Shown one piece after another: positions 1 to 64,000 of a stretch of 64,000 nucleotides of DNA. Positions within the stretch are counted from its first letter, which is position 1. Each line of letters opens with the position of its first letter. A program made the position numbers and the translations under genes. The stretch comes from Streptomyces liliiviolaceus (GTDB lineage: Bacteria; Actinomycetota; Actinomycetes; Streptomycetales; Streptomycetaceae). The stretch lies in the NCBI RefSeq assembly GCF_018070025.1, contig NZ_JAGPYQ010000004.1, positions 27,483-91,482 of the forward strand, written 5' to 3'. The notes under the pieces were generated by a model that was given only the letters and a program-made list of their open reading frames with translations, ran no database searches and had not been told where the DNA came from.

Positions 1-6
1 TGGCGC

Positions 7-378
7 TCACGGCGCCTCCTGGTGATCAAGGGCGTTCGATGCGGTCAACCGTGGAACCGTCGCGCGTGATGGCGGAAGCCGGGCGGGGCAGATCTGTGCG
101 CGGTGTGTGGTGCGGAAGACGAGCAGGGCCCAGTGCTCGGAGACGGGTCCGATCTGGGGAGCTCGGTAGGTGGAACCGTACGTATTGACGCTGTCCAGCT
201 GCCAGCTCTGGGCTTTGACGTGCTCGATCGCGGCAGCGAAGAGGTGCTCGGCCGCACGGCCCGGGACAGGAGGGTTGTTCAGCGGCACGCTGGTGGAGAA
301 CACGCGGTACTGCGTCCTACGGGCTTGAGCCGTGATCTCGCTGATCCAGTCGTCCCCGCTCGCCACATTCGCGGTCAC
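7..378 (-). CDS. Conserved-looking hypothetical protein, 123 aa
   Basis: No known domain was recognised. The frame stays open far upstream, but the protein-like part begins at a GTG at 378, preceded by a purine-rich GAGAGAGGG ribosome binding site five bases away, so this start was chosen. The N-terminal half reads as a compact alpha/beta protein (motif TQYRVFSTSVPLN near residue 25) and the last 20 residues look disordered. It is divergent from the small gene at 581. Third codon positions are mostly G or C. Function is unknown. Confidence 0.55.
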   Translation of the reverse strand: MTANVASGDDWISEITAQARRTQYRVFSTSVPLNNPPVPGRAAEHLFAAAIEHVKAQSWQLDSVNTYGSTYRAPQIGPVSEHWALLVFRTTHRAQICPARLPPSRATVPRLTASNALDHQEAP

Positions 379-580
379 GCAAGCCCTCTCTCTCGCTGTG
401 AGCTGCCCAGCAGCTCGCCCCGGCCAAACGTCCCCCTGGTGGCAGTAGTTGAGCCCGGCTGGCTGTGTCTGTTTCTTCGGGCTCTGGTCCGCTTTGTGTG
501 GAGGGCTCACCGACAGTGATGTCCGAGGAGTGTGGTGGGATGGCCGCGCTCTGTCGGTCGTTTGGTGGGAGATCGTTCCG

Positions 581-856
581 ATGTCTGTGTACCCGTCGCT
601 GGCCCGCGCTCTGGCGGAGGCTTTGGTGGATGTCCTCTGGTTCGTTGAGGGGTGCGAGGACGAGCAGATGGATCCGGATGACGCGGTCAAGGTCCTGGAG
701 GGCGTCGCCCATCTGGTGACGCAGCTGTCGAGTAATCAGAGAAGCGAGTTCATCGGCCTGCTCGGTTCGATGGCTGCAGAGGAGGCCGACCCTTTGCGCC
801 GTGCGTTCCTGGAGGGCTTCCCTGAAGGTTTCGGACTTGTTGAGGACGACTCCTGA
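581..856 (+). CDS. Small acidic hypothetical protein, 91 aa
   Basis: The frame is open from 449, but the ATG at 581 follows a GGTGGGAG ribosome binding site and opens a normal protein (MSVYPSLARALAEAL), while the upstream part is Trp/Cys-rich and unlikely. The product is acidic and mainly helical, with no signal peptide or recognised domain. Its stop lies only a few bases from the end of the ISL3 element that begins near 860, so the IS appears to have landed just past the gene. Confidence 0.55.
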   Translation: MSVYPSLARALAEALVDVLWFVEGCEDEQMDPDDAVKVLEGVAHLVTQLSSNQRSEFIGLLGSMAAEEADPLRRAFLEGFPEGFGLVEDDS

Positions 857-859
857 GCT

Positions 860-2584
860 GGGCTCTAGGCAGAGAGCAGGACGCGCTTGCGGAGGAGTTC
901 GAATCCTGCGCGGCCGAACATCTGGCGTTTGAGCATCTTGATCCTGTTGACGTGGCCTTCCACGACGCCGGAGTTCCAGGGCAGGGTGAGGCCGGCCGTG
1001 ACGGCGTCGAGGTCGCGCAGGAGGTGCTGAGCGAAGTGGCGAAGGCTGGGCAGGTCGGAGGTGGCACTGGCCGCCTCGATCCACTCGGGTAGTCGGTCGC
1101 CTTGTAGGTGAGTGAGCATGTGGGCGAAAGAACGCACGTGCTCGGCAAGTGCAGTCAGGTCGGGGCAGTTGGCCAGGACGGCTTTGAGCTGGACCCGGTC
1201 GCCTTCGGGCATGACGTCGGGGTGGGTGAGGAGCCAGCGCGTGACGGCGCGGGCCGACGGCGGGCGGGGCCCAACCGGTTGGGGCTTGCCGCGGAGATTC
1301 CTGCTGACGTAGTCGCGGACACTGGCGTAGCCGCGGGGATAGCCCTGTTCTTTGATCTCCTCCCATAGTTTCCAGGCGTTGGTGCAGCCTTCCTGCCAGC
1401 GCTGATCGAGGTAGGGCTTGTAGTCGTCGAGCCTGGTCGCACGGTTTTGCCACTGGCCGGTGAACATCTCTTCCGGGGTGGTGGCGCGGGAGAAGCGCAG
1501 GATCGTGTTGAGGGTCATGCCGAGCTGTCGGGCGATGGACCGCTTGCTGTGACCGGCGGCGAGGAGAGCGTGGATGGTGGCGTGCTTGGCCCGGGTGCGT
1601 TCGGCGAACCGGTGTCCCGTCGGCCAGGGAGACGACGTGACCGGCTCTGCCTCCTCCGGGGGTTCCTCCCGCTGCACCGGAGTGGGGCGTAAGCAGCCGC
1701 GGTGCCGGTAGACGCACTTCTCGGCGGCTTCGCCCAGGTTGTGCCAGAGGTGCCACCGGTCGGCGACCTGGAGGGCCTGCGGGGCGCCGCGGGTGGCGCC
1801 TTCGGCGAAGAAGGGGGCCCGGTCACGGCAGACGATCTCGATGCCGGGCCGCTCGGCGAGCCAGGCCGCGAGTGTGTCCGCCTCCCGGTCGGGAAGGAGG
1901 CCGACCGGGCGACGTGTCTCGACGTCAACGAGCACGGTTCCGTCGATACGGCCCTTGCGCTGGGCGTATTCGTCCACGCCGACCACCCGGGGTGTGGCGG
2001 TGGCGGGGTCCGGAAGCGAGGCGATCAGCCTCAGCAGGGTGTTCCGGCTGACCGGGACCCTGAAAGTGTCCGTCATCCGGGCGCCGGCCCGGCCCGCGAG
2101 CGCAAGACCGACCGACACCAGCGCCGACCGCAGCCGCTCGGTCCGTCGCCCGAACCTGCGGGTCAGGCCAGGAACTTGCTCGGCGAAGGTCTTCCGCTCG
2201 CAGGATTCCTCCTCGCAGACGAACCGCCGCACCCGCAACGACAGCTCGACGAACTTGCCCGCTGTCGGCAGATCACGAGGGAACCGCAGGTAGGAGCCGT
2301 GTATTCGACCCGACCAGCACCCGCACCCCGGGCAGGCCGCCCGCCCTGCGGTCGTACGGGCCTCGACCCGGACGGCCGTGTCGGTCACCTCTACCGATTC
2401 CACCAACACGTCCTCGACCGAGGAGAACAGCAGCTCGTCCAGCTGCGGCAGCACTTCGTTCACGGCGAAGGACTGTCGACTACACCACCATCCAGCCGAG
2501 CGATTTTCGGGCGAAGTCAACCCCCATCACGCGAAGATCGACAGTCACCCTGCGTACGCAACCACACGAAGTGGGCCAGAGCCC
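860..2584 (-). mobile_element. ISL3-family insertion sequence (boundaries tentative)
   Basis: The element is defined by an ISL3-type transposase. The short motif GGGCTCTAG begins at 860, and its near-match GGGCTCTGG is found inverted at 2576-2584; these may be the terminal inverted repeats. No matching 8-bp target duplication was found in the flanks (CCTGAGCT and GAAGTCAT), so the ends could be wrong or one flank has been rearranged. Confidence 0.45.
865..2463 (-). CDS. ISL3-family transposase, 532 aa
   Basis: DDE transposase of the ISL3 family (family knowledge). Visible parts are an N-terminal zinc-finger with cysteine pairs (CPGCGCWSG and a later CEEESC), a first catalytic Asp in VVGVDEYAQRKG, a second in VADRWHLWHNL, and the catalytic Glu in SGVVEGHVNRIKMLKRQMFG near the C-terminus. 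An insertion with an HTH-like segment (SIARQLGMTLNTILR) lies between the last two, as usual in the family. The frame opens at 2520, but the GTG at 2463 (VNEVLPQLDELLF) matches the usual family start. It appears full length. Confidence 0.88.
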   Translation of the reverse strand: MNEVLPQLDELLFSSVEDVLVESVEVTDTAVRVEARTTAGRAACPGCGCWSGRIHGSYLRFPRDLPTAGKFVELSLRVRRFVCEEESCERKTFAEQVPGLTRRFGRRTERLRSALVSVGLALAGRAGARMTDTFRVPVSRNTLLRLIASLPDPATATPRVVGVDEYAQRKGRIDGTVLVDVETRRPVGLLPDREADTLAAWLAERPGIEIVCRDRAPFFAEGATRGAPQALQVADRWHLWHNLGEAAEKCVYRHRGCLRPTPVQREEPPEEAEPVTSSPWPTGHRFAERTRAKHATIHALLAAGHSKRSIARQLGMTLNTILRFSRATTPEEMFTGQWQNRATRLDDYKPYLDQRWQEGCTNAWKLWEEIKEQGYPRGYASVRDYVSRNLRGKPQPVGPRPPSARAVTRWLLTHPDVMPEGDRVQLKAVLANCPDLTALAEHVRSFAHMLTHLQGDRLPEWIEAASATSDLPSLRHFAQHLLRDLDAVTAGLTLPWNSGVVEGHVNRIKMLKRQMFGRAGFELLRKRVLLSA

Positions 2585-2628
2585 GAAGTCATCGACATAG
2601 CCACCACCGGGGAATGTGCTGCAGGGTC

Positions 2629-3636
2629 TCAGGGTGTTGGTGGAGCTATCTGCACCACCGTATGTTCCGGGTTTGTCTGGCTGTTGCTTCGTTCCAGAAC
2701 GGCGGACCACCATGCGGCTCCGTCTTCGATGTACCTCAGCAGGACTCCCTCACGGAGGGCCCAGGGGCAGACGGTAGCTGATGCGACTCCTGTCAGCTTC
2801 ATGACGGTGTGGCCCACGATGGCTCCTGCCAGGCTCTGGCCGGCTCGTGGAGCTGAGATCCCCGGCAGCTGTGCCCGCCCGGCGGCCGGTAGCGCCGCGA
2901 GGCTGTCGATGCACTCCCGCAGATCACTGCATGACAGGTGGCGGGTGACGAAGGGGCCCTGGCGTCCGGGGGCGGCGCCGCTGAGGCGGGCCAGCTGCTG
3001 GAAAGTGCGCGAGGTCACCACTGCTGTCCGTGGTCCCTCCCAGCGGACTCGGGCTGAGACATCCCGCAGGGCATGGCGTGCGGTACGGCGCAGCGCTTTC
3101 AACCTGCGTCTGCTGGGCGGGTCCTCGTCCTCGAAGAACTGCTGGGTCAGGCGGCCGGCACCGAGGGGCAGTGCCGCGACGAAGTCGGGCAGGCGACCGC
3201 GGCCGAAGGCGATTTCGAAGGAGCCTGCGCCGATGTCGAAGAGCACGAGCGGGCCGGCCTGCCAGCCCATCCAGCGGCGGGCTCCCAGGAAGGTCAGTTC
3301 GGCCTCCACCTCGGCCGGAAGCGTGCAGAGGAACGTATCGGTGTCGGCGTGGATGGCCTGCAGTACTTCGTGGCGGTTGGGTGCGTTACGTACCACGGCC
3401 GTCGCAAAGGCCAGCGGCGCGCTGGCGCCCCACTGCCGGGCCGCCCTGCTCGCTGCGGAGATCGCCGCAGTGAGTTGTTCGACCGACTCGCCGGGCAGGA
3501 GTCCTTCGGCGTCGGTCTGCTCGGACAGGCGCAGCCTCCACTTGGCGGTGTGAACAGGTAGCGGAACACCGCCTTCCACATCCGTTACGACCAGCCGGAC
3601 CGTCTTGGATCCCACATCCACCACACTCATCCGCAT
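2629..3636 (-). CDS. Ppx/GppA-family phosphatase, 335 aa
   Basis: Exopolyphosphatase / guanosine pentaphosphate phosphohydrolase family, with an ASKHA fold (family knowledge). Visible motifs are the first phosphate loop near residue 5 (VVDVGSKTVRLVV), the ATAVVRNAPNR region, the second phosphate loop LVLFDIGAGSFEIAFGRG, the LPLGAGRLTQQF stretch, and WALREGVLLRYIED near the C-terminus, which is typical of actinobacterial Ppx homologues. The usual SNS of loop 1 is GSK here, so activity could differ. It is a cytosolic single-gene unit. No partner gene is adjacent. Confidence 0.8.
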   Translation of the reverse strand: MRMSVVDVGSKTVRLVVTDVEGGVPLPVHTAKWRLRLSEQTDAEGLLPGESVEQLTAAISAASRAARQWGASAPLAFATAVVRNAPNRHEVLQAIHADTDTFLCTLPAEVEAELTFLGARRWMGWQAGPLVLFDIGAGSFEIAFGRGRLPDFVAALPLGAGRLTQQFFEDEDPPSRRRLKALRRTARHALRDVSARVRWEGPRTAVVTSRTFQQLARLSGAAPGRQGPFVTRHLSCSDLRECIDSLAALPAAGRAQLPGISAPRAGQSLAGAIVGHTVMKLTGVASATVCPWALREGVLLRYIEDGAAWWSAVLERSNSQTNPEHTVVQIAPPTP

Positions 3637-4428
3637 GAACAGGCCCCTACCCGCACAGAAAATCGCCAGCTACAGCATCCCGGCCACCTTCGCCCTCGCT
3701 CTACGCTGTCGTGTACGCGGTCCACCGACCGAGCTTCGAATAGGCGCACTGTCAGCACGGCGCGGCGATCGCACCGAACCTTCGAGGACCGGCTGGCAGA
3801 CCCCATGGCCAGGGCTTGAGAGCCCTGGCCGTGGGGGGTTAGCAGGCGTCGATCGTGTCGCCGCCCATGCGTACCGCTCGCGTGTCAGCGAGTGCACGTG
3901 CCACTCGTCTTCCGAATTGCTCAGAGGCTGATCTCGAAGAGTTGGGAGAGCCGTTTGAGCCCCATCGCCTCGTCCGTATCAAGGCGTGTCCGAACGGGTG
4001 GGGGCCGGCTGAACGGGAGGGTTGTCGCGTGCGCTGTGTGGGCGGGGGGCGGGTGTTGGGGGTGGTGGGGCGAATGGGTGAGCGGTCAGTCGTTGGGCGG
4101 CGGTGGGTCGTTGTACAGGTATGGGAGTTTTCCGTGACGGTCCGGGTTCGGGTGTATGGCGTGCCGTGCGGGCGCAGGCTGTCTGCATGGCGTGTGGTGT
4201 ACGGCAGCACGGTGGCGCTGGGGTCTGTCCGGGGACGGAGGAGCTCCGGTTTCCCCCGCACGCACGGACTGCAGTCGACACGGTTTCCGGCTCCAATACA
4301 GGCCGGTGGGCGGTCGTGGCGAGGGCGGTGCTGATCGTCTGCGCCGCCCTCTCGATCATTGCCGCGACGGTGTCGACCCTCCTGCGCACCGGCTCCTGAT
4401 ACTGCTCCTTACGGCATGCGGTGAAGGG
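3637..4428. other. Gene-poor subtelomeric stretch
   Basis: No convincing gene. A hairpin with stem GGCCAGGGCT lies at 3807-3830 and resembles a terminator for leftward transcription. Just right of it, several short leftward frames end close together (stops near 3839 and 3921) and look like the tail of a lost gene. A rightward frame ending at 4399 finishes with one possible membrane helix (VLIVCAALSIIAATVSTLL), but its upstream part is not protein-like. Confidence 0.4.
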
Positions 4429-4695
4429 TCATTCGTGCGGGGGGTCCGCAGACGGGGTACATGATCCGGTCGCATCGCCGCTCGTGCCCGTGGGGCCACT
4501 TACGGCGGCCGGCCAGGCGGTCTCGGGTGCGCGGGTGCTGCCTGTGCGCGCGGCGTTGGCGTCGGCCTCCTGCATTTCGGTGCACCAGCGGCAGTGGCCG
4601 GTGCACGAGGGGCGGCTGTCCTGCCAGTAGGCGCCGAGGAGTTCGGCGCGCACGCCGGAGGTGTATTCGTCACGTTGGCGCGGCTGCTGGCTCAT
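4429..4695 (-). CDS. Small hypothetical protein, 88 aa
   Basis: The frame begins MSQQPRQRDEYTSGVR and carries two cysteines and a tryptophan in a compact cluster (CTGHCRWCTEMQ), suggesting a small metal-binding or disulfide-bearing motif. The C-terminal half is Pro/Ser/Thr-rich and looks disordered. No ribosome binding site clearly decides between the ATG at 4695 and one at 4740. Function is unknown. Confidence 0.4.
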   Translation of the reverse strand: MSQQPRQRDEYTSGVRAELLGAYWQDSRPSCTGHCRWCTEMQEADANAARTGSTRAPETAWPAAVSGPTGTSGDATGSCTPSADPPHE

Positions 4696-4953
4696 GCCGG
4701 CCACAACACCGGCGGGTGGGTGGGGGTTGTGGCCCGTCATGCCACAGCATCGGCTCCGTGATCAGCCCGCGATGCGATGGCCGCTCTGGAGCGGACCGTC
4801 AGCTTCGGCCTGTGCCGGGCTTTCGCCCTTTCTGTCCAGCGATGCTTGCGGTCGTTTCGGGGCAGGCGTGCGGCCCGTCATGCCCGACTGCTCACCTGGC
4901 GGAGAAGGGGTCCGTGCCCGGTACCGGCCGGTGTCGGTACAAGGGCTCGCGGT

Positions 4954-5337
4954 TCAGTGTTCCGGTGGCCGGTCCGGGGTGCTGTCGCGTGCGGCCTCGG
5001 CCGCCTGCGGCAGCGTGGGGAATACCCGGAAGTGTTCCCGCGTGCCGGTCACCGTCAGTAAGTGCTCCACGTGCTGGGGCAGCGGGCCGATCAGCCAGGG
5101 CAGAGCATGGCCCCGCTGCAGCGGTATCAGTAGGGTGTTGAACGCCTCGGGGCCCAGGTAGGCCACACCGGACAGGTCCACAACGACCCGCTTGCCGGAG
5201 TGCTCCGCCGACTGCACCGCCAGATCAAGCAACTCCACGTCCTCATCGCCATCCAGGTCACCCTCCAGCACCACCAGGGCAAGATGCGGCCACTCCAATA
5301 TCAGACGGACCGGGCTCTTTCCTGGAGGACTCGACAT
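4954..5337 (-). CDS. STAS-domain protein (anti-sigma antagonist-like), copy 1, 127 aa
   Basis: STAS fold: beta strand LALVVLEGDLD, then the VVVDLSGVAYLG strand and an EAFNTLL helix. In active SpoIIAA/BldG-type antagonists this turn reads D-S-S/T-G, with the serine phosphorylated by the partner anti-sigma kinase. Here it reads GPEA, so phospho-control is probably lost. The protein is about 80% identical by eye to the copy at 11146-11529, and about 35 bp of upstream DNA is also shared, so the pair arose by duplication of gene plus promoter. No anti-sigma factor gene is adjacent. Confidence 0.8.
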   Translation of the reverse strand: MSSPPGKSPVRLILEWPHLALVVLEGDLDGDEDVELLDLAVQSAEHSGKRVVVDLSGVAYLGPEAFNTLLIPLQRGHALPWLIGPLPQHVEHLLTVTGTREHFRVFPTLPQAAEAARDSTPDRPPEH

Positions 5338-5372
5338 ACATCCTATTTTCCCCCTGCGGCGACCGTCACGCG
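4954..5372. repeat. Dispersed direct repeat, copy 1 (STAS gene plus upstream DNA)
   Basis: This segment is matched in the same orientation at 11146-11562. The match includes the 5' flank TCCTATTTT(C/G)CCCCTGCGGC, so the promoter region was duplicated with the gene. Confidence 0.75.
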
Positions 5373-5975
5373 CAGCCAGCTCGCCCCGCCGCGTAGCGAG
5401 CGCCTCGCGGCGGACTGCGAGTCCAGCTCGTGCGTAGAGCTGTGAGCCGCTCGGCTATCTTGTCCCGCTCGACCGTCGGGAACAGGGGTTCCGGATCCGG
5501 GGTCGCGGCATCCTGTGACGCCGCGGGGCTGGTCCGCTTTCTGTGGGTCGTACGTCTGCTCGTGTGCGCTTTCCTGCGCGTCGTGCCGGATATGCGGAGC
5601 GGCATGGCCCTCAGCCGTGCAGCCGGTCAACGCCCGGTGTCGGCCCCGGGCAACGCGATGCCTCTTGCGAACACACGTGGTTGTGACACGGGCGGGAGTA
5701 AGGTGGCAAGAACACGGTCACACTTCTCCCGCTGCCCCAGGGCTGCGAATGAGGCGTCCCCCTTCCCCGTGCTGTGCTCCCTCGCCCCGCTTTCGTTCAG
5801 CGAGAGCGGGCACAACCGCCACGAGGTTGGCCGCAGTCGACTCGGGCCATCAGCCGCCATCATCCGTCTCCTCGGATGGGTGCACGACGTCCGTCGGCCG
5901 AGTCCAACCCGCATCGCCGCCCGCCGAGCCTGGCATCAACCATTCGTCCACGTACGGCAGCTGGCAGGAGCTTTC
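5338..5975. other. Intergenic stretch with a possible gene relic
   Basis: No intact gene. On the minus strand near 5420-5500 a short frame (PLFPTVERDKIAERL then TALRTSW) resembles the beginning and end of a common small Streptomyces protein with the middle deleted. This is a recollection-based guess. The rest shows no protein-like frame. Confidence 0.3.
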
Positions 5976-6401
5976 ATGACCACCGCACTGCAACCTCCGC
6001 TTCCCTCCCACCCCCTCCTGCGCCTGCGCCTGGCACCTCAGGGCGGCATGTCCCGCGCCATCGATGGAGCGTGGTGGCCCCGTTCGTACGACCTGCTCGC
6101 CGAACTCCCCCGACTGATCGCCGAGTTGCCGCCCGTATGGGGTCAGATCACCAGCGTCACGGTCAACGCGGCGACCTGGTCCGCTGTGCCTGGCCGGATG
6201 CTCGTCTCCAACCAGGTCGTAAGGCTGCACAGGACCCTCACGGCATCCGCCGCGCACACCATCATCCTTCTCGCACCCGGCCAGGGGCGCTGGGACCTGA
6301 CGGTCGTGCCGCCGAATACAACCGAAGAGGCCGCGGAGCCGCTCATGGCGGCCGTGGCGGACGGTCAGGCGCGAGAAGCTGCGAAGAAACCTCGATGTTG
6401 A
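5976..6401 (+). CDS. DUF5994-family protein, 141 aa
   Basis: The ATG at 5976 has a GGCAGGAG ribosome binding site. The protein carries the DUF5994 signature near residue 28 (AIDGAWWPRSYDLLAELPRL), then a strand-rich middle and LLAPGQGRWDLTVVPPNTT. The family is restricted to actinobacteria, and its function is unknown; it is often near regulatory and stress genes. No membrane segment. It appears full length and monocistronic. Confidence 0.75.
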   Translation: MTTALQPPLPSHPLLRLRLAPQGGMSRAIDGAWWPRSYDLLAELPRLIAELPPVWGQITSVTVNAATWSAVPGRMLVSNQVVRLHRTLTASAAHTIILLAPGQGRWDLTVVPPNTTEEAAEPLMAAVADGQAREAAKKPRC

Positions 6402-7229
6402 TCCCGTGGGCCCAGGCGAGGGACGCGAGCGCGTGCGGAGCGCGGTTCGGTGCGGACCGCGCTACCCAGCGTGGACAAAGAAGCCCATGCTGCACGGACC
6501 CGTTTACGGCACAGATCATCTCAAGCTCTGTCGACAGCACGTTCATTCCGGCGACGGCATCGGACTGGCACGACGGCCGTCTCGGCTGACCGGCGTCAAG
6601 CTCCCGGCGCTGCCCGCTCGGTACCGGCGCCGATGAGGATCTGTTCGGCACTCGTGAACGCCCTCGCGGAACGACGGCTTCTCTTGCGCGCCGGCCGGCA
6701 GGAGCACACAGTCCGAAGAACTTCGGCACGCACTGAGGCAGCACTGGTAGACCACACAGCGACTGCTCCACATCTAGGCGGCTTTTTTTCGTTCTATTCC
6801 GTACGGACAGAACAGGAATGACATATCGTCATACTGCAACCTCGTCGCGTCAACAGGACGCTGTCATAGAGAGGTTCTTTTCCGCAGCAGAGCGAGCCTG
6901 CGGAGCGCGAGAGCCGGGCCCCGCATTCGCTCCCACGGATGTCGGCGAAGCCCGGAAGCGTCCCCCGCGGCAGCTCCATACCGGAACAGTTCACACTGTC
7001 CCGGTGGCCTGAGGGGAATGCACCGCGGCGCCACCGGGGGGATACGTCGCGCAGGGCATGAGGCCGCCGCGCTCGAAGCGGCGGCCTCCGCCACGACACC
7101 CCGCGCGAGGTTCTTTGATCCATCGCACGGTCCGTGACCGGGGTGCGCCACGCAAAGAGAGTGAACCCGATCCGCAGACCGCGGCCCCTCCCCGAAAGCG
7201 CCTGTACGGAGAGCCCGACGTCGCCAGCC
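6402..7229. other. No convincing gene
   Basis: Frames here are short, Arg/Pro/Ser-rich and compete on both strands. Around 6790-6830 there is a T-tract and a small dyad (ATTCCGTACGGA), possibly the remains of a regulatory region. Nothing else is supportable. Confidence 0.4.
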
Positions 7230-7470
7230 TTTGCGGCCAGTGCGGCCAGCGGCCCCATGGTGAGGCGGTCGCCGTTGTGCCTGACGTCGCCGAAGCGCTC
7301 TGCGATCTCAAGGACCGCGAAGCCGTCCGCCGCGACCTCGAGCCGGAGAACATCCTGTTGCCTTGAAGGCCACTGGCGCGGGGCCGCCTTCGACATCGCC
7401 CACTGCGCCGCAGCGGCCAGCGCCCGGCCCCGTGCCCTGGGCCGGGCAGGACGGGCATTGAGACGGCGCT
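7230..7470 (+). pseudogene. Relic of a Ser/Thr protein kinase
   Basis: The frame ending near 7366 reads VAEALCDLKDREAVRRDLEP then ENILL, which matches the Hanks-type catalytic loop (HRDLKPENILL) with the catalytic-loop His replaced by Arg and the loop Lys by Glu. After a stop, the neighbouring frame continues EGHWRGAAFDIAHCAAAAS, which fits the next kinase segment (ADFGIARYAEA) with the DFG Asp changed. So the gene is frameshifted, has lost catalytic residues, and the N-lobe is not recognisable. Confidence 0.5.
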
Positions 7471-7494
7471 GGAGAGGGGGTGTCGGTTCACGGG

Positions 7495-8235
7495 TTACGG
7501 GGTGTCGGTCTGTGTGAAGTCTCCGTCGAAGGTGTTGTCGATGACGTGCTGGGCGAGTTCGGTGAGGCGCAGGTGGTGGGGGCGGGCGTAGGTGCGCATG
7601 GCACTGAAGGTTTCGTCGAGGCTGAGGTTGTAGCGTTCGGACAGGACGCCCTTGGCCTGTTCGATGATGACGCGGCTGGCCAGGGCGGCCTGGAGCTGCG
7701 CCTTTTCTAGGTGGCCCTGTTCGATGGTGCGCTGCTGGAGGATGGCGATGGTTGCGACGTCGGCGATGGCCTGGCCGATCTGGATGTCGGTGTCGCTGAG
7801 GCGGCGCAGGCGGGTGCCGAACAGGTTGACGGCTCCGATGACCTCGTGGCGCAGTTTCATCGGCAGGGCGTGGGTGACGGTGAAGCCGGCTGTTCGGGCC
7901 TGGGCGGCGAAGGGGCCGAAGTCGAGGGTGGCGGCGCCTGAGGTGAGGCTGATGTTCAGCTGGGCCTGGCCGGTGTGGTAGCAGCGGACGCAGGGGCCTT
8001 GGTTGTGCTGGAGGGCGAAGAGTTCCAGGAGTCGGGTGTGCTCGTCGGAGGCGGCGATGAGCTGGAGTTCGCCGTGCTGGTCGACGATCATCACGCCCGC
8101 TGCGTCGACGTCGAGGAGTTCGACGCAGCGGGTGGACAGGCGGTACAGGAAGTCGATGAGGTCGAAGTCCTCGGTGAGCGTGTCCACGGCCTCCACGAGG
8201 ACGTCCAGTACCCGCTGTTGACCTGTCATCGTCAT
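7495..8235 (-). CDS. GAF-ANTAR regulator, 246 aa
   Basis: N-terminal GAF sensor domain (residues about 20-165, with QGPCVRCYHTGQAQLNISL), then a C-terminal ANTAR domain (about 180-235: SRVIIEQAKGVLSERYNLSL). ANTAR proteins bind paired RNA hairpins and prevent transcription termination (family knowledge). The start overlaps the stop of the upstream gene as TGATG, so the two are translationally coupled. The conserved ANTAR Ala, Gly and Met positions are present, suggesting an active protein. Confidence 0.85.
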   Translation of the reverse strand: MTMTGQQRVLDVLVEAVDTLTEDFDLIDFLYRLSTRCVELLDVDAAGVMIVDQHGELQLIAASDEHTRLLELFALQHNQGPCVRCYHTGQAQLNISLTSGAATLDFGPFAAQARTAGFTVTHALPMKLRHEVIGAVNLFGTRLRRLSDTDIQIGQAIADVATIAILQQRTIEQGHLEKAQLQAALASRVIIEQAKGVLSERYNLSLDETFSAMRTYARPHHLRLTELAQHVIDNTFDGDFTQTDTP

Positions 8236-8969
8236 CAGTCCCTGTCTGTGGACGGAGTGGCCGTCCCGTCTCGATTGTTCCGGAAGTGCAGCCGCCGGGC
8301 CACCACTTCGTCGGCGGTGGTGAGCAGTGGTTGTTCGGTGCGGTAGGCGTGGGCGCGCAGCATGGCCATGGCTTCGGTGAGGGAGGCGTTGGCCTGGACG
8401 CTGATGATGCCCGCGGCCTGGTGGACGGCGGCACGGTGCAGTGTGGCGTGTGGTTCTGCTTGGGCGAAGGACTCCCGCCACTTGCCGTGGAGTATCAGTG
8501 CGGAGGTGATGGCGGCGGCCATCACGAGTGCGTCGTCGATCTGGGCGGGGTCCAGTGCGGCGGCGCTGGCGCGCTGTGCGGTGAGAACGCCGAGGGAAGC
8601 GGCTCCCAGGTGCAGGGGGAAGCAGAAGAGTGCTCGCACGCCGAGGCGTGCGGCCTCGGGCAGGAAGGCCGGCCACCGGTGCGGATCGCTGTGTTCCAGA
8701 TCGCCTACCGCGATCAGGGACCGGTTGCGGTAGGCGTCGAGTCCCGGGCCCTCGCCGAGGGTGAACTGGATGTCTTCCAGGAGGGCGCTGCGGCCGGGGG
8801 TGGACCACACCGTCTCGGTCAGGGACCCGTTGGTTCCCAGGGAGACGGCGATGCCGTCCACGGCGAGTGCGCGTGCGCAGCGTGCCGGGTCGCCGCCGAG
8901 AGGACCGGAGCCGCTTCCTGCGGGAAGATCACGCAGGATACGGGCCATGATGGCGCTCGTGCCGGTCAT
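8235..8969 (-). CDS. GAF-ANTAR regulator, 244 aa
   Basis: Similar architecture to the downstream gene: a GAF-like domain (residues about 35-165, with LGEGPGLDAYRNRSLIAVGD and RALFCFPLHLGAASLGVLTA) followed by a short ANTAR segment (AAVHQAAGIISVQANASLTE). The ATG at 8969 was chosen; an internal ATG seven codons later is an alternative. It is first in a two-gene operon with overlapping TGATG. The two products may act as a sensor pair on one set of RNA targets (inference). Confidence 0.82.
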   Translation of the reverse strand: MTGTSAIMARILRDLPAGSGSGPLGGDPARCARALAVDGIAVSLGTNGSLTETVWSTPGRSALLEDIQFTLGEGPGLDAYRNRSLIAVGDLEHSDPHRWPAFLPEAARLGVRALFCFPLHLGAASLGVLTAQRASAAALDPAQIDDALVMAAAITSALILHGKWRESFAQAEPHATLHRAAVHQAAGIISVQANASLTEAMAMLRAHAYRTEQPLLTTADEVVARRLHFRNNRDGTATPSTDRD

Positions 8970-9578
8970 GTCACCGCTCTCAGGCTTGCCGAGAAGGCGC
9001 CACCCGAGGTGAGCAGCAACCCTGGACACCCTACACAGGGTGCATGGACAGGTACCGCGAGCGCGGGTAGGGCCGGAGAGCGTATTTCTGACCGTTCCGG
9101 CGGACAAAGCTTCCTCGCCTGCCGCGGTTGTGCCGTAATGGGGTGAGCGGGAGCAGACCGCGCCGGACACGGCGTCCGCGCCGAGCGCAGGGCGTCCGGG
9201 TCCGGCACGATCTGGTCCGCCGTGCTCCCTGTTCGGGTCGGGGAGCACGGACCGGTTGCGAGAACACCCTGCGGGTCCCCCGGATTCGCTGAACGGTGTC
9301 CTCGCGTCGGTTGTCCCTGCCGGGCGCCTGGGGAAGGCGGGATGCAGCCCGGCGCGACAGCGGCAAGGACATGAGATGGAGTTGTGTTGTCGGCGATGCG
9401 GCTCCAGCCTGCTTGGGGTCGGACAGGACCACGACCCAGGGGCAGGGGGCCAGGAGAAGCGGCGCAGCGCGGTGTCCGGCTGCGGCGGCTGTCGCCCTCC
9501 ACGCTAGAGCCCGTGCCGGGGGAGCGGAACGTGAATTCCGGACGTGCGCCACACCACGGTGTTCGCATAAAACTGCCT
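8970..9578. other. Intergenic, no convincing gene
   Basis: All frames are Arg/Pro/Gly-rich without conserved features. This stretch should hold the promoter of the GAF-ANTAR operon. Nothing else is recognisable. Confidence 0.4.
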
Positions 9579-9992
9579 CTAGCCGCTGCCGGCGGGAGAC
9601 AGGGACGGTGCAGGGGCGTACCGGCCCTCACGTGGCCACGGACCGACCGGCCGGGAACGGCCCATACGGGCATCCAGAGTGGTCGCATAGCGGGGGAATC
9701 CGTCGGTGAGGCGCAGTGCCGTCAGTAGGACATGAATGCTGCGCTGGCTGTACACCAGACGGGTCCAGCCGCCCCGGTCCAGGCACCGGGTGCGGGCCAC
9801 CGACAGTTCACGGACTCCGCTGGAATCCATGAACGACACACCCCGCAAGTCCACGATCAACAGGAACGCAGCTGGGCTCGGGGAGGGAGCGTTCATCCGG
9901 GCGGCGAACTCCACCGCGGTGCACAGATCGATCTCTCCGGTCACACGAACAACGCGGCACTGCCGCAGCGATATCGGGTCACGAACGTCCAT
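9579..9992 (-). CDS. STAS-domain anti-sigma factor antagonist, 137 aa
   Basis: STAS domain across residues 8-110: CRVVRVTGEIDLCTAVEFAA, then LIVDLRGVSFMDSSGVRELS. Unlike the 4954 and 11146 copies, the phosphorylation motif DSSG is intact, so this protein can be a real SpoIIAA/BldG-type switch, phosphorylated by an anti-sigma kinase and active when dephosphorylated (family knowledge). The last 25 residues are disordered. No kinase partner lies next to it, so it must act in trans. Confidence 0.82.
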   Translation of the reverse strand: MDVRDPISLRQCRVVRVTGEIDLCTAVEFAARMNAPSPSPAAFLLIVDLRGVSFMDSSGVRELSVARTRCLDRGGWTRLVYSQRSIHVLLTALRLTDGFPRYATTLDARMGRSRPVGPWPREGRYAPAPSLSPAGSG

Positions 9993-10395
9993 AGCGGACC
10001 AACTCCAGCCGGCACAAGCACGGAGACTGCATTGCGCGGAAGAGCCAGGGGCCGGGGATACCGCTTACCCAAACCCTAGAGGTACACGGACCTTCGTCCC
10101 CACAAAAGTCGGCCCTGCACGCAGCGATGCCTCATTTCGCCCGAATGAGACTGAAGGTGAAAGCTTTGCAACTCATGCCGGGATAGTTCGAGGCGCCTTC
10201 AGTAGATGAGTGCGCATCCAGCGACGGGTCAACGGCGTCTGATCGCGCCGCGGACCAGAAGGAGATGATCAAAGACCCGTAGGTGAGGCCGACGAGGATG
10301 CCGGTGCTGGCGACCCCAGAGACGCTCAGCCTGGTGTCTAAGATTTGAAATCTGCTACTTGTGTACAAAACTTGGGCGTGCAGGCTTCCAAGAGC
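9993..10395. other. Intergenic stretch
   Basis: The GC content looks slightly lower than the flanks. A leftward frame (10132-10368) has a hydrophobic run (GVASTGILVGLTYGSLIISF) but lacks a ribosome binding site and codon bias; not called. Confidence 0.35.
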
Positions 10396-11039
10396 GGGAG
10401 AGGTGGGAGGGATGAGTCCGAAGCGGCGGAGGGCCTGGCGGACCGGACGGCTGCGCTGCCGGAGGTGCCGAAGGTCGGGATCGTGCTGAGGAGCAAGGAG
10501 TCCGCGCCGCTGCTAGTGGTTGTCTCCGAGGACAGCACCGATCTGCTCGACCTGCTGCACCGCCACCACACGCAGGGCCCTGGCTGGACTGCTTGTTCAC
10601 AGGGCAGCCGGTTGTGGTGGCCGGCTGGGACGACATCGAGCGCCGCTGGCCCGCTGTGGCAGCAGATCTTCAGGCGCTGGGACATTCGCGCATCACCACG
10701 CTGCCCATGCGGCTGCGGGAGGAGACGATCGGTGGGCTGAGCCTCTTCCACGACCACCCGGTCCCCGCCCGTGACGCGTATCTGGCGCAGAGCCTGGCGA
10801 GCATGGCAGCCATCAGCCTGCTCCAGCAGCGGGCGATCGCGGACGGTATACCCCTCAACGGCCAGCTCCACCAGGCTCTGGAGAGCCACCACCGGATCCA
10901 GCAGGCGAAACAATCTATCACCGCACGCCTCTCCATCAGCCCCGAGGACGCCTTCAGGCTCCTGCGCGACGCAGCCCGCCACAGTCGGCAACGGGTTCGG
11001 CAGGGGCGGCGGCTCGGGGAGTCCTGGTGGGGCTGCTGA
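10396..11039 (+). pseudogene. Frameshifted GAF-ANTAR gene
   Basis: The first frame (to about 10585) carries the end of a GAF domain (LLVVVSEDSTDLLDLLHRHH TQGP). The reading then shifts by one frame at the CCCTGG region, and the second frame gives LFTGQPVVVAGWDDIERRW, TLPMRLREETIGGLSLF and the ANTAR part (QQAKQSITARLSISPEDAFR). The GAF start is missing and the C-terminus is truncated after QRVR. A sequencing error could explain the frameshift but not the missing start. Confidence 0.7.
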
Positions 11040-11145
11040 CCGCCAGGGCCATGAAGATCAGCCGCGTTGGGCTTCGCGGGAAGTCGTCTGTCCGCGCGCA
11101 CGCTGCGATGGCTGGGGTGCCTGTCCGCGCTGTCCGGCCTGCGGC

Positions 11146-11529
11146 TCATGTCTCCGGGTGCCGGCCCGGCGTGCTGTCACCGGCGGCTTCGGCCGCTTCC
11201 TTCAGCGTCGGGAAAACACGGAAGCGCTGCCTCGCGCCCGTCACCGTCAGCAGTTGCTCCAGTTGCCGGGGCAGTGGACCGGCCAGCCAGGGAAGGGCAC
11301 GGCCCCGCCACAGCGGCATCAGCAGAGTATTGAACGCCTCGGAACCCAGGTACGTCACACCGGACAGGTCCACAACGACCCGCTTGCCGGAGCGCTCCGC
11401 CGACTGCACCGCCAGATCAAGCAACTCCACGTCCTCATCGGCATCCAGGTCACCCTCCAGCACCACCAGGGCAAGATGCGTCCACTCCGAGATCAGACGG
11501 ACCGGGCTCTTTCCCGGGGGGCTCGACAT
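11146..11529 (-). CDS. STAS-domain protein (anti-sigma antagonist-like), copy 2, 127 aa
   Basis: Close paralogue of the protein at 4954-5337, with identical length and the same start (MSSPPGKSPVRLI). It again lacks the phosphorylatable serine: the turn after VVVDLSGVTYLG reads SEAF. The C-terminal helices diverge most (LKEAAEAAGDST versus LPQAAEAARDST). Both copies keep an open frame, suggesting they are maintained; they may act as phospho-insensitive partners for an anti-sigma factor encoded elsewhere (inference). Confidence 0.8.
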   Translation of the reverse strand: MSSPPGKSPVRLISEWTHLALVVLEGDLDADEDVELLDLAVQSAERSGKRVVVDLSGVTYLGSEAFNTLLMPLWRGRALPWLAGPLPRQLEQLLTVTGARQRFRVFPTLKEAAEAAGDSTPGRHPET

Positions 11530-11562
11530 ACATCCTATTTTGCCCCTGCGGCGACCGTCACG
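11146..11562. repeat. Dispersed direct repeat, copy 2 (STAS gene plus upstream DNA)
   Basis: Matches 4954-5372 in the same orientation, including the upstream flank. Homology stops shortly after GCGACCGTCACGC. Confidence 0.75.
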
Positions 11563-11621
11563 CTGCAGTACGTCCTAGGAGGCTGCCTGACGCACCGGTA
11601 TGTGTTTCCAGGAGCGGCCCT

Positions 11622-11770
11622 CTACCCGTGCGTGCCAACGTCACTGAGGGTCGCGCGTCGTTGGGAGCTGAGGCTGCCGGCCCGGCGCTGGGCGGTGTCG
11701 ATGAACGCTCCGAGCTTGATCCCCTCGCCATCGACAAGCTCGACAAGTTTGCACGTCTGGCCCTTTGAGG
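11622..11770 (-). pseudogene. C-terminal relic of a terminal-type helicase
   Basis: The frame reads VELVDGEGIKLGAFIDTAQR and RAGSLSSQRRATLSDVG before its stop. This lines up with the C-terminus of the intact helicase at 15186 (EDVDGEPVKLGAFVDNTRRR, VGKLSAERRAALDALG). Only about 45 codons of the last helicase-associated repeat remain. Confidence 0.65.
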
Positions 11771-11928
11771 GCACCGAGACCTCGGATGAGGAAAGCCGGG
11801 TGGGGTGAGGGCCCAACGCCATGACGGGAGTTGGACCCTCGGAGACTGCGCATCCGCTGTGAGGAATCGGGTGCGCGCTGCCTTGCCAACGACGTTGGCG
11901 CCTCGTGGGCACGCCTACCGGGCTTGTT

Positions 11929-12138
11929 TTATGCGTGGCCGTGGTGGCGTGTGCGCATCCTGGCGGCCGCGGCGGCGAGGTGGCTCTGCAGAGGTGTCGG
12001 CAGCGGCTTGCCCTGGACACTGGTGTGGAGGGCTTCGGCCACGTCGTACAGCTGGGTGGCGGAGTGTCGGAAGACGTCCACCAAGATTTCCTGTGCGTCG
12101 GAGCAGGAGCAGAGGACCATCAGCGCTCCGTGGGCCAT
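11929..12138 (-). pseudogene. ANTAR-domain fragment
   Basis: The frame contains ANTAR-like sequence: LRDALAKRSVIDMAHGALMV upstream of and across the first ATG at 12138, then CSDAQEILVDVFRHSATQLY and DVAEALHTS. The open frame continues upstream without a start or a sensor domain, so it is probably an N-terminally truncated ANTAR gene. A short stand-alone ANTAR protein starting at 12138 cannot be excluded. Confidence 0.5.
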
Positions 12139-12494
12139 GTCGATGACCGACCGTTTCGCGAGCGCGTCCCGCAGTTGGGTGCGCGTTTCATTGACTGGTG
12201 TCCGGGCCGGGCGGGCATTGGGTCGGCCTGCGTCATCGGGCAGGTGTGAGTTGTGGTGCGTGGCGCGGTATCGGGAGTCTGTTCTGCGGTGGGGTCAGGC
12301 CGGGAGCCGGGAGCCGGGGCGTGGAGCGGGACGCACTCATCGAACGTGCCCGGGCGTTCACCGGATGCGTTCTGCTGTTCTTGTGGATGCTCGGGTTGGT
12401 GGTCGCGTATCCGGTGGCGTAGGGGGAGGCGGGCTGTGCGTTCCGTCGGTGCAGAACGCAGAACCCATTGCCGTACACCGGCGGGGCGTGTGGA
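12139..12494. other. Intergenic with one possible tiny membrane peptide
   Basis: A GTG at 12321, after a GGAGCCGGGGC stretch, opens a 33-codon frame to 12422 (VERDALIERARAFTGC then VLLFLWMLGLVVAYPVA), a single hydrophobic helix. Support is weak, so it is not called as a gene. Confidence 0.3.
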
Positions 12495-12881
12495 TCAGGA
12501 GGGCCTGGTGGTCGTCTGTCCTGACCAGGCGTCATCGGGGCTGGAGTAGCGGGGGAAGGCGGCGGACAGGCTGCTGAAGGCGAGGAGGCGGCCGATGGCG
12601 GGCTGGTCGTAGACCAGGCGCAGTCCGTGGCCGGCCTGTGCGCAGCGTTTCTGTGCGGTGCACAGTGCGTGCAGCGGGGTGCAGTCCATGAAGGTCACCG
12701 CGGTGAGGTCGACGATGAGCCAGGCGTCCAGGGTGGTGCGGCAGGTTCCCCGCAGGAGTAGTGCGAAGGCATTGCGGCTGGCGAGGTCGAGTTCTCCGCG
12801 GGGACGTACCACGCGGCACTCTTCGCGGCGGACGGGCCAGGGGGCGGTGATGGGGTGACAGCTCCTTGTGTGGTGCGCCAC
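12495..12881 (-). CDS. STAS-domain protein with altered phospho-site, about 128 aa
   Basis: STAS domain: CRVVRPRGELDLASRNAFAL, then WLIVDLTAVTFMDCTPLHAL. The D-S-S-G motif is DCTP here, so the acceptor Ser is a Cys, although the following Thr might substitute. The start is uncertain: the GTG at 12881 is used because the frame further upstream is Arg/Pro-rich. An AAGGAG lies inside the first codons without a good start after it. The C-terminus (AFPRYSSPDDAW) resembles the end of the STAS domain at 9579. Confidence 0.65.
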   Translation of the reverse strand: MAHHTRSCHPITAPWPVRREECRVVRPRGELDLASRNAFALLLRGTCRTTLDAWLIVDLTAVTFMDCTPLHALCTAQKRCAQAGHGLRLVYDQPAIGRLLAFSSLSAAFPRYSSPDDAWSGQTTTRPS

Positions 12882-14378
12882 GGGCGTGGCGGCCGGACTT
12901 TTGGGCGGGCTCTGCTGGCGTGGCGGCGGCCGCCACGGATGTGGCGGCCGCGTGCCCGGCCCGGCGCCGGTTCCCCCGAGCAGCGCCGGTGGGCACTCCC
13001 TCCGAGTGGCCGTGGCGTAGGCAGCCCGGCACTTTGATGCTCCGAGGGACGCGCCGGGCCTGCACCGCATCCGCGGGAGGAATGCGGGGCCCGGTGTCTG
13101 CATGCCACAGGCTCGCTCTGCTGCGGGCGAAAGGGCCTCTGTCTGTCAACGCCCGGCTGGCGCGGAGAGGCTGCCCTTCGAACATAAAGTAACCGGCCGA
13201 ACACCGCAGCGGCCTTGACGTAACCGGTACGAAGAAAGACGTACCGGCATATGCCGATACCGGAGTGAGGAAGATGACTTCCGCGCGGGCGGGCCTGCCT
13301 CCAGCCGCCATACGGCTGACGTCGCATACTCGCCTGCACTGCAGGATGTGGCTGAAAGCCGGGCCGGAGCCGCACCGCCGACCGCACGGCCCCAGCCCTT
13401 CCGCTCTCCTGGCGCACCCGGCGAGGCAACTCCCGCTCCCCGCACCGCCAGGAGAGCATCGCGAGGACCGATCGGGGGGCCTCGGTCCTCGCGCCTCCGG
13501 CCGTCACCGCGTCAGCGCGGTGGCAGCCGCACAACAAATCTCCTACCACGGACGCGACTTGGTGGGCAATACGCCCTGTTGCGCTCCCGAATGTGAGGGA
13601 CCCCAGAGGGGAAAGAACCCGGTGACGCGCAGGCGTGTGTGGACCGTGCGCTCCATCGGCGCAGAGCGCACGGCTTACTGCCGACTGTCCTCTCCCATGC
13701 GGTGCATACCTGGTCGAGGGGGATCAGCAGTTTCGGCATCCGGCCGGAGACGCCCCCGGCCCGATGCCGCCTCGCTCGGCCCATGACCGCCATCTCGGCA
13801 GAGGGCCACGCGAAGGGGTGTGCGTCCGGGGTCTGGGGACTTCGAGACCGCCGCCCACGGCAGGGGCGACTAGGTGCACGGCCACTCCGGCCGGCCCACG
13901 GTCTCCACGCGCCGAAAATTATGACCATCCGCAATCCGCGCCGCAACACCGCAAAACGCGGTACTTGGCCGACCACGCACCATCGACAACGGGTACACCA
14001 CGAGGTACGGCAACGGGTACACCACGGGGTAGCACAGCAGGTATCCCCACCCGATTCCGCAAGCACGTATCGGCACAGCTCAGGACCCCTGGTCGGAGCA
14101 ATCCGCTTGAACTGACATCCCCCTCAGCACACCTGCACCCCCTGCCCGGACGAAAGAAAAGAGAAGACGGAAAAGGGGCGGGGCGGGCAGCCGCGCCTCA
14201 GGGACCAGGCCGGCGCTCGCCGGTTGCGCGTCGGCCCGGCCTCCAACCCACACCACCACACCTTCGCCCTCAGCGCCTGCCTCTGCATCTGCGCCGGTCA
14301 GGACCAGTCCGGCTGCACGTCTATGCCTTCACCCACAACCGTCGTGCGCGTGCCTGCCGCCCGTTTCATTAGGGCGGG
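12882..14378. other. 1.5-kb gene-poor stretch
   Basis: Long frames exist on both strands but none has a ribosome binding site with credible composition. Two features are visible: GGCGGCCGC-type dyads around 12920-12960, and an imperfect tandem repeat at about 13989-14036 (CAACGGGTACACCACG twice). It looks like decayed subtelomeric DNA. Confidence 0.4.
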
Positions 14379-14441
14379 TCAACTCGTGACCATCACCAGT
14401 GCGGTGACCACGGTGAGGGCTGCCACGGCCACGAGGATCAT
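14379..14441 (-). CDS. Possible 20-aa hydrophobic peptide
   Basis: Single hydrophobic helix (MILVAVAALTVVTALVMVTS). Its ATG overlaps the TGA of the preceding small frame as ATGA, the usual sign of translational coupling. It is too short for composition tests. It could be a small membrane peptide or a chance frame. Confidence 0.3.
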   Translation of the reverse strand: MILVAVAALTVVTALVMVTS

Positions 14442-14578
14442 CCGGGCCCCTTCCATCCGCCCTGGCCGTCTGCTGTCCCGTGCAGCCGGACGGCCATCCC
14501 GGCTGCCACTGTCACCAGCGCCCAGGAGCTCACGGCAGCCGCCGCAGTCAGCATGGTCATCGGCCAGCCAGTACGCAT
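14438..14578 (-). CDS. Possible 46-aa small membrane protein
   Basis: Begins MRTGWPMTMLTAAAAVSSWA, followed by ALVTVAAGMAVRL: one membrane helix and a short Gly-rich tail. It precedes and overlaps the 20-aa peptide. The ribosome binding site is weak. Confidence 0.3.
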   Translation of the reverse strand: MRTGWPMTMLTAAAAVSSWALVTVAAGMAVRLHGTADGQGGWKGPG

Positions 14579-15133
14579 GCGTCAGTGAGGCGAAGACCGC
14601 CGGCGCCACGTGCTGCTGGTCTTCTGTCCTCATACCGATCCCAACGACCGGCACCACCCCCGGCAATGCTCCGTTCCGCCATCGTGATCACGTCGTCACC
14701 AGGGCTGCGGGCTACCACACCGCAATCGGCCCGGGGGCCCGCGGCACGGACGGACCAGACCGGGCGCAACCGATTCCGGAACCACCTCCAGCCTGCGTCC
14801 GCAGGAGACCGGCAGGTGTGACACCGGCCGTCACCGCCCCCTCGCCCTACAAGATCCACACCCCTTATGCCCTACCCGGCTCCGGGCCACTTCTGCCCGT
14901 CGACGTATCAGGCAGCCCTGCGACAGGCGTAGATGCCGCCTACGGCCGCATCCGGCCCGCACCCGGTACCGGAAAACACAGACAGGGACGGCCCCTCGCA
15001 GGAAAGGGGGCCGGTTCAGGGCCCCGGACCCCGGCTCCTGACCCTCCCCACCCCCTCCGGAGGGCCAGGAGCCGGGGGAGGAACGCTGCGCAACCGTGCC
15101 GGCTACTGCCTCAGCCGGCTGTGCGCGAGGGGC
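14579..15133. other. Intergenic, no convincing gene
   Basis: No credible gene. Around 15010-15080 there are complementary segments (CCGGCTCCTG and CAGGAGCCGG) able to form a long stem. Confidence 0.4.
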
Positions 15134-15165
15134 GCCCTGTACCCGCCACCTGACGGGTACAGGGC
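15134..15165 (-). terminator. Terminator of the helicase gene
   Basis: Perfect stem GCCCTGTACCCG with an 8-base loop, placed 21 bases after the helicase stop. No clear U-tract, which is common in Streptomyces. Confidence 0.6.
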
Positions 15166-15185
15166 ATTCAGCCGCACGGGATCAT

Positions 15186-17732
15186 CTACCAGCGCATGCC
15201 CAACGCATCGAGTGCCGCCCGCCGCTCCGCGCTCAGCTTTCCGACCCGGCGGCGGGTGTTGTCCACGAACGCCCCGAGCTTGACCGGCTCGCCGTCCACG
15301 TCCTCAATGTGTTTGCGGGCCGGCCGTAGGTGGCCTTCGCGGGCGTGGAACTGCTGGGCAGCGGTGAGGTTGGTGTTCCACCGCTCATCCTGGGAGCGCC
15401 GTACCGGCACCACGACTTCGCCGTCCGTGGGTGGTTCGATGCCGAGCGTCTCCAGCAGGTACTGCTGCGCGGGCACCAGGCCGTCCCACCCGGCCCGCTG
15501 CGCGGTGATCCAGGCTCCGAGGTCTTCGCCCTGGACGACCAGCTCGCCCGCCCCGGCCGGGAAGCCGCCGCCGGCCTTCGCGTGGGCGAGGGCGAGTCGG
15601 TAGGCCCGCTGCCAGCCGACTTCCCACGCCATCGGGCACCACCCGGGGTCGATCTCCGCCAGTGCCTCCTGCCGGGCTTCTGAGAGCTCCCCGGCGTAGG
15701 AGACATGGGTTTCCCCGGCGGCGCGCCGTACGGCGTTCTCTGCCGCTTTCCTGGCCGCCGCACGCTGGTTCTTGGCCCACACTCCGATCGGCATGGAGCC
15801 GGCGCCGCCCCCAACTCGCTCGGCGCCGCTGCCCCATACGGCCCCGGTGGGCGGTAGGAAGTGCCCGTGTACGGCTGCGTAGGAGCGGGCGACCTCTAGT
15901 CCGGCCTCCCACGCGGACGCGTGTACAGACCAGACCATGCCGGCCTTCTCCAGCTCCGTGACGCGCGAAGCCTCCAGCGACCCGGCCACGTAGTACCGGC
16001 GCTGATCCGCCACCCATACCCCCAGCGGATGCGAACCGGCCGATCCCCACTCCTCTGGCGTGACGTACGTGTACGGCACCCGCAGCTCGCTGTTCCCGGT
16101 CTCGCGCAGCCACCGCGTGGCGGCCTCGATGCCGCGCAACCAGTACGCGCCTTCGGGGTCGATGACGCGCAGCTGCACGAACCGGGTGAGCGCGGCCGGG
16201 TCGCGTTCCTCGCTGAACCGCAGCATCGTCGCCGCCCGCTCCGACACCCGCCGCGTCTCCGGGCCGACGTCGTCCTGGCCGTCGTCCTCACCGTCCGACA
16301 GCTCGCCCTCGTCCTCGCCACGATCGTCGTCGGCAGCGGGCCGGCTGTTGCGCAGCCGGGGGTCCGCGAGCGCCTCGATCGTCTCCGCATCGTGCGCCCG
16401 CAGAGCAGCCAAGATCTTACTGAGATTGTCGTAAGCCGCCGAAGTGAGCAATTCATTCGGACTCTCATCCGGCCCGAGGAGAACCGGAACAATCAGCGTG
16501 GCAAGCTTTCCGTGATCCGGATTCAACCGCAGAGCACGACCAACCATCTGCACGATATCTACCATCGAACCGCGAGCATCCGAAAATAGCACGGAATCAC
16601 ATTCGGCAGTATCAACACCTTCACCCAAAATGCGAACTGAAGAAAGCACCCTCAATTCAGCACGCTTATTCTGATCTTTCCCCAGGAAATCGGAGGCGAA
16701 CTCATTGAGCACGGCCTTGCGGTGCCCGGGAGCGTGCTCGCCGTACAGCCAGTCCGCCCACACCTGATCCGCAGGCGGGTAGGTATCGGGGTCGTCCTCG
16801 GCGAGCCGGGCCGCGACCGCCGGCACCGAGACCGCCATCGCCTCGGCCTCGGTGACCCGGCTGTGGAAGGACAACACGCGCCGGAACCGCTCCTTCGTCG
16901 CCGCGTGCATCAGCCCGCTCTGCACCGCCGCGAGCCGGGCCCCGCGCACGGCATCCGAACCAGTGGCCTCCGTAGCCAGCGCCGCGTACAGCTCGGGATC
17001 GCGGATGTCCAAGCACAGCACCTGATACGGGGCAACGATGCCCCGGCCGACCGCCTCCGAGAGCGTCAGCTTGTACGCCACCGGACCGAAGACGGGCGAG
17101 TCGTCCTCCATCGACGCCACCAACCGCGGCCGCTCGCCTTCGGCCTCCCACACCCTGGCGGTGGCCGTCATGTACAGCCGGCGCTCCGCAGGAAGCTGCG
17201 CCTGGTCGTGCACGGCCGCCCACGGCTTCATCCCATCCCCACTCACGCGATGCGCCTCGTCCACGACCATCAGGCTCCACACCCCCAAACCGGCGGCGTG
17301 CGCGCGCTGCAGGATGCCCAAGCCGACCGACGCGTACGTGGCGAAGACCGTGACGGTCTCCAGGCCAGCCATCCAGGTGACCAGCTCGTCCGGGTCGGTC
17401 GTGCACGGCAGTCCTTGGCTCTCCTCCGCCCGCAGCGAGCACACCCCGACCATCGCCCCCGGACGGCCCGCCCGGCGCCAAGCAGTGGCCATCTGCGTCA
17501 GCAGGTCCAGCGTCGGCACCAAAACCAGCACCCGCCGGGCAGAAAGCCGATGCGCCGACTCGGCACCGATCAGGGTTTTGCCGGAGCCGGTAGCGGCGAT
17601 GACCTGCGTCCTCAATCCCTCCGGCGGCATACGGCCACCGGGCGGCACACCGAGAATACGGACGACATTATCGACTGCCTCAGCCTGGTGTGGACGCAAT
17701 TCCATCTGAGTCACGAGACCTCGCATTCTCAT
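15186..17732 (-). CDS. Terminal-type DEAD/DEAH-box helicase with helicase-associated repeats, 848 aa
   Basis: Superfamily 2 helicase. The N-terminal lobe has motif I ATGSGKT at residues 47-53, a DEAH box at 158-161 and motif III-like MTATA near 192. The C-terminal lobe has ILGEGVDTAECDSVLFSD and QMVGRALRLN near 370-400. An acidic linker (DDDRGEDEGELSDGEDDGQD) follows, then several helicase-associated repeats with W-containing LGVW/IGVW/LGAW units, ending VKLGAFVDNTRRR. This layout is that of the helicase genes found closest to Streptomyces telomeres (TtrA and relatives). Its 5' end is about 230 bp from the telomere-like arms. The ATG at 17732 is used; the Met at residue 10 is an alternative. 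Confidence 0.85.
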   Translation of the reverse strand: MRMRGLVTQMELRPHQAEAVDNVVRILGVPPGGRMPPEGLRTQVIAATGSGKTLIGAESAHRLSARRVLVLVPTLDLLTQMATAWRRAGRPGAMVGVCSLRAEESQGLPCTTDPDELVTWMAGLETVTVFATYASVGLGILQRAHAAGLGVWSLMVVDEAHRVSGDGMKPWAAVHDQAQLPAERRLYMTATARVWEAEGERPRLVASMEDDSPVFGPVAYKLTLSEAVGRGIVAPYQVLCLDIRDPELYAALATEATGSDAVRGARLAAVQSGLMHAATKERFRRVLSFHSRVTEAEAMAVSVPAVAARLAEDDPDTYPPADQVWADWLYGEHAPGHRKAVLNEFASDFLGKDQNKRAELRVLSSVRILGEGVDTAECDSVLFSDARGSMVDIVQMVGRALRLNPDHGKLATLIVPVLLGPDESPNELLTSAAYDNLSKILAALRAHDAETIEALADPRLRNSRPAADDDRGEDEGELSDGEDDGQDDVGPETRRVSERAATMLRFSEERDPAALTRFVQLRVIDPEGAYWLRGIEAATRWLRETGNSELRVPYTYVTPEEWGSAGSHPLGVWVADQRRYYVAGSLEASRVTELEKAGMVWSVHASAWEAGLEVARSYAAVHGHFLPPTGAVWGSGAERVGGGAGSMPIGVWAKNQRAAARKAAENAVRRAAGETHVSYAGELSEARQEALAEIDPGWCPMAWEVGWQRAYRLALAHAKAGGGFPAGAGELVVQGEDLGAWITAQRAGWDGLVPAQQYLLETLGIEPPTDGEVVVPVRRSQDERWNTNLTAAQQFHAREGHLRPARKHIEDVDGEPVKLGAFVDNTRRRVGKLSAERRAALDALGMRW

Positions 17733-17960
17733 TATTCGGGGAGGTGGTCTGTCCTTAACCCGGATTCCATCCAGGATCCAAAATGACGAATCCTTCGACT
17801 CTCACAGATCGGCGTCTTTTCGGACCCTTGCAGGAGGGGGAGGTACTGAGCCATCATCCCAGAAGCAAGCCGAGAACAGAAGTGACGCACTCAGTTTGTT
17901 CGGAAGTGGCCTGAACTTGTTCGACAGCGACCGGACCCGACGGGATGCGGTCCACCTCGA
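17733..17960. other. Helicase upstream region
   Basis: Non-coding spacer between the helicase start and the telomere-like repeat. It is somewhat AT-richer than its surroundings and has a TTGTTCG motif twice (near 17898 and 17918). Confidence 0.45.
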
Positions 17961-18308
17961 CCCCCTACCTTGCAGCCAGCCGTCTTTTCTGTCGCGCGCG
18001 GAGCGCGTGGCAGTACCTGTACGGGACTGCGGAGCAGGCCTGTACAGGGTTAGGATCGGGCGAAGCCGGATCCGTCCCGGATCGCGGAGCGATTCCGGGC
18101 AGGCGGAACGGAGTCGTTACCGTCGCTTGCGACGGAGCATTCCACTCCGTGGAATGCGGCGGAACTCCGTCCCGCCCCCGGAATCGCTCCGCGATCCGGG
18201 ACGGATCCGGCTTCGCCCGATCCTCACCCTGTACAGGCCTGCTCCGCAGCCCCGTACAGGTGCGCCCCGCGCTCCGCGCGCGACAGGAAGGGCGCAGCAG
18301 TAGGGGCG
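17961..18308. repeat. Head-to-head telomere-like inverted repeat
   Basis: Two arms of about 150 bp (about 17961-18109 and 18167-18308), roughly 90-95% identical by eye, inverted around 18138. On the plus strand the left arm has hairpins with purine triloops: CGCGC-GGA-GCGCG (18000-18002), CTGC-GGA-GCAG (18031-18033, enclosed by CCTGTAC/GTACAGG), GGC-GAA-GCC (18062-18064) and ATCGC-GGA-GCGAT (18086-18088). The right arm has the exact complements with TCC/TTC loops at 18188, 18212, 18243 and 18273. Small C-GNA-G hairpins on the 3' strand, all in this polarity, are the hallmark of Streptomyces telomeres. The spacer differs between sides: about 20 extra bases with GTCGC-TT-GCGAC lie on the left. 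Confidence 0.8.
18137..18157. repeat. Small palindrome beside the fusion axis
   Basis: GCATTCCAC and GTGGAATGC flank TCC (GGA on the minus strand). It lies about 9 bp right of the symmetry axis of the large arms and may be the outermost telomeric palindrome of one end. Confidence 0.6.
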
Positions 18309-18489
18309 GCCCCCTCGCTGCGGTCGGCTTCAGTCGCGGATCATGCGTCATTTCTAGAGCCTGGATAAATTCTGGTATTAATACCTACCACAGATTCCGG
18401 ACGCCAGGAAGGAAATTCACCCACGGAACAAGGATTCATAGCAACACGAAACCTCACCAAATTCTACCTTGGGTGCCCTCAGGGAAGGG

Positions 18490-18540
18490 TTTGCAATTTC
18501 ACTCCATAAAGAAATCTATGGTATACTTATAACATAGGAG
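18490..18540 (+). promoter_or_regulatory. Probable promoter of the AT-rich island
   Basis: AT-rich segment with TATGGTATACTTATAACAT ending about 30 bases before a GAGGTG ribosome binding site. TATACT is a good -10 candidate; no -35 box stands at the right distance. Confidence 0.35.
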
Positions 18541-18570
18541 TAGCCCCCTACTGAAACAGAGGTGAAGCCT

Positions 18571-18669
18571 ATGGATAACCCCACCGGGAGAGGAAGTGAA
18601 ATGAGCAATGGGAATTGCAGAAACAATGTACGTTCTAGGTACAGTATATTACGCAATCTGCCTCTTTGA
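18571..18669 (+). CDS. Possible 32-aa peptide
   Basis: The ATG at 18571 follows GAGGTGAAGCCT (good ribosome binding site). The product is polar (MDNPTGRGSEMSNGNCRNN and a short tail). A second in-frame ATG at 18601 follows AGGAAG with good spacing. It overlaps the 26-aa frame below; only one of the two may be real. Confidence 0.35.
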   Translation: MDNPTGRGSEMSNGNCRNNVRSRYSILRNLPL

Positions 18670-18688
18670 GAAGTTCTATCGCAGATGA
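18608..18688 (+). CDS. Possible 26-aa hydrophobic peptide
   Basis: The frame encodes MGIAETMYVLGTVYYAICLF followed by the charged tail EKFYRR: one membrane helix with a basic end, the layout of type I toxins and other small membrane peptides. AGGAAG lies 11 bases upstream. The transcript would end in the strong hairpin at 18691. The local base composition is much lower in GC than the rest of the window. Function is inferred from layout only. Confidence 0.4.
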   Translation: MGIAETMYVLGTVYYAICLFEKFYRR

Positions 18689-18690
18689 TA

Positions 18691-18723
18691 AAAGGGCCCT
18701 CGGCTACTAGTCGAGGGCCCTTT
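18691..18723 (+). terminator. Rho-independent terminator
   Basis: Perfect stem AAAGGGCCCTCG with a short loop, followed by TTTCCTATTCTTTCT. It begins 2 bases after the stop of the 26-aa frame. Confidence 0.8.
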
Positions 18724-18861
18724 CCTATTCTTTCTAAAATTCTGCCAAGAAAATTTTCTAAGGCTCTCCCGCAGGGATGATCTGTCTCTCAGACACCCCC
18801 GAACGTGTGTATTGCATGCGGAGGTGGAACTTTAGAGGCTTGTAGCAGCGTTGCGGTGTAC

Positions 18862-19488
18862 ATGGACAATGCACTTCTCAGTACGGCTGCCGGTGCGGCT
18901 GGCGCCGTAATTCTTCTCTTCCTCGGTAGTTGGGAGACGGCCAGGCAGAACCGACGGGTGGAAGCACGTAAGGACGCAGCACAAGACCGGGCGACGCTTG
19001 AGGCTCAAGCTGACGAGCTCCTCTCGGCAGTGTTGGCGGTGAGGGGGGCGGGAAAGATCCATGACCACTTGTGGGGTGGCTGGCGAGCTAGAGCAGTAGT
19101 TCTACTACGTGCGGCTATCCGAGCCGGCGGTGCTTACGGGAAGTCCGTTCAGAGAGGTCTTCCAGGCGCCCTCGTCGGCTACGGAGCTGCTGTCGGTGAG
19201 GTCGTTCGCTGGGACCGGGACAGCGCGATGTCCGCGGCTCAGTTGGCGGGTCCGCTTGCACGGCTCGGGTCAGCTGTCGCGCCGTTTCTCCGCCGCCAGG
19301 AGCCGGGGTTGGCTGCGTCAGCGCAAGAGGTGCTGTCCGCTCTGGTGGACCACTACAGAGACGAGGAACGAACCACACGAGCTCTGGCAGCGTTTCACGA
19401 GGCTCTGCGAGGTGCGTTGCAACCACCGCCAGTTTCCGGGCGGGGATGGGCTGTGCGACGCGGCAGGAGAGGTCAAAGGGCCCGGTAG
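18862..19488 (+). CDS. Membrane-anchored hypothetical protein, 208 aa
   Basis: One N-terminal membrane helix (LLSTAAGAAGAVILLFLGSW), then a charged coiled-coil-like stretch (ETARQNRRVEARKDAAQDRA) and a helical cytoplasmic domain with few conserved features. The frame opens at 18805, but the ATG at 18862 is preferred because it places the helix at the N-terminus. The same N-in layout recurs at 23725 and 56214 in this window. Confidence 0.6.
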   Translation: MDNALLSTAAGAAGAVILLFLGSWETARQNRRVEARKDAAQDRATLEAQADELLSAVLAVRGAGKIHDHLWGGWRARAVVLLRAAIRAGGAYGKSVQRGLPGALVGYGAAVGEVVRWDRDSAMSAAQLAGPLARLGSAVAPFLRRQEPGLAASAQEVLSALVDHYRDEERTTRALAAFHEALRGALQPPPVSGRGWAVRRGRRGQRAR

Positions 19489-19587
19489 CCAGGTTGTGCC
19501 GCTGAGTCGGTTCCGCTTTCGGGCGCCAGAGTTTCGCAGGCGTCTCGCGTCGGCAGCTCGTACCGAAAGGGTTCTGATGAGACTGGC

Positions 19588-20511
19588 CTATGAAGCGCGG
19601 CCCCCGGGGGCGTAGTCCTGCAAGAAGGCGGGTGCGACGGTGCGCTGTCTCTTGAGGAGTTCTGGCAGGTTTTCGGCAAGTTGCGGGTGAGCTTTGGGCC
19701 ATTCTGGGGAGTGCGCTACGAATTCTCTGCTGTTGAAGACGGTGAAGCGGTTGAAGTCTGCGACGCGGAGCCGGGCAGCGTCCTGCGGGTCGCGGGAGAC
19801 TATTACTGCGAGGTGACTGCCGAGCGGCACGGTCAGGCGTTGGAAGTTCTGGAAGCCGATACCAACACCGTGGTCAAAGTAACCGCGGGGAATGTCTGGG
19901 GGCGGTGTACCGACAATGCCGGAGAAACATACTGGGTTGTCGCTGACGAGTAGTCCGCCGCTGCGAGGGCGATAGCTGGACCAGTACATTTCGCTGGACA
20001 GTAGCGTGGAAACGAGGTTGTTCCACTGATCCTTGTAGTGCGCGTCGTCGTCGTTTCGTAGGCGCCAGGGGTTGAGCACAGCGCTGTCGATCAGCATCAT
20101 CATGCCGGTCTGGATCTCTTCGTCGGACAATCCGGTGTTTTCGACGTCGATTTTCTCGCTGACCAAGTGTCGTAGAAACCGGCTGCGCTGCCACTGCAAG
20201 GCCAGCAGCCACGCCAGAGCCTCACGGGCGTGTACGGGGACCGCACGCTCTCGGCTCTGGACTAGTTCTCTCACCGCAGTGGCTGCCGCGCCCTCGATGT
20301 TGCCCATGGCAGCTTCCATCGAGACGTGGTCCGGCTCCTGGCCGGGCCGGTATATCGAATGCCCGAGATTGCGGTGGCCTACATCGTTGACCGATGATTT
20401 GAAGCGCCGTTCGCTCATCACCTGGTGAATGACCAGTTTGCCCTTCGGTCCGGCGAAGTGTTGGAGCAGGAACTGAGGGACGAAGTGGTGCTTCTTGGCA
20501 TGCGATGGCAT
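19588..20511 (-). CDS. DUF4238-family protein, 307 aa
   Basis: The N-terminus KKHHFVPQFLLQHFAGPKGK is the DUF4238 signature (HHFVPxFxL). The middle has a long helical region and LLVSDNPVCFS, also typical of the family. DUF4238 proteins are widespread in accessory regions. Their biochemical role is unknown, and a defence role has been suspected from context only. Convergent with the gene at 18862; the start with MPSHAKKHH is well placed. It neighbours a restriction-modification pair. Confidence 0.82.
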   Translation of the reverse strand: MPSHAKKHHFVPQFLLQHFAGPKGKLVIHQVMSERRFKSSVNDVGHRNLGHSIYRPGQEPDHVSMEAAMGNIEGAAATAVRELVQSRERAVPVHAREALAWLLALQWQRSRFLRHLVSEKIDVENTGLSDEEIQTGMMMLIDSAVLNPWRLRNDDDAHYKDQWNNLVSTLLSSEMYWSSYRPRSGGLLVSDNPVCFSGIVGTPPPDIPRGYFDHGVGIGFQNFQRLTVPLGSHLAVIVSRDPQDAARLRVADFNRFTVFNSREFVAHSPEWPKAHPQLAENLPELLKRQRTVAPAFLQDYAPGGRAS

Positions 20512-20738
20512 GAGACGACCTTACTGGCGCTAATCCATGCACTCCACGGTGCAGCGCAGCTCCTGCCGGGTGTGAGCCAGAACCTGCCGGAGAGTTGTCG
20601 TGCCGGATTCTGGGGCCGATGCCCAGGTGGCCCTGGTGTTGGCCTCCCTGTCTCAGGGTCTAGGCTCCCCTAATGCAGAAATCCCATGATCCCGTTGGGT
20701 AGGGTGGGCGCGATTCCCAAACCGGAGGACACCTTCTG

Positions 20739-22502
20739 ATGCCCGACCTGCTCGTCGTCGCGGCTCTTTCGGAGGCTCTTGAGAACGCCTCAGCCGCACG
20801 TCCTCTTGGCTCACGCGGCTCCCGCGGTGCGGTTGCAGACAGCGACCCCGCAGAGCTGACCCCTACAGCTACCGCTGTATTGGCTGCGATTCCGGCATGG
20901 TGGCGGGCACAGGCAACAGCGGCCGGCCTCACCGGCAGCTGGCTGGAGATCGAAACAGCTCTTCAGGCTGTCCCGCCGGTTGATGTTCCAAGTGATCCGC
21001 CGCTGGGTGACTCCTGGGGGGCGCTGACGCCGGAACAGGTGGGCGCTGCCTACGTGGAAGCTCTTTCGTCGGCGACACGTGCGCGGCACGGCCGGCATTA
21101 CACGCCTCCCGAGCTCGCTTCGCACCTGTGGGGGTTGGCTCGTACATCGTTGGGTCTGCCTCCGGGTAAGCAAGTTCTTCCTGGTCTGGTGCGAGATCCG
21201 GCGTGCGGTGCGGGGGCCCTTCTTCTGCCGGTTCTGCGGGAGCACCTGCACGCTTCGTACGACGTCGACCCGGCACTGACCCTTGCGGGTCTCCCGAACC
21301 TGGTCCAGGGCGTTGATACCGACCCGGCCGCCGTGTGGGTTGCCAATGTCGTGCTGGCCGCGGAGATGCTTCCCACGCTCGCCCGTGTCCCTCAGAAGGT
21401 ACGCAGGCCGCTGCCGGTCCTGGCTCAGGTGGGTGATGGCCTCGCGGACTCCGGGCACAAGGCCCGAGTCGTCGTGATGAATCCGCCCTACGGCCGCGTG
21501 CGGCTGTCCTCTGCCGAGCGGGACCGGTACGCGCACGTGCTGTACGGACACGCGAACATGTACAGCCTGTTCATGGCGTCCGCCGTCGCCTCGCTGGACA
21601 GTGAGGGCGTCCTGGCCGCGCTCGTCCCCACGAGCTTCACCAGCGGACGCTATTTCTCGAAACTGCGCACTTACCTAGGCCGTGAAGCCGGCATGAGTGC
21701 GGTCACCTTCGTTGAAGACCGCAGTGGGGTGTTCACCTCCGTTCTTCAAGAGACCTGCCTGGCCACTTTCGAGCGGCGCAGGCGTAAGAAGACGCGCATC
21801 AGCAGCCTCGGCAGCACCCAGACGTCGATCGCCAGCGTGAAGACCCAGCGGACTGGCGAGCCCTGGGTGCTGCCGCGCCGCTCGGACGATGCGCCCGTAG
21901 CTGCTGCCGCTTCCGCGATGACCGAGTCATTCGCCTCGTTCGGCTGGCACGCTTCAACCGGACCTCTCGTGTGGAATCGTCGCAGTGCTGACCTCTACCC
22001 GACGTGGGGTCCATCACGATCGCACGTCATCTGGGCAGCGGATCTTGACGGCGGTGTGCTGCACCGTGATCCGGCCCGTGACTCGATGCGCTACATGGCA
22101 CTCACAGCGGCGTCTGATCCGAAGGTCATGGTTCTGGATAGACCGGCCATACTGGTGCAACGCACGACAGCTCCCGAGCAGTCACGACGGCTTGTTGCCG
22201 CGTTGCTGGACAATGACGCACTGAAAGCTCGCCATGGGCGGGTCACCGTTGAGAACCACGTCAATGTCCTCAGGCCCACCGCTGCGGACCCAGTCCTCAC
22301 CAACGAGGCCATGACGCGCCTGCTGGCCACCAAGGCGCTGGACCGAGTGGTGCGCTGCATCTCAGGTTCCGTCGCGCTCAGCGCGTACGAGTTGGAGTCG
22401 ATCCCGCTGCCGGACCCCGACGTAGTACGTAAGTGGAACGATCTTGAGGGCGGCGCGTTGGAAGCAGCAGTTGCCGCCGCCTACCGGCCGGAAGGCATGT
22501 GA
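20739..22502 (+). CDS. N6-adenine DNA methyltransferase of a type II R-M system, 587 aa
   Basis: Class I SAM-dependent methyltransferase. The N-terminal ARHGRHYTPPELA segment (about 115-127) precedes motif I DPACGAG (153-159, SAM binding), GVDTDPAAVWVA (motif II) and the catalytic NPPY at 248-251, which marks N6-adenine methylation. The C-terminal half is the probable target-recognition domain. The ATG has GGAGGACACCTTCTG upstream. The next gene starts 1 base after its stop and is a BsuBI/PstI-type endonuclease, so this enzyme probably protects the same site (CTGCAG by analogy). Confidence 0.85.
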   Translation: MPDLLVVAALSEALENASAARPLGSRGSRGAVADSDPAELTPTATAVLAAIPAWWRAQATAAGLTGSWLEIETALQAVPPVDVPSDPPLGDSWGALTPEQVGAAYVEALSSATRARHGRHYTPPELASHLWGLARTSLGLPPGKQVLPGLVRDPACGAGALLLPVLREHLHASYDVDPALTLAGLPNLVQGVDTDPAAVWVANVVLAAEMLPTLARVPQKVRRPLPVLAQVGDGLADSGHKARVVVMNPPYGRVRLSSAERDRYAHVLYGHANMYSLFMASAVASLDSEGVLAALVPTSFTSGRYFSKLRTYLGREAGMSAVTFVEDRSGVFTSVLQETCLATFERRRRKKTRISSLGSTQTSIASVKTQRTGEPWVLPRRSDDAPVAAAASAMTESFASFGWHASTGPLVWNRRSADLYPTWGPSRSHVIWAADLDGGVLHRDPARDSMRYMALTAASDPKVMVLDRPAILVQRTTAPEQSRRLVAALLDNDALKARHGRVTVENHVNVLRPTAADPVLTNEAMTRLLATKALDRVVRCISGSVALSAYELESIPLPDPDVVRKWNDLEGGALEAAVAAAYRPEGM

Positions 22503-22503
22503 C

Positions 22504-23598
22504 TTGAGAAAGATCATCACGCCCGAAGAAGCAGAGCACCGACTGGAGTTTATTTTCCCGCGCGCTGCTTTCGATACGGTTCTTTCCTCTCCGTTGGCGG
22601 GCACAGCGGTTGCCGCTCTGATTTATGTCGATGCAGTGTGCAAGGCCGACGACGCTGCGGAAACGGCGCGGTGGGCACGCCCTTCGACCGTGGTATGGAT
22701 TTCAGACGCGGCTCTGGAGCACCAGACGGACGGCGAGCGTCTTTCATGGCGAGTCGCCGCCCTCCAGAACAGCAAGCTCGTTGAACAGCTCCAAGAATCA
22801 TGGGGCATCCCTTTCCAGCCGAAATATAGGGACAACACGCGCGAAACGCTCCGCGATGAGACGTTCAGGGCATGGCGCGAGCATCACGCGATCCGGAAGA
22901 GGCCCGGGATTGCGGTCAACAGCAGTAAACCCACCTGGGCGCTGCTAGACGATTTCGCAGACCTTTTTGACCCCGACATGACGGATGATCAGGTTAGGGA
23001 AGCGGCTCAGCAGTGGCGGGACCGGCATATGACCCCCGGTACCAAGCTCAAGGCTATGCGCGCTATCAAGGCGCAGGAAGCCAAACATGCTGTCATTGTT
23101 AAACTCCCTGACAATACCACCCGAACCCTTGAACCCGGAAAATCATCCCTCATAATTAAGGGCGTTATCGAGGAATGGGCTCCTGCGCGCATGGGAGAGC
23201 CTGTGGTGCTCGCAATCTCCGAGCCGGGAGATAAGGTCCACATCGGCGACAAGGGGACCTTGCAGAGCACGGGCATCAAAATCGACCCGAAAGACGTGCT
23301 CCCGGACGTACTGATGGCCGACGTGAACTCGGACCCTGTAACGTTTTGGATCATCGAAGCAGTGGCGTCTGACGGCGCTGTGACCGAGGGACGCCGCAAA
23401 GCACTCCTCGGATGGGCAGCACAACAGAACATCAAGGCCAGCCAGTGCTCATTTCTCAGCGCTTTCGAGTCACGCAACGCAGCCCCTGCCAAGAAGCGCC
23501 TCAAGGACCTCGCTGCCGGCACCTGGGCGTGGTTCGCTGACGAACCCGGCCATGAACTCTCCTGGTATCAGATGTTTCCAACCGCAGACGATGTCTGA
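22504..23598 (+). CDS. BsuBI/PstI-type restriction endonuclease, 364 aa
   Basis: The conserved C-terminal catalytic region reads LPDVLMADVNSDPVTFWI then IEAVASDGAVTEGRR (residues 266-298), matching the PD...E.A.S.G.V...R pattern of BsuBI and PstI, which cut CTGCAG. The N-terminal half is the helical BsuBI N-domain. The TTG at 22504 is preferred: GGAAGG lies 9 bases upstream, inside the methyltransferase end. The nearly overlapping M-then-R order makes expression coupled, with methylation first. No controller protein gene is seen. Confidence 0.82.
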   Translation: MRKIITPEEAEHRLEFIFPRAAFDTVLSSPLAGTAVAALIYVDAVCKADDAAETARWARPSTVVWISDAALEHQTDGERLSWRVAALQNSKLVEQLQESWGIPFQPKYRDNTRETLRDETFRAWREHHAIRKRPGIAVNSSKPTWALLDDFADLFDPDMTDDQVREAAQQWRDRHMTPGTKLKAMRAIKAQEAKHAVIVKLPDNTTRTLEPGKSSLIIKGVIEEWAPARMGEPVVLAISEPGDKVHIGDKGTLQSTGIKIDPKDVLPDVLMADVNSDPVTFWIIEAVASDGAVTEGRRKALLGWAAQQNIKASQCSFLSAFESRNAAPAKKRLKDLAAGTWAWFADEPGHELSWYQMFPTADDV

Positions 23599-23724
23599 CA
23601 TGCGCGGCCCAGGGCGAGATCACCAATTTTGAATTGGATCTTCGCAAGCATCCTTCACCGTGGCATGGGTCTGTCCTGTTCAGGTGACTGCGTCCAAGAG
23701 GTGGCGGCCGTAGGGTCGTCGACC

Positions 23725-24171
23725 ATGGACGCAGTTGAGGTCGTTCAGATGGTCATGGGTGCTGTCGCGCTTGGCGTCGGAACCGGTGCAGCGTTGACGT
23801 TGTGGGTGCAGCATCGAGTAGCAAAGCTGAAGGATCCAGAGCGGGCTGAGACGCCGGCGAAGGCCGCCGTGACCAACTTTGATGAAGCGATGCGGACCTT
23901 GGAGCGGTCGGCAACAGCCATCGGTACTGCGCAAAAGTTCGCCAACGCCTTGAAATGGGATGAGTGGAACACCGAGAGCGCTCTTCGCTTCGTAGGTGCT
24001 CCCGATGAGGTAGGAGATGCCGCCGCCAGGTACGCCGAAGCGATTCATGCGTACATGCTCGTCAAGTACGAACGGCGTGCAGACGGAAACGTTGATTCCC
24101 TGACGAAGGCGACGGCGACAGTGCAAGAGGCGCGCCGAACATTCACGAAGATGGCTCAGGATTGGCTGTAG
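23725..24171 (+). CDS. Membrane-anchored hypothetical protein, 148 aa
   Basis: The N-terminal helix VVQMVMGAVALGVGTGAALT is followed by a soluble helical domain. The ATG at 23725 is preferred over 23629 because the upstream part is not protein-like. It lies 126 bp after the endonuclease; whether it belongs to that operon is unclear. Function is unknown. Confidence 0.55.
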   Translation: MDAVEVVQMVMGAVALGVGTGAALTLWVQHRVAKLKDPERAETPAKAAVTNFDEAMRTLERSATAIGTAQKFANALKWDEWNTESALRFVGAPDEVGDAAARYAEAIHAYMLVKYERRADGNVDSLTKATATVQEARRTFTKMAQDWL

Positions 24172-24296
24172 AAAATAAACCGAATCGTTCTCTATCTTAA
24201 GAAACAAAATATCCCACACAGAGAGAACCATCACCACACAGGAACTCTTCATGTGTCTTAATTACCGGCCCTTTGACAATTGGTAGGTCCACGCCT

Positions 24297-24328
24297 TTCG
24301 GTCCCCGGGCATCAGCCCGGGGACCGAA
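24297..24328 (-). terminator. Strong terminator hairpin
   Basis: Perfect stem TTCGGTCCCCGGGC with loop ATCA, just past the stop of the leftward gene at 24341. The AT-rich DNA beyond (24172-24296) holds no gene. Confidence 0.75.
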
Positions 24329-24340
24329 GAATTGAGGGCA

Positions 24341-25354
24341 TCAGAGCACTTGCATGAGCAGTACCGCCGTCGTGACGACCGCGAGCAGGACATTCGAGAG
24401 CATGAACAGGCCTCGGGTGGATGCGCTGAACGAGACGGGCGGCGGCGTGCTGTCGGTCTTGACGGGACGCAGCGGAGGCGGGGTGGTGGCCATGATCGGC
24501 ATGTGCTGTTTGCGGTGCCTCAATGCGGCGATCTTGATGCGTGTCACCGTGTAGTGCCAGATCAGGGTGCGCTCGGGGTCAACTCCGCACGCTCGTAGGA
24601 AAATGTGCAGCCATTCCGTGGTGGGCAGCTCGTTTCCGCTGAGCACGTGTGCGAAGGTCGTGCCGGAGATCGGGTAGATCGGCTTGCTCCGGCGTTCAAG
24701 GTCTCCTATCGTCAACCCCTTGTCCGCGACCATCTCGCGCATCACCTCCAGGACATCGCCGGGCGTGGTGCAGAGGGCCAGCGCGGTGTGAATGTGGTCC
24801 ACAGTGAGGCTACTGACGCGCTGGGCGTCGCCTTGGAACTCGGTGTCCAGCTTCGTGTGGATGTCCACGAACTGCTGGACCAACGTCATCAGACCGTCCG
24901 GCTGCGTACGGATTATGGTCCCGTCCGGCTGGGGAGGCACGGTCTTCTGTTGATCCTGCTTGTTGCGTCCTCGCCGGCCTCCAGGATGCTTGTCGGTCTC
25001 GTCCTCGGTGGTGTCGTCCGTCGGCACAGGGGCGGGGTCGGTGGGCTGGACCACGGTGTCGCGCACGGCTTGTTCCGTCATGGCGCGGACGTGAGCGTTC
25101 TGGTAGAGCCTGCGCCATGTCGGCAGGTCCGCTTCTTTGGCGCCGCATGCGCGAATGAAGGAGTCGACGACTTCCCACTTCGGTACGGTGTTGCCGGACG
25201 CGGCTGCCGACAAGGTGGCCGTGGAGTAGTGGGACCTGGTCGACAGGGATTGGTAGGTCAGCTTGGCGGAGCGGCGGAGCGCCCGCAGTTCGCGGGCAAG
25301 CTCTGCCACCTCCAGCGGAGCCGTGGCCGGGATCTCCTTCTCAGGACGCGCCAT
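24341..25354 (-). CDS. HTH regulator with C-terminal membrane anchor, 337 aa
   Basis: Residues 15-65 resemble an Xre-type HTH ([20 protein letters not shown]). A second HTH-like unit lies near 215-260 ([20 protein letters not shown]). The C-terminus ends in one membrane helix ([20 protein letters not shown]). A polar Asp/Thr/Gln-rich linker joins the HTH units. The start MARPEKEI has GGAGG six bases upstream; an ATG 12 bases earlier is an alternative. This HTH-linker-TM layout, also seen at 31008, suggests a membrane-tethered regulator (inference). Confidence 0.7.
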
Positions 25355-25541
25355 GACTGCCTCCATGCTGAGTACTTGTGGCGTTGGTGGACACCCCGGC
25401 CGGTGGAGCGGTCGTGGGGTGGATGGTCTTGGTCGGGTGCGGGTACGAGGAGACGGCGGAGCGCCGGAGCGCCCGCAGATCGCGGGCAAGCTCCGGCAGC
25501 CCCTTCTTGTCCGTCACCGGGATCTTCCGGTCACGACGCAT
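25341..25541 (-). CDS. Short HTH-start fragment, 66 aa
   Basis: Begins [20 protein letters not shown] then DLRALRRSA, matching the start of the adjacent gene ([30 protein letters not shown]), and then runs into Thr/Pro-rich sequence. It appears to be a tandem partial duplication of the 5' end of the regulator gene. It overlaps that gene's start in another frame, so it may act as an upstream coupled ORF or be a relic. Confidence 0.4.
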
Positions 25542-26133
25542 CACGACGCCTGTCGGCCTGCTGTCCGACGGTCCGTTCGTGGAAGCGGCGGACAAACCGC
25601 TGCCCCCACCTGTGCAGGTGACGGTGGCGCAGGTTCTGTGGCACCGTCACCTGAGAGCGTCGTCGGGCAGGGACGTGCAGCTGTCGGGCGCTGTGCTGGT
25701 GCCCCTCGTCCTCGGTGCAGCGGGCGTATCCATGGCCGGCAGCACCTCGGTGCCGACGATGGCCGAGGCCGACGTGACCCGCGCCGAGTTCGCGGACATC
25801 ATCGTCACGGGCGTCGACATGCCCATCTCCGTGCTGACCTTCATCACGGCCTTGACCGACAACTTCTCGGTCGAGATCTCCGTAGCCGTCGTCGAGCTCC
25901 GCGACATGCTCGTCGTCGTAGGTGTCGCGCTCATTGCGAGCGCCGACGACCTGGAGAAGGCCGTCGGCGACCACGCCGGACACGAACGTCCCCACCAGGA
26001 CCGCAATGGTGGGGTCGGAGCAGACGGCCTGCGTAATCACACCCGAGGTGGCGCCGGCCCCGTTCGCGGTCACGATCGCGAGGGACAAGCGCCTACGGCG
26101 CGCACGGTTGAGCCTGTTGTTGCTGGTGGACAT
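25531..26133 (-). CDS. Hypothetical protein with N-terminal membrane-like region; C-terminal half doubtful
   Basis: The ATG at 26133 has an excellent AAGGAGAG site. The first 70 residues are convincing (SLAIVTANGAGATSGVITQA, IAVLVGTFVSGVVADGLLQV). Past about residue 85 the product becomes an odd His/Asp/Gly-rich string and G/C at third codon positions drops. A different leftward frame (25647-26006) and a rightward frame (25378-26277) then show the stronger third-position bias. So either a frameshift joins two leftward frames or a rightward gene overlaps antisense. Confidence 0.45.
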   Translation of the reverse strand: MSTSNNRLNRARRRRLSLAIVTANGAGATSGVITQAVCSDPTIAVLVGTFVSGVVADGLLQVVGARNERDTYDDEHVAELDDGYGDLDREVVGQGRDEGQHGDGHVDARDDDVRELGAGHVGLGHRRHRGAAGHGYARCTEDEGHQHSARQLHVPARRRSQVTVPQNLRHRHLHRWGQRFVRRFHERTVGQQADRRRDAS

Positions 26134-26570
26134 CTCTCTCCTTGTTCCTTGGGCCGGGGTGACCCGAGGGAGATCCGGAAAGGGCCGCCTGTGGGGCGGC
26201 CCTTTCCGGCACCCGCCTCGGAAACCCGGGGCGGGTGTGGTGAGCGGCCTGAGTGCTCAGTACGTACCTGTATGTAGTTGTGGGTGGTGCTGCTTGTGTT
26301 CACCGGCGAGAGCGCCAACTCCCGTGGGCCCAGAGCGGTCGGGGGCCCGACCTCCACATGCGTGTGAACAGTCTGCCTCATGGGGGTGCGGCGGTGATAC
26401 TGCGTCAGGTACCCAACCCGGGGCCTGTGGTCCTGTGGATAACCCTCATGGCGGCAACACGTGTGAACGGAGAGAAGCCGAAAAACCGGGGATCTGGTAT
26501 AGCCCTCAGCACCCCCACGAATCGTACATTCGTGCCCATATGCACCTTTCGAGGGACGGCTTGAACACGC
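26134..26570. other. Intergenic region
   Basis: Contains the terminator at 26175 and a possible TATAGC box near 26500, but no frame with credible codon use. Confidence 0.4.
26175..26209. terminator. Terminator-like hairpin
   Basis: Stem CCGGAAAGGGCCGCC, nearly perfect, with A-rich and T-rich stem ends on both strands, so it could work in either direction. It lies just upstream of the 26133 start. Confidence 0.65.
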
Positions 26571-26759
26571 GTGGCTGACGAGTCAACACTTCTCGAACAA
26601 CGTCAAACAGTGCGATCCCCGCAGCTCAGCAGTATTATTAAGTTGTGCGGGTTGTTCGGCGTAGCACGTCGAACGCTGCACACGGCCTTCCCGGCACGCC
26701 ACCATGGAGGCCGCGGTCAGCGCCAACTGACCGCACAACGGAGACATCTCAAGGCCTGA
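26571..26759 (+). CDS. Possible small protein, 62 aa
   Basis: GTG start without a clear ribosome binding site. The product is basic, with a hydrophobic centre (LSSIIKLCGLFGVARRTLHT). The reason to list it is the strong terminator 9 bases after its stop, which shows that this strand is transcribed. An untranslated RNA ending at the same terminator is as likely. Confidence 0.3.
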   Translation: MADESTLLEQRQTVRSPQLSSIIKLCGLFGVARRTLHTAFPARHHGGRGQRQLTAQRRHLKA

Positions 26760-26768
26760 GTGCTCCAC

Positions 26769-26806
26769 GGCCCCCCGCTTCGGCGGGGGGCCAAAAAAAT
26801 GCCCGC
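26769..26806 (+). terminator. Rho-independent terminator
   Basis: Stem GGCCCCCCGC, loop TTCG, then a run of seven A on the plus strand. The A-run is a U-tract for leftward transcripts, so it may terminate in both directions. Confidence 0.75.
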
Positions 26807-26809
26807 GCA

Positions 26810-27204
26810 CAGTACGGGCCCTTCGCCCCTTTTGTGATCACGCTCGCCAAACTCTGAACAATCCGCCGCCACCTCCGACCTCGCCGCGAGCGCTTGTGAC
26901 TGACATCACTCGATGGTGGCTGGCGCCAAGGGCCGAGCTTGATCACCCTTGATGGAAGTTGGCGCGAAAACGGTCACGAAGTAACAGTGGGACGGGTGCG
27001 GCACCCGGTCGCAAGGGAAAGGTTTGGCGCGAGAGGCGCGACTCGTACGATCCAGGACCGGTGCGACAGTCACGCGAGAGCCACAAGACCGCTCCTGTCC
27101 TGATCAGAGGCGTCGGATGGGAGACGAACCCGGGCCCTCGGCTTGGATGAGTAATGGTTTCCGCGGTGCCCCGCGGCGCGGCCGCGAGCACTGCGTCCGA
27201 AGGC
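26810..27204. other. Intergenic region
   Basis: No gene, RNA or strong repeat recognised. Some short dyads (GGCGCGAGAGGCGCG) lie near 27027. Confidence 0.4.
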
Positions 27205-27741
27205 TTAAGCGGCGAAGCCGATGTTGGTGACGTACTCGTACTGGCCCCACTGGGAGCCGAGGTCGATGACCTGGTCCACCCACGCCTCGTCCAGCTGCTG
27301 GCCGTCGCCGGCGGCCCATGCACCGACGATGCGGTTCCAGTGGCGGACGTTCATGGTGCGGAACTCCATGGCGCGCTGGCGGGGCCGGTCGACCTGGGAC
27401 TGGTTGAGCGGGTGGATTTCCACCCGGGTGCCGCGGCCGTCGCGGTTGAGCCGGGCGAGCAGATACCGCGCGACATTCTCCCGCCGCACAGTCCGATAGG
27501 CCTGCTCGATCACGGCGAGGTTCTTCCTGGAGGGCGTGCGGGTGCCGGCCTGCCAGGCGCGCAGAGTGCGGCCGGTAACGTTCAGACCGGCCGCGCGGGC
27601 GGCATCAAGAGCGTGGGCGCTGCGGGTGAGGTAGTTCAGGCGGGCTGTCAGGCCGCGGCGGGCGGTGACAGGGGTGGCGATGTAACCGGCGAGCGCGTCC
27701 AGCTGCCGGGCGACAGCTTCCTGGCACTTCCGCTTTGCCCT
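27205..27741 (-). pseudogene. 5'-truncated second copy of the Tpg-like gene
   Basis: From EAVARQLDALAGYIATPVTA to the stop (VTNIGFAA) it matches the intact gene at 32831 with about 90% identity by eye. The first 19 codons, including the start, are missing: at about 27735 the sequence switches abruptly to lower-GC DNA and no ATG or GTG remains in frame upstream. An internal GTG (IEQAYRTVRREN) could give a 102-aa product without the HTH. Confidence 0.75.
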
Positions 27742-27742
27742 A

Positions 27743-28273
27743 CTAAACGGATTTCCTTCGGGCGATCATCGAGTTTAGACGTTGATGTGACCTTCGGCGT
27801 TTTAGTGCCATCATTGGGCTCTCGATTAGCGTCCTGGCGATGTACTGAAACCTTGCAGTCCTAGGGCAGGAGTAGAGTGTCGCCAAAACCGACTCCTTAT
27901 ATTCACTGCGCTCCCGGGGCGGAAGGGGTAGTGAGGAGATTTCGACAGTCATTTGCATAAGTTCCCTGATGAACCATGAGGTTGCTGCTGGCAGCGAAAG
28001 GAGAACAGACACAAGTATTACACTGCCAGAAAAAAGGGCCGTTACCGTGCCCATCGGAAAATGCCCCGGGTAAATAGCATCCAGAATAGAGTAAGCGGCC
28101 GATACGACTACTAGCACTGAAAGGCAGATCAGGAAGCCTTTTTTGCCGTTCACCGACTGGGTGTAGTTATTTGAAAATGCCCCAACTGCCCACATTCCAG
28201 ATGAAAGAAGAGCCCCTAGACCAACAAAAGAAAAGGCTGAATTCGCCGCGATTGAAATGACTTCGTAGGGCAA
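27743..28273 (-). CDS. Membrane protein of the low-GC cassette, 176 aa
   Basis: Three or four hydrophobic helices (VISIAANSAFSFVGLGALLS; GFLICLSVLVVVSAAYSILD; TVTALFSGSVILVSVLLSLP), then a basic cytoplasmic tail of about 60 residues. The TTG at 28273 is chosen: GGGAGA lies 6 bases upstream and 19 bases after the upstream gene's stop. It is third in the sigma/PadR operon, so it could be the signal-sensing membrane component (inference). Its stop overlaps the edge of the block. Confidence 0.65.
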   Translation of the reverse strand: MPYEVISIAANSAFSFVGLGALLSSGMWAVGAFSNNYTQSVNGKKGFLICLSVLVVVSAAYSILDAIYPGHFPMGTVTALFSGSVILVSVLLSLPAATSWFIRELMQMTVEISSLPLPPRERSEYKESVLATLYSCPRTARFQYIARTLIESPMMALKRRRSHQRLNSMIARRKSV

Positions 28274-28292
28274 CGGGAATCTCCCTTGCTGG

Positions 28293-28784
28293 CTAATTTG
28301 GAGCTTCTTTTGGATGCCTTGCGTAATTCGAGGAGGATTTTCCAGCGGTCTGCTGATCGTACTGGGCGAGAGCGATAGGCAATGCAGTGGACCCCTCAGG
28401 GGATAGCCGGTAAAAGCGACGTCGAGGCTCCCCAGCGGGAACATCTTCTTCCCAGTAGGAGTAGAGCCACCCCGCTTCTATCATCTGACGGACTGCGACA
28501 TACACTCCAGGAGGCGACACTTTGGTACTCTCACAGATAGTGAGATCAGTGATCCAATCTCCCGAATTTTTGCGTAGCAGCTTCCCAACGGCTGCCACTT
28601 CTGCGTTCATGAAAAATCCGCCTTGTGGAGTTGCTGCCACAGACTCGCGTTGGTTCTTCAGTACAGTACCTTCACGTTTCACTCTTTCTAGCGCAGCCGT
28701 CATATCTATAAGCTCTTCAATTGCTTGAGCGTGATGACGGCGTGCTTGCCGCAGACGTTCTTCCAGTTCATTGCTTCTTTCCAC
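28293..28784 (-). CDS. Coiled-coil plus PadR-like winged-helix protein, 163 aa
   Basis: The first 50 residues form a charged coiled coil (ELEERLRQARRHHAQAIEEL). A winged helix follows at about 65-130 with PadR features: VYVAVRQMIEAGWLYSYWEE, then RRRFYRLSPEG, the wing ending in the typical Y-x-L-x-x-x-G. It starts 2 bases after the sigma factor stop, so the two are co-expressed. Possible roles are repressor of the cassette or partner of the sigma factor. Confidence 0.7.
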   Translation of the reverse strand: MERSNELEERLRQARRHHAQAIEELIDMTAALERVKREGTVLKNQRESVAATPQGGFFMNAEVAAVGKLLRKNSGDWITDLTICESTKVSPPGVYVAVRQMIEAGWLYSYWEEDVPAGEPRRRFYRLSPEGSTALPIALAQYDQQTAGKSSSNYARHPKEAPN

Positions 28785-28786
28785 TG

Positions 28787-29299
28787 CTATCCCTCCTTTT
28801 CTTGTAGCAACCTTTTCAATGTGGCCCTCGCGTGCCGCAGATGGGATCGTACCGTCGATTTCCTGACTCCCATGGTCTGCGCAATTTCACTCACTGTGAA
28901 ACCGTCTACATGGAGCGCCATCGCGATACGCTGCCCTTCCGGAAGTTGAGAGAGAATGAATTTTATCCAGCTCTCACCTTCAATATTCAGCGTATCTCCC
29001 TCTGTGTCTTTCGGGGACCTGAGCCAACCTCCCTTCACCGCGCGAGCAATATCCTCTCGACCTCTAAAGTAATTTTTACCCGCCTCCCTAATGGCTATTT
29101 TAAACGCGTAGGCTTTAGGTGTACTCAGGCCTTCCCAACGCGAGTATGTTTGAGTCATAGCGGTTTCTGCGGCATCCCGCGAGTCCTCAAGGGCGTATCC
29201 TTCCGAGACTAGAAATGAAACGATCCGAGGGAAACATTCACGGAAGAATACGTCGAAGCTCTCAGACGCATTCCCCCCCACTTCGGAATTTGCATCCAT
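28787..29299 (-). CDS. RNA polymerase sigma factor, ECF-like, 170 aa
   Basis: Region 2 covers residues 15-75 (FFRECFPRIVSFLVSEGYAL, AMTQTYSRWEGLSTPKAYAF). Region 4 covers 113-165 (LSQLPEGQRIAMALHVDGFT, SEIAQTMGVRKSTVRSHLRH). There is no region 1 or 3, so it is a small sigma-70 (group 4-like) factor. No anti-sigma with a zinc motif is adjacent; the downstream PadR-like and membrane proteins may take that role. Base composition is lower in GC than in the surrounding genes. Confidence 0.82.
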   Translation of the reverse strand: MDANSEVGGNASESFDVFFRECFPRIVSFLVSEGYALEDSRDAAETAMTQTYSRWEGLSTPKAYAFKIAIREAGKNYFRGREDIARAVKGGWLRSPKDTEGDTLNIEGESWIKFILSQLPEGQRIAMALHVDGFTVSEIAQTMGVRKSTVRSHLRHARATLKRLLQEKEG

Positions 29300-29330
29300 T
29301 CATTTCCCCTCCCCTGGATCGCTAAGATAA

Positions 29331-29368
29331 CTTCCATCCCTGCATCGTTAACGATGCAGGGATGGAAG
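29331..29368. promoter_or_regulatory. 38-bp perfect palindrome
   Basis: CTTCCATCCCTGCATCGTT followed directly by its reverse complement, with no loop. It sits 32 bp upstream of the sigma factor start and 4 bp after the stop of the gene at 29373. It may be an operator for a dimeric regulator or a terminator; a T-rich tail is weak (TTATCTT on the minus strand). Confidence 0.75.
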
Positions 29369-29372
29369 GCCA

Positions 29373-29621
29373 CTAAGGCTTTCTTCCCACGATCAGAGCA
29401 AGCAATGCACCTAGTACCGCTGCCAACGCTGTGATCAACACTGACTGAGTGCTGATGTAGATCCCACCTGTCCCAGCTACCACAGCGTTGAACAGTACGA
29501 CTGCTGCACCTGCGTTTTGGTTCGGCGCAGGAACCTTTTTTTCATGGCTCTTTGGAGCGGAAAAGATCTCTTCCGGACCGACTCCAGTGCCCGGCATGTC
29601 TTCTTGGTCTTCACCCTTCAT
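29373..29621 (-). CDS. Small two-helix membrane protein, 82 aa
   Basis: A polar N-terminus (MKGEDQEDMPGTGVG) and two C-terminal helices (AAVVLFNAVVAGTGGIYI; LITALAAVLGALLALIVGRK). The frame extends to a GTG at 29657, but neither start has a clear ribosome binding site. It is upstream of the sigma operon, separated by the palindrome. Confidence 0.55.
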   Translation of the reverse strand: MKGEDQEDMPGTGVGPEEIFSAPKSHEKKVPAPNQNAGAAVVLFNAVVAGTGGIYISTQSVLITALAAVLGALLALIVGRKP

Positions 29622-29677
29622 GCCCCCTGAGAGCAGTAGCAGGACCGAAGTGTGCACGCCGATGGAAAGATTTTTTA

Positions 29678-29773
29678 CCCGCAGACGCGCCGCCGCTGCT
29701 CGTGGTGGACAACGGATTCATCGGCACGCCCTCGCCGACGCCGTCGGCTTCCCCGTCCGTCTCGAAGAGCTGA
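29678..29773 (+). pseudogene. C-terminal tail of a lost rightward gene
   Basis: A frame ending ADAPPLLVVDNGFIGTPSP TPSASPSVSKS has normal high-GC codon use and runs straight into a strong terminator, but its body is replaced by the low-GC block. Confidence 0.45.
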
Positions 29774-29781
29774 CAGGTGCT

Positions 29782-29814
29782 GTGGCTCCGGCACGTCCCC
29801 TGTGCCGGAGCCAC
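29782..29814 (+). terminator. Terminator hairpin
   Basis: Perfect 13-bp stem GTGGCTCCGGCAC with a 7-base loop, right after the truncated gene tail. Confidence 0.7.
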
Positions 29815-30052
29815 TCGTGCTCTTCCGTGTCCGGCGCCGTAGGTGCCGGACAGGCCGCCTGCGCCTGTGCCCCTGTACGGCCCCGCGCAGGCCCAAACAG
29901 AAGCCCCGGCGGGCGGATGCCGCCGGAGCTCCTGTCGACGCTGCGAGGTGCTGCTGAGGGGCGTTGCTGACGGACGCTTCCCGCGGGCCGGGGCGGTGTG
30001 CGTGAGGGAGATGTCCCGCATCTGCGGTCTCAGGGGTGCGGGATGCCGTCGC

Positions 30053-30322
30053 TCAACCGGCCTGCTGCTCCTTGATCTGCTCCCGGCGGTAGCTGGCGAT
30101 CATGTCGTGGATCTTCTGCCGTGACTTGCCCAGCTCGCGGCCCATCTCGGCCTGAGTCCAGTCGCCGCTGTCGGTGGCTTCGGCGAGGGCGGCGCCGCGC
30201 TCGTGGGCGAGCGCAGCTTTGGCCGTGTCGATGAGTTCTGGGCAGCGCTTTGCCCGTTCGACGGGCGGCAGTTCGGCGAGCTGCTGAAGAGCGGTGATCA
30301 GATCGTTCAGCGCGGTCGTCAT
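30053..30322 (-). CDS. Small HTH protein, 89 aa
   Basis: The C-terminal half carries an HTH (WTQAEMGRELGKSRQKIHDM) and a basic tail. The N-terminal half is helical and acidic. A similar small HTH protein lies at 55860. It is second in a leftward pair with the gene at 30378, 55 bp downstream. Probably a DNA-binding regulator. Confidence 0.7.
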   Translation of the reverse strand: MTTALNDLITALQQLAELPPVERAKRCPELIDTAKAALAHERGAALAEATDSGDWTQAEMGRELGKSRQKIHDMIASYRREQIKEQQAG

Positions 30323-30377
30323 GATGTCGCCCTTCGTGCGGGAGGGGCCGGGTTTCCCCGGCCCCTCGGCTGGTCTG

Positions 30378-30629
30378 TTACGTCCATGCGACGAATTCGT
30401 TCTCCCACTCGGTGAGATCGCGGTCCATCCACTCGGCGTATCCGCTCTGCCGACCCTCGGGGAGGAGCTTCCCGGTGCGCCGGTTGCTCAGTTCCAGCTT
30501 GTGACTGCTGTCGTAGCGGGCGGCCCACTCGTCGAACATGTCGTAGGCGGTCTGCTCGTCGATGTCGAAGTAGAACCGCTTCACGGGGATCTTGTCCGCG
30601 TTCTTGATCTCAATCTGGTACGTCTTCAT
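30378..30629 (-). CDS. Small acidic hypothetical protein, 83 aa
   Basis: Compact alpha/beta protein (MKTYQIEIKNADKIPVKRFY, then EQTAYDMFDEWAARYD). No known domain. It is first gene after a promoter region with two operator-like dyads at 30677-30716. Confidence 0.65.
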   Translation of the reverse strand: MKTYQIEIKNADKIPVKRFYFDIDEQTAYDMFDEWAARYDSSHKLELSNRRTGKLLPEGRQSGYAEWMDRDLTEWENEFVAWT

Positions 30630-30676
30630 CTCCGCCGTCCTCTCCCTCTGCTGTTGTCGTCCCTACACCCATCAAT

Positions 30677-30716
30677 GCACCCCCCTACAGGGGTACGTCA
30701 ACCCTAGGGGGGTACA
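30677..30716 (-). promoter_or_regulatory. Promoter with paired operator-like dyads
   Basis: On the minus strand, GTACCCCCCTAGGG and GTACCCCTGTAGGGG follow each other about 19 bp apart, each a CCCC-x-TAGGGG dyad. TTGACG between them is a good -35 box for the leftward gene at 30629. A dimeric repressor binding both would cover the promoter. Confidence 0.55.
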
Positions 30717-30770
30717 TCTTTTCAAGATTTTCAGAGCGCGCTCCTGACCAGGCCTTTCCTGCCGCCCCGC

Positions 30771-30804
30771 GGGGGGGGGCGAGGTCGATGACCTGCCCCC
30801 CCCC
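30771..30804. terminator. G/C-tract hairpin
   Basis: Nine G and nine C flank GAGGTCGATGACCT, giving a very stable stem. Homopolymer runs make the exact length uncertain. Confidence 0.5.
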
Positions 30805-30930
30805 ACGCTTCATCCTCGGCCGCTCGCTGCCGCAAGCGACTGGTTACCTGGCCGTGCTCGGTGCGCTGGTCACGCTGGCAATGCAGTCGGCGGTCTGCGG
30901 GAAGCGCGGGCGGCAGACACCCCCGCACAA

Positions 30931-30967
30931 CAGGAAGGGGCCTGGAACTTTCCCAGGCCCCTTCCTG
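30931..30967 (-). terminator. Terminator of the HTH-membrane gene
   Basis: Perfect 15-bp stem CAGGAAGGGGCCTGG with a 7-base loop, located 41 bp past the stop at 31008. Confidence 0.7.
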
Positions 30968-31007
30968 TCAGTACAGCGGATTCCAGCACACTCTGCCGGC
31001 TGCCCTT

Positions 31008-32105
31008 TTAGGGACCGTAATTAACCGCTTGACATTTCACCGGCTCCCTGTGAACGGTCACCTCAAGGCTAGTGACGAAAAGCTGCCTGCCGTCATAGAG
31101 CGGAATGACGTACATCTTCCTGCCATTCGTACTCAATGTACTGCACTCGAAACCGAGTTCCGTGCCCGAGGGGACCTTCACTTCTTCTCCGTACGCACCG
31201 TACAGAGTGACTTCTCCGTTTGCCCATGTCACACCGTATCCAGAAACGCGGCTCCGTTCAATGAGATCAGGAACCAGCCTGTACTCATCGCCTGGCGCAA
31301 CAGCTCCGGGTTTACTCGCGTAATCCCTGCTTTCATCGCGCGAGGAATCCGGCGGGAGCGTAGGAGCCGAGGTCTGGACTTCATCACTCCAGGCCGGGGA
31401 TGGATGGTAGGTACTACAGCGGTATTCGCTGGAGCAGGAAACTTTGTCCCTGCCGCTTGTACGCGAATCGGAGTCTCCGCCCAAGGCACCCTGAACAAGG
31501 GAAGCCATCATCAGGAGGACGATGACGGTAGCCAGCGCTGCGGACAGCCGGAGTTTCGCACCTTCTCCCCCGCTTCCTCGTTTTCCCTGATTTAGTCGGG
31601 GAGTGGCGACAGGGGTGCTGTTGACTGCACGTGCTTTCTTTTCCGTTGCCTTGGCGCCTTGCTTTCCGTCGCGGATCCAGGATTCGGACCATCCTTCCGC
31701 TTTTGCACCTGCGCTCCATGCTTCGGTCCACCAGGTCTTGGACTGCGGTGCTTTGACCGCGGCGGCAAGGTTCAGGACGGTGTCCCGGTCGGGGTAGCGG
31801 CCTTCGGCGTTCAGGAGACGGCTGAGTTGCGACTTGCTGGCGTGGACCAGGTGGTCCTCGACGAGTTTACGGAGTGTCAGTTCGCTCTGCAGATACGCAG
31901 TGCGAAGTTCTTTGACGAGGACAAGGCGTTCCGGAGTGAGAACAGGCTGCTTCGTGAGGGGCTTGAAGCTTCGGCCCCGCCTCGTACGCCGGGCTTCTGT
32001 ATCGCCGCACGCACGTGGCTGGGGAACGCATGCCGGCAGGAAGTCCGGCTCGTCCGCGAGCGCCGACAGCGCGACGCTGCTGGAGCTGTTGTCGCTGTCG
32101 CTCAT
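31008..32105 (-). CDS. Membrane-tethered HTH regulator, 365 aa
   Basis: A polar N-terminus, then an HTH domain at about 60-120 (ELTLRKLVEDHLVHASKSQL, SRLLNAEGRYPDRDTVLNLA), a basic linker, one membrane helix near 195 (LSAALATVIVLLMMASLVQG), and an exported C-terminal domain of about 150 residues with four cysteines (CSSEYRC, later FECSTL and VKCQAV) that may form disulfides. The layout suggests transmembrane signalling to DNA. It overlaps the upstream small gene by ATGA. Confidence 0.72.
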   Translation of the reverse strand: MSDSDNSSSSVALSALADEPDFLPACVPQPRACGDTEARRTRRGRSFKPLTKQPVLTPERLVLVKELRTAYLQSELTLRKLVEDHLVHASKSQLSRLLNAEGRYPDRDTVLNLAAAVKAPQSKTWWTEAWSAGAKAEGWSESWIRDGKQGAKATEKKARAVNSTPVATPRLNQGKRGSGGEGAKLRLSAALATVIVLLMMASLVQGALGGDSDSRTSGRDKVSCSSEYRCSTYHPSPAWSDEVQTSAPTLPPDSSRDESRDYASKPGAVAPGDEYRLVPDLIERSRVSGYGVTWANGEVTLYGAYGEEVKVPSGTELGFECSTLSTNGRKMYVIPLYDGRQLFVTSLEVTVHREPVKCQAVNYGP

Positions 32106-32398
32106 GCTGCCGGCCTTTGGCCGGCGTCGGAGCCGGGCTCGTCCTTCGGGGCGGGAGCGGCCATGACGGCCAGCGTGCCGGAGCTGCCGTCGATGCGGTC
32201 ATCGCCGGTTTGCGGGCGGTGTTCAGACCGCGCCGGCCGGTCGAATGTCTGAGAGAGCTGTTGGACTCCCACCACGATCGCGAGGATCGCGGTGCTGATA
32301 GCGCCTGTCGGTTGGCCCTCACGAAGCATGAAAATCGTGAGGGCCGTGAAGAGGAGCAGGGCAGTTACCGAGAGTATTAGCCGGTAGCAGGGGGTCAT
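32102..32398 (-). CDS. Small membrane protein, 98 aa
   Basis: Two N-terminal helices (LILSVTALLLFTALTIFML; GAISTAILAIVVGVQQL) and a polar tail. ATGA overlap with the regulator gene downstream implies coupled expression, perhaps as a sensory partner (inference). GGAG is placed 6 bases upstream of the start. Confidence 0.62.
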   Translation of the reverse strand: MTPCYRLILSVTALLLFTALTIFMLREGQPTGAISTAILAIVVGVQQLSQTFDRPARSEHRPQTGDDRIDGSSGTLAVMAAPAPKDEPGSDAGQRPAA

Positions 32399-32830
32399 CT
32401 GATCTCCGTGGTGATCACCATGCTCGGGATGACCCCACCCGGTATTCGCCGTACCGGGCCCCGAAACGGAATGCTACTCCGGGTCACTACTGCAGAGCTA
32501 TCACGTCCGATCTGTCCGACGTAAGGGCGTGGATAACCCTTGGGACAACTACACAGAGTGAATCCACGGCCAATGGGAGCGCTCTACCTGAAGTTTGTGC
32601 CAGTTCAGGGGCTTACCGGAAATTGTCCCAGAAAGGGTTGCGCCAATGGCCCTCCGCACGAGTCAATGGGAGGTAGGTGCGTCCGTGGCGCATCGCCTGC
32701 TGTGCTATCCGTCATCGCGGAAAGCATCGGCTACACGACCCCCTCGTCGCCGCGAGGGGGTTCGCCGTTTCCAGACCACGCACCACACGCCACACGACAA
32801 GACACCCACACATCCTGATGCCGGATCACA
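32399..32830. other. Intergenic region
   Basis: No supported gene. A short rightward frame from the ATG near 32645 lacks codon bias. The stem-loop at 32738-32761 closes the leftward tap-tpg transcript. Confidence 0.4.
32738..32761 (-). terminator. Terminator downstream of the tpg-like gene
   Basis: Stem ACCCCCTCG/CGAGGGGGT, 70 bp after the tpg-like stop. Confidence 0.6.
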
Positions 32831-33403
32831 TCAAGCGGCGAAGCCGATGTTGGTGACGTACTCGTACTGGCCCCACTGCGAGCCGAGGTCGACGACCTGG
32901 TCCACCCACGCCTCATCCAGCTCCCGCTCGTCGCCGGCTGCCCACGCGCCGACGATGCGGTCCCACCGTCGGACGTTCATGGTGCGGAACTCCATAGCGC
33001 GCTGGCGCGGCCGGTCGACCTGCGACTGGTTGAGCGGGTGGATCTCCACACGGGTGCCGCGGCCGTCGCGGTTGAGGCGGGCGAGCAGGTAGCGGGCAAC
33101 GTTCTCCCGCCGCACGGTCCGGTACGCCTGTTCGATCACGGCGAGGTTCTTTCGGGAGGGTGTGCGGGTGCCGGCCTGCCAGGCGCGCAGGGTGCGGCCG
33201 GTGACGGTCAGTCCGGCCGCGCGGGCAGCATCCAGGGCGTGGGTGCTGCGGGTGAGGTAGTTCAGGCGCGCCGTCAGGCCGCGTCGGGCGGTGACGGGGG
33301 TGGCGATGTAGCCGGCGAGGTCGTCCAGTTGCCGGGCGACGGCTTCGTGGCCTTTGAGGCCGCGGGCGCCGTACTTGCCGAACTCGATGTTCCGCTCAGG
33401 CAT
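32831..33403 (-). CDS. tpg: Telomere terminal protein (Tpg-like), 190 aa
   Basis: The layout fits Tpg: an N-terminal basic stretch (TARRGLTARLNYLTRS), an HTH (AARAAGLTVTGRTLRAWQAG) followed by a K/R-rich helix (NLAVIEQAYRTVRREN), then a beta-rich and helical C-terminal half (WDRIVGAWAAGDERELDEAW). Tpg proteins are covalently bound to the 5' telomere ends of Streptomyces linear replicons and prime end patching. The protein lies 100 bp downstream of a Tap-like gene in the same direction, the tap-tpg order known from Streptomyces. Sequence identity to S. coelicolor Tpg is low as I recall it, so this is a divergent type. A truncated copy is at 27205. Confidence 0.65.
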   Translation of the reverse strand: MPERNIEFGKYGARGLKGHEAVARQLDDLAGYIATPVTARRGLTARLNYLTRSTHALDAARAAGLTVTGRTLRAWQAGTRTPSRKNLAVIEQAYRTVRRENVARYLLARLNRDGRGTRVEIHPLNQSQVDRPRQRAMEFRTMNVRRWDRIVGAWAAGDERELDEAWVDQVVDLGSQWGQYEYVTNIGFAA

Positions 33404-33503
33404 CGTCTCTTCCGAATCCAGAGTGTTGGATCACTGTACGGGGCTGTGAGCGCCGATCTCCTGCCCCGGCGGGGGGAATTGACGCCGGGACAGGGAAACG
33501 GCG

Positions 33504-35054
33504 TCAGGAGGTGCGCTCAGGGGGCTCCGCGGTGGTGCTGGGGTCGGTGCCGACGGTGTAGGTGTCCTTGACCTTCACCTCGGCCACGCCGCGGCCCTCG
33601 GGGAAGACCGCCCGCCAGTCACCGGCCACATGCAGTTCGTCGGTGCCCATGGCGCGCACGACCAGGAGGCCTTCGTCGTAGGCGCGGTGGACTTTCCACC
33701 ACAGGTTCGCGAACGCCTGGGCGCGGATGAGGTGCATCCAGTCGGTGCGGTAGAGCTCGCGGTTGTAGTTCGACTCCCCCAGCGTGGAGACGAACTTGGA
33801 GTACATGGCCTTCACGTACTCCAGCGTCACCTGGTCGTCGTCGGAGATCGCCCGGTCCCGGGCGTCCTTCAGCGCGATGCGGAACTTCTCCAGCAGGCCC
33901 TCGGTCGCCCCGGACGTCCACGACTCGTGGATCTCGGGCGGGTCGCACATCCCGTACTTCGGGCCCGACAGGCGCAGCAGCAGGCGCAGCGTCGGCTCGG
34001 TCACCCACAGAGGGCCCGGCTCGTCCCGGTTACCGATCGGATTCGGCAGCACCGCCCCGTGCTCCCAGACCGGAGGGGTGATCAGGTGCAGGCCAGCGCG
34101 GCGGCGGTCGTGGTGGTTGTTGGTGGAGTGTTCAAGCTGACCGAGCGGGAGGTGGGTCTTCAACGCGCTGAGGTAGGCGCCGTTGATGTCGAGTGCCGTG
34201 ATCTCGTGCCGGCCGGTGGGGAGCTCAGGTCGGCTCCACTTGGGGCGGGCTTCCCAGACCTGGTCGGCACCGCGTGCGGTCTGCTTGCGCAGGATGTCGG
34301 GCAGCCATGGGTGCGCGACGACGTCGTAACGCCCGCCCTTGCGGGTGTCGTCCAGCAGCGCCATCGCATCCGGGATCGCCCGCTTGATCAGAGCGACGGT
34401 CGCCGCCTCGACATCCCCGGCGTGTTCGGCGAGCGCGGCCGCCACCGCGGAACCGATCCGGTCCGGGGCATCGGCGGCCTGCAGACGGCGGCCGACCGGC
34501 ACCACCTTCACCCCGCCGACCGCGGGGCACGGCTTCCTGGCGGGCGCCGGCTGCCGCGGTGCCGTGCGAGGCGCGAGCTTCTCTGCCTGCACGGGCACGG
34601 GCGCAGATGCGGCCGAGGCACACTCGGCGGGGTCCAGGTGCTGGGGGAACCCTTCGACCTGATGGCGGGCCGGCTGCCCGCACAGTACGCACGGCTGCAC
34701 GACGGCCAGCATGGCGACGTCGTCGGTGTCGTCGGTCTGCTCGGCATCCGCCGACTGGTCGTCCGCGAGCTGGCCGTCGGCCGCGGCCTCCGTAGCCGCG
34801 CTGGCGGTGTCCAGCTTGGTGCGAGCGCTTTCGAGGAAGTACGCGTACGCCTCCCGCACTTCCTTGTCGCTGGGATCACGGCCGGTTTCCCATCCGCCGA
34901 CGGTCGACGGGCTCACCTTCAGGGCCTGCGCAAGCTGCCCGCGGGTGAGGTTCAGGCTCTCGCGCAGCCGGCGCCGCTCCTCGGCCGACGGCAGCGGAGT
35001 CCGCTCCGACGACGCGGAGGCGAGCAGGGTGTCGATCGCGTCGAAGTCCGCCAT
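33504..35054 (-). CDS. tap: Telomere-associated protein (Tap-like), 516 aa
   Basis: The N-terminus has the Tap pattern: FDAIDTLLASASSERTPLPS then an Xre-type HTH (LTRGQLAQALKVSPSTVGGW, ETGRDPSD). A long acidic and Pro-rich linker with cysteines follows. The C-terminal domain (about 265-505) has the polymerase-like Tap motifs: ITALDINGAYLSAL, LWVTEPTLRLLL, LYRTDWMHLIRAQAFANLWW and AMGTDELHVAGDW. Tap binds telomeric 3' overhangs and recruits Tpg (family knowledge). It is shorter than the roughly 740 aa of the chromosomal form. It starts by TGATG overlap with the gene at 35054. Confidence 0.72.
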   Translation of the reverse strand: MADFDAIDTLLASASSERTPLPSAEERRRLRESLNLTRGQLAQALKVSPSTVGGWETGRDPSDKEVREAYAYFLESARTKLDTASAATEAAADGQLADDQSADAEQTDDTDDVAMLAVVQPCVLCGQPARHQVEGFPQHLDPAECASAASAPVPVQAEKLAPRTAPRQPAPARKPCPAVGGVKVVPVGRRLQAADAPDRIGSAVAAALAEHAGDVEAATVALIKRAIPDAMALLDDTRKGGRYDVVAHPWLPDILRKQTARGADQVWEARPKWSRPELPTGRHEITALDINGAYLSALKTHLPLGQLEHSTNNHHDRRRAGLHLITPPVWEHGAVLPNPIGNRDEPGPLWVTEPTLRLLLRLSGPKYGMCDPPEIHESWTSGATEGLLEKFRIALKDARDRAISDDDQVTLEYVKAMYSKFVSTLGESNYNRELYRTDWMHLIRAQAFANLWWKVHRAYDEGLLVVRAMGTDELHVAGDWRAVFPEGRGVAEVKVKDTYTVGTDPSTTAEPPERTS

Positions 35055-35482
35055 CAGTTTCCTCCGGCGGGGCCAAAGTCGGCCTCGCTGGTCAGTCGTT
35101 CCATCGCCGTTTCTTCATCGGGTCGTTCGAGGAGTACGCGGACCAGGCGGGCAGCTTCGGCGGCGTCCTCAAGGAGGCGCATGGTGTGCCGGAGTGAAGC
35201 GGCCAGGGCAGGGTCTGCGACCAGGAGCTGTTTCACCGATTGCATGGAGTCGTCGAATAGTGCCCGCTCAACACGGTCAGCCGGGTACGGCAGTTCGGCT
35301 GTGCCTGCGTTGGGCGCCGCGGTCCCGCGGAAAACGTGCGTGATGGCTTCCGCCAGACCGTGTCGCAGACTCTGGGCATCCAGGCTGATCCGGTTGAGAT
35401 AGTGCGCCAGATCGCGCGGATCGGCGCAGGTGGATCCGTACTCGGCGCGCGCCTGCCGGTACTCGAAAGCAGATTCGCTCAT
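35054..35482 (-). CDS. Helical hypothetical protein upstream of tap, 142 aa
   Basis: All-helical and acidic, with no known domain (RDLAHYLNRISLDAQSLRHG; VKQLLVADPALAASLRHTMR). It overlaps the tap start as TGATG, so it belongs to the replication/telomere operon. A GTG at 35491 is an alternative start. Function unknown; a role linked to Tap is inferred from coupling only. Confidence 0.65.
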   Translation of the reverse strand: MSESAFEYRQARAEYGSTCADPRDLAHYLNRISLDAQSLRHGLAEAITHVFRGTAAPNAGTAELPYPADRVERALFDDSMQSVKQLLVADPALAASLRHTMRLLEDAAEAARLVRVLLERPDEETAMERLTSEADFGPAGGN

Positions 35483-35510
35483 GATCCACACCGTTTCTGC
35501 TGTCGTCTCG

Positions 35511-36938
35511 TCATGCCTGCGTGCTCCCTACGACTGCTGCCACGGCCTGCTGCCACTCGTCAGGCTCTGCCGGAGGCTGGGCTGCCGCGGCTTCGGCGTT
35601 CTTGGTGCACCGGGCACACAGACGGCTGCCGGGCAGGGCCAGGCGCTCGCAGAATGCTGTGCCGATCTCGCCCTCGCAGGAGCGGTGCGCGGCAGGCGGA
35701 GTGGGCCGGGACTGGCCCTGGCTGACCTCCGGCCATGCCGTCGGGCCGGAGGCTGCGGCCTGTGCGGGGAGTTGGCTGCTGTAGCCGATCGGCGGGAGAG
35801 GGATCCGGGCCAGACGTCCGGCGATAAGCGAGGCCATGGTGTGGGTGCGCTCCGCAGGCTCCGGGTAGGGCCGGTCGAGCAGGACCGAGCGGATCTCTTC
35901 GTGCGTGATCCCTGCCGCGAGCAGGGTGTTCACCACCCGGCCCTGATCGGCCAGCGTCGATCCCATAGCCAGGCCGGCTGCGATCTCCGGATGGTGGCGC
36001 CCGATACGGCGCAGCAGGGTCTCACCCGGCGAGGGTGCTTTCTCGCTGCCAGCCGTTGTGGCCTCTTCAGTCTCCGGGGCGTTCGCCGCCTTCAGGTCCT
36101 GGTCCTCGATGACGTCGCCGCTTCCGTCCGTCCCTCCGTCCGTGTCCACACCAGCCTCATCACTTACGGACAAGGAAGGACGGAGGGAACCCCCACCCTC
36201 TGAACGGTAAGTCTGAGCGGAAGGTCTGAACGGGAGGTCTGGTTTCTGCAGGTCAACCACGGAATCCGGGCCAGAAATCTGGCCCCGCGGGCCAGAAATC
36301 TGACCCGACGGGCCAGAAATCTGACCCGCGTCATCGGGCGGGCCAGAAATCTGGCCCGCTACCTGAGCCCGCTCAGCACGCCTGCGAGCGGCCCGCTCCC
36401 GCTCCTTGCGAAGCGCTTCCACCGCCGCCGCCTCCGCCGGCTCCCGCACCTCATCCAGGAGCGCGAACGCGTTGCGCGGACCGGCATAACCCCGGCTGGG
36501 ACGGTCATTGATCCGGATCCGCAGCGGCGCCGCCGACGCACTCGCACGGCTCGACGACTTGATCGGGCCGCCCTCCGGCGTGCTCAGCAACCCGTACTCC
36601 GACAGCTCCGACAGCAGCCCCCGCACACGCGACAGACTCGACGGCTGCGCAGCCTCGCCCGGCTTCATCTGCTTCGACGGCAGCAGATGGCACAGCTGCA
36701 ACAAGGTCAGCTTCCGCACCGGCCCACGCTTCTCGATCACCAGCGCACGCATGATCCAGTACAGGCGGATCGCGCTGTCCCGCAGCTGCGGGCACAACGG
36801 AACCCAGTCGTGCAGCTGACTGGTGTAGAAGCCCTCATCGTCAGGGGCCCACAGCTCCGCACGCTGACTGGTGTCGGAGCCTTCGTCATACCGGCCGGCC
36901 GACTGGCCAGGACCGGCAGATGGATCTTTGCCTCGCAA
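35511..36938 (-). CDS. Candidate plasmid replication protein, 475 aa
   Basis: The N-terminal winged-helix-like domain (about 38-140: YTSQLHDWVPLCPQLRDSAI, LTLLQLCHLLPSKQMKPGEA, SRVRGLLSELSEYGLLST) resembles proteins encoded beside replication functions on Streptomyces plasmids. The middle is low-complexity with four GQISGP units, encoded by iteron-like dyads. The C-terminus has a small Cys cluster (HRSCEGEIGTAFCERL, LCARC) that may bind zinc. It is first in the leftward rep-tap-tpg block. The Rep assignment rests on iterons and context, not on a catalytic motif. Confidence 0.5.
   Translation of the reverse strand: MRGKDPSAGPGQSAGRYDEGSDTSQRAELWAPDDEGFYTSQLHDWVPLCPQLRDSAIRLYWIMRALVIEKRGPVRKLTLLQLCHLLPSKQMKPGEAAQPSSLSRVRGLLSELSEYGLLSTPEGGPIKSSSRASASAAPLRIRINDRPSRGYAGPRNAFALLDEVREPAEAAAVEALRKERERAARRRAERAQVAGQISGPPDDAGQISGPSGQISGPRGQISGPDSVVDLQKPDLPFRPSAQTYRSEGGGSLRPSLSVSDEAGVDTDGGTDGSGDVIEDQDLKAANAPETEEATTAGSEKAPSPGETLLRRIGRHHPEIAAGLAMGSTLADQGRVVNTLLAAGITHEEIRSVLLDRPYPEPAERTHTMASLIAGRLARIPLPPIGYSSQLPAQAAASGPTAWPEVSQGQSRPTPPAAHRSCEGEIGTAFCERLALPGSRLCARCTKNAEAAAAQPPAEPDEWQQAVAAVVGSTQA
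36199..36237. repeat. Three tandem 13-bp repeats
   Basis: Copies TCTGAACGGTAAG, TCTGAGCGGAAGG and TCTGAACGGGAGG start at 36199, 36212 and 36225. They lie inside the candidate rep gene next to the dyad iterons. Confidence 0.7.
36268..36357. repeat. Four 18-bp dyad iterons, candidate origin
   Basis: Copies of GGGCCAGAAATCTG(G/A)CCC at 36268, 36289, 36310 and 36340. Copies 1 and 4 are perfect inverted repeats (8 bp, AA spacer, 8 bp); the middle two have one change. The first three are spaced 21 bp apart (two helical turns), which suits side-by-side protein binding. Several Streptomyces linear plasmids carry their origin iterons within the rep gene. Confidence 0.7.
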
Positions 36939-37210
36939 GGCGGGTCATCTCCCCAGATTGGGGAGCCGTGACCAACAGATGTGACCTGGTAGTACCCGCC
37001 GATAGTGGCGTAGCGCGAGATACCGCGCTTATCCTTGGGTACAGGTGACCACGCGGGCTCTTGAGCCCACGGGCACACCGGCTGCGAGGTCACCTCGCTG
37101 CTCACGACTCAAGCTTTTGTCAGGGTGCGAGTCGATTCGCTAGGGAGCGGTCCTGTTGTGGCGACAGGGCCGCTTCAGCGTTTCTAGGGGCCAAGTGGCA
37201 TTAGTGCTCC
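36939..37210. promoter_or_regulatory. Dyad-rich control region
   Basis: Upstream of the rep-tap-tpg block. It has CTCCCCAGATTGGGGAG (about 36950), GGGCTCTTGAGCCC (37055-37068) and GCGAGGTCACCTCGC (about 37084-37098), plus repeated GTGACC/GGTCAC motifs. It is probably the promoter and operator region and may be part of the origin. Confidence 0.5.
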
Positions 37211-37492
37211 TCAGCCTGCCTGTCGTGTCAGAGCGGAACGGCTTGCGATCTCTGCTGGGTATTTCTCTGCCCAGCCGTTCAACAAGCGAGCGTAGGCTTC
37301 CAAGCGTCGGCGGTAAGGCTTGGCCTGGCCGGTCTCCCAGCGGTGAAACGCAACCCTGGTGACTCCGAAAACCTCAGCGACCTCGTCCTGCGTCAATCCG
37401 GCAGCCTTGCGGAGACGGGCTCGTACTTCTGGCGCAGGCAGGACCTCTGGCCGCGCGAGTAGAGCGTCGACCGCATCAAGTAGTTCAGACAC
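37211..37492 (-). CDS. Tap-N-like HTH protein, 93 aa
   Basis: Consists only of the N-terminal module of Tap: LLDAVDALLARPEVLPAPEV, HTH LTQDEVAEVFGVTRVAFHRW ETGQAK, and AYARLLNGWAEKYPAE. It ends with a natural stop. It may be a stand-alone regulator derived from tap that binds the same sites in the control region next to it (inference), or a truncated tap. Confidence 0.7.
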   Translation of the reverse strand: MSELLDAVDALLARPEVLPAPEVRARLRKAAGLTQDEVAEVFGVTRVAFHRWETGQAKPYRRRLEAYARLLNGWAEKYPAEIASRSALTRQAG

Positions 37493-37601
37493 TGCTCCAC
37501 CTCCTCACTCACGTGATCCAGGACTATACATAAGTCTCCACTCTAGGTAGTGGAGTTGGCCGTGTGTCGCACGAAAGATCCTCCAGGCTTAAGGTCACCG
37601 G

Positions 37602-37694
37602 ATGCGCCTCGCCCTAGACGGCTCTCTCGCCGACCGTACGGCCGCCTTTGCGGACCACGTCAGCGGCTACCTCCTCACCCACTCCGCGGAGTAG
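37602..37694 (+). CDS. Possible 30-aa upstream peptide
   Basis: MRLALDGSLADRTAAFADHV and a short tail. Its stop is 4 bases before the ATG of the dehydrogenase gene, so it may be a coupled leader. No clear ribosome binding site. Confidence 0.35.
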   Translation: MRLALDGSLADRTAAFADHVSGYLLTHSAE

Positions 37695-37698
37695 ACCG

Positions 37699-38544
37699 AT
37701 GTCTCAGCAACCCGTCGTCGGCATCCTCCACCCCGGCAGCATGGGCGCCGCCGTTGCCGCATGCGCTGCGGCCAATGCCGCCGCGGTGCTGTGGTGCCCA
37801 TCTGGCCGGAGTCCGGCGAGCGTCGCGCGCGCGGAACAGCACGGCCTGGAGCCGGTAGTCAACCTTCCCGAACTGCTGGATCGGGCCGACACGGTGATCA
37901 GCCTCTGTCCGCCCGCGGCCGCTGAAGACCTTGCTGCCGAAGTTGCCTCGCATGGCTACGGCGGCTGGTACGTCGACGCAAACGCCATTAACCCCGAACG
38001 CATGCTGCGCATCGAAGCCTTGCTCGCCCCACACGCCAAAGCCGTCATCGACGGCGGCGTCGTGGGTTCTCCGCCCACCGGAGGCAAGACACCGACCCTG
38101 TTCCTGTCCGGACCGGCCGCAGCCGCAGACCGCGTCGAAGCGCTGTTCGCCGGCACCGACGTCCGTACCAAAACGCTGGGCCATACCATCGGGCAGGCTT
38201 CTGCGCTCAAACTTGCGTACGCCAGCTTCCAGAAGACGTCGCGCGTCCTCGTGGCACTTTCTGTCGGTCTGGCCCGTGCACATGGTGTCGACCAGGAGCT
38301 TCTCGACATCGCATCCCAACGCAGCGACTCGTACCTGGCAGAGCCTGAGTACATTGCGAAGACCGCGGCCCGCGCCTGGCGGTGGGGGCCGGAGATGGAA
38401 GAGGTCGCCGACACGCTCACGGCCGCTGGCCTGCCCCCGGACATCCTGCGCGCAGCCGCATCCACGCTGGAACGGTGGACCGACGCCAAGGACGACCACG
38501 AGCTTACGCTTGCCGACGCCCTTGGCCGGCTTGCCCAGCCGTAG
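37699..38544 (+). CDS. NAD(P)-binding 6-phosphogluconate dehydrogenase-like protein (DUF1932 C-terminus), 281 aa
   Basis: The N-terminal Rossmann fold starts VVGILHPGSMGAAVAACAAA (GxxxxG dinucleotide motif). DTVISLCPPAA and YVDANAINPE follow, the latter at the substrate-binding position of beta-hydroxyacid dehydrogenases. The C-terminal helical domain (SALKLAYASFQKTSRVLVAL) is DUF1932-like. The ATG at 37699 has GGAG 8 bases upstream. Substrate unknown. Convergent with a kinase-like pair; the three may form a small metabolic unit (inference). Confidence 0.8.
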   Translation: MSQQPVVGILHPGSMGAAVAACAAANAAAVLWCPSGRSPASVARAEQHGLEPVVNLPELLDRADTVISLCPPAAAEDLAAEVASHGYGGWYVDANAINPERMLRIEALLAPHAKAVIDGGVVGSPPTGGKTPTLFLSGPAAAADRVEALFAGTDVRTKTLGHTIGQASALKLAYASFQKTSRVLVALSVGLARAHGVDQELLDIASQRSDSYLAEPEYIAKTAARAWRWGPEMEEVADTLTAAGLPPDILRAAASTLERWTDAKDDHELTLADALGRLAQP

Positions 38545-38551
38545 CCCGGGG

Positions 38552-39115
38552 TCATGCCGAGGCGACAGCCGCCCGCGTATGCAGCAGCTGGTCGATGAGA
38601 TGGGCCGCCCGCTCCGGCGTTGTCGTCGCCGTCTCCACCGTAAGATCCCAGCGCATGTCCGGGTGCGTGGCCAGGTCCTCACGTGTTGCCTCCCACGCCG
38701 TCAGACGATCGGCGGTGTCGGCGTCGCCGCGCTCCCGCGAGCGCTGCGCGGTCACGGCTTGCGGACACCACAGCAGCACTCGCAGCCAGTCGGCCGGATA
38801 GCCGTCGACCAGGGCATGGACGCCGTCGATCTGACCGAGATGGACCGCCGGTACCCCGGCCGCGAATGCAGCATCCAGGCCTGGTCGATCGAGCACGTAC
38901 ATGTTGCCGTACCGACGGTTCGCGTAGACGACGTCGCCGGCCGCCTCCAACTTCCGCAGCTGTGAAGCCGTGCCCATCCGGTAGCCGGAGCTCTTACCCG
39001 AGCCGACCTTGAGCCGTGTGAACTGTCCGTACCGGGAATCGGCCTTCTTGAGCGCTGCCGTCACGGTGTCTTTCCCTGCCGCCGGCGGACCGTAGAGGAT
39101 CACGCCCTGCTTCAT
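38552..39115 (-). CDS. Guanylate kinase-like P-loop protein, 187 aa
   Basis: Walker A at residues 9-16 (GPPAAGKD). The later arginines and GYRMGTASQLRKLEAAGDVV, YANRRYGN are consistent with a guanylate kinase-like fold, followed by AVHLGQIDGVHALVDGYPAD and LRVLLWCPQ. It overlaps the upstream HTH-kinase gene by ATGA. The substrate may not be GMP. Confidence 0.72.
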   Translation of the reverse strand: MKQGVILYGPPAAGKDTVTAALKKADSRYGQFTRLKVGSGKSSGYRMGTASQLRKLEAAGDVVYANRRYGNMYVLDRPGLDAAFAAGVPAVHLGQIDGVHALVDGYPADWLRVLLWCPQAVTAQRSRERGDADTADRLTAWEATREDLATHPDMRWDLTVETATTTPERAAHLIDQLLHTRAAVASA

Positions 39116-40143
39116 GCCGCTCCCACCCCGATCGCCTGCCGAGCCTGGTCCGCCAGAGAGATCGCGGCACCCATCCGGTTGTCTACGACTAGGTGCGGCA
39201 CCGCAGGGCGCAGCTCCACATTCACGGTGGCCACATATTCGTCCCACCGCTCCAGCTTCCAGGCGTCCCGAGCCGCACCTCGGTGCGAGATGTACTCATG
39301 CATCGATTCCACATCGCACCGCACCCAGACCGGCGCCACATCAACACCGTGCGCCGCGCACTTATTGATCAGCCGTTCCATCCACTGCCGGTCCGTGAGC
39401 TCCGCGATGAAGGGGGCCGTCACGACCGCTGAAATGCCGCACGAGACATGTGAGTAGACGGCCTGCATCAGCGCGGCATACTCAGCCGGCCGGACCTTCG
39501 TGCGGTACAGCTCCGTGTGCCGGTCGTGCGCCTGCGATCCCAGAGCGGCCAACAACGGCTCCACCAAAGGCCTGGTCAGCGGATCTTTGTCAACCAGCGG
39601 CCAGCCCGTCAGCTGCGTCAAGAAGCGAGCGAATTCAGTCTTCCCACTGCCGGCGTACCCACCCACCAAGATCACGCAAGGCCGGTGCGGGTCCCCTCCC
39701 GTACGACGGCGCTTCCACGCCTCCATCACCCGCTGCTGCCAGCTGTAACTGTCGAACCCGTCACCGTCCGTGATCCGCGTCAGTGCGCGCTCTACAGCGA
39801 TGACATGCAGTCCATTGCGCTGCTGAGGCAGCGGACTGACCTCGAATTTCGTCTCCTCGCCCGGCAGCGCCGGCCGGAATCCCAGCGACGGCTCCGTTGC
39901 CCGGTAGAGGAGACAGTAGGCCCGGCGGTACGACGGTCCCGGGTAGCTCTCCCCCGTTTCGTGCTGACTCAACGTCTGCGGATTCGCAGCAGGCACACCC
40001 TTCAGCCCGGCCTGCTCTGCCACGAGACGCAGCTGCTCTCCGGCCTCTTCGAGCGTCAGCCCGTGAGCCTCCCGGTGCTCTCTCAGCTTGTCCGGTCGCC
40101 AACCAGCGCGCTTGCCCACCCCGAAATCCTCCGTCAGCACCAT
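39112..40143 (-). CDS. Xre-HTH fused to a P-loop kinase, 343 aa
   Basis: Residues 15-75 form an Xre-type HTH with an insertion (LREHREAHGLTLEEAGEQLR, LSQHETGESYPGPS). From about 155 a P-loop kinase domain begins (VILVGGYAGSGKTEFARFL), resembling AAA_33/zeta-like kinases, with VRCDVESMHEYISHRGAARD further on. The fusion suggests a sensor that couples ligand phosphorylation or ATP binding to transcription control. Operon with the guanylate kinase-like gene. Confidence 0.75.
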   Translation of the reverse strand: MVLTEDFGVGKRAGWRPDKLREHREAHGLTLEEAGEQLRLVAEQAGLKGVPAANPQTLSQHETGESYPGPSYRRAYCLLYRATEPSLGFRPALPGEETKFEVSPLPQQRNGLHVIAVERALTRITDGDGFDSYSWQQRVMEAWKRRRTGGDPHRPCVILVGGYAGSGKTEFARFLTQLTGWPLVDKDPLTRPLVEPLLAALGSQAHDRHTELYRTKVRPAEYAALMQAVYSHVSCGISAVVTAPFIAELTDRQWMERLINKCAAHGVDVAPVWVRCDVESMHEYISHRGAARDAWKLERWDEYVATVNVELRPAVPHLVVDNRMGAAISLADQARQAIGVGAA

Positions 40144-40338
40144 GATCCGGAGCCTAAGCGCGAGCCCCGAAAAGCCGTGTGTAGCTACTCGTTGAGAACG
40201 TGTTGAGGAACTTGTGCATCAAGTTGACGAGCAGTTCGTGATGTTCCTCCAACCCTCCTGACGGTGTGATGGCTACCACACAGCGACGGGTTGGAGGACA
40301 TGAGAGTGGATGGTTGCGATAGAGCCGAATTGCGGGTC

Positions 40339-41094
40339 TTACGCATCGAACTCGTAGTCCAGCACGTAAGCCGCCGAGTCCAGCGTCATCTCGTTCACTT
40401 CCACGGCGCGGCCGGCTGCGTCAAAAGCTGTCCGAGCCAACTTGATAACGGCTCGCTCGGTAGGAATGGAAAGCCGGGTCGCTTCATCGGTCGATGGCAG
40501 GCGGACACGGATCTCCTCCCGGAACCTGACAGGGGCGTGCCCGAGGTCGGCCAGCCGTGCGTAGAGGCCCCCAGGTCCCGTGTCAGCTTGGGTAATGGGC
40601 GATCCAGCGACCAGGGCTTGGGGCATGTAGGAAGCCGCGAGCATGACCGGGCGGCCGTCCACGACGTACCGGCGACTGCGCACGCAAGCTACTTCGCCGG
40701 GTGCCAGATCGAGAACGTTGCTGATGTGCGGTGGCGGGGTCGTGTCTACGAGCACCGCGATCTGATCGACGTCTGGGGCGACATCGTCTGTGGACCAGAT
40801 CGATCGTCCGCTTCCCCACTGTTCACGGGCCAAGCGTGGAATGCCGCGGCGCCGAATGGGTTGGAACGACAGGACGCGAGCACCCGCCCCCTTTCGACTT
40901 TCGACGAGCCCCTCAGTGCGCAGGATCTTGAGAGCCCTCCGGGCGGTGAGGCTGGCGACACCGTACTGCGCGGCCAGCGCGTTCTCCCCCGGCAGCCGAT
41001 CGCCGGGTTCGTAATCTCCGCGCTCGATCGCCGCCTTCAACTCATCAGCGATGTGCTGCACCTTCGTGCGCTGCGCGCCTGCCTCATCGGACAT
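40339..41094 (-). CDS. GntR-family regulator with UTRA domain, 251 aa
   Basis: N-terminal winged helix (KVQHIADELKAAIERGDYEP, LAAQYGVASLTARRALKILR) and C-terminal UTRA ligand domain (RSRRYVVDGRPVMLAASYMP; EVNEMTLDSAAYVLDYEF). Plasmid GntR regulators of the Kor type repress transfer genes in Streptomyces (family knowledge). This one is divergent from the transfer module and is surrounded by repeated CTCGGTA-type dyads, so it likely represses itself and the rightward promoter. Confidence 0.85.
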   Translation of the reverse strand: MSDEAGAQRTKVQHIADELKAAIERGDYEPGDRLPGENALAAQYGVASLTARRALKILRTEGLVESRKGAGARVLSFQPIRRRGIPRLAREQWGSGRSIWSTDDVAPDVDQIAVLVDTTPPPHISNVLDLAPGEVACVRSRRYVVDGRPVMLAASYMPQALVAGSPITQADTGPGGLYARLADLGHAPVRFREEIRVRLPSTDEATRLSIPTERAVIKLARTAFDAAGRAVEVNEMTLDSAAYVLDYEFDA

Positions 41095-41106
41095 CTGTCT
41101 CCCTAC

Positions 41107-41258
41107 CTCGGTAGCGATCCTAGGGCGGCTTGCTACCGAGGCGTCTTGAGGGGCGCGCTCGCGTCCAGGATGACGTGCACAGCGTACAACATCGGTAACG
41201 AGGTTCTTGACATAAGTACCGAAGTTAGCTTCACTGATCTCGACCTCGTTACCGAGGT
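41107..41258. promoter_or_regulatory. Operator cluster and divergent promoters
   Basis: CTCGGTAGC (41107) and GCTACCGAG (41132) form one dyad. CGGTAACGAGGT (41191) and ACCTCGTTACCG (41243) form a second, larger one; ACCGAAG lies between. TTGACA at 41207 is a good -35 box for the rightward genes, with -10 weak. All share a GTAxCGAG core, the likely GntR operator. Confidence 0.6.
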
Positions 41259-41493
41259 CTAGAGATCACTGCAAGATCGCAGGATGCTGCCGTCCCTTCA
41301 TTGGGGTGGCTGGGGTGATAGCCAAACCAAATCCCCCAGGTGCTCGGCTCTCCGGGCTCTCAGCTTCTGCACTGCACGTCGCAGCGCTGATGCGTTGTCC
41401 GTCCGTCAGGTCGCCGGACCAGTCCGTGGACCTGACGAGCGGAGAGCACACCGCGACGCACCCCCGGTTTCCTCCCGCTCGCAAGGAGTCCGT

Positions 41494-42321
41494 GTGACCA
41501 CGACCGCCGTGACGCCGACAGCTCGTAAGAGGCGTCGCAAGACCCGCACGAAGCACGTCAGCCACCTCCCCGCGATCATCGCGTCCGACCTCAAGGTCAA
41601 CGAGCTCGATCTGAGCCCCGGTACTGAGCATCTGGTATGTCCCGACTGCTCGACCTGGTGCCCGATCACGGGTGTCCTGGGTAAGACCCCGAAACTCGTT
41701 CCGCACCACACCGGCAAGGCCAAATCCCCGAACCCGCGCCGCTGTTCAAGCAGTAACCGCCTGGTGAATCTCGACATCGAGGCCGGCGCGTGGTGCACGA
41801 AGCTGATGGAAACGAACCCGACCACCAAGTCCCGCCGCACCAACCGGGTCAACCGCAAGGCAGGCACGGTCGCCGTGCCGCCGGTGAGCCGGTTCAGGAC
41901 TGCACCCAGGCAGCTGGAATCCCGGCTGGCGTCCCTGCTGGAAGACGCCCGTACCGTCGTCACACAGCACCGCGCGTCCTGCCCGGTCTGCCGGAAGGGC
42001 GGCCGGTGCGAGACAGGCGGCGAACTGGAACTTCGGCGGGCCGAACTCGCGGCTTCCGTTCAGTTCGACCGTGAGCAGCGGCAGCAGAGTGAGCGGCAGG
42101 TGCGCGATCTCACCGCCAAGCGGGCAGGTGAGTGGGCTCAGCACAGCACTGACGCTGTTGCGGAGACGAACAACCGCTGTGCGCCTCGTGTCGAGGGGTC
42201 GCTCTCTGAGTTCCGCGGTCCCCAGCTTCCGCTGGCGCCGAAGGACGAAACGGCTCACGACCGGCGGCAAGCCGAACTGGGCAAGCAGTACGCACTGAAG
42301 GCGACCAGGCCAGCTGCCTGA
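41494..42321 (+). CDS. Zinc-ribbon hypothetical protein, first gene of the transfer module, 275 aa
   Basis: GTG at 41494 with AAGGAG 5 bases upstream. The N-terminus is basic (PTARKRRRKTRTKHVSHLPA). Cysteine groups CPDCSTWC and later CPVCRKGGRC suggest zinc binding. The C-terminal half is a charged coiled coil (LRRAELAASVQFDREQRQQS). No known family. As the first gene under the GntR-controlled promoter it may be a plasmid regulatory or transfer-initiation protein (inference). Confidence 0.65.
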   Translation: MTTTAVTPTARKRRRKTRTKHVSHLPAIIASDLKVNELDLSPGTEHLVCPDCSTWCPITGVLGKTPKLVPHHTGKAKSPNPRRCSSSNRLVNLDIEAGAWCTKLMETNPTTKSRRTNRVNRKAGTVAVPPVSRFRTAPRQLESRLASLLEDARTVVTQHRASCPVCRKGGRCETGGELELRRAELAASVQFDREQRQQSERQVRDLTAKRAGEWAQHSTDAVAETNNRCAPRVEGSLSEFRGPQLPLAPKDETAHDRRQAELGKQYALKATRPAA

Positions 42322-42424
42322 CACGCCTACGACAGCAGCCTGTGCTGCCCGTCGTCGACCATCCGCTCGCTGCGGGGCCGGTCGGCGACGGAGTGCGCAG
42401 GACGCACTGACCCGCCGCACATAA

Positions 42425-42457
42425 CGAACCCCCAGGGATTGCCGCCCTGGGGGTTCG
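42425..42457 (+). terminator. Terminator hairpin
   Basis: Perfect 13-bp stem CGAACCCCCAGGG with a 7-base loop between the first gene and the run of small genes. Confidence 0.7.
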
Positions 42458-42496
42458 TGGTGCTGCGGGCGCCCTTCCACGACGAGGGACACCCAC

Positions 42497-42637
42497 ATGC
42501 CCATCATCGCCGACGCCTTCACGGCCGTCACCCGTCCGCCGCTGCCGAAGCGGCCCGTCCCGCACGAGAAGACCCCAGACCGGCCCACCCCGACCAGCCC
42601 CCGCCCTCACCCGCGCCAGATCGGAGCCACAGCATGA
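42497..42637 (+). CDS. Small Pro/Arg-rich protein, 46 aa
   Basis: MPIIADAFTAVTRPPLPKRP and a Pro-rich end. GAGGGAC precedes the ATG, and the stop overlaps the next start as ATGA. Similar short Pro-rich proteins precede transfer genes on many Streptomyces elements. Confidence 0.5.
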   Translation: MPIIADAFTAVTRPPLPKRPVPHEKTPDRPTPTSPRPHPRQIGATA

Positions 42638-42930
42638 AGGTCACCACCGTTCCCGCCCTGGCCACCAACACGGTCGCCCACGAGGTCGGCCCCCGACGGC
42701 CCGGCGCGATCTACCAGAACACGACCGGCGCCTACGAGGTCCTCGCGCTCATCACGGACCCGAAAACGGCTGCGCAACTGCTGCGCCGCGACAGCGCCCG
42801 GTGGGCGGTCATCGTCCGCGACGTGCTGCGCGCCGACGGTGAGCCGTTCGCCACGGGCGCCGTGTGGACCACCGAGGACCACCTGGTCTGCGAAGCCAAG
42901 CCGACCCCGGTCTACGCCCCGGCTGCCTGA
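42634..42930 (+). CDS. Hypothetical protein, 98 aa
   Basis: Compact alpha/beta protein (RPGAIYQNTTGAYEVLALIT; WAVIVRDVLRADGEPFATGA). No domain recognised. Coupled to the preceding 46-aa gene by ATGA. Confidence 0.65.
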   Translation: MKVTTVPALATNTVAHEVGPRRPGAIYQNTTGAYEVLALITDPKTAAQLLRRDSARWAVIVRDVLRADGEPFATGAVWTTEDHLVCEAKPTPVYAPAA

Positions 42931-43013
42931 CGATCCGCCACGGTCCCTCTCCCACCCCGCGCCTCACACGGGGCGGGAGACGGGCCGTGGCAGGCCGTCC
43001 GGCCCGCCACGGC

Positions 43014-43047
43014 GACAGCCCCGGAACTCTGACCTTCCGGGGCTGTC
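43014..43047 (+). terminator. Hairpin between small genes
   Basis: Stem GACAGCCCCGGA with a 10-base loop, ending 27 bases before the next ATG. It may act as a terminator or an attenuator. Confidence 0.5.
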
Positions 43048-43074
43048 ATGGTCAACAGGAAATGGGAGTCCCAT

Positions 43075-43365
43075 ATGACCGCTCAAATCATGGCACGCCC
43101 TCGCCCCGGCACAGCAGGAAACGACGAAGCGAACCGGCGCCTCGGGCAGCACCTCCTGGACGTCGTCCGCCGCCAGGACGCCGCGATCCCCGCCGAACGG
43201 CGCGCACGGCGCACCGTCGCGGAGATGCGGACCCGGCTCGCGGAGCGCATGGCCGATGACGCGTGCGGAGTGTGCGGGTTCTGGCGCTGCCGGTGCGGCG
43301 GGCAGAGCACCGCAGCCGCGCGTCCGGTGCCGGCCCGTTCGACCGGGACGGAGGCCACCCGATGA
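43075..43365 (+). CDS. Small basic Cys-containing protein, 96 aa
   Basis: Helical, basic first 60 residues, then CGVCGFWRCRCGG, a likely zinc knuckle. ATG at 43075 with GGGAG 8 bases upstream; an in-frame ATG at 43048 is less likely. Overlaps the next gene by ATGA. Confidence 0.62.
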   Translation: MTAQIMARPRPGTAGNDEANRRLGQHLLDVVRRQDAAIPAERRARRTVAEMRTRLAERMADDACGVCGFWRCRCGGQSTAAARPVPARSTGTEATR

Positions 43366-43454
43366 TCCTCAGCCTCACCGACGCGGAGCGCGAGGAACTC
43401 TCGCGCAAGGTCAAGGAAGCCAACAAACGCTCGCAGGACCGGCCGCGTGGCTGA
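43362..43454 (+). CDS. Small protein, 30 aa
   Basis: MILSLTDAEREELSRKVKEA and a basic tail: one charged helix. Coupled by ATGA to the upstream gene, and it overlaps the start of the next. Confidence 0.5.
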   Translation: MILSLTDAEREELSRKVKEANKRSQDRPRG

Positions 43455-43623
43455 GGACCTGTACGAGCGCTACCAGACCGCAGCCGCCGCACACCGGTCC
43501 CATCACGGCACCTGCACCGCGTGCACGGACACCGAACGCTGCCCCGCCGGGCAACGCCTCTACAGCTCCTTCGCCCGGCTGCAGACCGCCTACCTCAACC
43601 GTCAGCGCGAACAGCGGCGCTGA
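43447..43623 (+). CDS. Small zinc-ribbon-like protein, 58 aa
   Basis: GTG start. Contains CTACTDTERC with a preceding His pair (HRSHHGTCTAC), then helical YSSFARLQTAYLNRQREQRR. The spacing suits one zinc site. Overlaps the preceding gene by 8 bp. Confidence 0.55.
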   Translation: MAEDLYERYQTAAAAHRSHHGTCTACTDTERCPAGQRLYSSFARLQTAYLNRQREQRR

Positions 43624-43668
43624 CCTCCGTACAGCCCGACACCGCCACCTCTGTCGGCTGCCTGACCC

Positions 43669-43713
43669 GCACGGCCCGGCCACCGCACCCCCTACGCGGT
43701 GGCCGGGCCGTGC
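43669..43713 (+). terminator. Terminator hairpin
   Basis: 18-bp stem GCACGGCCCGGCCACCGC with a 9-base loop, after the group of small genes. Confidence 0.65.
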
Positions 43714-43777
43714 GCGGTCCAGGGGAGCCGCGCAGCCCCGCGCACCCCACTCTTCGTCGACCTCCTGGAGGTTCTGC

Positions 43778-44017
43778 ATGCGCACCCTCACCCCGCCGGC
43801 CGCCCTGCCCCGTCAGCCCCGCAGCCTGTGCACGCACCGGCAGCTCTGCCCGGCCGCCGACAGCCCCGACCACGAGGCCGCGGTCGTCGTGGCCGCCCAT
43901 CCCGAGCAGGGCTGGAGCCTGTTGTGCAACGGCGTCCTGCTCTTCGAGGACACAGGCGAACTCCTGCCCGACGGCCGGATCGTCGCCCCGCACCGGCCCC
44001 TCACCGCCACGGCCTGA
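43778..44017 (+). CDS. DUF5999-family protein, 79 aa
   Basis: CTHRQLCPAADSPDHEAAVV then AAHPEQGWSLLCNGVLLFED TGELLPDG: this is the DUF5999 signature, an actinobacterial family of unknown function. ATG follows CTGGAGG. The cysteines and histidines could bind a metal. Confidence 0.75.
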   Translation: MRTLTPPAALPRQPRSLCTHRQLCPAADSPDHEAAVVVAAHPEQGWSLLCNGVLLFEDTGELLPDGRIVAPHRPLTATA

Positions 44018-44118
44018 CGGCCGACCGTCACCGCCCGCCTCCTGCCCGCCCACCGTGGCGGCCGGGGCCGGGCGATGGCGGTCGGCCGGACAGTCCGGCC
44101 GGTCCATGAGGAGGACCC

Positions 44119-44967
44119 ATGGCCCACACCCTTCCGCTCCGGGCACCGCTCGACGACAACGGGCTGCCCCGCACCACCCCGCCCCCGGCCGACGTGCCGC
44201 TCCCGGTCCCTGCTCTCGTGACGGAGACCGGAACCGGGCTCGGGGGGCGCGGCTACGAGATCACCCCGGCAGGCATGGACGAGATTTTCGCCCGCCTCCG
44301 GCCGCACCTGCCGACGTATTTGAAGGCGGTCCACCACCACCGGTACTCGATCCAGTACGAGTTCGCGACGTTCACGGGACGCGAGAAGGAGCCGTCCACG
44401 CCGGACGTCTACACCGACCCGAAGCTCGCCTGCGGTTCGGACGACGAAGCCGAGCGGGCTTTACGGAAGGCGGCTCGCCGGATTCTGGTCGATCTGTACC
44501 GCCAAGCCAGCCAGCGGTGGCAGGACGCGGCGTACGTCGCCGACCTGAAGGAGACCGTCGGGGACGCCAGTACCCGCTGGCAGGCGTACGAGCGGGAGAT
44601 CAAGGCGCTGGAGTCGGCGTACGCGTATCTGCGCACCCCCGAGGCCGCCGCGGAGTGGCCGTCCGCGCTTAGCCGCATGGTCGACGCGCAGGACCGGGCC
44701 ATGGCCGCGGCTTCCGCGTTCGACGACCGGGCCTGGGAGATCGCCCGCGTCCACGAGACGCACCTGTACGCCGACCTCGGACACGACGCCGCCCTCGAAA
44801 GGGCCGGCTACCCCGAGGCCAAGGACTGGGACATCGCATCCGCCGACACCTACGCCAGCTCCTGGGGGCCCGGCGTGCCGCTCACGGAGCAGGTACGCCG
44901 CCTCATCACGGACCAGGACACACACGTCGCCAAGGTCGGCCGCCTGTCCGGCACGACCACCGGCTGA
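44119..44967 (+). CDS. Helical hypothetical protein, 282 aa
   Basis: Begins after GAGGAGGACCC. Mostly helical with coiled-coil potential (EAERALRKAARRILVDLYRQ; RWQAYEREIKALESAYAYLR). No membrane helix or known domain. It lies just upstream of the membrane and TraB-type genes, so a part in the transfer machinery is possible. Confidence 0.68.
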   Translation: MAHTLPLRAPLDDNGLPRTTPPPADVPLPVPALVTETGTGLGGRGYEITPAGMDEIFARLRPHLPTYLKAVHHHRYSIQYEFATFTGREKEPSTPDVYTDPKLACGSDDEAERALRKAARRILVDLYRQASQRWQDAAYVADLKETVGDASTRWQAYEREIKALESAYAYLRTPEAAAEWPSALSRMVDAQDRAMAAASAFDDRAWEIARVHETHLYADLGHDAALERAGYPEAKDWDIASADTYASSWGPGVPLTEQVRRLITDQDTHVAKVGRLSGTTTG

Positions 44968-44988
44968 CCCGAACACAGGAGAACGAGC

Positions 44989-46200
44989 ATGACCGAAAAG
45001 CCTGATCAGACCGACACGAAGTGGTGGAAGGGCCGCCCGTCCCCGCGCGGGGCGGTCCTCAGCATTCTGGGGATCGTCACCCTGGGGGTGGCCGTTCTGT
45101 CGATGGCCGTCAGCTACCAGATCCTCGAACCCCGCTTCGGGGCGTGGGCGGTGCCGACCGTGGGCGCGCTGGACGCCCTGTGGGTGGTCTTCCAGGCCAC
45201 CGAGATCCTCTCCGGCAACAACAAGCGGCGCGCGATGCGCGTGCAGATCGCGGGCCTGGTGCTCACGGTCGTCAACGCCGCCATTCCCACCGCCGATTTG
45301 GTGATGCGCGGCTCCGGCCGGTTCGAGCTGGCCGTGATCCTCACGCCGATCGCGATCGTTGCGACCAAGGGCGCCTGGTGGATCGCGCTGCCCTCCCTCG
45401 GGCGCAAGGTGTCTGCCGACACCCGGCAGGAGATCGCGGCCAAGCGTCAGCAGGTCTCCGACCGGCTGGAGACGATGGAGGCTGAGGCCGCCCACCGCAT
45501 CGAGCTGCTGGAGTGCGCGAAGGCCCTGGAGAAGCAGGTGGCCGAAGCCGAGACCGCCTACCGCAAGTCCGTGCTCAAGCGCCAGCAGAAGTCGATCGAC
45601 ACGCTGCACGAGCAGGCAGAAGCCACAGCCCAGACCGTCGCGGAGAAGGAACTGCCCGCCTCGGTCGCCGCGATCCTCCTGCCGGACCTCGACACGTGGA
45701 CACCCCCAGCGCTGTCCCTGCCCGGCACGGCTGACCGTGACGCTTTCGGCACCGACCGGCCCGCTCTGCCCGCCGGGCGTGCCGCATCCGGCACAGGCGC
45801 TGACGGCAGTCACGCAGGTCAGAGCGATTCGACCGACAGCCGTCACGGTGAGCGGCACGGCGAGGAGCACACCGACCGTGACGCGGACCGTGACGCCGTC
45901 ACACTCGCGCAGCTCGCGGCCGTGGCGAGTGTGCCGCTCCCGGAGCCCGGCGAGACGCTGAGCGACGGTCAGCTCGCCGTGGTGCTGAGGCACCTGCGCT
46001 ACCGCGACGACCCGCCGCTGTCCTACCGCGCGGCCCGCGACATCTTCCGCGAGGGCGGCTTCGTCGGCTCCGAGAAGCGGGTGCGCCGCACCTGGGGTGC
46101 CCTGCTGTCGAAGGAAGAGAGCACCGACACCGACCCCGACGAAGAGAACACCGACACCGAGGAAGAGACCGACTCCGAGGAAGAGGACTCGGACGCCTGA
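44989..46200 (+). CDS. Four-helix membrane protein with coiled coil and acidic tail (Spd-like), 403 aa
   Basis: Four N-terminal membrane helices (VLSILGIVTLGVAVLSMAVS; VPTVGALDALWVVFQATEIL; VQIAGLVLTVVNAAIPTADL; AVILTPIAIVATKGAWWIAL), then a long coiled coil (150-235), a winged-helix-like segment near 330 (LSYRAARDIFREGGFVGSEK) and a Glu/Asp/Thr-rich tail. Similar membrane proteins precede the TraB ATPase on Streptomyces conjugative elements and are linked to plasmid spreading. Confidence 0.72.
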   Translation: MTEKPDQTDTKWWKGRPSPRGAVLSILGIVTLGVAVLSMAVSYQILEPRFGAWAVPTVGALDALWVVFQATEILSGNNKRRAMRVQIAGLVLTVVNAAIPTADLVMRGSGRFELAVILTPIAIVATKGAWWIALPSLGRKVSADTRQEIAAKRQQVSDRLETMEAEAAHRIELLECAKALEKQVAEAETAYRKSVLKRQQKSIDTLHEQAEATAQTVAEKELPASVAAILLPDLDTWTPPALSLPGTADRDAFGTDRPALPAGRAASGTGADGSHAGQSDSTDSRHGERHGEEHTDRDADRDAVTLAQLAAVASVPLPEPGETLSDGQLAVVLRHLRYRDDPPLSYRAARDIFREGGFVGSEKRVRRTWGALLSKEESTDTDPDEENTDTEEETDSEEEDSDA

Positions 46201-46258
46201 ACCGGACGCCCGCACCCGGAAAACCCCAGAACAGCCCCCACCCCCGAGAAGGAGCCTC

Positions 46259-46402
46259 ATGGGCCAGGACCAGCAGGACCAGGGCGGATTCGTCGTCACA
46301 GAGAAAGCCGAGGGAGGCACGAACACGGTGATCGTCACCGCCGACGGTGTCGACGTCCACCACATCCCCGGCGGCCTCACCGAGGACGACCTTGTCGACT
46401 GA
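46259..46402 (+). CDS. Small acidic protein, 47 aa
   Basis: MGQDQQDQGGFVVTEKAEGG then a beta-rich stretch (TNTVIVTADGVDVHHIPGGL). AAGGAGCCTC precedes the ATG. Confidence 0.55.
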   Translation: MGQDQQDQGGFVVTEKAEGGTNTVIVTADGVDVHHIPGGLTEDDLVD

Positions 46403-46426
46403 CCACCCCGTCCGGCACCACCAGTG

Positions 46427-46459
46427 AAGGCCAGACCGCACCCCGTGCGGCCTGGCCTT
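46427..46459 (+). terminator. Hairpin before the TraB-like gene
   Basis: AAGGCCAGACCGCA and TGCGGCCTGGCCTT form a stem with one bulge, followed by a T. Confidence 0.55.
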
Positions 46460-46630
46460 TGCTGCGACTGCCGGAAGAAAAAGTGCAGTCGACCCGGTGC
46501 AGACCCGGCGAGTGACCTGGCGAGCGAACCACGCGTTCGCAGACCCCGGAAGCAGACCCGGCGAGCACCACGCACCACCAGTCAGAACACACCCGAAGCA
46601 GCGTGCTCACCATCGGAAGAAAGCAGAGGC

Positions 46631-48259
46631 ATGAGCAAGAAGAAACAGCAGGTCAGCGAAGACCTGTACGGGCAGACCGCCGGAGCGATCGGCGCCCTGG
46701 TGGTTGTCTTCGCCATCCTCGGGGCCATCAAGGACAAGCTCGGACTGTCCATGCCGGTCACCGTGCTGCTCACGGTCGGCGTGATGGTCCTGATCGGCTG
46801 GGGAGCCTGGAAGCTCCGCTACCGCATCCTGGCCGCGCTCGCGGGCACGGCCGGGAAGCCAGCAGCCACGACCACGGCCCTGAAGCAGGAAGCGCCAGCC
46901 GCTGCGGGCGCCGGCGGCGACCAGGTGGCCCCGCATCCGGAGCTGACGGAGGCACTGCGCACGGCAGGCGTGATCGGCCGGGACGAAATCATCCGCGCCG
47001 ACGAAGTCACCGTGACGTCCCTGGCCACCGGCAAGCGCTACGACTTCCTGCTGCCCAAGACCAAAACGGTCAAGGACGTCGGGCACAAGCTCGCCAACAT
47101 CGCCGGATGGTTCGGCGTCAGCCGGCTGCAGCTCCAGTTGGAGCGCAGCTTCGACAACGAGCGCCGTGTCCTGCTGCTCAGGCTCGACCAGGCGCCGTTC
47201 TCCACTGCCCTGCCGCTGCCCACCCGGCACGAGATCACGACGTTCGCCGGGGTGCCGCTCGGACACGACGTCACCGGCCGGCTCGCCGGTGTCGAGACGT
47301 TCGACAAGGCGTCCATGCTGGTCGCAGGCATGTCCCAGACCGGCAAGACCACACTGATCAACGGTCTTATCACGTGCCTCCTCATCGGCTACGGCGAATT
47401 CGACATGTATTTGCTCGACGGAAAAATCTGCGGGCTGATCACATTCGAAAAGAACTGTGTCCGCTACGAGGCTTCCGACAAGCCGGACGTGTTCGAGGAC
47501 ATCGTCGATGAGCTGACCGCAACAGGCATGGGACGGTACCGGCAGAAGCAGGAAGCCCTGCGCAACCGGGAACCTTCCCCCAAGTTCAAGCCGGTCATTT
47601 TCATCGCCGACGAGGTCGCCAACTTCTTCGCTGACGACGGCACGCCCAAGGGCAAAGAGAAAGCCGGGCGCATCAGCGAAAAAGCCCGGAAGCTCGTTGC
47701 CATGTCCCTCGAATCCGGGATCTCCTGCATCTGGCTTACGCAGCGCCCCGACAAGGATGCGATTCCGACCAACGTCCGATCTCAATTCCAGTACCGGCTC
47801 TGCCTGTATGTGGATTCGGAAGGAACCGCGAAAGTTGTCCTCGGCGACACCTATTTCGAGACGGTCGGCCCGATCAACCCCGCACTGCTCAACCCGAAGA
47901 TCAAGGGACAGGGAGTGCTCTTCTCCCACGGGGAATCCACTCTCATTCGAGGATTCGATTTCGACAACGAGTTCATGTGGAATGTTGTCGACGAAGCACA
48001 CGGGCGACAGCAGCAGAAACTTGCACAAGCCCCCGCTTCCCCTCTGACGCAGGCCATCGATCTGATGCGGCGCCAGGGCGTGGACTTCATCCCGACCGCC
48101 GACCTGGCCCCGGCCCTCGGCATCACGGAAACCAGGCACGGAGAACGCGGAAAGCAACTGTCGAAAATGCTCGGAGTCACATCCAGCAAGGACGAAAAGA
48201 GCGTCGTTCGCGGCTACTGGATCAACGACCTCATCGCCGCGGCCACATCCGGACCATGA
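46631..48259 (+). CDS. FtsK/SpoIIIE-type conjugative translocase (TraB-like), 542 aa
   Basis: Two N-terminal membrane helices (about 17-36 and 40-58), then a RecA-like motor: Walker A AGMSQTGKTT at 232-241 and Walker B VIFIADE at 322-328, then SGISCIWLTQRPDKDAIPTN. The C-terminal winged helix begins near 470 (FIPTADLAPALGITETRHGE). In Streptomyces one such hexameric ATPase moves double-stranded plasmid DNA between mycelia (family knowledge). The ATG follows CAGAGGC. Walker A has Q-T-G-K in place of the usual G-S-G-K. Confidence 0.85.
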   Translation: MSKKKQQVSEDLYGQTAGAIGALVVVFAILGAIKDKLGLSMPVTVLLTVGVMVLIGWGAWKLRYRILAALAGTAGKPAATTTALKQEAPAAAGAGGDQVAPHPELTEALRTAGVIGRDEIIRADEVTVTSLATGKRYDFLLPKTKTVKDVGHKLANIAGWFGVSRLQLQLERSFDNERRVLLLRLDQAPFSTALPLPTRHEITTFAGVPLGHDVTGRLAGVETFDKASMLVAGMSQTGKTTLINGLITCLLIGYGEFDMYLLDGKICGLITFEKNCVRYEASDKPDVFEDIVDELTATGMGRYRQKQEALRNREPSPKFKPVIFIADEVANFFADDGTPKGKEKAGRISEKARKLVAMSLESGISCIWLTQRPDKDAIPTNVRSQFQYRLCLYVDSEGTAKVVLGDTYFETVGPINPALLNPKIKGQGVLFSHGESTLIRGFDFDNEFMWNVVDEAHGRQQQKLAQAPASPLTQAIDLMRRQGVDFIPTADLAPALGITETRHGERGKQLSKMLGVTSSKDEKSVVRGYWINDLIAAATSGP

Positions 48260-48412
48260 CCGCTTCCGGACCCGTCCAGGTACCTGCCGAGAGTCCGCTG
48301 AACACCCGCTACGGACCCGTCCAGGGGGCAGCACGACCCGTCTCCCGGACGGACTCCAGCGGACCGCCAGCGGACTCCCAGCGGACCGCACGGACGGTTC
48401 TGACCAGCAGAA

Positions 48413-49441
48413 ATGATCAACTACCCCGGAAGGGAGCGAGAACCCCCGTTGCGTGCCTCTGCAGCCGTCACCGCCGGCATAGGAGCGACCGCGGCCGTCA
48501 TCGTGGCCGCACTCGTGCAGACCGCCGCCGACGACCCCCTCGGTGCGGCGCTCAGCATGACCGTTCCCACCGAATACAAAAAGCTGATCGAGGACGCCGG
48601 AAACACCTGCCCCGAGGTCAGCCCGAACCTGCTCGCCGCGCTCCTCACACAGGAATCCGGATTCAATCCGGACGCGAAATCACCGGTCGGCGCAGAAGGA
48701 ATTGCGCAGTTCATGCCGTCCACGTGGGAAAAACACGGGATCGACGGCAACGGTGACGGAAAGCGCGACGTGCGGGACCCCGAGGACGCCATCCCGTCAT
48801 CCGCCAAGTACTTGTGCGCCATCGCGGACGACGTCAAGGACGTGCCCGGCGACAAACAGAGCAACATGCTCGCCGCCTACAACGCGGGAAGCGGCGCCGT
48901 CCGGAAATACGGAGGCGTCCCCCCGTACAAGGAAACACAGAACTACGTCCGTTCCATCAGTACCCTCGCCAACCAGCCGACCGGCGGGAACTCCGCGACC
49001 ACGAAGCAGGCTGCTACCGCTCTCAAAGCGGCAAAAGCGATGATCGGTACCCGGTATTCGTGGGGCGGCGGAAACGCCAGTGGACCCAGCAGGGGAACCT
49101 GCTGCTCACCCCGGGGCCGTTCCGGTGCATCCATCACCGGATTCGACTGCTCCGGACTCACCCTCTACGCCTACGCGAAAGCAGGCATCAGCCTGCCGCG
49201 CACGGCAGCACAGCAGTACGCCGCATCCGAGCCGATCAAGCCCGGAAAGACACGCCCCGGCGATCTCGTCTTCTACGGCGACAGCGCCGCGAACATTCAC
49301 CACGTCGGTATTTCCATCGGCGGCGGCTGGATGATCGACGCTCCCCGGCCCGGCACAGAGGTCCGCTATTCCCCCATGGATTCCATGCCGGATCTTTTCG
49401 CCGTTGCACGTCCCGTATCCCGAAACTCCAAGGAGATCTGA
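48413..49441 (+). CDS. Two-domain cell-wall hydrolase (SLT plus NlpC/P60), 342 aa
   Basis: An N-terminal helix (TAGIGATAAVIVAALVQTAA) anchors or exports the protein. A lytic transglycosylase domain follows, with the catalytic Glu in LLTQESGFNP (E81), GAEGIAQFMPSTW and MLAAYNAGSGAV. The C-terminal NlpC/P60 peptidase has its Cys in ITGFDCSGLTLYAYAKAG and His in NIHHVGISIGGG. It probably opens peptidoglycan for conjugation, like VirB1-type proteins. An insertion with two Cys (GTCCSPRGRSG) precedes the catalytic Cys. Confidence 0.88.
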   Translation: MINYPGREREPPLRASAAVTAGIGATAAVIVAALVQTAADDPLGAALSMTVPTEYKKLIEDAGNTCPEVSPNLLAALLTQESGFNPDAKSPVGAEGIAQFMPSTWEKHGIDGNGDGKRDVRDPEDAIPSSAKYLCAIADDVKDVPGDKQSNMLAAYNAGSGAVRKYGGVPPYKETQNYVRSISTLANQPTGGNSATTKQAATALKAAKAMIGTRYSWGGGNASGPSRGTCCSPRGRSGASITGFDCSGLTLYAYAKAGISLPRTAAQQYAASEPIKPGKTRPGDLVFYGDSAANIHHVGISIGGGWMIDAPRPGTEVRYSPMDSMPDLFAVARPVSRNSKEI

Positions 49442-49444
49442 CCC

Positions 49445-49720
49445 ATGCGTAAGCTCACCACCCTCGCCAAGCCCATCGACATGTCCGGCGGATTCCAGGA
49501 CTTCTTCGACACCATCGGCCTCACCGGCGGCGGCCTGGTCACCAAGGGTGTCGCCGCGGTCGTCGCCGTAATCGCGGTGCGCATGCTGCTGCAGTTGTCG
49601 AGCGACCCCAAGGGCGCCCTGAAGAAGGGGAGCCTGGCGGTCGGCACGCTGTTCGTCGCCGTGGTCCTCGCGCTCTACGGCGACACTCTGTTCAGCACGG
49701 TCACCGAAGCCAAGGGCTGA
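49445..49720 (+). CDS. Small two-helix membrane protein (VirB2/pilin-like position), 91 aa
   Basis: Two hydrophobic helices (VAAVVAVIAVRMLLQL; LAVGTLFVAVVLALYGDTLF) around a short basic loop, as in VirB2/TrbC pilins, though no signal cleavage site is obvious. It starts 3 bases after the hydrolase stop. Confidence 0.6.
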   Translation: MRKLTTLAKPIDMSGGFQDFFDTIGLTGGGLVTKGVAAVVAVIAVRMLLQLSSDPKGALKKGSLAVGTLFVAVVLALYGDTLFSTVTEAKG

Positions 49721-49725
49721 CCGCA

Positions 49726-50910
49726 GTGGCTTTCATGGCAGACCGTGATCCCTGCGACGCCATCTACGGACCAGGCAAGGCGCTCTGCACGCGGGAGGAC
49801 TCGGGCAGTCGTCCCGGCGCGGGAGGCGAGGGCGGCGTCACGGACGGAGCCACCGTCACCGTCCGCGAGCTCGCCGACGACCTGATCGCGAAGATTAAAG
49901 GCTTGGTTGCGCCAGGTCACACGTGGGCGCCGGAGCGGGCCGACAGCTGGGTGTACGAGCAGTTTCTGTGGCTCGGGCAGCACCTGGCGGTCGCCATCTT
50001 CGTGTGCGTGGTCGTCGTGTGTGGTCTGACGGCCTGGCAGGGCGTGCCCCGGCTTCGGCAGATGGGCGCGTCGACCGGCTGGACGCTCGCGGCCGTCGCC
50101 GGTATGGCGTCGGTCCCCGGAGTCGTGATGCTGCTGAACCGGGCCGTGAGCGAGGCGTTCACGATCATGTTCAGCAGCGACGAGGCGACGCTGTTCGGCG
50201 CGATCAGTAAGGACATGGAGGACGCGGCGGACAAAGAGAACCCCTTGGCGCTCCTGATCATTTTCAGTGCGCTGGTGGTGTCCTTGGCGTTTGCCGTGCT
50301 GGTCTTCATGACCCGTCAGATCGGCATCCTCGTGTTCGTGTGTATGGCTCCCGTGGTGCTGGCTTCGCTGGCTCGCGGGGGCGACACGGGCGCGGTCAAG
50401 CGGTGGGCGGGTCGGCTGCTGGGGTTGATGTTCGCTCCCTTTGCGCTGCTGCTGGTCAGCCCGTTCGTGGAAATGGCCAGAGGCGCTCTGGTGGTCGACT
50501 CCGTGCTCCTGATCGCTGCGGACGCCCTGATGCTGCGGATGATCTTCCATGGGGTGCCGTACTTCGGCCCCCGGATCGCCCGCGGCGCCCGGTCCCTGGT
50601 CGAAGCACGCACCAACAGTCCGCTCGCGCGGGCCGTGGTACGGGCCGGAGCACCGACCGTCTACGAGCAGGAGAACAAGCCGCGCGGTCCACGCACCGTG
50701 GACACCCCCGGCCGCGCCGTGAACCAGGACCGCGGCGTCCTGTTTGCCGCGTACGGCATCCCGAAGGCTGAGCGGCCGGGACGGCTGACCGCTCAGTCCG
50801 CAGCTGCCAACCGGGCACGGGAGGCTGCGGATTCGGCGGTCCGGATCCAGGCCCGGAACGCAGCACGAAACACCGCCAACCCACCTGCCAACCCGCCCGC
50901 CAACCCGTAG
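49726..50910 (+). CDS. Polytopic membrane protein (VirB6/TrbL-like), 394 aa
   Basis: Six or so helices between residues 85 and 280 (HLAVAIFVCVVVVCGLTAWQ; LALLIIFSALVVSLAFAVLV; LGLMFAPFALLLVSPFVEMA), then a polar tail ending in PPANPPANP. GTG at 49726, 5 bases after the previous stop. Its position between a pilin-like gene and a VirB4-like ATPase fits VirB6/TrbL, the inner-membrane channel of type IV secretion. Confidence 0.7.
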   Translation: MAFMADRDPCDAIYGPGKALCTREDSGSRPGAGGEGGVTDGATVTVRELADDLIAKIKGLVAPGHTWAPERADSWVYEQFLWLGQHLAVAIFVCVVVVCGLTAWQGVPRLRQMGASTGWTLAAVAGMASVPGVVMLLNRAVSEAFTIMFSSDEATLFGAISKDMEDAADKENPLALLIIFSALVVSLAFAVLVFMTRQIGILVFVCMAPVVLASLARGGDTGAVKRWAGRLLGLMFAPFALLLVSPFVEMARGALVVDSVLLIAADALMLRMIFHGVPYFGPRIARGARSLVEARTNSPLARAVVRAGAPTVYEQENKPRGPRTVDTPGRAVNQDRGVLFAAYGIPKAERPGRLTAQSAAANRAREAADSAVRIQARNAARNTANPPANPPANP

Positions 50911-50914
50911 AGCT

Positions 50915-50988
50915 GACCGACCGAGGCCCCGGTATCCGTCGTCCCGCTTCTGCGGGGCGAGAGCGGACGCCGGGGCCTTGGCCGGTCA
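50915..50988 (+). terminator. Large hairpin between transfer genes
   Basis: Complementary GGCCCCGGTATCCG and CGGACGCCGGGGCC enclose a second small stem. Confidence 0.5.
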
Positions 50989-51006
50989 CCCACCAGAAGG
51001 AGAACT

Positions 51007-52080
51007 GTGTACTCCCTGACCCCCGGCTACCGCATTCCCGCCCTCCAGCGCGGACTCAGCCCTGTCGAGACTCTGCTGACGAAAGCCACCGCCGGGGCCG
51101 GGGGCGCCGTGCTGATGTCCGCGATGCTCACCCCGCCCCCGCTGTGGACATTCGGCGCGGTCGGCACCACGGCAGTCCTGCTGAATTTCGCGCCGGGGCC
51201 GCGGTCGATCGCCCGGTGGGCGGCCGTCGGATACCGGCACCTGCGAGAGCGCACCACCCCGGACGCCATGGCCGCTCATGCAGGAGCGACCGAGACATGG
51301 GCGCTGTACCCGCACCACGGCACCATGCAGGACCCGCAGAGCCGGGCCGCCTTTCACGAGGCGTTCGCCCGCGCGCTCACCTTCGCCGGTGACCAGGCCC
51401 GCCAGGCCGGCGTGCAGGTGCACGTCACCCACCACTCCACAGCCCGCGAACACACCACCCACACCCAGACCATTTCCGTCCACGTCCCCAAGGGCCTGGT
51501 CGGTCACCCGGACCGGGTCATCGGCAGCCTGGAAGCTGAGTTCGCCGCTCTCGGAGCGCTGACCCCGCTCACGCCCGAACCGGTTCCCGCCGTCACCGAT
51601 CGCGGCTCCGGCTGGGTCGCGCTGGACGACGGCCGGCACGCCACCACGGCACGCATCACCGCCTGGCCGCAGGAGACCGGCGGTGACCTCATGGCGAAAC
51701 TGCTGCTCGGGCCGGGCACCGACCGGTCCCTCGCGGTTCTGTACCGGCCGCTTCCGGCGGGGCAGTCCCGCCGGTCCGCGAAGTGGCAGCGCGCCGCGTC
51801 CGAAGCCTTCACCAACGACAAGGTGAAGGCCGATGCGCAGGACATCGCCAGCGGCACCACGCACGGCGAGCTGGTCGGCGGCGCGACCCTCGTGGACATC
51901 GACGCCTACCTGACCGTGTGGGCCGACAGCCCCGAAGCCGTCACGGACGCCCGCTGGCAGGCCAGCCTTGCGGCCGACCGGCACCGTATCCGGCTCGACT
52001 GGCTCTCCGGCCAGCAGCACCGCGCCCACGTCATGACCAGCCCGCACGGAGTCTCCACCCGGAAAGGGGCGATCCTCTGA
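51007..52080 (+). CDS. Membrane-anchored T4SS-associated protein, 357 aa
   Basis: GTG with AAGGAG 6 bases upstream. Two N-terminal helices (GAGGAVLMSAMLTPPPLWTF; GAVGTTAVLLNFAPG) in the manner of VirB3/PrgI, then a soluble domain (about 90-350) reminiscent of the N-terminal part of VirB4-type proteins, ending just before the ATPase gene with TGATG overlap. So the VirB4 N-domain and motor may be split across two genes here (inference). Confidence 0.62.
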   Translation: MYSLTPGYRIPALQRGLSPVETLLTKATAGAGGAVLMSAMLTPPPLWTFGAVGTTAVLLNFAPGPRSIARWAAVGYRHLRERTTPDAMAAHAGATETWALYPHHGTMQDPQSRAAFHEAFARALTFAGDQARQAGVQVHVTHHSTAREHTTHTQTISVHVPKGLVGHPDRVIGSLEAEFAALGALTPLTPEPVPAVTDRGSGWVALDDGRHATTARITAWPQETGGDLMAKLLLGPGTDRSLAVLYRPLPAGQSRRSAKWQRAASEAFTNDKVKADAQDIASGTTHGELVGGATLVDIDAYLTVWADSPEAVTDARWQASLAADRHRIRLDWLSGQQHRAHVMTSPHGVSTRKGAIL

Positions 52081-54293
52081 TGATTCGTCTGCCCACCACC
52101 CATGCCGCGATCACCGCCCCGCTGGTCGCCTCCAACACGGCTTTTCCCGGCATCCCGATCGGCCGGTCCCTGCTCGACGGGCGGTCCTTCCACCTCTCCC
52201 CCGTCCAGGTCGACGACAGGCTGCTGCCGTCCACGAGTTCCCTCGCGCTGGGAGGACTGGGCTCCGGCAAGAGCACCACCGCCAAGACGCGGATCCGCCG
52301 CGAGATCCTCCAGCACGGCCACCAGGCCGTCGTCATCGACAGTTTCGGGGAGGACAGCAGCGGCGAGTGGGCGCCGCTGGTCCGTTCCCTGGGAGGCCGG
52401 GTCATCGAGGCCGGAAGCTTCACCCTCAACCCGGTCAGCCCTTTGTTCACGACCGAGGTCCGCGAGCAGCTGGTCCGCACGCTGATCCTGGCCGTCGAAC
52501 CCGGGGCATTCGACCACCATGCCGCCCATGCACTCCAGCACGCCCTGACCCACCCGAAAGCGACCTCGCTCAACGGAGTCGTGGACGCCCTGGTCACACC
52601 TGAGGCCGGCCGCTGGCCGGTCGCGAAGCTCACCGAGTGGGGCGAGGGCGCCGCGATCGCGCTGTCCCGGTTCACCGAGGGCTCGCTGCAAGGTCTGTTC
52701 GACGGCCAGGACGCGAGTCTGCCCGAGACGGATCTGCCGATCATCAGCTTCGACTTCTCCCGCATGGACCGCAACAGCCCCGCGATCCCGGCGCTCATGT
52801 CGGCGGTGTCGTGCTGGGCAGAGCAGGTGTGGCTGCGCCAGTCCACGGCCGTGCACCGGCACCTGGTGCTGGAAGAGGCCTGGCAGATCCTGCTCTCCCC
52901 CGCCACGAGCGAACTGATCCAGCGGCTGGTGAAGAACGCGCGCAAGGCCGGGCTGTCGCTGGACGTGGTGATGCACACGCTGTCCGACCTCGGAGAAGGC
53001 AAAGCCCAGGATCTGGCGAAACTGTGCGAGATCGTCCACGTCGGGCGCTCAACCCCGGAAGAGGCCGCGATCGTCGGCCACCTGCTCGGACTGCCCGCGT
53101 GGGCCGTCGACCGCATCCCCACACTCGATCCGGGACAGGCCGTGTGGAAGGTCGGCCCGCATCACATCGACATCGTGCAGACGATCCGGAGCGAAGAGGA
53201 AGCCGCGCTCACCGACACCTCGATGCGGCGCCGCATGGCACAGCAGGCCGTAGCCGTCGAAGCCGTTGAAGAGGCCACCCCGGACGTCTCGACAGAGCCG
53301 CTCCCGGAGCCGACCGAGGACGTCGACACCGACGTCGATGTTGACGCGGGCGAGGCCCTGGCCGTCCCGGGCGGCAGCCTCAGCGATGACCTGTACGCGC
53401 CGTTCGAGGACACCACCGACGTCTGGGACTGGGAGGCGATGCCGCCGAACGTCATCGACACCGAGTCCGGTCCCTTCGATCTCGCCCGGCACGAGGCCGT
53501 CCTGCAGACCGCGATGGAGGGCCGGTTCAGCGAGGCCGCCGACCTGGCGGCGATCTGCGAGCGGGAGGACATCACCACCCACGGCCTCAACTCCGCTCAG
53601 GCGCTGGCCTGGACAGAGACCCGCGCTCAAATTGCGGAGCTGCGCGGAGATACCGGACAGGCCGCGCAACTGCGCGCTACCGTCGCCCACATGGGACACG
53701 ATGCCGATTGGTTCGAGCGGACCGGTGACAGCACGTCCCCGGCATGGCACAGCGGGCCCCAGCCATCCACACCGCCCGCTCCGGCTGAACCGCCCTCCGC
53801 CCCGCGGCGCCGCACCTGGCCGTATGTCGCCGCGATCGCAGCCCTGTCCCTCACCGCTGCAGGCGTATGGCAGCACGCACAGAGCGAAGACCAGCGCCAG
53901 GACCGGCAGGAGAAAGCCGCCGCGTACAAGGGGCGGTCAGGAGCGGCACTCAAGATCGACGGCGTCAAGGCGGACGTCGTGGCGCACTGGAACAGTGACC
54001 GGGACAAGGTGATCCTGGAACTGCGCAGCTACTTCGACCGCAACGCCCGGTACCTGCGCATTGACGCGTCTGGTGAGAGCGCCAGCAGCGTTCGGGAAGA
54101 CGGATGGTTCCCCAAGGATCCTGAGATCGCGTTGCCGGTCACGGACCCTCTTGCGGACGTGACGGTCCGGATCGCGGTCGGCGGACGGACCTGGAAGGAA
54201 GGGGCCCGGGCAGAATCCCGCGACATCCGCCTGTCCCCGACTGGGGTTGCATTCGACGCCGGGACCGGCGAGGAACTGCCGTCCGACCTCTGA
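52080..54293 (+). CDS. VirB4/TraC-like ATPase with an extra C-terminal membrane domain, 737 aa
   Basis: The motor has Walker A LGGLGSGKSTTAK at 57-69, VVIDSFGEDSSGEWAPLV, and the Walker B VLEEAWQIL near 260; GLSLDVVMHTLSD follows. After about 390 the protein changes: an acidic Asp/Glu/Val linker (PEPTEDVDTDVDVDAG), a helical repeat-like region, one membrane helix near 578-598 (WPYVAAIAALSLTAAGVW) and an exported C-terminal domain of about 135 residues. The last part is unusual for VirB4. Coupled to the previous gene by TGATG. Confidence 0.78.
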   Translation: MIRLPTTHAAITAPLVASNTAFPGIPIGRSLLDGRSFHLSPVQVDDRLLPSTSSLALGGLGSGKSTTAKTRIRREILQHGHQAVVIDSFGEDSSGEWAPLVRSLGGRVIEAGSFTLNPVSPLFTTEVREQLVRTLILAVEPGAFDHHAAHALQHALTHPKATSLNGVVDALVTPEAGRWPVAKLTEWGEGAAIALSRFTEGSLQGLFDGQDASLPETDLPIISFDFSRMDRNSPAIPALMSAVSCWAEQVWLRQSTAVHRHLVLEEAWQILLSPATSELIQRLVKNARKAGLSLDVVMHTLSDLGEGKAQDLAKLCEIVHVGRSTPEEAAIVGHLLGLPAWAVDRIPTLDPGQAVWKVGPHHIDIVQTIRSEEEAALTDTSMRRRMAQQAVAVEAVEEATPDVSTEPLPEPTEDVDTDVDVDAGEALAVPGGSLSDDLYAPFEDTTDVWDWEAMPPNVIDTESGPFDLARHEAVLQTAMEGRFSEAADLAAICEREDITTHGLNSAQALAWTETRAQIAELRGDTGQAAQLRATVAHMGHDADWFERTGDSTSPAWHSGPQPSTPPAPAEPPSAPRRRTWPYVAAIAALSLTAAGVWQHAQSEDQRQDRQEKAAAYKGRSGAALKIDGVKADVVAHWNSDRDKVILELRSYFDRNARYLRIDASGESASSVREDGWFPKDPEIALPVTDPLADVTVRIAVGGRTWKEGARAESRDIRLSPTGVAFDAGTGEELPSDL

Positions 54294-54491
54294 CACTCCC
54301 TGAACTGTGATGGCCCGCTCCCCGACCTGGGATGTGGGCCATCGTCGTATTCCGGTCGCTCCGTCTGGTCCTCGCGCACCCACGCGAGGACCGGGCAGGC
54401 CGACCGGCCGCCAGCACCATCCTGCGCCCCGCTGACGCACCCGCGTCGGTGGGGCGCGCTGCTGTCCACCGACGCCTGGAGGAACCGCCCC

Positions 54492-54599
54492 GTGCTCATT
54501 CCCCGCCCGCGCCGCCGGATCGGCCGGCCCCGCCCCCTGCGTCCCGGCCCCCGCTACCCGCACCGTCCGGCCCGGCTGCCCGCTCCCTGGATCCGGTGA
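54492..54599 (+). CDS. Small Arg/Pro-rich protein, 35 aa
   Basis: GTG after GGAGGA at a good distance. MLIPRPRRRIGRPRPLRPGP and a short tail, very basic. TGATG overlap with the next gene supports translation. Confidence 0.45.
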   Translation: MLIPRPRRRIGRPRPLRPGPRYPHRPARLPAPWIR

Positions 54600-55054
54600 T
54601 GGCCAGGACGCGTACGAGGGTCCGCCGCGCGATACAACGCGTGCCACGCAGCAGCGCGGCCCTGGAGGAGTTCGACCGTGGCGCCTGCCCCGGCCACCTC
54701 GCCACCCGCCGCCAGCTGCGGGCCCGGGAGGTCAGCCCCGGAGGGCACGGCCCGGTCGCCGTACTGCGCTGCGCGCGCTGCCGCTACACCCCGCAGTGGT
54801 CATGCAGCCACCCCGGCCGTGCCTGGCTCTACGACCTTCGGCTGACCCGGCCCAAACGGATCCCGACGCTGGCTCAGGAGTGGGCGCTGGACCGGGCGAT
54901 GGCCGCGAGGTCCACCTGCCCCCGCTGCAAGCGTCGGTACGTGTACTGCCTTCCGCTGCGCACCCTCGGCAGCTGCCTGGAATGCCACGACGGCACCCCC
55001 GCCGACCCGACCAGCTACACCGCTGTCCCGGCCGCACACTCGCTGGCCGCCTGA
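54599..55054 (+). CDS. Zinc-ribbon protein, 151 aa
   Basis: Two or three Cys pairs: CARCRYTPQWSC, CPRCKRRYVYCL and CLEC. The N-terminal 40 residues are basic. ATG at 54599 chosen because of the overlap with the small ORF; the longer upstream frame is Pro-rich and not protein-like. Unknown role; possibly nucleic-acid binding. Confidence 0.58.
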   Translation: MARTRTRVRRAIQRVPRSSAALEEFDRGACPGHLATRRQLRAREVSPGGHGPVAVLRCARCRYTPQWSCSHPGRAWLYDLRLTRPKRIPTLAQEWALDRAMAARSTCPRCKRRYVYCLPLRTLGSCLECHDGTPADPTSYTAVPAAHSLAA

Positions 55055-55074
55055 CCAACGAAAAGGACATCCGC

Positions 55075-55239
55075 ATGGGTTTCATCGACGACAAGACCGC
55101 CGAACTGAGGACCGCCGTACGGGCCGGTGACACCGACCGCGCCGCTCAGGTCATCACGGAGACCGTTCTGGAGAACGACCAGTCGTTCGAGGCCACGATC
55201 GCCGACATGACCGCCACCGACCTCCGCCAGCAGGGCTGA
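55075..55239 (+). CDS. Small acidic helical protein, 54 aa
   Basis: MGFIDDKTAELRTAVRAGDT then helix AAQVITETVLENDQSFEATI. AAAAGGACATCC precedes the ATG. Unknown function. Confidence 0.55.
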   Translation: MGFIDDKTAELRTAVRAGDTDRAAQVITETVLENDQSFEATIADMTATDLRQQG

Positions 55240-55254
55240 GAGGACGTGCCGACC

Positions 55255-55713
55255 ATGACCACTGTGTCTGACACGACTGTCGAGACGAACCTGGACACCG
55301 CGCTCGCCGCGGTCGGCAGCGAGATCGCCCGGACCGACGGAAAATCCAGCCTGCTGCTCGCCTTCACCGGCGCCGTGCTGGCCGGGCTCGCCTCCGTCGC
55401 CGACAAGCACCTGCCCCCGGCCACCCAGGTGTTCGGCGCGGCCGGCGTCCTCGCCCTGGCCGCTGCCTCGGTCCTGCTGCTCCTGGTCGTGCGCCCCCGG
55501 TTACGCGGAGGCGGCCGGGAGTCGTTCCCGGCCTGGGCGGTGATGAGCGAAGCCGACATCCGCGAGGTGCTGCACGGCGACCTCCGCGCCGCCCGCATCC
55601 GCGTCCTGTCCCGGATCGCGGTGCGGAAGTTCCGCCGTCTTCAGCGGGCGGTCGACCTGATCCTCGCTGCTCTTGCCCTGCTGCTCCTGGCCGTGATCGG
55701 CGCCCTGTTCTGA
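55255..55713 (+). CDS. Pycsar-effector-like membrane protein (DUF5706), 152 aa
   Basis: Layout and motifs match the Pycsar effector family: an amphipathic start (LDTALAAVGSEIARTDGKSS), two helices (LLLAFTGAVLAGLASVAD; GVLALAAASVLLLLVVRPRL), a soluble middle, RIAVRKFRRLQRAVDLILAA and a last helix. In Pycsar, a cCMP/cUMP signal activates such proteins to damage the membrane during phage infection. No pyrimidine cyclase is adjacent. ATG at 55255 has GAGAGGAC upstream; a GTG at 55246 is too close to it. Confidence 0.7.
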   Translation: MTTVSDTTVETNLDTALAAVGSEIARTDGKSSLLLAFTGAVLAGLASVADKHLPPATQVFGAAGVLALAAASVLLLLVVRPRLRGGGRESFPAWAVMSEADIREVLHGDLRAARIRVLSRIAVRKFRRLQRAVDLILAALALLLLAVIGALF

Positions 55714-55796
55714 CGGTCCTGCGTCCAGCGCCGCATCCTCGCCGCACCCGGCGGCCGGTGGGGGGCCGGGCGCAGGACCGGACAGCCCGGCCCGCG

Positions 55797-55838
55797 CGAC
55801 GACGGGCCGCCCACCCAGGGGGTGGCGGCCCGTCGTCG
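55797..55838. terminator. Strong bidirectional terminator
   Basis: 15-bp stem CGACGACGGGCCGCC between the convergent genes ending at 55713 and 55860. Confidence 0.75.
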
Positions 55839-55859
55839 ATCTGCTTCCGAGCCTGTTTT

Positions 55860-56093
55860 CTAGGCTTCCTTCGTCTTGCTCTTCGACCATGCGCGTGCCG
55901 TGTTCGGTGCGACTGCCGTGAGTTCGTTGATCCGGCGGTAGGGGACTTCCATCCGCACCGCTTCCGCGACCAGTGGACGCAGCCCTTCTTCGATCTCTTC
56001 GAGCTGGGCAAGGAGCTTGATCCGTTGTTGGCCCGGAGCCTTGAGGCTCGCTTCGGCGTCTGCCCGGAGTTCGGCCGGTGTTTTCTGCGTCAT
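55860..56093 (-). CDS. Small HTH-like protein, 77 aa
   Basis: Helical N-terminus, then RINELTAVAPNTARAWSKSK, an HTH-like end resembling that of the protein at 30053. It is the only leftward gene in this part and divergent from 56214, so it probably regulates that intergenic region. Confidence 0.65.
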   Translation of the reverse strand: MTQKTPAELRADAEASLKAPGQQRIKLLAQLEEIEEGLRPLVAEAVRMEVPYRRINELTAVAPNTARAWSKSKTKEA

Positions 56094-56213
56094 GCCGTCA
56101 GACTGCCATGTCGTATCAAGCTGAGTCAATGAATCAAGATGCGAGCATTGCGCAGACTGACTTACTGTGTCAGTATGAACGAACGACGCAGATTGATGTG
56201 AGAAGGGGATCTC
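56094..56213. promoter_or_regulatory. Divergent promoter region
   Basis: TTGACT (minus strand, near 56128) is a -35 candidate for the leftward gene. ACTGACTTACTGTGTCAGT at 56157-56175 is an inverted repeat placed like an operator for the rightward gene. Confidence 0.5.
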
Positions 56214-56660
56214 ATGGGGAGCACGTTGATCGCCGTACTCGGAACCCTGCTGGGTGCTGCTCTGACCGGCATGCTCCAGCACCTGATTACAGTGTCCGGT
56301 CGGCGTGACCGGGACCGGATCGCTCAGCGCACCGCCATTGCCGGTCTTCTCGGAAGCGCGAGCGCGCACCGGGGAGCGCAGTACCGCAAGCACGTGGCCC
56401 AGCGGGCGAGTGAGCCGGACACCGACACCGCGCGCGCTGAGCGGTACGCGGCCCGTACCGCCATGACGAGCGCTCTTTCCAGCGTCCGGCTGTCCGGTGC
56501 CCCTGCCCGCTTGAGCGAGCTGGCCGTGGCGCTCGTTGCCGCCTCCGTGGCCGTAGGTGACGCACCGTCCCTGGACCACGGCGCAGTTCAGGAAGCCGGA
56601 GACTCGGCACGGGCGGCGCACCAGGCTCTCGAAACCGCCGCCGCCTCGCACCTGAGGTGA
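56214..56660 (+). CDS. Membrane-anchored hypothetical protein, 148 aa
   Basis: N-terminal helix LIAVLGTLLGAALTGMLQHL followed by a helical soluble domain of Ala-rich composition. Same layout as the proteins at 18862 and 23725. GAGAAGGGG precedes the ATG. Function unknown. Confidence 0.62.
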   Translation: MGSTLIAVLGTLLGAALTGMLQHLITVSGRRDRDRIAQRTAIAGLLGSASAHRGAQYRKHVAQRASEPDTDTARAERYAARTAMTSALSSVRLSGAPARLSELAVALVAASVAVGDAPSLDHGAVQEAGDSARAAHQALETAAASHLR

Positions 56661-56673
56661 TCTCTGTTCACCG

Positions 56674-56698
56674 GCCCCCGCCGACTCTCCGGCGGGGG
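56674..56698 (+). terminator. Terminator hairpin
   Basis: CCCCGCCG and CGGCGGGG flank a short loop, then TT. Confidence 0.6.
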
Positions 56699-56757
56699 TT
56701 CCCGCTGACGGCCGACCACACCCCGTCCGTACGAAGACGAGAAGGAGAAATCCCAGT

Positions 56758-57288
56758 ATGGATCCCGTTCTGCACACCCCGGCCCGCCCGTACGAGCCGG
56801 ACTCGCCGCTGGCCTACCTGATGGAGATCGCCGCCGCGGCGGTCGATGAGGAGCCCGAGGACGAGCAGCGCGACGGAGCGGAAACGGGGGCAGCGCACCA
56901 CGTCTACGCCGCCTACGCCTACTCGCTCGCTCAAGCCGTCGACTCCGCGGTCTGGCAGGGCTACCCGTGCGTGCGTGAGCACGGGGCCCGCCGCTTCGAG
57001 GCGTCCGCGGTGGCACTGCTGGGGGGCGGGCTGTGGCTGCACCACACCCTGCGCGTCACGGAGGCCGACGGAGCGCACGACGTCCTCACGCTGATCGCAC
57101 CGTGCACGTGCGGGCGCGGCTACGCCGACATCACCATCGACACCGAGGACGTCCTCATGGAAATCCTCGCGGAGCTGAAGCCGACGTATGGCCGGTCCCT
57201 GCACGACGACCAGGCGCCGGACTGCCACAGCGTCCAGCAGGCTCCCGCCGTCGCAGGATGGCCCCGGAGCGCCCGCAGCATCGGCTAA
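56758..57288 (+). CDS. Hypothetical protein, 176 aa
   Basis: GAAGGAGAAATCCCAGT precedes the ATG. Acidic N-terminus, then a helical and beta mix with CTCGRGYADITIDTEDVLME. No known domain. The C-terminal 25 residues look disordered. Confidence 0.62.
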   Translation: MDPVLHTPARPYEPDSPLAYLMEIAAAAVDEEPEDEQRDGAETGAAHHVYAAYAYSLAQAVDSAVWQGYPCVREHGARRFEASAVALLGGGLWLHHTLRVTEADGAHDVLTLIAPCTCGRGYADITIDTEDVLMEILAELKPTYGRSLHDDQAPDCHSVQQAPAVAGWPRSARSIG

Positions 57289-57477
57289 GAGGCAGGCCGG
57301 CCGCCCCGGGGAATCGCTCCCGTTCCGTCACGTGGCGGAAGCACTTCCAGCATGCCCGACCACCAGGCCCGACCCAAACCACTTGATCAAAAGCAAGAGG
57401 CGCACCCCCATGCCGTGCAAAGCGCGGGGTGCGCCTCTCCCACACCCGCCCCGCAAGGGGCGAGAACGGAGACCATC

Positions 57478-58182
57478 ATGCCCGGACCCGGCGCCTTACG
57501 GCAGCCGACCCGCACATTCCTCATCACCGCGGCCGTCGTGCCGCTCGCCCTGGCCGTCGTCGCCGACGACGTCCGGGTGCGCCGCCAGCTGCACACCGCC
57601 CGCCGGGACCCGCTGACCGGTCTGCCCGGCCGCGACATCCTCACTGACCGGATCGACCGGCTCGCCCACACCCGCCGGGAGCTCCTGCACGTCCTGGTCG
57701 CCGACGCCGACGGACTCAAAGCCGTCAACGACACCCTCGGACACCCCGCTGGCGACGCGCTGATCGCTGCGATCGGCCGTCGCCTCAGCACGTGGGCGGC
57801 CGGCCGGAGCGGGCTCGCCGCGCGTCTGGGGGGTGACGAGTTCGGTGTCACGGTGCTGATGCCGCGTGCCACCGCTGTTCGCGACATCGTCGACCTGCAC
57901 ACGGCGCTTGCGCAGCCCGTCACCTATGAGGGGCAGCCGCTGCGCGACATCGAGGGGCAGCTCGTGCGCCCGTCGGTGTCGATCGGTATCGCCCGCGCGG
58001 CCGACCTGCCCGACGCGGCCGGCGCGTCCCGGATCCTGCGGGGCGCGGACATGGCCATGTACAAGGTCAAGACCGGCCAGGAGCCGCTCGGCTATACGGC
58101 ATCCCGGCAGGACGCGTACGCGCCCGCCGTGCACGGCCGCCGTCCGGGCCGCCGCGGTACCGCGCTCGGGGCAAGGGGATGA
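57478..58182 (+). CDS. GGDEF diguanylate cyclase-like protein, 234 aa
   Basis: A short membrane helix (TFLITAAVVPLALAVVADDV) precedes a full GGDEF domain: RDPLTGLPGRDILTDRI, VLVADADGLKAVNDTLGHPA and the intact GGDEF signature (LAARLGGDEFGVTVL). The residues for GTP and metal binding are present, so it can make c-di-GMP, which controls development in Streptomyces. No sensor domain beyond the helix. ATG has GGAG upstream; stop overlaps the next gene. Confidence 0.85.
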   Translation: MPGPGALRQPTRTFLITAAVVPLALAVVADDVRVRRQLHTARRDPLTGLPGRDILTDRIDRLAHTRRELLHVLVADADGLKAVNDTLGHPAGDALIAAIGRRLSTWAAGRSGLAARLGGDEFGVTVLMPRATAVRDIVDLHTALAQPVTYEGQPLRDIEGQLVRPSVSIGIARAADLPDAAGASRILRGADMAMYKVKTGQEPLGYTASRQDAYAPAVHGRRPGRRGTALGARG

Positions 58183-58637
58183 CGGCCCCGCTGTACGCCC
58201 CCGACTGGCTGCGCGGCATCACCGTGAAACAGCCGTGGGCCGCCTGCATCGTTGACGGTGACAAGCGGATCGAGAACCGCCCTCGGGCCTGGTCGACGGG
58301 CTGGCGTCTGCTGCACGCCGGCGGATCCGTCGACCGGCCCGCGCTGCGCGACCCGCTGGTGGCCCGCACGATCCGCGGCCACCACCTGCACACGAGCGCG
58401 GTCCTCGCCGTGGTTCGGATCACCGGCTGCCACACCGACCCCGACGACGGTCCTGCGTGCAGCGAGTGGGCGCAGCCCGGCTGCTTCCACCTCGACCTGG
58501 ACGACGTGCATGTCCTGCCGCTGCCCGTGCCCTGTCCCGGGGCGCTCGGGCCGTGGCGCGTGCCGCGGCCGGTCTTCGAGCAGGTCCTGCTGCAACTCCC
58601 CCACCTGACCCAGCTGTTCCCGGAGGTCACGTCATGA
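58179..58637 (+). CDS. ASCH-domain protein, 152 aa
   Basis: ITVKQPWAACIVDGDKRIEN with RPRAWSTGWRLLHAGG is the ASCH beta-barrel start. The domain is related to PUA and is thought to bind RNA or modified nucleotides. It overlaps the GGDEF gene (ATGA) and the WhiB-like gene, forming a three-gene coupled set. Confidence 0.8.
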   Translation: MTAPLYAPDWLRGITVKQPWAACIVDGDKRIENRPRAWSTGWRLLHAGGSVDRPALRDPLVARTIRGHHLHTSAVLAVVRITGCHTDPDDGPACSEWAQPGCFHLDLDDVHVLPLPVPCPGALGPWRVPRPVFEQVLLQLPHLTQLFPEVTS

Positions 58638-59203
58638 CCCGGCCCGGCATCCCCAAGACCACTGACCACGCTGTTCTCGACCCGCGTTTTCCCTTCCCCC
58701 ACACCGCCACCGGCACCGTCTGCCAGAAGACGCCTGCCCTGTTCGACCTCACCATCGGTGACCGCGGCGCCGACCGTGCAGCGACGGAGAAGCGGCTGGC
58801 GCAGGCCCGCAGGGCGTGCGCCTCCTGCCCCATCGCGGTGGCCTGCCTGCGATGGGCGCTGGTCAACAAGCCCGCCACCCGCATCGGTGTCTTCGCCAGC
58901 ACCACCCCCAGGCAGCGCACCGAACTGCGCCTGCGTCTCGCCGACCGTCTCGGGCCCGGCTGGATCGACGTGCTCGCCGCCGAGGACGAGCAACGCCGAC
59001 AGCGGGCTGCCGCGGCCCGACACGATCCGCTGACCGTGCCCCAGTCACGGATCGTGCACCTGGACCGCGAGATCAACGGGCCGATGCGCCCGCAGCGCAG
59101 GCTCCCCGCCGTCCGGCAGCAGAGCAACCGCGCACTCCTGGACACCGCAGCCCGCCAGTTCTACAACCGCGGACTCCCCCACGGCCAGACCCGGTCGGCC
59201 TGA
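58634..59203 (+). CDS. WhiB-like iron-sulfur protein, 189 aa
   Basis: Four cysteines in the Wbl arrangement: VCQKTPALF, then CASC and AC (ARRACASCPIAVACLRWAL), expected to hold a 4Fe-4S cluster. The usual GVWGG turn is changed to GVFAS. A C-terminal basic extension of about 100 residues follows. Wbl proteins bind the principal sigma factor and control transcription. It overlaps the ASCH gene by ATGA. Confidence 0.75.
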   Translation: MTRPGIPKTTDHAVLDPRFPFPHTATGTVCQKTPALFDLTIGDRGADRAATEKRLAQARRACASCPIAVACLRWALVNKPATRIGVFASTTPRQRTELRLRLADRLGPGWIDVLAAEDEQRRQRAAAARHDPLTVPQSRIVHLDREINGPMRPQRRLPAVRQQSNRALLDTAARQFYNRGLPHGQTRSA

Positions 59204-59365
59204 CCGGCCGGCCCTCCCGGATCCGGCCCGGGGCAGCCGTCGACCCCCATGTCCGGCTGCCCCGGCTGCCATCGCACCGCCCTGACGCATCTGACGTGGG
59301 GCGTGCCCCGGGGGTAGACACACGCCCCACTGCCCCCGCCCCGGGGGAGACGGAGGTTTCCCGAG

Positions 59366-59674
59366 ATGACCACAAATGCTGCCGGGGCGACAAGCCACTT
59401 ACCGGCACTCCTGCGCACCGCCGAAGACGAACTGCAGAAACTGCGCGGCCAACTCGCCGCGGTGGCCGCGTTCATCCACGACCCGGCCCACGACCTGGAC
59501 GCCCGCAGCCACCTGGCGCGGCTCCTCACACTCCCCCAACCCGCACCCGCCAACAGGCCCGTCCCGGCGACGGAACGCCACGACATCCCCTCGCCCCGCC
59601 CGCCGTCGACCACGCAGCACACGCCCCCGCCTTCGAGGAAGGACCCCGCGCATGAGCACGCCCTCCATCGTTGA
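59366..59674 (+). CDS. Hypothetical protein, 102 aa
   Basis: Helical first half (LLRTAEDELQKLRGQLAAVA), then a Pro/Thr-rich tail that overlaps the next gene by 23 bp. The start follows GAGACGGAGG at good spacing. Confidence 0.5.
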   Translation: MTTNAAGATSHLPALLRTAEDELQKLRGQLAAVAAFIHDPAHDLDARSHLARLLTLPQPAPANRPVPATERHDIPSPRPPSTTQHTPPPSRKDPAHEHALHR

Positions 59675-60095
59675 CCGCCTCATCCGACGCCTTCGACGAA
59701 GGACCCCGCCGCCCGGGCGCTGCACCGTCGACCGCCTGATCGGCCCCGAGCGCACAGCCCGCGTCATCCAGCCCCTCGTACGCGAGCTGATGCGCGACGA
59801 CCTCCTGCCAGAGCCTGTCGCCTACCGGATCGTCTGCGAAGGCGTGCTCGCCGGGGACCCGTGGTGGCTGGCCGAACCCGGCCAGGTGTGGCAGCTGCGC
59901 CCCGACGCCGCCGAACCCGCCGCTCCCGGCCTGGCGCTGCTGGTCATCGTCCAGCGGGACACCGACCAGCTCACCGTTCAGCTCGAAGACGACGACGCGC
60001 CACACCTGCAGATCCCGCTGTGCGCGCTGGCCGCCTACGAGCTGACGTCGTGGTGCTGGCTGCGCGAGGACCACGGCCCCCTGCCCACCTCCTGA
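59652..60095 (+). CDS. Hypothetical protein, 147 aa
   Basis: Basic start (VDRLIRRLRRRTPPPGRC), then an alpha/beta region (LIGPERTARVIQPLVRELMR; LALLVIVQRDTDQLTVQLED). GAAGGACC precedes the ATG. No known domain. Confidence 0.58.
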   Translation: MSTPSIVDRLIRRLRRRTPPPGRCTVDRLIGPERTARVIQPLVRELMRDDLLPEPVAYRIVCEGVLAGDPWWLAEPGQVWQLRPDAAEPAAPGLALLVIVQRDTDQLTVQLEDDDAPHLQIPLCALAAYELTSWCWLREDHGPLPTS

Positions 60096-60114
60096 CCCAC
60101 CACCCACACGCCCA

Positions 60115-60161
60115 CGGCCCGGTCGGGGCCGCCCCTCATGCGGGCGGCCCCGACCGGGCCG
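60115..60161 (+). terminator. Strong terminator before dnaN
   Basis: 20-bp perfect stem CGGCCCGGTCGGGGCCGCCC with a 7-base loop. Confidence 0.75.
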
Positions 60162-60204
60162 CTCTTCGCCCGCCCTCCGTCACTTCTGCAGACAGGACCT
60201 CTTC

Positions 60205-61338
60205 GTGCAGTTCACCGTCGATCAGACCGACCTCGCCGCGGCCGTCAGCTATGCCGCCCACAGCCTGCCCGCCAAACCGCCTGCCCCCGTCCTGGCCGGA
60301 CTGCTCCTGACCGCCACCAAGGACGGGCTGCGCGTCAGCGCTTTCGACTACGAGACGTCCAGCGACACCACGATCGCCGCGGCGGTCACCGGCCCCGGCC
60401 GCGCTCTCGTCTCCGGCCGGCTCCTCACCGACATCGCCTCCCGCGTCCGCGGCACCGTACGGGTCGAACTCGCCGGGCCCCGCCTGATCCTGACCGCCGG
60501 GAGCGCCCGGTTCACCCTTCCCACGCTGCCGCTGGAGGATTACCCGCAGCTCCCCGATCCCGGCACCGGCTCCGGCACGCTGCCCGGCCCGGCGCTGGCC
60601 GAAGCCGTCACCCAGGTCGCTACCGCGCTCGGCAGCGACGACGCCCTGCCCATCCTGTCCGGGATCTCCCTGCACCACGACCAGGACGCGGGCACGCTCA
60701 CCCTCACCGCCACCGACCGCTACCGGTTCGCGGTCCGCATCCTCGCCTGGAAGCGGTGCGATCTGACCGGCGAGCGCACCGCCCTGGCCCCCGGCAAGAA
60801 GCTCCTGGACGCGGTCAAGGCCTGCGCCGATGACCCCACCGTCGACCTCACCCTCCCCGGCGACAGCGGCACCTCGGGTCTGTTCACCGTGCGCAGCGAC
60901 AACAGCACCTCCACCCTGCGCGCCATCGAGGGCTCCCTGCCCGCCTACCGCACGCTGTTCCCCACCGAGTTCGCCCACACCGCGACTGTGGAGATCGGCG
61001 CGCTCAAGGAGGCTGTCCAGCGGGTCGCGCTGGTCGCCGTCAGGAGCACGCCCGTCCGGCTGACGTTCACGGCCGACGGTTCCCTCGTGCTGGAGGCCGG
61101 CAGCAGCGACGACGCCCAGGCCGTCGACACCGTCGACACCGCTCTGCGCGGCGACGAACTGAACGTCGCGTTCAACCCCGGCTTCCTTGTCGACGGCCTC
61201 ACCGCCCTCACCCTCGGCGGCGCCACGGCCGTCGACTTCCAGTTCACCTCCTCCACCAAGCCCGCCGTCCTGCGCGGCCACGACAGCGACGAACACGCCC
61301 TGCGCTACATGCTCATGCCCGTCCGGCTCACCGACTGA
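60205..61338 (+). CDS. dnaN: DNA polymerase III beta sliding clamp homologue, 377 aa
   Basis: Full-length three-domain clamp: FTVDQTDLAAAVSYAAHSLP at the start, LVSGRLLTDIASRVRG, the middle domain near 115-240 (ALGSDDALPILSGISLHHD; TDRYRFAVRIL) and the third with FNPGFLVDGLTAL, ending LRYMLMPVRLTD, the conserved clamp C-terminus. GTG start with ACAGGACCTC upstream. The chromosomal dnaN sits next to dnaA and recF; here the context is plasmid-like, so this is an accessory clamp, perhaps for plasmid replication. Confidence 0.88.
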   Translation: MQFTVDQTDLAAAVSYAAHSLPAKPPAPVLAGLLLTATKDGLRVSAFDYETSSDTTIAAAVTGPGRALVSGRLLTDIASRVRGTVRVELAGPRLILTAGSARFTLPTLPLEDYPQLPDPGTGSGTLPGPALAEAVTQVATALGSDDALPILSGISLHHDQDAGTLTLTATDRYRFAVRILAWKRCDLTGERTALAPGKKLLDAVKACADDPTVDLTLPGDSGTSGLFTVRSDNSTSTLRAIEGSLPAYRTLFPTEFAHTATVEIGALKEAVQRVALVAVRSTPVRLTFTADGSLVLEAGSSDDAQAVDTVDTALRGDELNVAFNPGFLVDGLTALTLGGATAVDFQFTSSTKPAVLRGHDSDEHALRYMLMPVRLTD

Positions 61339-61394
61339 CCGCCCCCACCGCCGCTTCCCGGCCCACCACCCCACCCCTGTGAAGGAGAGAGTCC

Positions 61395-62108
61395 ATGCCG
61401 GACGACACCACCCACCTCGCGCGGCTGCGCGAACGCATGCTGGCCACCGCGTACTGCAACGCGGACTTCTGGACGCAGCGCACCGCCTTCCGCACCGACC
61501 AGGCCGTGGCCGCGCTCGCCCGCTACGACGCGGCCGCAGCCGAGATTCTCGCCGCATCCGTGCTCGCCCCGTACCCCATCGACGACACCCAGATCCTGGA
61601 CGCGGCCGCGGAGGCCGGGATCGACACCAGTACCTGGGAAGCACGCCGCGACACGATCCGGGCCTACGCCCGCAACACCTACGAACTGCCCTCCACTCCC
61701 GACCCGGCGACCGAAGCCGGACGGATCTGGACCTCGCTCTTCGGCAACTACCGGCCGGTCGCGGCCGCCCTCGTCCGCCTGCTCCGGGACCTGCCGGCCA
61801 CCTGGCACGAGGACCTGTTCACCGTGCCCGCCCCCTTCGTCTCCCGCCAGGCGGCGGAGCTCCCCGGCCCGGAGACGGCACCGTACGACCCGCTGGACTG
61901 GGAGGACTGCCCGGCCTGCATCGAAGCCCACGACCAGTGCCGCTACCACCGGGGCGTCGCCGAAGGCATGGAGTACCAGCGTGCACTGATCACGACCGCG
62001 CTGACCGACCACACCGCCATCGACCACCTCCAGCAGCGCCACGGCGAACTTGAGGCGGCCACCGCCAAGACCCCGGCCGAAGACGCGAGTCCCCCCGCCA
62101 CCGTGTGA
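61395..62108 (+). CDS. Helical hypothetical protein, 237 aa
   Basis: GTGAAGGAGAGAG precedes the ATG. Mostly helical (RLRERMLATAYCNADFWTQR; AGRIWTSLFGNYRPVAAALV), with a CPACIEAHDQCRYHRG cluster near 175 that may bind metal. No known domain. Confidence 0.62.
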   Translation: MPDDTTHLARLRERMLATAYCNADFWTQRTAFRTDQAVAALARYDAAAAEILAASVLAPYPIDDTQILDAAAEAGIDTSTWEARRDTIRAYARNTYELPSTPDPATEAGRIWTSLFGNYRPVAAALVRLLRDLPATWHEDLFTVPAPFVSRQAAELPGPETAPYDPLDWEDCPACIEAHDQCRYHRGVAEGMEYQRALITTALTDHTAIDHLQQRHGELEAATAKTPAEDASPPATV

Positions 62109-62190
62109 GGCCCCGGGGTGGCCGCGCAGGCCTCAGCGCCCGGCCGCCCCCGGCACACCACCACCCACGCTCACCACTGAGAGGACCACT

Positions 62191-62571
62191 GTGCGCCATC
62201 AGAGCGTCACCACCCCCGACACCTCCGCCTCGCGCCCGGCGATCGTCGTCCTGTGCGGATCGACCCGGTTCTGGGAGCAGTTCACCGAAGCCACCCTGTA
62301 CGAGACCGTGGCCGGCCGGATCGTCCTCGCGCCTGGCTGCAACCTGAAGCAGTCGCACCCGCTGTGGGCTGACCCCGTGCAGGCGGACCGGCTCAAGCGG
62401 GTGCTGGACGACCTGCACCTGCGGAAGATCGACCTGGCGGACGAAGTCCTCGTGGTCAACCCGGACGGCTACATCGGCGAGAGCACCCGCCGCGAAATTG
62501 CGTATTCCCGCAGCCTCGGCAAGCCTGTCCGCTTCACCCACGCACCTGCGCGGGAGGCCAGCGATGGCTGA
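62191..62571 (+). CDS. Nucleoside 2-deoxyribosyltransferase-like protein, 126 aa
   Basis: IVVLCGSTRFWEQFTEATLY at the start, then DLHLRKIDLADEVLVVNPDG and YIGESTRREIAYSRSLGKPV: the Rossmann-like pattern of the deoxyribosyltransferase/DUF4406 superfamily. It may cleave or exchange nucleoside bases. GTG start after GAGAGGACCACT; overlaps the next gene. Confidence 0.78.
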   Translation: MRHQSVTTPDTSASRPAIVVLCGSTRFWEQFTEATLYETVAGRIVLAPGCNLKQSHPLWADPVQADRLKRVLDDLHLRKIDLADEVLVVNPDGYIGESTRREIAYSRSLGKPVRFTHAPAREASDG

Positions 62572-63580
62572 CACCACCGGCATCGAGTGGACCGACAGCA
62601 CGTGGAACCCAACCACCGGCTGCGAAAAGATCTCTGACGGCTGCACCAACTGCTACGCGGCCACCTTCGCCGAACGGTGGCGCGGCATCCCGGGCCACCA
62701 CTTCGAGGCCGGCTTCGACATCACCCTGCGGCCTGAGCGCCTGCGCCTGCCGATGACCTGGCGCACCCCGCGCCGGATCTTCCTCGACAGCATGTCCGAC
62801 CTGTTCCATCAGGACATCTCCGACACCTACATCGCCCAAGTCTTCGCGATGATGGCGCTCACCTCACGCCACACCTACCAGGTCCTCACCAAACGGCACG
62901 CCCGCATGAAAGCGCTGCTGTCCCGGGCGACGTTCTGGCACCAGGTCGCGGAGCAGGGTCGGGAGCACTTCGCCGGCTGCCAGGAGGAGTGGCTCGCCGC
63001 TGGCGCGATGCTGGGAGGCGAGCCGCTGCCCAACGTGTGGCTGGGCGTGTCCGTGGAAGACCAGCGGTGGGCGGACATCCGGATCCCCGCCTTGCTCGGC
63101 ACCCCGGCCCACACCCGGTTCCTCAGCTGCGAGCCCCTGCTCGGGCCCGTGTGGATCGCTGACCATATCTGGCAGGCCTGCCCGTGCTGCGAAGGCGAAA
63201 GCCACGACGAAGCCTGCGCCCGCTGCGCAGACCAGCGCTGCGAGTCCGGCCATATCCGCCGGCTCGACTGGGTCATCGCGGGCGGCGAGTCCGGGCCCGG
63301 CGCGCGGCCTCTGCACCCGGACTGGATCCGCAGCCTGCGTGATCAGACCCGTGGCCGCAACGTGCCGTTCTTCTTCAAACAGTGGGGAGACCACGCACCG
63401 GAAGACCACGGACATGACCGGGGACGTCTCACCGTGGTCGATCCCCGAGGACACGGCCAGGACCACGACGACCCGTGTGCTTCGCAGACGCCAGTACGGA
63501 TGCGCCGCGTCGGCAAGAAGCAGGCTGGCCGCCTCCTGGACGGCCGCCACCACGACGCCTTCCCGGCGCCCGCCCGGTGA
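62564..63580 (+). CDS. Phage Gp37/Gp68-family three-Cys protein (DUF5131), 338 aa
   Basis: GIEWTDSTWNPTTGCEKISD then GCTNCYA: a C-x6-C-x2-C set near residues 20-30, as in radical-SAM-like members of this family. Further family motifs are LDSMSDLFHQD, YQVLTKRHARM, WLGVSVEDQ, RFLSCEPLLGP, WVIAGGESGPGARPLHPDW and FFFKQWG. A second Cys group (CPCCEGESHDEACARCADQR) is inserted near 206. The family occurs in phages and plasmids; the reaction is unknown. Confidence 0.85.
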   Translation: MADTTGIEWTDSTWNPTTGCEKISDGCTNCYAATFAERWRGIPGHHFEAGFDITLRPERLRLPMTWRTPRRIFLDSMSDLFHQDISDTYIAQVFAMMALTSRHTYQVLTKRHARMKALLSRATFWHQVAEQGREHFAGCQEEWLAAGAMLGGEPLPNVWLGVSVEDQRWADIRIPALLGTPAHTRFLSCEPLLGPVWIADHIWQACPCCEGESHDEACARCADQRCESGHIRRLDWVIAGGESGPGARPLHPDWIRSLRDQTRGRNVPFFFKQWGDHAPEDHGHDRGRLTVVDPRGHGQDHDDPCASQTPVRMRRVGKKQAGRLLDGRHHDAFPAPAR

Positions 63581-63585
63581 GCTGC

Positions 63586-63813
63586 ATGATCGGCCGCCTC
63601 TACCTCGAACGCGGCCAGCCAGTCACCGTGACCATCCCCTACAGCGCCCGCCGCCCACCCGTCCTCATCTACAGCTGGCTGCACTTCGATCGGAATGGAC
63701 GGCGACCGGGCGCCGGGCCGCGCAACGTGGCTATCCGCCGTACCGACGGAACGACCGTCGTACGCCCCTTCCGTGGCCTGACACGCCCCCCGAACCCCTG
63801 GTACTGGGATTAG
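63586..63813 (+). CDS. Small beta-rich protein, 75 aa
   Basis: YLERGQPVTVTIPYSARRPP and VAIRRTDGTTVVRPFRGL. ATG at 63586 with GGTGAG 5 bases upstream; a GTG at 63577 overlapping the previous stop (GTGA) would add three residues. Unknown function. Confidence 0.6.
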   Translation: MIGRLYLERGQPVTVTIPYSARRPPVLIYSWLHFDRNGRRPGAGPRNVAIRRTDGTTVVRPFRGLTRPPNPWYWD

Positions 63814-63915
63814 TCGGCAGGCCCCGACCTGCGGTGACGGCCCGACGGATCATCGTCCGGCCGTTCCAACATCCAGCCGGCGTTCCACCGTTTTCCACCA
63901 TCCGGCCAGCTGATC

Positions 63916-63944
63916 TCCCGGCGGCGGCAGTGTGTGCCGCCGGG
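63916..63944 (+). terminator. Terminator hairpin
   Basis: TCCCGGCGGC and GCCGCCGGGGA form a stem about 100 bp after the last gene. A GAAGGAG site at 63988-63994 suggests another gene begins just outside the window. Confidence 0.55.
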
Positions 63945-64000
63945 GATTGCTGCGGCTTCTTGAGCCATCCCTGTTCTCGCATGCCCGAAGGAGCACCGTC

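Follow-up and report, generated by a model that had tools for sequence, protein, structure and literature searches.

The arms of an inverted repeat in Streptomyces liliiviolaceus look like two telomeres joined head to head, raising the question of how two such ends came to lie inside a contig. The repeat is located in a stretch of 64,000 nt (the window; G000:C4:27483-91482) of the smallest of the four contigs of this genome: C1 (8,435,489 bp), C2 (2,513,292 bp), C3 (92,882 bp) and C4 (91,482 bp). A reading made from the sequence alone had offered three explanations, namely, fusion of two linear replicons, circularization of one linear plasmid or an assembly join. Of these, the assembly join is favored by the rotation of the contig and by false joins in C2 and C3. 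Our preferred reading, with a probability of about 0.94, is that C4 is a linear plasmid with telomeres of the Sg2247 type and that the join is a nonbiological artefact of assembly. Coordinates of the features are collected in Table 1.

Table 1. Features of the window discussed in the text (positions are those of the window unless C4 is named)
Feature	Position	Strand	Remarks
Terminal helicase with helicase-associated domains, 848 aa	15186..17732	-	Pfam HA, ResIII, DEAD, Helicase_C
Left arm, truncated telomere (probably one linear-plasmid end)	17961..18114	+	3′ end on + strand
Probable artificial junction of two contig ends	18114..18115	.	C4:45596/45597; C4 midpoint 45741
Right arm, truncated telomere (probably the other plasmid end)	18115..18308	-	3′ end on - strand
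Second Tpg-like copy, 5′-truncated	27208..27729	-	residues 17-190, 94% identical
Tpg-like protein, 190 aa, candidate terminal protein	32831..33403	-	directly downstream of Tap-like gene
Tap-like protein, 516 aa, HTH	33504..35054	-	N-terminal match to Tap model NF047542

The inverted arms described around 18138 were confirmed. An 85-nt pair (18015-18099 and 18177-18261) was 98% complementary, an outer pair (17981-18011 and 18264-18294) 87% and a further pair (18102-18114 and 18164-18176) 92%; the centers of the three pairs fell at 18137.5 to 18139, and the center of the repeat, 18138, corresponds to C4:45620. In a blastn comparison of the whole genome, the repeat matched itself in inverted orientation with an E value of 5.5e-97. 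Hairpins with GNA triloops and a perfect stem of at least 5 numbered two to three within 154 nt at the repeat and at most one elsewhere in the 64 kb. Chance palindromes were ruled out by this self-match and by the absence of a similar hairpin cluster elsewhere in the window.

Each arm was folded as single-stranded DNA and compared with shuffles, as the sequence-only reading had suggested. The left 3′ strand formed four stems with loops of GGA, GGA, GAA and GGA (-42.3 kcal/mol, z -3.45), while its complement reached -34.4 kcal/mol (z -1.61). The right 3′ strand reached -69.1 kcal/mol (z -6.12) and its complement, which was also far from shuffles, -61.9 kcal/mol (z -5.52). Both 3′ strands were more stable than their complements, in line with the claim that the arms have the polarity of Streptomyces telomeres, and both carried stem-loops with GGA or GAA loops; stem-loops on the 3′ strand with GGA, GAA or GTA loops are one of the features by which Sg2247-type telomeres are recognized. 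The claim of symmetric arms was borne out except at the center. Following its four complete hairpins, the left arm breaks off after GGCGGAACGGAGT, within a fifth. Position 18115 (CGTTACC...) is the first of the right arm, which includes 45 nt (18115-18159) that belong to the right telomere and have no counterpart in the left arm; the right arm also contains two more GGA hairpins and a hairpin with a CAAG loop, which are incomplete in or absent from the left arm. At the center the two halves do not match each other, and mirror symmetry is limited to the common inner hairpins. In the hairpin at 18121-18136 the loop is CTTG/CAAG, whereas triloops occupy this place in relatives (TTC/GAA in G128 and TGC/GCA in Streptomyces apricus); the four-base loop is either a true variant or an indel error at a contig end.

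Similar sequences were located at the ends of other replicons. A plasmid search with window positions 17500-18800 matched 46 records, and among the best 40 of these, five reached the arms, the remaining 35 matching on the helicase side only. All five arm-matching records were marked as linear, and the matches ended 56 to 62 nt from the left record end in three cases and 90 to 102 nt from the right end in two. The termini of pRLB1-9.2 (NZ_CP041652.2), NZ_CP109367, NZ_CP108047, NZ_CP108048 and NZ_CP108301 aligned with both arms; these plasmids are recorded as linear with telomeres at their ends, whereas the telomeres of C4 are internal in the assembly. Across the genus, 14 of 295 genomes, G000 included, matched the arms. 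In all seven other genomes with an E value below 1e-6 (G128, G109, G208, G087, G222, G201 and G221) the match was at the end of a contig or replicon, and every match listed there lay no more than 235 nt from such an end. Six genomes matched weakly (E values of 5e-5 to 1e-3), two of them near contig ends and four by short, internal stretches. Internal copies of the repeat in unrelated genomes, which the sequence-only reading had named as evidence against its proposal, were not observed beyond these four short, weak matches.

An alignment of ten telomeres supported the stems, with 84.1% of its cells paired, compared to 27.5 to 41.0% for slid structures, a comparison favoring the former as the structure was taken from one of the ten. 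Changes on both sides were observed for 18 of 55 pairs versus 10.8 in shuffles, and the number of pair types was not above that of shuffles (reached by 197 of 500). Judged by their sequence, the arms are genuine Streptomyces-type telomeres. Nonarchetypal telomeres with GGA loops have been described in a population of Streptomyces, plasmid pRLB1-9.2 included (PMC7205883).

The proposal that the telomere is nonarchetypal held, yet the class is not new. No match to the archetypal 13-nt palindrome I, CCCGCGGAGCGGG, was detected with up to one mismatch in the window, from which the tips are missing, and relatives with complete tips carry GTCTGCTCCGCAGAC where archetypal telomeres have CCCGCGGAGCGGG. 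Six telomere classes are distinguished in PMC8743542, with pSCAT and one pSHJG1 end placed in the Sg2247 class. Membership in it is judged by blastn similarity of the terminal 36 to 150 bp to a known member. Over its first 46 nt, the left end of G128:C1 was 97.8% identical to the left end of pSCAT and 95.7% identical to that of pSHJG1, and the body of the right arm, in which the tip itself is absent, matched the left end of pSHJG1 (E value of 3.4e-5, 69% over 128 columns). The window arms have the GGA/GAA loops and polarity in common with Sg2247-type telomeres (the S. rimosus/S. griseus 2247 class; pSCAT and pSHJG1), whereas their inner hairpin array has diverged from that of the left end of pSHJG1. 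Comparison with the known classes thus points, by way of close relatives with complete ends, to the Sg2247 type, of which the window arms would be new members. The Sg2247-type end of pSHJG1 (NC_017766) is the right-hand one according to PMC8743542, whereas the matching end in record CP003276 is the left one and the other end starts with the archetypal palindrome. A literature search for Sg2247 found no paper beyond PMC8743542. Plasmid pSGZL, a member of the Sg2247 class listed in that paper, was only 80.4% identical to the G128 tip. Its record (NZ_CP003988.1; L083 and L084) is marked as circular, yet the same telomere-like sequence is present, inverted, at both ends; pSGZL is probably another linear plasmid with a wrong topology.

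Complete reference telomeres were available from both ends of G128:C1 and from S. apricus NZ_VDFC01000103, a contig that starts exactly with GTCTGCTCCGCAGAC. The right telomere of the window was without the outermost 37 nt relative to S. apricus or 43 to 44 nt relative to G128, palindrome I and most of palindrome II being missing. Beyond the end of the left arm at 18114 lie a further 87 nt (S. apricus) or 93 to 94 nt (G128), and the join is asymmetric in that the right tip is 37 to 44 nt short and the left tip 87 to 94 nt short. The palindrome I of relatives was absent at both telomere tips, as would be the case if the contigs ended before the true tips; a search for GTCTGCTCCGCAGAC with up to two mismatches detected the inner hairpins at 18025-18039 and 18237-18251 and one distant site, each with two mismatches. 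The outer sequences expected beyond 18115 (37 to 44 nt) and 18114 (87 to 94 nt) would include CGACGCGNNGNCGCTACGCG and GTCTGCTCCGCAGAC. Telomere ends described in PMC7205883 needed extension with additional reads. Among the titles listed in literature searches, none concerned the junction itself.

All four contigs of G000 were examined at their origins and midpoints. Each starts exactly at the ATG or GTG of a plus-strand ORF. The start codons of C2 and C3 lie inside a gene that is open across the contig origin; at base 1 of C2, a response-regulator receiver domain is cut and begins only at profile position 41 of 111, and the origin-spanning protein of C3 had no Pfam match. An AAGGAG motif is present at the end of C4, upstream of the ATG at base 1, and C4 appears to close on itself. 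The tail and head of C1 were neighbors in four of four relatives (G007, G009, G013 and G015). Positions C2:1257208-1261407 are 100% identical to C3:50787-46588 in reverse, an overlap of 4,200 bp that runs exactly from join to join. At the C2 join, a cut thiolase gene, complete across the same point in C3, adjoins a phosphotransferase gene truncated at profile position 158 of 239. At the C3 join, a terminal-helicase gene without its N-terminal part adjoins the sequence that immediately precedes an acyl-CoA dehydrogenase gene. The exact overlap and the cut genes indicated that the midcontig joins of C2 and C3 are false, being due to the pasting together of contig ends. From this overlap of two contig ends, hidden by rotation, it would follow that C2 and C3 should be joined.

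The joins lie 561 bp (C2), 146 bp (C3) and 145 bp (C4) from the contig midpoints, with a chance of about 0.3% for a join so near the midpoint in C4 alone. Base 1 is nearer to the original midpoint of C4 (C4:91337) than the start of any ORF of 120 aa or more in the ORF list of the window. The exact midpoint of C1 is collinear in relatives over about -2.7 to +3.8 kb. In six of six relatives, the main block of synteny stops at C1:4221244, a point 3.5 kb beyond the midpoint. Positions C1:4238876-4239140 matched G013 at 4,948-5,178 and, inverted, at 9,169,109-9,169,339 on a contig some 9.2 Mb long, matches whose placement is consistent with terminal repeats. We infer that C1 to C3 may form one linear chromosome of about 11 Mb, C3 ending in a terminal-helicase gene. 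Circlator rotates a contig to the forward-strand gene nearest its middle (PMC4699355), and C4 likewise starts at a gene near the original contig middle; software working in this way would yield the pattern observed. Rotation is described in PMC4699355 for circular contigs, whereas here linear contigs were rotated, implying stand-alone use of this program or another tool.

On our preferred reading, C4 would therefore be a linear plasmid of some 91.5 kb, not counting the missing tips; it would start at window position 18115, extend rightward to the contig end and continue from contig base 1 to window position 18114. Its ends would be short, diverged terminal inverted repeats with 3′ strands that fold into a row of hairpins with mostly GNA loops, and, by analogy with the family, the telomeres would presumably be finished by terminal-protein-primed end patching. 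The linear contig yielded by the assembler would have fallen 37 to 94 nt short of the real tips. Taken as circular in a later start-fixing step, this contig would have been cut near its middle, where a gene was predicted to start, and the cut and rotation would have brought the two telomeric ends side by side. The sequence shows that all four contigs were cut at a start codon and that C2 and C3 were rotated across false joins; we infer the same cause for the join of C4, probably with Circlator-like software.

The helicase that the sequence-only reading had placed on the left was confirmed by four Pfam matches (Table 1). The gene is transcribed inward from the telomere, and, among six loci of helicase relatives, five start 42 to 649 nt from a contig end and one is a partial match. 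The flanks of the arms are unequal, with the helicase beside the left arm and none directly beside the right, as might be expected had two linear replicons fused at their telomeres. The linear plasmid NZ_CP108048 is similarly unequal, with a helicase annotated in its first 3 kb and none in its last 3 kb, and the AAGGAG motif before the ATG at base 1 suggests that C4 closes on itself and so has one pair of ends only; a fusion is, consequently, very improbable. Hairpin-telomere systems, which depend on a telomere resolvase, have head-to-head telomere junctions as replication intermediates, and the join could be read as such a dimer junction. The differing flanks and the asymmetry of the junction argue against this reading, as do the fetched relatives, linear records whose ends carry the hairpin-array telomere of Streptomyces; a dimer junction is the most remote of the explanations considered.

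Circularization in the cell, by end-to-end joining of damaged telomeres, would account for the loss of both tips, and circularization after loss of tap/tpg function is documented in Streptomyces (PMC8743542 and PMC8743545). This explanation is improbable, if less so than the preceding two, as the contig was cut at a start codon and has the join at its midpoint, two sister contigs have similar false joins and an open Tap-like/Tpg-like pair is retained on C4. Moreover, two circularizations described in PMC8743545 lost 88 to 120 kb per chromosome end compared to less than 100 nt here. An assembly artefact on a linear plasmid remains the reading that we prefer, with a small probability left for a circular form, if only in a minority of molecules.

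The sequence-only reading had also placed Tap and Tpg genes to the right of the repeat, which was borne out in part. The first protein matched the N-terminal part of the Tap model; the match (E value of 1.4e-20; 73.6 bits against a cutoff of 600) covered residues 4 to 172 only and was not the full-length match demanded of a Tap. The 190-aa protein matched no Pfam or NCBIfam model. Of its 917 homologues, the 120 listed included none named as a Tpg, the names being transcriptional regulator, helix-turn-helix domain-containing or hypothetical protein, or none. Among the matches listed, the Tap-like protein (74 to 78%) and the Tpg-like protein (77 to 87%) were each present on four of the five fetched plasmids with the same telomere, the fifth, NZ_CP108047, being absent for both. 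The two are neighbors on pRLB1-9.2, where they are annotated solely as transcriptional regulators.

A telomere-tip pattern was detected in 20 of 295 genomes, draft assemblies often being without tips. Among the matches listed, the 190-aa family (at least 60% identity) was present in 17 of these 20 genomes and in 51 of the 275 genomes without this pattern, the 51 including G000 and four partial matches (Fisher P of 1.7e-9, ignoring kinship). The three exceptions were G088 (58%), G259 (a weak match) and G252 (none at this threshold), whose match to the tip pattern is a divergent sequence. Gene and tip were on one contig in 9 of the 17 genomes and on different contigs in the other 8; the distance was up to 20 kb in seven of the nine (G051, G109, G128, G147, G161, G207 and G208) and about 50 kb in G104 and G262. 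In PMC8743542, Tap, Tpg, Tac and Tpc are reported as undetected in genomes with Sg2247-type telomeres, with no tap or tpg found in the chromosomes of S. rimosus and S. albidoflavus J1074; the paper also notes that tap and tpg occur in the two strains of S. hygroscopicus that carry hybrid plasmids and that others have described a putative Tap in J1074. The HTH pair at 32831-35054 is, on this co-occurrence, a tentative candidate, with chances slightly below even, for a dedicated end-patching system of Sg2247-type telomeres.

Other repeats and copies were also observed. A further full-length Tpg-like copy (88%) is located at C1:5071778-5072347, and a fragment at 37202-37480 on the minus strand has 34% identity to the N terminus of the Tap-like protein. 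A perfect 38-bp palindrome is present at 29331-29368, outside the minus-strand ORFs listed there, and a direct repeat of about 428 bp with 87% identity at 4949-5375 and 11141-11568.

The join could mislead any use of this assembly for inferring plasmid circularization or telomere fusion, and the same rotation has pasted unrelated contig ends together in C2 and C3. In linear Streptomyces replicons rotated in this way, telomeres would be hidden in midcontig and missed by surveys based on contig ends. If the lead on the Tap-like and Tpg-like proteins is true, a known telomere class would gain testable candidates for its missing end-patching proteins.
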